From an archaeon (GTDB lineage Archaea; Thermoproteota; Bathyarchaeia; TCS64): a stretch of 16,933 nt of DNA. The DNA lies in the NCBI GenBank assembly GCA_020444005.1, contig JAHLLU010000015.1:1-16933 (forward strand). Reading direction: 5' to 3'. The translations under genes and the position numbers were made by a program. Every line of letters starts with the position of its first letter. Position 1 is the stretch's first letter. The notes beneath the pieces were generated by a model, which saw only the letters and a program-made list of their open reading frames with translations, was not told where the DNA came from and did not search any database. Of the stretch, positions 1-16,933 are shown piece by piece.

Positions 1-654
1 CTTGAACCGTTTAGCCGAAGCCACAGGGGCTAGTCCCACTTGAATAGGTGGATGGATCTCATCACCTACAGTTGATATGAAGTCTATGATCTCTCTTGGG
101 TCATAGGTGATCTGGGTTATGAAGAAATCAAAGCCGCTGTCTATCTTGGACTTGAATGTATCTGGTTCATTGGGTCGTCCAAGCACAATGGCACCACCTA
201 TATTGAAGTCAGTAGGCGTCTCAAGATTCCGAGAGTACCCCTTGTCCTGCGCGGTGCCGTTGTTCAAGCCTTTCACGATCCTGCATAATTCCTTACTTTT
301 TACTTCCCATACACCCTTAAAGTCGTTCTTCTTACGCGGCGTATCACCTGTAATGATGAAAACGTCTCTGAACCCAAGCATGTGGGCTCCAAGCAGCTCG
401 CTTTGAAGCGCCAAGAGATTCCGATCTCGACAGCTTAAATTGGGTACGATTGGCACGTTGAACTCTTCCCGAATATAGCTTCCATACACGATGGGACTGA
501 TCCTCATGGTTGCCATAGGATTATCAGTAATAGTTACCCCTGAGAGATAACCCTGAATCTCCTTAATAGGCTCCAAATGATTGATGCTACAGCCCCGTGG
601 AGGAACTACCTCATAGGTTACCGGGTAAGAGACGTGCAAATGCTCATAGAACAT
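1..654 (-). CDS. Methylenetetrahydrofolate reductase-like protein (MetF family), 3' end cut off by window edge
   Basis: The frame is open from an ATG at 654 to the left edge (218 codons, no stop), so the C-terminus is missing. The start YEVVPPRG (E15) matches the MetF beta-1 motif that carries the catalytic glutamate. ITGDTPR follows at about residue 100, and FDFFITQITYD near residue 180 is the family's typical C-terminal-half signature. MetF enzymes are TIM barrels that bind FAD and interconvert methylene- and methyl-tetrahydropterins, in methionine synthesis or the methyl branch of the Wood-Ljungdahl pathway. The start is fixed by a strong Shine-Dalgarno (GGAGGTG on the minus strand) inside the last codons of the upstream cupin, whose stop lies one base before this ATG, so the two are probably translationally coupled. 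The physiological pterin (THF or H4MPT) and the electron donor cannot be read from this fragment. Confidence 0.87.
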   Translation of the reverse strand, partial: MFYEHLHVSYPVTYEVVPPRGCSINHLEPIKEIQGYLSGVTITDNPMATMRISPIVYGSYIREEFNVPIVPNLSCRDRNLLALQSELLGAHMLGFRDVFIITGDTPRKKNDFKGVWEVKSKELCRIVKGLNNGTAQDKGYSRNLETPTDFNIGGAIVLGRPNEPDTFKSKIDSGFDFFITQITYDPREIIDFISTVGDEIHPPIQVGLAPVASAKRFK

Positions 655-655
655 T

Positions 656-1084
656 CTACACCTCCTCAGTCAAGAAATCCTCAGGACCAATCGTGGTCGC
701 AGTGTATTTCTTGAACGTATCACCGGCAGGCTCAGCTATGAAGTCGCCGTCCCACCACTCAAACGTGGTGATGTCATCATGGACGACCATTATGTGCGAT
801 ACTCCTGCTTCTACTGAGGTTATCTCACCAACCTTCAACGGTATAGTCTTCTCCACGCCATCCTCTATTAGCACATAATCTGCTTTTCCTGAAAGCAGTA
901 ACGTGTATTGAGTGCTTGGGTGGATGTGGTTACCCCGGTAGCTGCCTACCTTTGTCTCAAGTACTGAGTAAAATTTTCCATCTCGCTTGAAGGCATAGCC
1001 TTGACCGATGCCTTCGAATGTTCCCCATTCTTTTAGATTTAGACTGAGTGTTGTTTCCTCTCCTATTGGATACCCCCAATGCAT
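656..1084 (-). CDS. Small single-domain cupin protein
   Basis: This is a 142-residue protein with one cupin barrel. Motif 1 is visible as GNHIHPSTQ (H53, H55, Q59, where many cupins have Glu) with a following G66. Motif 2 is GEITSVEAGVSH (H97). The three histidines and Q59 could hold a metal ion. The C-terminal 30 residues (FEWWDGDF onward) lie outside the core motifs. No substrate can be assigned: single cupins include isomerases, dioxygenases and ligand-binding proteins. It is the first gene of a two-gene unit with the MetF-like gene, whose ribosome binding site overlaps this gene's last codons. That hints at a role in one-carbon metabolism or its control, but this is inference. The start is the first ATG; a weak AGGA lies six bases before it. 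Confidence 0.75.
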   Translation of the reverse strand: MHWGYPIGEETTLSLNLKEWGTFEGIGQGYAFKRDGKFYSVLETKVGSYRGNHIHPSTQYTLLLSGKADYVLIEDGVEKTIPLKVGEITSVEAGVSHIMVVHDDITTFEWWDGDFIAEPAGDTFKKYTATTIGPEDFLTEEV

Positions 1085-1103
1085 TTATTCCTATATTTAT
1101 GGA

Positions 1104-1117
1104 TTTTTGATAAACAC
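1104..1117 (-). promoter_or_regulatory. Possible promoter of the cupin-metF unit
   Basis: On the minus strand GTTTATCAAAAATCC lies about 27 bases before the cupin ATG, the right spacing for a near-leaderless archaeal transcript. The box is not a strong TATA consensus. A better-looking ATAAATATAG at 1091-1100 sits too close to the ATG to serve this start. Just upstream (1118-1131) is ATTCC-AAGG-GGAAT, a short inverted repeat that could be a regulator site. Confidence 0.3.
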
Positions 1118-1191
1118 ATTCCAAGGGGAATACAGTATAGACTCTAAATATGCCATAAATAATACAAGTTAACCAAAAATATTTCACAAAG

Positions 1192-1200
1192 AATAAATAT
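1192..1200 (+). promoter_or_regulatory. TATA box of the HTH-CBS gene
   Basis: AATAAATAT is centred 26 bases before the ATG at 1222, with no Shine-Dalgarno in between. This spacing predicts a leaderless transcript. Confidence 0.55.
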
Positions 1201-1221
1201 GATGATAAAATTCCTCTAGGC

Positions 1222-1782
1222 ATGCTCCCAGCAATAGAAATAATTCCTGAACGCAGAAGAAAACTAGGACTAACCCAAAGCCAACTAGCCGACCTCGCAG
1301 GAGTCAGCCAGAGCTACATTGCAAAGCTGGAGGCTGGAAAAATCGAGCCAAGCTACCTCAAGGTGAAATCAATCTTTGAGTCACTTGACAAGCTTGAGCG
1401 TAAGAAAGAGGTACAGGCGATGGAGATTATGACCGAGAACCCTGTTATCGTCCAGCAGACAGCCACAATACAGGAGACAGTCGAGATAATGCGGAGGAAT
1501 AATTTCAGTCAACTGCCAGTGTTTGATGGTGACAAAGCAGTGGGAGGCGTAAGCGAGAGAACTCTCCTAGACCAGATACTCTATAATGATGATGGGATAC
1601 CAGCAAACAGGAAACAGGTTAAGGATATCATGGATGATAGTTGGCCTATGGTGAGTGAGGACGCGCCATTGACGCTTTTGTCTAATCTGTTGAAGTATTA
1701 TCCGGCTATACTTGTGCAGCGTCAGGGTCAGGTTGTTGGCATAGTTACAAAGGCTGACCTCTTGGGCGTGTTCAGCGGATAA
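1222..1782 (+). CDS. XRE-type helix-turn-helix transcription regulator with paired CBS domains
   Basis: This 186-residue protein has an N-terminal XRE/Cro-like HTH at about residues 5-55 (RRRKLGLTQSQLADLAGVSQ, then SYIAKLEAGK, the typical recognition helix and turn). Two CBS motifs follow, at about 67-122 (EIMTENPVIVQQTATIQETV, later LPVFDG) and 132-185 (DIMDDS, later GIVTKADLLG). CBS pairs bind adenosyl ligands such as AMP, ATP or SAM, so the protein probably senses nucleotide or methyl-donor state and changes DNA binding. The architecture is a recognised archaeal regulator family. It is divergent from the cupin-metF unit across a 137-base AT-rich gap, which makes that unit a plausible target, and autoregulation is also possible. 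The start is supported by a TATA box 26 bases upstream. Confidence 0.85.
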   Translation: MLPAIEIIPERRRKLGLTQSQLADLAGVSQSYIAKLEAGKIEPSYLKVKSIFESLDKLERKKEVQAMEIMTENPVIVQQTATIQETVEIMRRNNFSQLPVFDGDKAVGGVSERTLLDQILYNDDGIPANRKQVKDIMDDSWPMVSEDAPLTLLSNLLKYYPAILVQRQGQVVGIVTKADLLGVFSG

Positions 1783-1790
1783 ACAAATTT

Positions 1791-1800
1791 CTTTTAAGAA
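1791..1800 (+). promoter_or_regulatory. TATA box of the anchored cyclophilin gene
   Basis: CTTTTAAGAA is centred about 26 bases before the ATG at 1822 and there is no Shine-Dalgarno, so a leaderless transcript is predicted. Confidence 0.55.
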
Positions 1801-1821
1801 AGCCCCCCTATCACGTATCCC

Positions 1822-2460
1822 ATGAAGCTGGAACGCAAGAAGATCATCTCAATATTCATCTTGTTTCTATTCTCAGGAAGCATAATCAGCATGGCCGCAA
1901 GCATATTCATGAAGCCAAAGACAGAGGAAACAGAGGGTACAATAGTTGTATTGGAGACATCTCTGGGGGATATTGAGGTTGAGCTTAACGCTGAAAAAGC
2001 TCCAGTTACTGTTGAGAACTTTTTGACATATGTGAACGCGGGTTGGTATGATGGACTATGTTTCCACCGAGTAATGTTTGGTTTCGTAGTTCAGGGAGGC
2101 GGCTTTGAGCCAGATGGAACCTTCAAGAACACAATGGAGCCCATAGAAATCGAATCAGACAACGGACTATCAAATCTAAACGGAACCATCGCCATGGCTC
2201 GTTCAACAGAGCCCGACAGCGCCACTAGCCAGTTCTACTTCAACATAAATGACAACACAGCCCTTGATTATGTTGATGAGGAGAACCCGGGATACACGGT
2301 TTTCGGTAAAGTCGTCTCAGGCATGGATGTGGTGATGGATATTACCAGAGCCGAGACAGGGCTTCACGAGGTCTATTATGCGGATTATGATTACACTGGA
2401 ACAGTTGAGGACTGGCCCGTTGAGGACATCTTGATAATCAGCGCCTACGTCAAAGAATAG
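1822..2460 (+). CDS. Membrane-anchored cyclophilin-type peptidyl-prolyl cis-trans isomerase
   Basis: This 212-residue protein begins MKLERKK followed by one hydrophobic segment (about residues 8-30), an uncleaved anchor or signal peptide that would place the enzyme on the outer face of the membrane. Residues 40-212 are a cyclophilin domain with FHRV (catalytic Arg R83), FVVQGGGF (Q91) and SATSQFYF. The position matching Phe113 of human cyclophilin A appears to be Tyr139. It catalyses proline cis-trans isomerisation during protein folding. It is paralogous to the next gene: both carry GTIAMAR and SATSQF at matching positions, with near-identical DNA there. Before the C-terminal strand there is an acidic insertion (YYADYDYTGTVEDW). 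A likely role is folding of secreted or S-layer proteins. Confidence 0.9.
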   Translation: MKLERKKIISIFILFLFSGSIISMAASIFMKPKTEETEGTIVVLETSLGDIEVELNAEKAPVTVENFLTYVNAGWYDGLCFHRVMFGFVVQGGGFEPDGTFKNTMEPIEIESDNGLSNLNGTIAMARSTEPDSATSQFYFNINDNTALDYVDEENPGYTVFGKVVSGMDVVMDITRAETGLHEVYYADYDYTGTVEDWPVEDILIISAYVKE

Positions 2461-2468
2461 CCCAAACT

Positions 2469-2480
2469 TATTCATTATAC
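2469..2480 (+). promoter_or_regulatory. Possible TATA box of the cytosolic cyclophilin gene
   Basis: TATTCATTATAC is centred about 25 bases before the ATG at 2499 but only about 12 before the ATG at 2487. It therefore favours the downstream start and a separate transcript for the second cyclophilin. Confidence 0.35.
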
Positions 2481-2498
2481 CATTACATGATAGGTTGC

Positions 2499-3005
2499 AT
2501 GACACCAACAGTCGTAATGGAGACAAGCAAAGGAAACATCGAGATAGAGCTTGACAAAGAGAAAGCACCAATCACGGTAGCCAATTTCGAGAAATATGTT
2601 AAGGAAGGCTTCTTCGATGGACTCTGCTTCCACCGGGTAATCAGAGGATTCATGATACAGGGCGGAGGATTCACACCAGACGGAGCAAGCCAAGACACTG
2701 GATCACCCATAAAGATCGAGTCAAAGAACGGTTTAAAAAACAAGAAAGGCACCATCGCCATGGCTCGTACAAGTGACCCCAACAGCGCCACTAGTCAGTT
2801 CTTCATAAACACGGTGGACAATGGTAACTTGGATTATCCTAGCTTTGATGGACACGGATACACAGTATTCGGCAAAGTGGTCGCGGGTATGGACGCGGTA
2901 ATTGCTATCGAGGCAGTAGCCACTGGAACCAAACTAACACCACATGGCCCAATGCAGGACTGGCCAAAAGAACCAATAGAAATCAAGAAAGCATACCTAA
3001 AATAA
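2499..3005 (+). CDS. Cytosolic cyclophilin-type peptidyl-prolyl cis-trans isomerase
   Basis: This is a single cyclophilin domain of 168 residues from the chosen start. An in-frame ATG at 2487 would add MIGC. I prefer 2499 because a TATA-like box sits about 25 bases before it and because MTPTVVMETSKG aligns with the start of the domain in the anchored paralogue. It carries FHRV with the catalytic Arg, FMIQGGGF, GTIAMAR and SATSQFFI, so all the usual active-site positions I can place are present, including the Phe that is Tyr in the paralogue. No signal peptide is seen, so it should act in the cytoplasm as a folding helper. It lies 38 bases after the anchored copy and converges with the amidohydrolase gene, leaving only five bases between the stops. 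Confidence 0.9.
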   Translation: MTPTVVMETSKGNIEIELDKEKAPITVANFEKYVKEGFFDGLCFHRVIRGFMIQGGGFTPDGASQDTGSPIKIESKNGLKNKKGTIAMARTSDPNSATSQFFINTVDNGNLDYPSFDGHGYTVFGKVVAGMDAVIAIEAVATGTKLTPHGPMQDWPKEPIEIKKAYLK

Positions 3006-3010
3006 AGGGG

Positions 3011-4177
3011 TTAACGGGAGAACACAAGTTCCCCGTCAATAAACACCATTCGCACTTGACTACGTGGATCCAATGGGTCACCCTTGGTGATCCGCAGGTC
3101 CGCGTCTTTTCCTTTTTCAATTGATCCAACCCGGTCACCTACACCTAGAATCTCAGCTGGGTTGATGGTAATGGTCTTCCATGCCTCCTCTTCACTGAGT
3201 CCATCACGAATAGCCAAAGCTGCACTGATAGGGAGGAAACCGATTTTACCGTTATCAGCGTCAGTCTGAAGAGCAACCTTTACTCCTGCGTCAACGAGGT
3301 TCTTCACTGTCTCAAAGGTTCGTTCACGGGTCTCCCATTTGGTTCGCCAGTTGAGCCCCGGACCCCAGACCGCTGGAATGCCTTTCTCCGCGATGTATTT
3401 CGCTATTCTGTGTCCTTCTGTGGCGTGCTCCCAGCTCATCTTGACGCCGAACTCTTCACAGATGCGTATGGCTATTGCCACATCGTCGGCTCTGTGGGCG
3501 TGGACTCTCAGGGGTATCTCGCCTTTGAGCACTGGTATGAGTGCCTCTAGTTTCAGGTCTTTCTCGGGTAGTTTTTCGGGGGTATCCTTGAATTGTTCCT
3601 TTTTCTCCATGTAGGTCTTGGCTTTGTAGAGCCATTCACGCATGATACCTGCCTCACCCATGCGGGTAGCTGGTAGAACCTTGTTTTTACCGTAGACGCT
3701 CATGGGGTTTTCACCAAATGCAGCTTTCATGCCGCTTGGGTTCAGGATTAGCATCTCATCAACAGTGGTTTTTGGAGCGGTTTTTATCACGACTCCAGTG
3801 CCGCCGATGACGTTTGCGCTGCCGGGTAAAATCTGTACAGTGGTTATACCGTTCTCATAGGCAGCGGTTAATCCTCCCTCGTCGGCGTTTGCTTTGATGC
3901 CGTCAAGGGCTCTGACTTGTGGAGTGATGGGGTCTGTTGCTTCGTTTCCGTCGCGTCCAGCCCATCCGATGGCTTCCTCCCAGATGCCTATGTGGCAGTG
4001 AGCTTCGACTAGTCCGGGTGTTACCCATTTTCCTCGTAGGTTGATCTCTTCAGCGTTTTTTGGTATCTTTATGTTGGTTCCTACGTCTTTGATCTTGCCT
4101 TTGTCTATGAGTATGATGCCTCGTTTGATGACTCCGTTGGTGATGGTGTTGATGTTCCCGTTTGTAAGGGCAATCAT
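3011..4177 (-). CDS. Metal-dependent amidohydrolase (imidazolonepropionase/prolidase-like), second of a tandem pair
   Basis: This gene encodes 388 residues from the chosen start. An upstream in-frame ATG at 4204 would overlap the previous gene by 17 bases. The ATG at 4177 is preferred because MIALTNGNINTITNG aligns with the start of the paralogue and a GGTGA motif lies just before it. The N-terminal beta-sandwich half is followed by the TIM-barrel signature VEAHCHIG (HxH metal ligands), then VHAHRADD, WEHATEGH and QTDAD (terminal Asp), and closes with GSIEKGKDADL and a C-terminal sandwich strand, the typical COG1228-like layout. Such enzymes hydrolyse cyclic amides or dipeptide-like C-N bonds using one or two metal ions. 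The substrate cannot be inferred. It is probably cotranscribed with the paralogue just upstream. Confidence 0.85.
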   Translation of the reverse strand: MIALTNGNINTITNGVIKRGIILIDKGKIKDVGTNIKIPKNAEEINLRGKWVTPGLVEAHCHIGIWEEAIGWAGRDGNEATDPITPQVRALDGIKANADEGGLTAAYENGITTVQILPGSANVIGGTGVVIKTAPKTTVDEMLILNPSGMKAAFGENPMSVYGKNKVLPATRMGEAGIMREWLYKAKTYMEKKEQFKDTPEKLPEKDLKLEALIPVLKGEIPLRVHAHRADDVAIAIRICEEFGVKMSWEHATEGHRIAKYIAEKGIPAVWGPGLNWRTKWETRERTFETVKNLVDAGVKVALQTDADNGKIGFLPISAALAIRDGLSEEEAWKTITINPAEILGVGDRVGSIEKGKDADLRITKGDPLDPRSQVRMVFIDGELVFSR

Positions 4178-4187
4178 CATATCACCT

Positions 4188-5351
4188 TTAGAGGCTGTGG
4201 ACAACCTCGCCGTTGATGATGACCTTCTGACACTTGGTCATAATATCCAACGGGTCACCGCTCAACAACCGTAGGTCAGCGTCCTTACCCACCTCAAGGC
4301 TACCCACACGATCTCCAACGCCTATAATCTCGGCTGGGATGGTGGTTATCGCCTTCAAAGCATAATCATAGGGCAAGCCCTCTTTGACGCTCAAGGCTGC
4401 ACAGATAGGTAGGAACCTGATGGTGCTGCCTACGGCATCAGTCTGGATGGAGAACTTGACACCAGCCTCGTATAGAGCAAGGGGAGTCTCGTAGCTGAGT
4501 TCCCTCATCTCCCATTTGCCTCTGCTTGTTAGACTTGGACCCCAGACGGCTGGAACCTTCTTTTCAGCGATGTAGTCAGCGATCCTGTGCCCTTCTGTGG
4601 CGTGCTCCCAGCTCATATTGACATCGAACTCCTCGCAGACTCTGATAGCTGTGGCTACGTCGTCTGCCCTGTGGGCGTGTGCCCTGAAGGGGATCTCTTT
4701 TTTGACTACTGGAACCAAGGCTTCGAGTTTGATGTCGTATTCTGGTTGTTTCTCAGGCTCGTCCGCGAATCGCTCCATCTTCTCCATATAGTTCTTGGTC
4801 TTCTGAAGCCATTCTCGCAGGACACCGGCTACACCCATTCTTGTGGATGGCATCTTCTTTGCCTCAACGCCATAAACCCTCATGGGGTTCTCTCCAAAGG
4901 CGATCTTCATGCCGCTTGGGTTCTTGATGAGCATCTGATCAACCGTGGTCTTGGGCGTTGTCTTTAATGCGACGCCGTGTCCGCCGATTACGTTTGCGCT
5001 TCCCGGAAGCACCTGTGCTGTGGTGATTCCCTCATGGAGTGCTGCTTTGAGTCCTCCTTCGTCGGCGTTGGCTTTGATACCGTCAAGGGCTCTTACGTGG
5101 GGTGTGGCTGGTTCTGTGCGCTCGTTTCCGTCGCTTCCAGCCCATCCGATGGTCTCTTCCCAGATGCCGATGTGGCAGTGGGCTTCAACGAGTCCGGGCA
5201 TAACATACTTTGCTTTGATGGTTTTCACGCCATCAGGAACCTTGACATCGGCACCGATCTTCTTGATCTTGCCGTCTTCGATGAGCACGATGCCGTTGTC
5301 GATGATCCCGTTTGTGATTGTATTGACTTTACGTCCTTTTACTGCAATCAT
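4188..5351 (-). CDS. Metal-dependent amidohydrolase (imidazolonepropionase/prolidase-like), first of a tandem pair
   Basis: This 387-residue protein has the same architecture as its downstream paralogue. The composite beta-sandwich is formed by residues 1-50 and the C-terminal 40. The metal ligands visible are H58 and H60 (AHCHIG), H225 and/or H227 (AHAHRADD), H250 and H255 (WEHATEGHR) and D305 (QTDA). The segment PGSANVIGG and the following KTxPKTTVD are shared almost exactly with the paralogue. No signal peptide is seen, so it is cytoplasmic. The stop lies ten bases before the preferred start of the second copy, consistent with an operon. Upstream are TATA-like boxes at 5381-5400. The product class is secure; the substrate is unknown. 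Confidence 0.86.
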   Translation of the reverse strand: MIAVKGRKVNTITNGIIDNGIVLIEDGKIKKIGADVKVPDGVKTIKAKYVMPGLVEAHCHIGIWEETIGWAGSDGNERTEPATPHVRALDGIKANADEGGLKAALHEGITTAQVLPGSANVIGGHGVALKTTPKTTVDQMLIKNPSGMKIAFGENPMRVYGVEAKKMPSTRMGVAGVLREWLQKTKNYMEKMERFADEPEKQPEYDIKLEALVPVVKKEIPFRAHAHRADDVATAIRVCEEFDVNMSWEHATEGHRIADYIAEKKVPAVWGPSLTSRGKWEMRELSYETPLALYEAGVKFSIQTDAVGSTIRFLPICAALSVKEGLPYDYALKAITTIPAEIIGVGDRVGSLEVGKDADLRLLSGDPLDIMTKCQKVIINGEVVHSL

Positions 5352-5378
5352 TTCAATTCATTCCTATTTGTTTTAGAT

Positions 5379-5400
5379 TGATATAGAACTTTTCTTAAAG
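5379..5400 (-). promoter_or_regulatory. Promoter region of the amidohydrolase pair
   Basis: On the minus strand two TATA-like elements are visible: TTCTATAT (5381-5388), which would start RNA about seven bases before the ATG at 5351, and CTTTAAGAAA (5391-5400). The second overlaps the T-rich terminator of the upstream operon. Confidence 0.4.
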
Positions 5401-5414
5401 AAAAAAAGAAAAAA
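5392..5414 (-). terminator. T-rich terminator of the DUF6754 operon
   Basis: Eight bases after the last stop of the operon the minus strand reads T6-C-T7-C-TTT, a typical archaeal oligo-T termination signal. A low-complexity TTTTCTT/AAGAAAA inverted repeat lies at its end. Confidence 0.6.
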
Positions 5415-5421
5415 GGGGAGT

Positions 5422-6144
5422 TTATTCTTCGGGTGTCTCCTTCTTCATGAACAAGTCATACCCAATCATGCTAGCAAGCATGACAAAGGCGATGACAATG
5501 AACGCCATCCTCGCGTCAGCGGGGTTTGGCGGGATTCCCAGCAAGTACTGGGCACGTCCAATGAAGAGACTGTACCTAGTGAGCACAGTGTATCCGTAAG
5601 CAGAACCGAAACCAGCCATCATCGTATAGCGCGCTATCTTCTCTACCACCTTCATTGGTGCTGATTCACGGGTTTCCCCTGTGAACCAGAAGTAGAGTAA
5701 AACGCATGGCACCATTATCTGTACCAGAATATTGTTTATGGTTTGCACCATGTCTCCTGCTACAAAGAAGGGCGTGTTTGCTTGACTGACGATCTGGTCT
5801 AGGAACTGGCTGAATACTACTGTCTTCAAAGCCATACCGATACCTGTACCGACGACTATCGCTAAGGGCCATCTGTAGAGGTAGAAGAGGCTTTTGTTGA
5901 ACCTAGCGTACCATAGGACGCCTACAAACATCACAATGATGAATGCAAACATCATAAGGCCACTACTGCTCCATTGCCCACCCCACTGGTCTCTGATATA
6001 CTTCAAGTCCTGACCGACGGCATAGCCTACGGCTACGCCTAGGTAGATGCTCTCAGCTAGCCTGTACCATGGGTTTTCTCTATAGAGTATGCTATAGATA
6101 CCTAGGGTGAAGAAGACCGCGGTCCAAACTGCTATGTCGACCAT
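5422..6144 (-). CDS. Polytopic membrane protein, fourth gene of the DUF6754 operon
   Basis: This 240-residue protein has about seven hydrophobic segments (roughly residues 4-21, 31-47, 63-80, 92-112, 136-154, 173-196, 213-232). Distinctive stretches are NPWYRLAESIYLGVAVGYAV in the first loop and second segment, and GSAYGYTVLTRYSLFIGRAQ near the C-terminus. I recognise no enzyme or transporter motif. From memory, similar proteins accompany DUF6754 proteins in some bacterial genomes such as Chloroflexota, but no function is known to me. The start is firm: the previous stop lies one base upstream, and the acidic tail of the previous protein (EEED) doubles as a long GGAGGAGGAGG Shine-Dalgarno. 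A T-rich terminator follows the stop. Confidence 0.85.
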   Translation of the reverse strand: MVDIAVWTAVFFTLGIYSILYRENPWYRLAESIYLGVAVGYAVGQDLKYIRDQWGGQWSSSGLMMFAFIIVMFVGVLWYARFNKSLFYLYRWPLAIVVGTGIGMALKTVVFSQFLDQIVSQANTPFFVAGDMVQTINNILVQIMVPCVLLYFWFTGETRESAPMKVVEKIARYTMMAGFGSAYGYTVLTRYSLFIGRAQYLLGIPPNPADARMAFIVIAFVMLASMIGYDLFMKKETPEE

Positions 6145-6145
6145 C

Positions 6146-6979
6146 TTAGTCCTCCTCCTCCTTTGTCATGAAGTACGCAAGGTTTCCCACTATGACTAGT
6201 AGGGTTACGTACAAGTGGCTAGTTGATACAGCGTCTACTCCCGCAACAGCTAGACCCGGCTTCTCCAAGAGTATCTCGTATTCTGCTGATACGGTTAGTC
6301 CCGGCATCAAGGCTTTTAGTTGCCCTGAGTTGACGTAGGGTATCATTCCTGATACAGATACGCCGATACAGCCTGTGATCTGGTCTGTTCCGAAGGGGGC
6401 TTGGAACTGCCTCATCCATTCGGGTGTTCCTGGTGTTCCTGTCTCGAAGCTTACGATTACATCGATGTCCTCGCCGGTTTGGATATCATCCATCATGGGG
6501 AACGAGCTTAGGGGTCTTCCTTCAACATAGTCAGCCGTTACAGTGTTATGTATGCTAGCGGCGAAGCTGCCCATTGCAGTCTCGCTACCGGGTACGTATC
6601 CTAGTCTTATCCAGTCCTCACCGTAGACATAGCCATAATCGGCTGGGTCTACTTGTTCGAGGAGCGTGTTAAAGACCAATGGTCCCTGTGTCCAGAAGCT
6701 GACTACGATTATGCTTACATCTTTTGTTAATAGATGCTTCATAGTTGCAACTGTCATGGGGAACAGTTCAGGCATACCTGATACACCATACATTGGCGCT
6801 AAGAGTACAACATCTCCGTCATTGATCTCGTTTTCGACGTAGTCATACCATGTTCTAGCGTCTTGACTGATGGGGATGGGTAACCCGAGGGGGTTTAGAA
6901 GTGGGAAGAGTACAACTATCCAAGCTAGTAAGTATATATATCGTCTATCCAAATTTTTCAACTTAACTAAAAAGGACAC
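6146..6979 (-). CDS. Membrane-anchored extracytoplasmic alpha/beta protein, third gene of the DUF6754 operon
   Basis: This 277-residue protein has an N-terminal transmembrane segment (about 14-32) preceded by KLKNLDRR and a C-terminal one (about 255-272) followed by TKEEED. By the positive-inside rule the roughly 220-residue middle domain lies outside the cell. Its alternating hydrophobic strands (DVVLLAP, SIIVVSFW, DIDVIVSFETG) suggest an alpha/beta fold. Conserved-looking blocks are GEDWIRLGYVPGSE, PMMDDI, GTPGTPEW and PYVNSGQLKALMPGL. No catalytic motif is recognised. The start is GTG, overlapping the previous stop by one base (TAGTG), with GGAGGTGA as a strong ribosome binding site. From memory, bacterial DUF6754 clusters hold a related protein. 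The function is unknown. Confidence 0.83.
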   Translation of the reverse strand: MSFLVKLKNLDRRYIYLLAWIVVLFPLLNPLGLPIPISQDARTWYDYVENEINDGDVVLLAPMYGVSGMPELFPMTVATMKHLLTKDVSIIVVSFWTQGPLVFNTLLEQVDPADYGYVYGEDWIRLGYVPGSETAMGSFAASIHNTVTADYVEGRPLSSFPMMDDIQTGEDIDVIVSFETGTPGTPEWMRQFQAPFGTDQITGCIGVSVSGMIPYVNSGQLKALMPGLTVSAEYEILLEKPGLAVAGVDAVSTSHLYVTLLVIVGNLAYFMTKEEED

Positions 6980-7635
6980 TACTCTTCACCTCCACCTCTT
7001 AGGTATCCACGTTCAATACCCATCAGGGTACGTACTGCTAATGCCATGCTGCCGAGGGCTGCACCGATCATGACACCTCTAAATGTTGCCATGTTGGGGT
7101 AGCTCCTAATCCACAACGCTATATCCGCAATGAAGGGAAGATAGTTTGTGAGTAGAGGAGCGTTACTCATGACCATGATGGTTCCCGCGACGAGGACTAT
7201 GCTAGACTCAACGTTCCTAGCCCTGAAGGCTCGGAAAGCTGCTGAGGTAATGAAGAAAGCCAAGATACTGTACATTGTGCTTCCTAGGGGCGTTAGTACG
7301 TTTGTAAACAGCCAATTGTAAACAGAGTTGTTTACGCTAAGACCTACCTCTGGTATCGGTAGACCAGTAATTGACATGATTACAGTGAATCCAATTACGA
7401 GAAGACTGTAATACCAGCCCTCGCTTTGTCTTTGGATTCTTTTCCCATGGACCTGTATGATGCTGATTACGCCTACAAAAGTCGCGCATGCGACTATTAT
7501 CAATACAGCGTTTGACGCTGTGTTGGCGGCGCTTTCGAGGGGAGGGATATCCAAGTAATACGGGATTACCTGAAGAAGTGTCGCTATGATTGTCAATGCA
7601 ATCGGAATTTCAATTCTTCTTAATACGTCACTCAT
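6979..7635 (-). CDS. Polytopic membrane protein, second gene of the DUF6754 operon
   Basis: This 218-residue protein has about six hydrophobic segments (roughly 9-26, 42-62, 75-92, 118-135, 144-163, 183-202). The most distinctive part is the stretch MYSILAFFITSAAFRAFRAR after segment three and the C-terminal LMGIERGYLRGGGEE. No known transport or catalytic motif is seen. It starts six bases after the DUF6754 gene and its stop shares one base with the next start, so coordinated, coupled expression is likely. Its glycine/glutamate tail also supplies the ribosome binding site of the next gene. From memory it resembles membrane proteins found beside DUF6754 in bacteria. The function is unknown. 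Confidence 0.83.
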   Translation of the reverse strand: MSDVLRRIEIPIALTIIATLLQVIPYYLDIPPLESAANTASNAVLIIVACATFVGVISIIQVHGKRIQRQSEGWYYSLLVIGFTVIMSITGLPIPEVGLSVNNSVYNWLFTNVLTPLGSTMYSILAFFITSAAFRAFRARNVESSIVLVAGTIMVMSNAPLLTNYLPFIADIALWIRSYPNMATFRGVMIGAALGSMALAVRTLMGIERGYLRGGGEE

Positions 7636-7641
7636 TTTTCA

Positions 7642-8427
7642 TCACATCCCAAATAGGTCCAGGAGAATATTGGTTCCAAACGTGACCGTTATAGCACCTA
7701 GGAGACCGAGGATAACCGCGATTATCCTACCAACGTCTTGCCCAGCTAAGCTAGCAATTAATGGGGCGTCGTCTGTCAAGTAGGCTCCAGCAGCGTAGAT
7801 CTCCTCACCGATCAGACAATAGTCTGATACGACTAAGAAGAACGGGATCTGCGATGTGTTTGCGGTTCCCGTGATCTGCATTGCGCCTATTCTTGAACCA
7901 GTCTCAGCGAGTTGGAGGGACTCTGCCCAGTAGGCGCCAACCATGATGTTGGCTCCGGGTTTCTCCCTCATCATCATACCCATATAGTTACTTGAATAAC
8001 CGAACTGATTGTTGGAGAGGAACGGTACCTTGTCTGGATCAAATTCATCACCTCTTCCTGCTAGCTTGTACTCTGTCTCGACTATATCAGCCGCTACAGG
8101 CCAGACCTCTGGCTGCCTAACCGGTACATAAAGATCCGCACCTACAGACACTGTCTGTTTAGCTACATAGCTAAGGACGCTAAGACCCGCTAGGGTCTGA
8201 GGCCCCGATGTAGCTGCGCGGAGGTTTGCGATACCGTGGCTGCAGAAGACTGGTCTTCCCATTTCGACTGCTCTGCCTATCGATTCATCTATGGCGTCGA
8301 TTCCTGGAATGCGTCGTACTTTTGGTACTTTGCCTCCCTGTGATTCACGTATGTAGTACGCTACTGCGCCCATGATGACGAGTAAGCAGACTAGCCCGAA
8401 GATTCTTCCAGCTATGAGAAATGCCAT
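7642..8427 (-). CDS. DUF6754-type membrane protein, first gene of a four-gene operon
   Basis: This 261-residue protein has one N-terminal transmembrane segment (about 5-26), a soluble domain (about 30-230) and a C-terminal hydrophobic segment (about 232-258). The basic loop after the first segment (RESQGGKVPKVRR) suggests that the soluble domain faces the cytoplasm. Recognisable blocks are RRIPGIDAIDESIGRAVEMG, QTLAGLSVLSYVAK, MREKPGANIMVGAYWAES, AETGSRIGAMQITGT, and SDYCLIGEEIYAAGAYL followed later by GQD. I match these from memory to DUF6754, a family of unknown function known mainly from bacteria. The ATG is preceded by AAAGGAG at ten bases' spacing, with a TATA box further up. It leads a tightly packed operon of four membrane proteins. 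Confidence 0.83.
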   Translation of the reverse strand: MAFLIAGRIFGLVCLLVIMGAVAYYIRESQGGKVPKVRRIPGIDAIDESIGRAVEMGRPVFCSHGIANLRAATSGPQTLAGLSVLSYVAKQTVSVGADLYVPVRQPEVWPVAADIVETEYKLAGRGDEFDPDKVPFLSNNQFGYSSNYMGMMMREKPGANIMVGAYWAESLQLAETGSRIGAMQITGTANTSQIPFFLVVSDYCLIGEEIYAAGAYLTDDAPLIASLAGQDVGRIIAVILGLLGAITVTFGTNILLDLFGM

Positions 8428-8470
8428 ATTGTTATGTCTCCTTTCTCCGGGAAATAGTACGAAGAATCAG

Positions 8471-8482
8471 GTATATAATATT
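8471..8482 (-). promoter_or_regulatory. Promoter of the DUF6754 operon
   Basis: On the minus strand AATATTATATAC lies about 50 bases before the ATG, predicting a leader of roughly 23 bases that contains the GGAG ribosome binding site at 8438-8441. This is the best TATA box in the 151-base gap shared with the divergent nuclease gene. Confidence 0.55.
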
Positions 8483-8548
8483 CATCCTTAAAGTGAAGGT
8501 AAAACAGAGATACTTGTAGTATAATCTACACAGATTGTGCGTAAATTT

Positions 8549-8555
8549 CTATAAT
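8549..8555 (+). promoter_or_regulatory. TATA box of the winged-helix nuclease gene
   Basis: CTATAAT is centred 27 bases before the TTG at 8579 with no Shine-Dalgarno, so a leaderless TTG start is predicted. Confidence 0.5.
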
Positions 8556-8578
8556 GGGGGTTCCCGTCTCTACATATC

Positions 8579-9313
8579 TTGAATAGCGTAACTCAGAGAC
8601 TCATACTTCAATATATTCTAGATGGAACAAAAGAAGGCGCAATTGATCTAAATGAGACAAGAGAGAATCTGGTTATCACAGAGGAAGCGATTCAAAGCAT
8701 AGTTGAACAGTTAAAGAACGATAACTTGATCAGTGTTAAAGGGGAAATGGTCTCGGCTAACGTTGACCAACGGATCGAGTTAGCTGTGATGGCTATAAAG
8801 AACGGCGCCGATTTTGAGAAGGTAAGTAAGAGTCTTGGGTGGCTTGAGTTCGAGGAACTGGTGGCTCGTGTCTTCAGAGAGAATGGTTACAATACCATGA
8901 GTCGTTACAGGTTCAAGGCGGAGGGTCGTAGGTGGGAGATTGATGTCTTGGCTACGAGTTATCCGTATATTGTGTGCGCTGAGTGTAAGCATTATACTAG
9001 TGGTATGGGTAATAGCACGGCTCGGAATATTATTGAGATACATATAGAGAAAACTGAAGTGCTCAGCAAGCATATCGGCGAGGTTGCCAAGAAGATTGGC
9101 GTTCAGAGCTGGAAGACCGCGGTATTGGTACCAATAACTCTCACGCTTTCACCCACAAAGATGAACATCTACAGGCGAATGCCCAGTGTATCTGTTTTCA
9201 TGCTGCCAAGCTTCTTGGATGAGTTCCCCGGGTATCTTGAAAGGATAATCAATTTCCCCGTGGACATACCAGAGTACAAACCCAAACCAAAGCAGCTGCG
9301 GCTCGGAGTTTAA
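8579..9313 (+). CDS. Winged-helix plus Mrr-like PD-(D/E)XK nuclease-fold protein
   Basis: This 244-residue protein opens with a probable winged-helix domain (about 1-62; LVITEEAIQSIVEQLKNDNL, then ISVKGEMV as the wing). A restriction-endonuclease-like domain follows from about 88: GWLEFEELVARVFRENGY (E92/E93 in the first helix), WEIDVLA (D122) and CAECKHYTSG (E135, K137), the D-(x)n-ExK core of the Mrr/Hjc-like nuclease fold. The key residues appear intact, so DNA cleavage is possible, in defence or repair. No methyltransferase or other restriction partner is nearby. No ATG starts this frame; the TTG at 8579 is chosen because of the TATA box 27 bases before it. It is divergent from the DUF6754 operon, with no evidence of a functional link. 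Confidence 0.8.
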   Translation: MNSVTQRLILQYILDGTKEGAIDLNETRENLVITEEAIQSIVEQLKNDNLISVKGEMVSANVDQRIELAVMAIKNGADFEKVSKSLGWLEFEELVARVFRENGYNTMSRYRFKAEGRRWEIDVLATSYPYIVCAECKHYTSGMGNSTARNIIEIHIEKTEVLSKHIGEVAKKIGVQSWKTAVLVPITLTLSPTKMNIYRRMPSVSVFMLPSFLDEFPGYLERIINFPVDIPEYKPKPKQLRLGV

Positions 9314-9335
9314 CCAAGACAAACATAATCTTAGA

Positions 9336-9365
9336 TTTTAGGCATGCTAAAGGTAATGCCTAAAA
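9336..9365. promoter_or_regulatory. Perfect inverted repeat, candidate metal-regulator operator
   Basis: TTTTAGGCAT (9336-9345) and ATGCCTAAAA (9356-9365) are exact reverse complements around a ten-base spacer (GCTAAAGGTA). The element ends 24 bases before the ATG of a metal exporter. It overlaps one candidate TATA (CCTAAAAG, 9359-9366) and covers the start point predicted from another (ACATAATCTTA, 9323-9333). The half site recalls the TTAGG-type sites of DtxR/MntR-family metalloregulators. A role as an RNA hairpin or terminator is less likely because no T-tract follows. Confidence 0.55.
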
Positions 9366-9389
9366 GCCGCCGGTGTTGAGGTTGCCCAA

Positions 9390-10253
9390 ATGGATAAGAA
9401 GAGCACCGCAGCTTCGGCGATAATAGGCGGCGTACTAATATTTGCAGTAAAGCTGTATGCTTGGTGGATCAGTGGCTCGGTTGCTCTTCTCTCAGACGCT
9501 TTGGAGTCTGTTGTGAATATCATTGCATCAGTGATGATGTTTGCCAGCGTCTTGATCAGCGAGAAACCTCCTGATGAGGACCATATGTATGGACATCAGA
9601 AGATAGAGAACATAAGCTGTTTCATAGAGGGCTTCTTAGTTATAGTAGCTGGCCTGCTGATAGCTTGGGCAGCGTATGGTAGATTGTTGAACCCTGTTGT
9701 ACTAGTTGAGTTGAATATTGCGGTGTTTATCTCGTTGTTCGCTACAAGTCTCAACGGGGTTCTCTCATGGCTATTGATGAGAACAGCGGATAAGACAGGC
9801 AGCCTTGCATTAGAGGGCGATGCCAAGCATCTGTTGTCTGATGTGATCTCATCTGTGGGTGTGATTATCGGGCTCTTCATCGGTGAACAACTAGGCATCC
9901 CAGTGATTGACCCATTGATGGCTATGATAGTGGCTGTATTGGTTTTGAAGATGGGAATAGAGCTTGTCCTGAAATCAGGTGGAGGCTTGATGGATGAGTC
10001 CTGTGGCGAGACCGAGACGGAGATCAGACGAATAATGGACAGACATCATCAGAGCTTTGTGGATTACCATAACCTGAAGACACGGAAAAGCGGTGAAAGG
10101 GTGTTTGCTGAGCTACATCTGAGTTTGGATGGCGGGTTATCTGTACAGGAGGCCCATGATTTCACCGATCATCTTGAGGAAGATGTACAGGAAGAGCTAC
10201 CAAACGTTTCACTGACTATTCATATTGAGCCTGAGAAAAATAGTGGGACTTAA
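9390..10253 (+). CDS. Cation diffusion facilitator (CDF) family metal exporter
   Basis: This 287-residue protein has six hydrophobic segments in the first 195 residues and a ferredoxin-like cytoplasmic domain at about 200-283, the usual CDF plan. TM2 carries LLSDALESVVN and TM5 carries DAKHLLSDVISS with the expected HxxxD pair (H147, D151). In TM2 the residues aligned with the usual H/D-xxx-D metal ligands appear to be E39 and N43, so the transport site is not of the standard Zn type. CDFs exchange cytoplasmic Zn, Mn, Fe, Co, Ni or Cd for protons. The metal cannot be assigned. A GAGGT motif lies seven bases before the ATG. The upstream inverted repeat suggests metal-dependent control. It converges with the next gene, sharing two bases of the stops. 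Confidence 0.9.
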   Translation: MDKKSTAASAIIGGVLIFAVKLYAWWISGSVALLSDALESVVNIIASVMMFASVLISEKPPDEDHMYGHQKIENISCFIEGFLVIVAGLLIAWAAYGRLLNPVVLVELNIAVFISLFATSLNGVLSWLLMRTADKTGSLALEGDAKHLLSDVISSVGVIIGLFIGEQLGIPVIDPLMAMIVAVLVLKMGIELVLKSGGGLMDESCGETETEIRRIMDRHHQSFVDYHNLKTRKSGERVFAELHLSLDGGLSVQEAHDFTDHLEEDVQEELPNVSLTIHIEPEKNSGT

Positions 10254-11533
10254 TGGGTAATCCCAAGTGAGTCTTTTCTTAGCATTAACGCTACTGCTAT
10301 GCCTATTGCGATGAACGCTGTGGGCATGGGTATTCCAGTGCTTGTATTGTCTGGTTCGGTGGTTTCCTCTACCTGTATTATAGCCCATGTGCTGAAGTGG
10401 TCTGTATCAGCCTCCAATACGTTCTCATCAGTTAAACTGCTGTCAACTGGCTCCCAGTTCTCACCATTCCAGTAAGCCCATGTAAGCTGTTCCATCTCCA
10501 TATTCATACTCTGAACCATGGCTGGGTCAACCTCCATGCCTAGACGCGCCTGTGTGATGGTTGCGTTTGGCTCTATCTCACAGTAGAAGCCCATGTATTT
10601 TCCGGGTTCGTCTACGTCTGTGGGTTTGCTCTCACGGAGCTGAACCTGTAGCTTAAGGGCCTCACCTGAATCAACCTTAAGGCGTAGTGCCTTCTGGTTA
10701 TACTGGTTCTCAGCCGAGACCTCTAACTGAAGACTGTTTGTGCAGTTCATATAGAGTCCAGTGTTCTGGAACTGGAACATGGTTGCTTGGTTACGCATCA
10801 CCTGATGCGTGAATCCCTGCGGAACTATATCAGTGAAGGTATAGTTCATGGTTTTCACTCGCTGGGGCTCGCCTATGCCTGTTTCTTCTGGTGGTCCCTG
10901 CTCTATGATGGTCCATACGCTGAAGTGGGTGGTATTTACCTCAAGGAAACCATCAGCAGTTAGCCTGCTTTTAACTGGCTCCCAGTCTGTATCGTTCCAG
11001 TAGCACCAAGTCATCCGGCTCATGTTGAAGCCAGAGCCTAGCTCTTGTTCAAGCTGGGTCATGTTCATGTAGTATCTTAGTGTGGCATTCATTGGTCCTG
11101 TGCTATTGGTTTCTATCTGCATGTACTGGTTGATGCCTTGTGCTGGTCCCGGTATGTTCTCGGGTGGAGTGCCCTTGGCGTTGAGTTGCATATGCATGTT
11201 GCGCTCGGTCTTGATGTTCATGGCTAGATATGGCATGTTCACGTCATCGTCGCTTGTGATGTTCATAGTCATGCTGCGTGTACAGTTGACCGCCATCACC
11301 ATGTTCCTGAACTGGAGTAGCTGTGGTGTACCACCGGTATAGTTGTGGCGGAAATTAGAGGGAACCAGGTCGGTTCTGTTTACTCTGTGGGTTAATCCTT
11401 GCCCTAGCTCGGTCCAGTCGGTTAAGTCGGGCATATGTGGTCCGCTGGTTCCAGCTGCTTGGATCAGTGGTGCTTGAAAGTTCGCTAATATTGTTAATGT
11501 TACGAGGAGTACAGTTGTTAGTATTCTTTTCAT
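10250..11533 (-). CDS. Secreted, C-terminally anchored Met-rich protein with two repeats
   Basis: This 427-residue protein has a clear signal peptide (MKRILTTVLLVTLTILA, likely cleavage after QAA near residue 27). Two related units follow, at about 36-212 and 228-388. Both contain GxTHxV near the start, a strand with N-C-T (MAVNCTRS / YMNCTNS) and a closing block WxYWN..xWEPV.S.LT followed by THFSVWTII / DHFSTWAII. Methionine is frequent (about 28 residues) and there are many N-x-S/T sequons, suggesting glycosylation. The tail TGIPMPTAFIAIGIAVALMLRK is a Pro-containing linker, hydrophobic segment and basic end, like archaeal surface-protein anchors or sorting signals. It is probably a surface protein. 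Ligand and function are unknown; metal binding by Met residues, next to a metal exporter, is speculation. Confidence 0.8.
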   Translation of the reverse strand: MKRILTTVLLVTLTILANFQAPLIQAAGTSGPHMPDLTDWTELGQGLTHRVNRTDLVPSNFRHNYTGGTPQLLQFRNMVMAVNCTRSMTMNITSDDDVNMPYLAMNIKTERNMHMQLNAKGTPPENIPGPAQGINQYMQIETNSTGPMNATLRYYMNMTQLEQELGSGFNMSRMTWCYWNDTDWEPVKSRLTADGFLEVNTTHFSVWTIIEQGPPEETGIGEPQRVKTMNYTFTDIVPQGFTHQVMRNQATMFQFQNTGLYMNCTNSLQLEVSAENQYNQKALRLKVDSGEALKLQVQLRESKPTDVDEPGKYMGFYCEIEPNATITQARLGMEVDPAMVQSMNMEMEQLTWAYWNGENWEPVDSSLTDENVLEADTDHFSTWAIIQVEETTEPDNTSTGIPMPTAFIAIGIAVALMLRKDSLGITH

Positions 11534-11560
11534 AGTTCTCGACTTGGAATATACCTAGTT

Positions 11561-11570
11561 GATACTTTAG
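11561..11570 (-). promoter_or_regulatory. Possible TATA box of the Met-rich surface protein gene
   Basis: CTAAAGTATC on the minus strand is centred about 33 bases before the ATG at 11533. A closer GGTATATTCC (11547-11556) is too near for standard spacing. Confidence 0.3.
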
Positions 11571-11603
11571 GGATGCTAAGAAACAGGATGGAATGATTGT
11601 TCC

Positions 11604-11616
11604 AAAAAAGAAGAGA
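11604..11616 (-). terminator. T-rich terminator after the AOR gene
   Basis: Directly after the stop the minus strand reads TCTCTTCTTTTTT, an oligo-T stretch suited to archaeal termination. No stable stem precedes it. Confidence 0.4.
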
Positions 11617-11618
11617 GA

Positions 11619-13445
11619 TTAAGAAACCTTGACGTATTTGGCTAATTCCTCGGCTTCCTCAGCCAAATTAAGCTCCTTTAGGGTCTTCTTTGTGGGTATT
11701 CCCCGTTCATCCCAGCCACGTTTCTCGTAGTAGAATGAAAGAAGCTTGTCGTACTTGGCTTCATCAAGGTGTTTGCCTTCAAGTGGTCCCTTGGGTAGCG
11801 GATGTTTGAACCAGCGTACCGGTGGATAGTCCATCTTTCGGCTCCACTCCTCGCCGTACTCCCTCGCCCAGAACGCCCTCATCAAAGCGTATACTCTGTC
11901 GCCCATCTTCCACATCTCGTCTAGGTCCATCTTTACCCCTGTGGCTGCCTCAAAGTACTTGGGGTAGTCCTCTAGTGGGTATCCTAGCTCGATCCATGGG
12001 AACCTGCATGCTACAATGGTCTCAAAGAGTCCGCCTCTGATGCGCTGGAACTCGATTACTTTTTCAGCTTTTTCTGGTCCGTACTCGCCTCTGATGCCGC
12101 TGCTGATCTCCCAGCTGATGACCCACGCATCCTTGTGGTGGGCTCCGATTGGGCTTGTTCCGAAGCTCATACCCGGACAATAATGGCAGTCATATGCGCT
12201 TACCTCTAAGCCCTTGACGTGGATAGCGTAATCAGGTGCTTCTCCACCGATCTCCTTGGCTGCCGCTCTAGTTCCTTTACCGAAAATGGCTCCATTTCCT
12301 TTCATCTCAGCCATCTCGTATAGCAGTTTCTTGGCGCCTTCAAAGTCACCAAACTTGAGGTTCATATCAACGAGACCCTTCTCGGCGCACTCCATGGCTA
12401 AGCCTATACAGCTTCCTGCTCCTATAGTGTCCAATCCAAGCTGGTCACATATCCTGTTCAAGGTACCTACCTGTGCAAGGTCACCTATTCCGATGTTTGG
12501 TCCAAGCATTGTTACGTTCTCATAGTCTAGCTCAGACTCTATGCCTTCACTGTCGAGTATCGTGTTTCCACAGATCATGTTGCAGTTGGGGCACCCACGC
12601 TGAGTAACGGTAGCAGCGTGTACCGCGTCGCCGTTTACATTATCAATGTGTTCGAATTGTCCTTCGCTGAAGTTACGTGTGGGTAGAGCTGATGCTGTCT
12701 GCATCATGTCGGCTGCCATCATGGTACCTACCTTCTTCCAGTAGGGGAAGGCATCAAACTTGGGTATCTTTGCGAACCCTTCCTTACCTAGCTTGGATAG
12801 CTCTTCTGGGTGAGCTGCGGGAATCTCCCGTTTACCGTTAAATATGACTGCTTTGAGGTGTTTGCTGCCCATGACTGCACCCATTCCGGGGCGTCCTCCG
12901 GCTCTACCTTTCTGAGCGACCACAGTAGCGATGTTACAGAGGTTTTCTCCACTCTGTCCAATTATCAATACACCTGTGGCTCCGCCATGCTTCTCTAATA
13001 GCCAGTCCTCTGTAACATAGCTGTCCTTGCCCCAGAGGTGGGTTGCGTCTAGTATCTCAACTTTATCGTCTACAACCGAGATATAGACTGGTTTCTCTGA
13101 TTTTCCTGTGACTACGACTGCGTCTAAGCCACATTTTCTCATGTTTACAGCTGCACGGGTTCCGAGGTTACCGTCTCCATATCCTCCAGTTAGGGGGCTC
13201 TTGGCGGCTACAACCATCTTGCCGCTGTTGGGTACGGTGTAGGCTGTGTATGGTCCTGCTGCGAATATTAGCATGTTTTCGGGTCCAAGAGGGTCTGCTC
13301 CTTGAGGTAGTTCATCCCATAGGAGTTTTACTGCGAGTCCTCTTCCTCCGATGAAGCGTTTGGCTATGTCCTCATTGTAGGTTGTTATCTTTGATGTTCC
13401 CTTTGTTAGGTCTACTCTGAGGATTTTTCCATTCCATCCCTTCAT
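11619..13445 (-). CDS. Tungsten-type aldehyde:ferredoxin oxidoreductase family protein
   Basis: This 608-residue protein is the normal length for AOR/FOR enzymes. The N-terminal domain (GWNGKILRVDLT, FIGGRGLA) matches the family domain that binds the bis-pterin cofactor. The Fe4S4 ligands C285, C288 and C292 (GCPNCNMIC) plus C480 (VACRFPW) are all present. The first pterin-contact motif is DQLGLDT (334-340). The second, normally close to DxxGLC around the last cysteine, reads ETIVACR, so it is divergent. AORs oxidise aldehydes to acids (or the reverse) in the cytoplasm with ferredoxin. Pyrococcus AOR also has a catalytic Glu, and E309 in DYENVTMLG may correspond. A MoaD-like gene lies 87 bases upstream. 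The true substrate is unknown, and Mo versus W cannot be told from sequence alone. Confidence 0.92.
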   Translation of the reverse strand: MKGWNGKILRVDLTKGTSKITTYNEDIAKRFIGGRGLAVKLLWDELPQGADPLGPENMLIFAAGPYTAYTVPNSGKMVVAAKSPLTGGYGDGNLGTRAAVNMRKCGLDAVVVTGKSEKPVYISVVDDKVEILDATHLWGKDSYVTEDWLLEKHGGATGVLIIGQSGENLCNIATVVAQKGRAGGRPGMGAVMGSKHLKAVIFNGKREIPAAHPEELSKLGKEGFAKIPKFDAFPYWKKVGTMMAADMMQTASALPTRNFSEGQFEHIDNVNGDAVHAATVTQRGCPNCNMICGNTILDSEGIESELDYENVTMLGPNIGIGDLAQVGTLNRICDQLGLDTIGAGSCIGLAMECAEKGLVDMNLKFGDFEGAKKLLYEMAEMKGNGAIFGKGTRAAAKEIGGEAPDYAIHVKGLEVSAYDCHYCPGMSFGTSPIGAHHKDAWVISWEISSGIRGEYGPEKAEKVIEFQRIRGGLFETIVACRFPWIELGYPLEDYPKYFEAATGVKMDLDEMWKMGDRVYALMRAFWAREYGEEWSRKMDYPPVRWFKHPLPKGPLEGKHLDEAKYDKLLSFYYEKRGWDERGIPTKKTLKELNLAEEAEELAKYVKVS

Positions 13446-13474
13446 GTTTATCGGTTATCAGAATCATTGACCCT

Positions 13475-13487
13475 GCTTAAGCCTTTT
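13475..13487 (-). promoter_or_regulatory. Promoter of the AOR gene
   Basis: On the minus strand AAAAGGCTTAAGC lies about 34 bases before the ATG: a purine-rich BRE-like part followed by CTTAAG. A leader of about eight bases is predicted. AOR may therefore be transcribed on its own as well as from the MoaD-like gene. Confidence 0.45.
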
Positions 13488-13532
13488 ACCATCGATAGGC
13501 AACGGTATACAAATCGCTACTATGAAAAGAAC

Positions 13533-13811
13533 CTAGCCACCTACAACAAAGGGCATGATAACCACATCATCCTCGTCACAGAGCTTGGTTTCCACACCGT
13601 CAAGCAAATCAATGTTCTTTCCATTAACCATAATACCTAGATCTGGTCCACCCACCTTGAACTCACCAAGATAACCGCCTCTAGTGCGTCCAGAATCTCG
13701 TTGAATATAGTTAGTAAGAGACAGCACGCTTGAGCCTTCATCAAGCTCAACAGTGTGTTTACTGCCTACCATCTCCGCTACGTCACCGAATAAGCGAACC
13801 TTGACTTGCAT
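13533..13811 (-). CDS. MoaD/ThiS-like ubiquitin-fold sulfur carrier protein
   Basis: This 92-residue protein has the beta-grasp pattern of MoaD. It starts with MQVKVRLFGDVAEMVG, has VNGKNIDLLDG in the middle, and ends DDVVIMPFVVGG with the C-terminal Gly-Gly that is adenylated and thiocarboxylated in sulfur transfer. MoaD supplies sulfur for molybdopterin, the cofactor needed by the AOR-family enzyme encoded 87 bases downstream on the same strand. MoaD-like genes next to AOR genes are a known arrangement, which supports a role in tungstopterin or molybdopterin supply. An alternative is an archaeal SAMP-like protein modifier or a ThiS/tRNA-thiolation carrier. A TATA-like AATTTTATC is centred about 29 bases before the ATG. 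Confidence 0.83.
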   Translation of the reverse strand: MQVKVRLFGDVAEMVGSKHTVELDEGSSVLSLTNYIQRDSGRTRGGYLGEFKVGGPDLGIMVNGKNIDLLDGVETKLCDEDDVVIMPFVVGG

Positions 13812-13834
13812 AACACCAGAAACAACAGCGCATG

Positions 13835-13847
13835 TGATAAAATTATC
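13835..13847 (-). promoter_or_regulatory. Possible promoter of the MoaD-like gene
   Basis: GATAATTTTATC on the minus strand is centred about 29 bases before the ATG at 13811, predicting an almost leaderless RNA. An unusual G8-A-G4 run (plus strand, 13851-13863) lies just upstream of it. Confidence 0.4.
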
Positions 13848-13996
13848 TTAGGGGGGGGAGGGGTACCAACGAAAAAACCCGGAAGCGGCTGGTTTCAATA
13901 AAAGAATCCCCAGAACAGCCCAGATCGCCTTCTGATAAACGTAAAAAAGCGTATGAGTAACGGGGTTTTAACGACAAAAAGTGTATCAAATGAAGA

Positions 13997-14881
13997 TTAG
14001 AGGAGAATGCTTTCCCAGCGATATGTGCTGCATCCGCAGCTATCATCATCAGGATTCATCGCCTTTAACGCATGAAGAATAGCCTCAGCGGTAGGGCGAC
14101 TCCAGCGTTTCTGGAAATCCCTGAACGCTGTGTTACCCTCCCAACGGGGATCAATCAAACCCTCACCATAATTGCTTACGAGTTCAATCGCCGCGTAACA
14201 TGCACCGATCTCACGGGCGAAAAACACCTCGGGCACAAAGTTCATAGTCACAATGTCGATGCCTAGGTTCTGATACCTGAGTTTAATCTCCGCTGGACTC
14301 TCAAGCCTCGGACCTTCTGCTACACCCACTATTCCACGTTTGAATACCCTTGGGAATCCTGCTTCCTCACAAGCCTCTACAAGGCTATCTGAGAGAGTTG
14401 GACAGGTAGGCTGATGGAGCCTGTAGCTGTATCTTGGTACATCCTCGCCCTTGTCTTGTAGGCTAACCATAAGCATCTGTGGACGTTTGGTAGTGAAATC
14501 CACAAAGTCATCGGGAATAACCGCATCAGCGGGATCAAGAAGCCTATTAGAGGAGCCACAGAGGGCTGTCCCAATAATCTTCTTGACACCAGCCTTCCAA
14601 AGCACATAGAATACTCGTTCTCCGCTACTATCAGGCTCAGTGTTTCTGATATGACGGTTTATTCCGTGGAAATCCACATAGAGGAACTCTTTACCGTCAA
14701 CCTTGGCATGTGTGAAGGGCGCTGTGGGTCCAAAAGGAGTCTCAAAGACCATATTATCCTCGATTACCTCTACACCTTCATACGCGCGGGGGAAGTTAGC
14801 GCCAATAGTGGTGCTACCGCCTAAAACTGCGATTTTTACTTCTGGAATATTACTCATACCCGGTATAACCATGGTTTCCAT
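13997..14881 (-). CDS. Nucleoside phosphorylase of the MTAP/MTIP (PNP) family, probably 6-oxopurine type
   Basis: This 294-residue protein is of the trimeric PNP/MTAP family. Blocks visible are KIAVLGGST (phosphate loop), TPFGPTAPFTHAKVDGK, FHGINRHIRN, GTALCGSSNRLLDPADAVIPDDFVDFT, VGVAEGPRLES and TMNFVPEVFFAREIG. Where methylthioadenosine phosphorylases have TDYD for the 6-amino group, this protein has SNYGEG (N237, G239). An Asn here is the pattern of enzymes acting on 6-oxopurines such as methylthioinosine, inosine or guanosine, so MTIP-like activity is inferred. The tail has CGC (282-284), like the CxC disulfide of hyperthermophile MTAP/PNP enzymes. In-frame ATGs at 14872 and 14857 are alternatives; MSNIPEVKIAVLGG from 14857 fits the usual family start. 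It probably works in purine and methylthioadenosine salvage. Confidence 0.85.
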   Translation of the reverse strand: METMVIPGMSNIPEVKIAVLGGSTTIGANFPRAYEGVEVIEDNMVFETPFGPTAPFTHAKVDGKEFLYVDFHGINRHIRNTEPDSSGERVFYVLWKAGVKKIIGTALCGSSNRLLDPADAVIPDDFVDFTTKRPQMLMVSLQDKGEDVPRYSYRLHQPTCPTLSDSLVEACEEAGFPRVFKRGIVGVAEGPRLESPAEIKLRYQNLGIDIVTMNFVPEVFFAREIGACYAAIELVSNYGEGLIDPRWEGNTAFRDFQKRWSRPTAEAILHALKAMNPDDDSCGCSTYRWESILL

Positions 14882-15004
14882 TAAAAGAGCTTCTAAAAAC
14901 CCTTGTTTTTTACCAGAAAAACCTAATATGGATCAAAAATACTCAATTATATACCAGACGGTACCTGTAATTATATAGGCTCTATAGTAAATATGGGCGA
15001 TAGG

Positions 15005-15012
15005 TTTAAATA
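15005..15012 (+). promoter_or_regulatory. TATA box of the TFB gene
   Basis: TTTAAATA is a strong archaeal TATA consensus. It predicts transcription from about 15035 and an unusually long leader of nearly 70 bases compared with the other genes here. Confidence 0.6.
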
Positions 15013-15036
15013 CTTGATTGTTGGTGTATCGACACT

Positions 15037-15048
15037 CTTCACGTGAAG
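15037..15048. promoter_or_regulatory. 12-bp perfect palindrome in the TFB leader
   Basis: CTTCACGTGAAG is a perfect palindrome placed right after the predicted TFB transcription start. It could bind a dimeric repressor. As RNA it has no loop, so a hairpin role is unlikely. Confidence 0.35.
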
Positions 15049-15090
15049 CCGTATTCCAAAAAGAATAGCAGGATTCCCGTGACTCACAAA

Positions 15091-15095
15091 GGTGA
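15091..15095 (+). promoter_or_regulatory. Ribosome binding site of TFB
   Basis: GGTGA lies seven bases before the TTG at 15103. It is the main support for this non-ATG start, because no ATG or GTG is available in frame before the zinc ribbon. Confidence 0.55.
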
Positions 15096-15102
15096 ATAAA
15101 AT

Positions 15103-16026
15103 TTGCAGAGATCAAAAAATGAGAATAGCCCAGATGTCTGTCCTGAATGTGGAAGCAGGCATATTGTAATTGATAGCAGGTCTGGGGAACGAATTTGTGG
15201 AGCATGCGGTCTCGTAATGGCCGATAGTATGATTAATGAAGGACCAGAATGGCGAGCCTTCAGTCAAGATGAACGTGAGTCACGCAGCCGCGTCGGAATG
15301 CCACTAAGCTTCAGTGTACACGACAAAGGCTTGAGCACAATGATTGGACAGGTCGGAAAAGACGCCTTCGGCAGATCAATCCCAACCAAGACCATGTTCC
15401 AGATGCTCAGACTCAAGAAATGGCACATCAGATCAAGCTACCAGAGCAGCATAGACAGAAACCTAAGCCACGCAATGACAGAACTAAGCAGGCTTAGCGA
15501 CAAACTACACATCCCGAAACCAGTTAAGGAACGCGCAGCCGTCATCTACAGGAAAGCCCTAGAGAAAGGTTTGGTCCGTGGAAGAAGCATCAGCGCTATC
15601 GCAGCAGCAAGCCTCTACGCAGCATGTAGGGTAACAGGAACACCAAGAACCCTACGTGAACTCAGCGACCATAGCACCATCGACAAGAAAGACCTAGCAA
15701 GATGCTACAGGTTACTCCTCAGGGAGCTAAACATGAGCATGCCTATACCTAAGGCTCAGTATCGTGTACCAAAGATCGCGGCAAAAGTTGACATCAGCGA
15801 AAACACACAGCAGGCAGCAGTAAACATACTACGTAGAGCAGAAGACCTGAAAACCACTGCAGGCAAGGACCCAATGGGCTTAGCCGCAGCAGCGTTATAC
15901 ATTGCATGCGTCATGAATGACGAGAAGCGGACCCAGAAGATGATCGCGGACGCAGCGGGCGTTACCGAAGTCACCATCAGGAACCGCTACAAGGGGCTCA
16001 AGGAAGCCCTTCACTTGGAAATCTAG
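15103..16026 (+). CDS. tfb: Transcription initiation factor B (TFB)
   Basis: This 307-residue protein is the length of typical archaeal TFB. The N-terminal zinc ribbon has C13, C16, C32 and C35 (CPEC...CGAC). The B-reader/linker region contains GPEWRAF and the following RSRVG. Two cyclin repeats follow at about 115-205 (SISAIAAASLYAACR) and 215-303 (PMGLAAAALYIACV), with the C-terminal VTEVTIRNRYKGL helix-turn-helix that contacts the BRE. TFB binds TBP-TATA complexes and recruits RNA polymerase, so this gene firmly marks the window as archaeal. The start is TTG, supported by GGTGA seven bases upstream. It has its own TATA box and a long leader with a palindrome, suggesting control that most neighbours lack. 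Whether it is the only TFB in the genome cannot be told. Confidence 0.96.
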   Translation: MQRSKNENSPDVCPECGSRHIVIDSRSGERICGACGLVMADSMINEGPEWRAFSQDERESRSRVGMPLSFSVHDKGLSTMIGQVGKDAFGRSIPTKTMFQMLRLKKWHIRSSYQSSIDRNLSHAMTELSRLSDKLHIPKPVKERAAVIYRKALEKGLVRGRSISAIAAASLYAACRVTGTPRTLRELSDHSTIDKKDLARCYRLLLRELNMSMPIPKAQYRVPKIAAKVDISENTQQAAVNILRRAEDLKTTAGKDPMGLAAAALYIACVMNDEKRTQKMIADAAGVTEVTIRNRYKGLKEALHLEI

Positions 16027-16038
16027 GTTTCCACTACA

Positions 16039-16048
16039 CTTTTTATCC
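16039..16048 (+). promoter_or_regulatory. TATA-like box of the SIS gene, possibly also TFB terminator
   Basis: CTTTTTATCC is centred about 31 bases before the GTG at 16075. The T5 run, 13 bases after the TFB stop, could also end the TFB transcript. Confidence 0.35.
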
Positions 16049-16074
16049 TCATTAGTACTTTTTCTAGTTATCCA

Positions 16075-16933
16075 GTGATAAAATTGTCAGAACCAGTGGA
16101 TTATTTAACAGAGGAAAATTATAGACCAGCTTGGCTTGTAGATGGATTAACAGAAGCCACACTAGAAGCGGTCCAGTCTAAGAAACCAGAACTAATTGAA
16201 TTGGGCAAGAAACTCGCAAAAGCAGAGCGCTACTATATGATTGGTAGTGGTGGAAGCTACAGCGTACAGATGCCCCTGGTGTATATTGCTGAAAAATACA
16301 CAAAGGTACCAGTCTACGCCTTCAGCGGCTGGGAGTTCCTAGAACGCAGACCAGAGGCAATAGACGATAAAGCAGTGGTCATTCTAATCAGTCAGAGCGG
16401 TAAAACTAAGGAGATAGTTGAAGCTCTTGAATGGTGCAACGAAAAAGGAGCAACTACCTTCGGCTTGACCCAGAAAACCGACTCAGTCATAAATGAGAAG
16501 GCGGATATTGGCTACGGCTGGGAGGCAAGGGGAGTCACTTTCGGTAAACTCGTGAGCATGTACTATCTATATGGCTCGATCTTCAAGGAGAAAGGCTACG
16601 AGATCGGGGCGAAAATGATCAAGATCGCTGACGGCTTACCTGAAAAAATACCCAAGATGATACCAGAGGCAAAGAAGGCAGCAAAGAGTCTAGGCTTAGA
16701 GCTAAAGGACTATGACAAGATTTTCGTCCTCGGAGGAGGAATCAACTGGGGTCTAACATACCAGTTTGCACTCTGCACACTAATGGAGATGTGCTGGGTA
16801 CACGGAATCGCAGTAAACTACAGCGAGTTCAGACACGGAGCACTAGAACTATTCACACAAGGCACAGCAGCAATATTCCTAAGAGGAAAAAACGAGCAGC
16901 GCAAGATAGAGGACAGCATACTAGAGTTCAGCA
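16075..16933 (+). CDS. SIS-domain sugar-phosphate isomerase/deglycase-like protein, cut by right edge
   Basis: The frame is open for 286 codons from a GTG at 16075 to the window end. Two SIS domains are visible. The first, at about residues 35-170, has MIGSGGSYSVQ, FSGWEF and LISQSGKTKEI (the SxS/T sugar-phosphate loop). The second begins at about 210, with FVLGGGINWGLTYQ and later YSEFRHGALEL, the segment where GlmS-like isomerases carry catalytic Glu and His. The protein resembles the isomerase half of glucosamine-6-phosphate synthase and the FrlB-type fructoselysine-6-phosphate deglycases. It lacks the glutaminase domain, so a stand-alone isomerase or deglycase is likely. The substrate is unknown. 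The GTG start is chosen from the TATA-like box; a TTG three codons on is an alternative. Confidence 0.82.
   Translation, partial: MIKLSEPVDYLTEENYRPAWLVDGLTEATLEAVQSKKPELIELGKKLAKAERYYMIGSGGSYSVQMPLVYIAEKYTKVPVYAFSGWEFLERRPEAIDDKAVVILISQSGKTKEIVEALEWCNEKGATTFGLTQKTDSVINEKADIGYGWEARGVTFGKLVSMYYLYGSIFKEKGYEIGAKMIKIADGLPEKIPKMIPEAKKAAKSLGLELKDYDKIFVLGGGINWGLTYQFALCTLMEMCWVHGIAVNYSEFRHGALELFTQGTAAIFLRGKNEQRKIEDSILEFS

Follow-up and report, generated by a model that had tools for sequence, protein, structure and literature searches.

The window analysed here is a stretch of 16,933 nucleotides from a contig (JAHLLU010000015.1) of an archaeon of the Bathyarchaeia. Four consecutive genes, which we call g1 to g4, lie on its minus strand: g1, encoding a DUF6754 protein (positions 7642-8427; 261 aa, ATG start), g2 (6979-7635; 218 aa, ATG start), g3 (6146-6979; 277 aa, GTG start) and g4 (5422-6144; 240 aa, ATG start), as given by the list of open reading frames. 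The spacings are +6 bases between g1 and g2, -1 between g2 and g3, and +1 between g3 and g4, exactly the packing described in a first-pass annotation of this DNA. That annotation also had the four genes sharing one promoter and ending in an oligo-T terminator. Upstream of g1 on the minus strand there is an archaeal-type TATA-like box, TTATATA (8478-8472), which is a putative promoter element, and a candidate ribosome-binding sequence, AAAGGAG (8444-8438); directly 3' of g4 there is an oligo-T stretch (5414-5397, minus strand) that may act as a terminator. The box and the oligo-T stretch can thus be read in the sequence, but an automatic scan found no stem-loop at the oligo-T stretch after g4 and its counts were at background level, so we regard a single common transcript of g1-g4 as no more than plausible.

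The assignment of g1 to DUF6754 (PF20539) in that annotation was upheld by a Pfam profile search: the protein is a full-length member of the family (E = 2e-79; 266.8 bits against a cut-off of 27; the match spans model positions 9-255 of 257). The entry itself assigns no function and concerns g1 only; to it we add the three genes behind g1 and the pair of partner proteins described below. The g1 protein consists of a transmembrane (TM) helix, an alpha/beta domain and a second TM helix (AlphaFold2 pLDDT 93.4), and the alpha/beta domain is predicted to be cytoplasmic from charge bias and from the N-terminal extensions of its bacterial homologs. These extensions, which lie before the first TM helix, are LysM (2.3e-5, over the cut-off) or Ig-like regions, and they are absent from g1 proteins of archaea and Fermentithermobacillaceae, whose lengths are near 260 aa. 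Foldseek found nothing at E <= 0.001 for the g1 model, and its best VIA-align scores are spread over unrelated families (Sir2 11.8, PGK 10.4, GmhA 9.9 and MthK RCK 9.6). There is no match to the sirtuin Pfam family, and, in contrast to sirtuins and related alpha/beta nucleotide-binding folds, the g1 domain sits between TM helices.

None of g2, g3 and g4 matched a Pfam family over the cut-off, and their NCBIfam matches were all far below cut-off. The g2 protein has about six TM helices, with an Ig-like loop domain in bacteria that is 48% identical to the Ig-like domain of g1 over 85 residues. Hydropathy indicates six to seven TM helices in g4, where Glu31, Arg91, Arg190 and Arg197 are near-invariant. 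The g3 protein consists of an alpha/beta domain between two TM helices (AlphaFold2 pLDDT 96.2), and the models and charge bias predict this domain to be outside the membrane, a placement less secure than the inside placement of the g1 domain. Foldseek returned nothing for the g3 model at E <= 0.001, and its best VIA-align scores (8.8 to a PKS chain, 8.5 to a CODH chain) are near the level seen for models without true relatives. Searches found 273 g3 homologs, and the 120 that were listed have neither a Pfam domain nor a functional name; of the 65 dereplicated g3 rows, 64 were used, with the cut row L084 left out. Mean pairwise identity is slightly lower for g3 (36%) than for g2 (38%) and g4 (39%). 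By profile comparison with hhalign, common ancestry was rejected both for g1 and g3 (probability 2.7%) and for g2 and g4 (10%). Sequence searches of solved structures with g1, g3 and the two partner proteins found nothing better than E = 0.015.

The first-pass annotation had likened the other three genes to neighbours of DUF6754 in bacteria such as Chloroflexota and suggested a unit kept across domains, and a survey of gene neighbourhoods agrees with it on both counts. The genes g1-g4 are complete and in the same order at 54 of 61 related loci in archaea and bacteria, including a Chloroflexota record (L079), an arrangement that is beyond chance and that rules out mis-called ORFs. Besides archaea, at least seven bacterial groups named in record titles show this order, and the survey found neither scattered homologs nor a separate, unrelated known family for each protein. 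At three of the 61 loci g1 stands alone, and six g3 matches have no g1 within 1.2 kb. We refer to the four genes together as the module. It occurs in 1 to 27 copies per genome, beside varied metabolic genes; for example, all 15 copies in one archaeon (G018) are intact and in order, and several large bacterial genomes have a single copy.

Two further genes, located outside the window, accompany the module: one for a long MutL/GlmL-type ATPase and one for a barrel-sandwich-like protein of about 380 residues, for which we use our own name, the adaptor. Among module-bearing genomes, MutL is present in 27 of 29 archaea and in 19 of 20 others, and it occurs in none of 16 module-free archaeal relatives; the corresponding numbers for the adaptor are 28, 19 and zero. 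The archaeal set covers 29 of the 33 genomes known to carry the module (G017, G025, G026 and G032 were left out), and the other set 20 of the 21 loci requested (L088 was left out); the coordinates of G268 are identical to those of G208, which is thus probably counted twice. The module occurs without either partner in G006 and G261, and without MutL in G004. In a sample of 140 genomes of Myxococcota, the phylum of G250, seven have both DUF6754 and the adaptor, two have only DUF6754 and one has only the adaptor (Fisher P = 1.6e-9, ignoring ancestry). The genes are also linked: 23 of 50 MutL matches are within 10 kb of a g1, compared with an expectation of 2.8. This count used 50 of the 52 MutL rows (without G185 and G208), left out two fragmentary DUF6754 rows (G004:C17:10690-10842 and G013:C10:12891-13013) and treated the split G006:C228 as two. 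The adaptor gene follows MutL in 47 of the 52 MutL matches, and MutL, adaptor and g1-g4 are contiguous in an archaeon (L034/L134) and in a member of the Sumerlaeota (L091). In G250 the MutL match and the adaptor are about 3.9 kb apart, and in many genomes MutL is unlinked to the module. By co-occurrence and linkage, MutL and the adaptor are two further partners of the module.

The linked ATPase fits the full model of PF13941, the family of the glutamate mutase helper GlmL/MutL, at 399.5 bits in L044, 434.8 in L091 and 390.9 in L134 (cut-off 27), and its nucleotide-site motifs are invariant in the 12 rows aligned. Unlike GlmL, it is about 610 aa long with an extra C-terminal part, and the L044 protein falls below the NCBIfam cut-offs for GlmL (NF040745; 208.2 of 475 bits) and Or-4 (NF040744; 210.9 of 600 bits). 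Glutamate mutase E (PF06368) is over cut-off in only one of 49 module genomes (G264), with a weak match in one more, and we therefore reject a role as glutamate mutase helper. Alternatively, the six proteins might be a membrane-bound, ATP-dependent enzyme: MutL, as a relative of the hydantoinase/oxoprolinase group, would activate or phosphorylate a substrate, and the membrane subunits would modify it or bring it in. We consider this unlikely, because one of the two MutL proteins scanned (L134) has no Hydantoinase match, the structural resemblances of g1 are to unrelated families, and the conserved columns of g1-g4 include neither a cysteine nor any other evident set of active-site residues.

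The adaptor has weak matches to RnfC_N (best 7.6e-4) and Biotin_lipoyl (best 3.6e-4), both below cut-off, and could thus be read as the RnfC counterpart in an ion pump of the Rnf/Nqr kind; RnfA and RnfE, like g2 and g4, have about six TM helices. This reading is very improbable, since g1-g4 have no match to the Rnf/Nqr families at E <= 1 and no cysteine in their conserved columns, and an ATPase partner is foreign to these pumps: we know of none in Rnf or Nqr.

The LysM and Ig-like regions of bacterial g1 and g2 also fit a mechanical complex anchored in the envelope, in which the ASKHA-type ATPase and the adaptor would act from the inner face, through the membrane proteins, to position or remodel the cell wall or S-layer. 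The single copies in large bacterial genomes suit such a scaffold, as does one locus (L082) where g1 is preceded by genes for a Big_5 Ig-like protein and for a protein with a below-cut-off match to an outer-membrane barrel. We think it possible but doubtful, because 15 to 27 copies with differing neighbours in one genome would be unusual for a single scaffold and the g1 proteins of archaea and Fermentithermobacillaceae have no extensions. The many copies, together with the predicted soluble domain on each membrane face, would also suit a sensor, with g3 detecting an outside ligand and g1 relaying the signal to MutL and the adaptor to control metabolism. Pfam scans of the six proteins, however, found no kinase, cyclase or response-regulator family, and sensors usually make do with less than a pair of polytopic subunits with some six helices each, so this role is quite unlikely.

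Candidate substrate users lie next to the module in the window. An amidohydrolase gene (4188-5351, minus strand; PF07969/PF01979) is directly 3' of it, followed by a paralog (3011-4204, minus strand; PF01979/PF07969). Among eight close loci (L031-L038), an amidohydrolase is behind g4 only in L035, L037 and L038, and in L034 the place is taken by Iso_dh. We compared families in 133 of 135 ORFs flanking modules with those in 141 of 161 control ORFs, with 25 families listed for each, and found Amidohydro_3 in 5 versus 2, Amidohydro_1 in 4 versus 3, and M20 in 5 versus 4; given the length of that listing, MutL has zero or one member among the control ORFs. With no clear excess over the control, and with Iso_dh in L034, we reject the amidohydrolase or peptidase link as a strong functional clue and treat it as a local hint. 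CODH/ACS and AOR genes are also among the module's neighbours.

Our preferred reading, to which we give a probability of roughly 0.35, is that the module, MutL and the adaptor form a multi-copy, substrate-specific, ATP-driven importer of small nutrients. We infer transport, substrate, coupling and the physical assembly of the six parts, the last from gene order and co-occurrence. The g1-g4 proteins would be the membrane part of this six-component system in archaea and bacteria: the outer alpha/beta domain of g3, as modelled, would be the substrate-binding part, with g2 and g4 predicted to form the path through the membrane and the inner domain of g1 predicted to dock the soluble MutL/adaptor pair. 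Via the adaptor, ATP hydrolysis by MutL would switch g1 and the path from one state to another. Where a genome has many modules, these would differ in substrate and share a few MutL/adaptor pairs; the module of the window may carry an amide or small peptide cut by the downstream amidohydrolases, a faint suggestion. Gene order, the co-occurrence, linkage and contiguity of MutL and adaptor, the invariant MutL motifs, and the copy number with varied neighbours argue for an importer. Against it are the failure of the searches (Pfam, NCBIfam, Foldseek and the homolog listing) to link any of g1-g4 to a known transporter by sequence or fold, the near-control frequency of amide- and peptide-processing enzymes, the CODH/ACS and AOR neighbours, and the bacterial g1 extensions that also fit an envelope scaffold. 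The identity of g3 only slightly below that of g2 and g4, the modules lacking one or both partners, the lone g1 genes, the G250 gap and the unlinked MutL genes also count against it.

In ABC and ECF importers one motor is common to several membrane parts, and the proposed system would resemble them in having few motors and many substrate modules (3 MutL/adaptor pairs to 15 modules in G018). Unlike ABC importers, it shows no ABC ATPase domain: neither PF00005 nor ABC permease families matched g1-g4, two MutL or four adaptors at E <= 1, and g2 and g4 had no Pfam match of any kind at E <= 1, the TRAP/Tct families (DctQ/DctM, TctA/TctB) included. The likeness to Rnf/Nqr is confined to a weakly supported barrel-sandwich-like soluble subunit and subunits of about six TM helices. 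Tentatively, the six proteins may even be a new class of primary transporter, in which a MutL-type ATPase of the ASKHA (actin/Hsp70) fold and a barrel-sandwich adaptor power interchangeable four-subunit modules without a motor of the ABC, rotary or P-type class. A search of a literature library returned nothing on DUF6754, PF20539 or PF13941, and the papers listed by wider searches were off-topic as judged by title; a transporter of the proposed kind is likely undescribed.

With its order kept in archaea and at least seven bacterial groups, and with 1 to 27 copies per genome, the g1-g4 module has the look of a widespread ability among microbes that are for the most part uncultured. Its link to MutL offers a testable role for long MutL proteins in genomes that have no glutamate mutase, and the six proteins are a defined set open to expression and testing. 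If the membrane part is indeed driven by the MutL-type ATPase, this enzyme would be a kind of transport motor other than ABC, rotary and P-type.

The four membrane-protein genes, g1 (8427-7642), g2 (7635-6979), g3 (6979-6146) and g4 (6144-5422), all lie on the minus strand, and the spacings reported for them in the first-pass annotation agree with the sequence as read. That annotation also proposed a shared promoter and terminator. A TATA-like box and a ribosome-binding-like site are indeed present 5' of g1 and an oligo-T run follows g4, but the terminator scan listed no stem-loop there. In Pfam searches g1 matched DUF6754 (PF20539) at 2e-79, and g2, g3 and g4 gave nothing over the cut-off. 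The nearest record to g1, with 99% identity over the gene, is a Bathyarchaeota metagenome assembly (locus L031; contig C93 of genome G001 by coordinates).

Using profiles built in this analysis, we found g1-g2-g3-g4 in order on one strand in 54 of 61 loci. By record titles, groups represented include Bathyarchaeota, Methanomethylicota/Culexarchaea, Fermentithermobacillaceae and other Bacillota, Chloroflexota, Melainabacteria, Sumerlaeota, Wallbacteria, UBP16 and Myxococcota. Three of the incomplete loci stop near a contig end (L031, L084, L090), L033 is missing g4, and three have a lone DUF6754 gene with no detectable g2-g4 in the locus (L082:3467-4666, L083:2577-3338, L086:7941-8708), where the partners may be encoded elsewhere or may have diverged. 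Across 25 genomes, g3 is directly 3' of DUF6754 in 82 of 88 matches; two of the other six sit where a contig begins, and there are also six g3 matches with no adjoining g1. DUF6754 is present in 30 of 61 relatives of G001, with a maximum of 15 copies, and its distribution is patchy, because only 4 of 200 genomes across the phylum have it. All 15 copies in genome G018 are full four-gene sets. The top count observed was 27 matches, in the 3.8-Mb assembly of the Bacillota genome G269 (source of L080).

The window also carries several other genes. A divergently transcribed gene with weak Mrr_cat/NERD nuclease matches (8579-9313, plus strand) has relatives near the module in L031, L033, L035, L037 and L038. 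On the minus strand, an aldehyde ferredoxin oxidoreductase gene lies behind a 92-residue ORF that looks MoaD-like to us (11619-13445 and 13533-13811); such oxidoreductase genes are also near modules in L033, L035 and L038. A 427-residue protein (10250-11533, minus strand), shared with L031, has a signal-like start, a C-terminal transmembrane (TM) helix and, by eye, two similar halves, with no Pfam match at E <= 0.001. Two tandem cyclophilin-type peptidyl-prolyl isomerase genes, the first with a signal-like start, occupy 1822-3005 (plus strand). In several Fermentithermobacillaceae loci, a ribonucleotide reductase split by an intein that carries a LAGLIDADG domain lies 5' of the module (for example L043:4001-7762, plus strand).

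AlphaFold2 models of g1 (pLDDT 93.4) and g3 (96.2) each have an alpha/beta domain flanked by N-terminal and C-terminal TM helices; g2 has about six TM helices, and g4 has 6 to 7 and a near-invariant Glu31. We place the g1 domain on the cytoplasmic side because mean K+R is 4.12 after TM1 versus 0.24 before it, and because bacterial members have long regions ahead of TM1, in which we read signal peptides and a likeness to FN3 and which in L090 include a LysM domain over the cut-off. The loop 3-4 domain of g2 in L078 resembles a domain before TM1 of g1 (48% identity over 85 residues, E 1e-24), so both should lie outside. The g3 domain is predicted to be outside solely from its charge pattern, which is the reverse of that of g1 and weaker (K+R 2.91 before TM1 versus 1.28 after). 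Compared pairwise across 46 loci, g1 averages 46% identity, g2 38%, g3 36% and g4 39%, so this outside domain is only marginally the most variable.

The flank census pointed to a partner: PF13941 (MutL) occurred in 6 of 133 proteins flanking modules versus no more than one among 141 control proteins. In 12 rows the long MutL proteins retain DxGSTT(T/S)K, GVxxGGATT and G(T/S)GG, which we take to be the ASKHA-fold motifs for phosphate and adenosine. They are not GlmL proper; some genomes (G263, G264) have short PF13941 matches, as true GlmL would give. Next after MutL is a gene for a protein of about 380 residues, which we call the adaptor, with weak matches, below the Pfam cut-off, to Biotin_lipoyl and RnfC_N. 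The adaptor gene comes after MutL on the same strand in 47 of 52 MutL matches, the remaining five being partial. On differing row sets, conservation is 61% for MutL (12 rows) and 65% for the adaptor (13 rows), compared with 42% for g1 and 34% for g3 (64 rows each). A short adaptor subfamily (G001, G003, G008, G011, G016, G020, G021, G023), alignable only to about position 300 and without the C-terminal part, adjoins more divergent MutL genes.

In archaea, MutL is present in 27 and the adaptor in 28 of 29 module-bearing genomes, versus none of 16 module-free relatives, and each is present in 19 of 20 other module genomes. The module occurs without MutL in G004, G006 and G261, and without the adaptor in the last two. 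G001 has two matches to each. Myxococcales locus L085 belongs to G250, and of 140 genomes from that genome's phylum nine have DUF6754, eight have a strong adaptor match and one more a weak one, and seven have both. MutL lies less than 10 kb from g1 in 23 of 50 matches (2.8 expected). All six genes are contiguous, as MutL-adaptor-g1-g2-g3-g4, in one archaeon (L034/L134) and in Sumerlaeota (L091). The adaptor is also directly 5' of g1 in G009, G010, G029, G030 and G031, where MutL precedes it, in G250, where MutL is about 3.9 kb ahead, and in G258, G272, G315, G354 and G405. In L048 the pair comes after g4, and in other genomes it is unlinked to any module.

The system differs from ABC, TRAP/Tct and Rnf/Nqr systems by the Pfam features tested, and in the paper library searched no paper turned up for DUF6754, PF20539 or PF13941. 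Because modules occur in many copies, with a domain on either face and two polytopic subunits, and the linked ATPase-type protein is scarcer than they are (three MutL for 15 modules in G018), we suggest, as the likeliest reading, that they would be importers for differing substrates with a common motor, with uptake, ATP use and assembly all hypothetical parts of this proposal.
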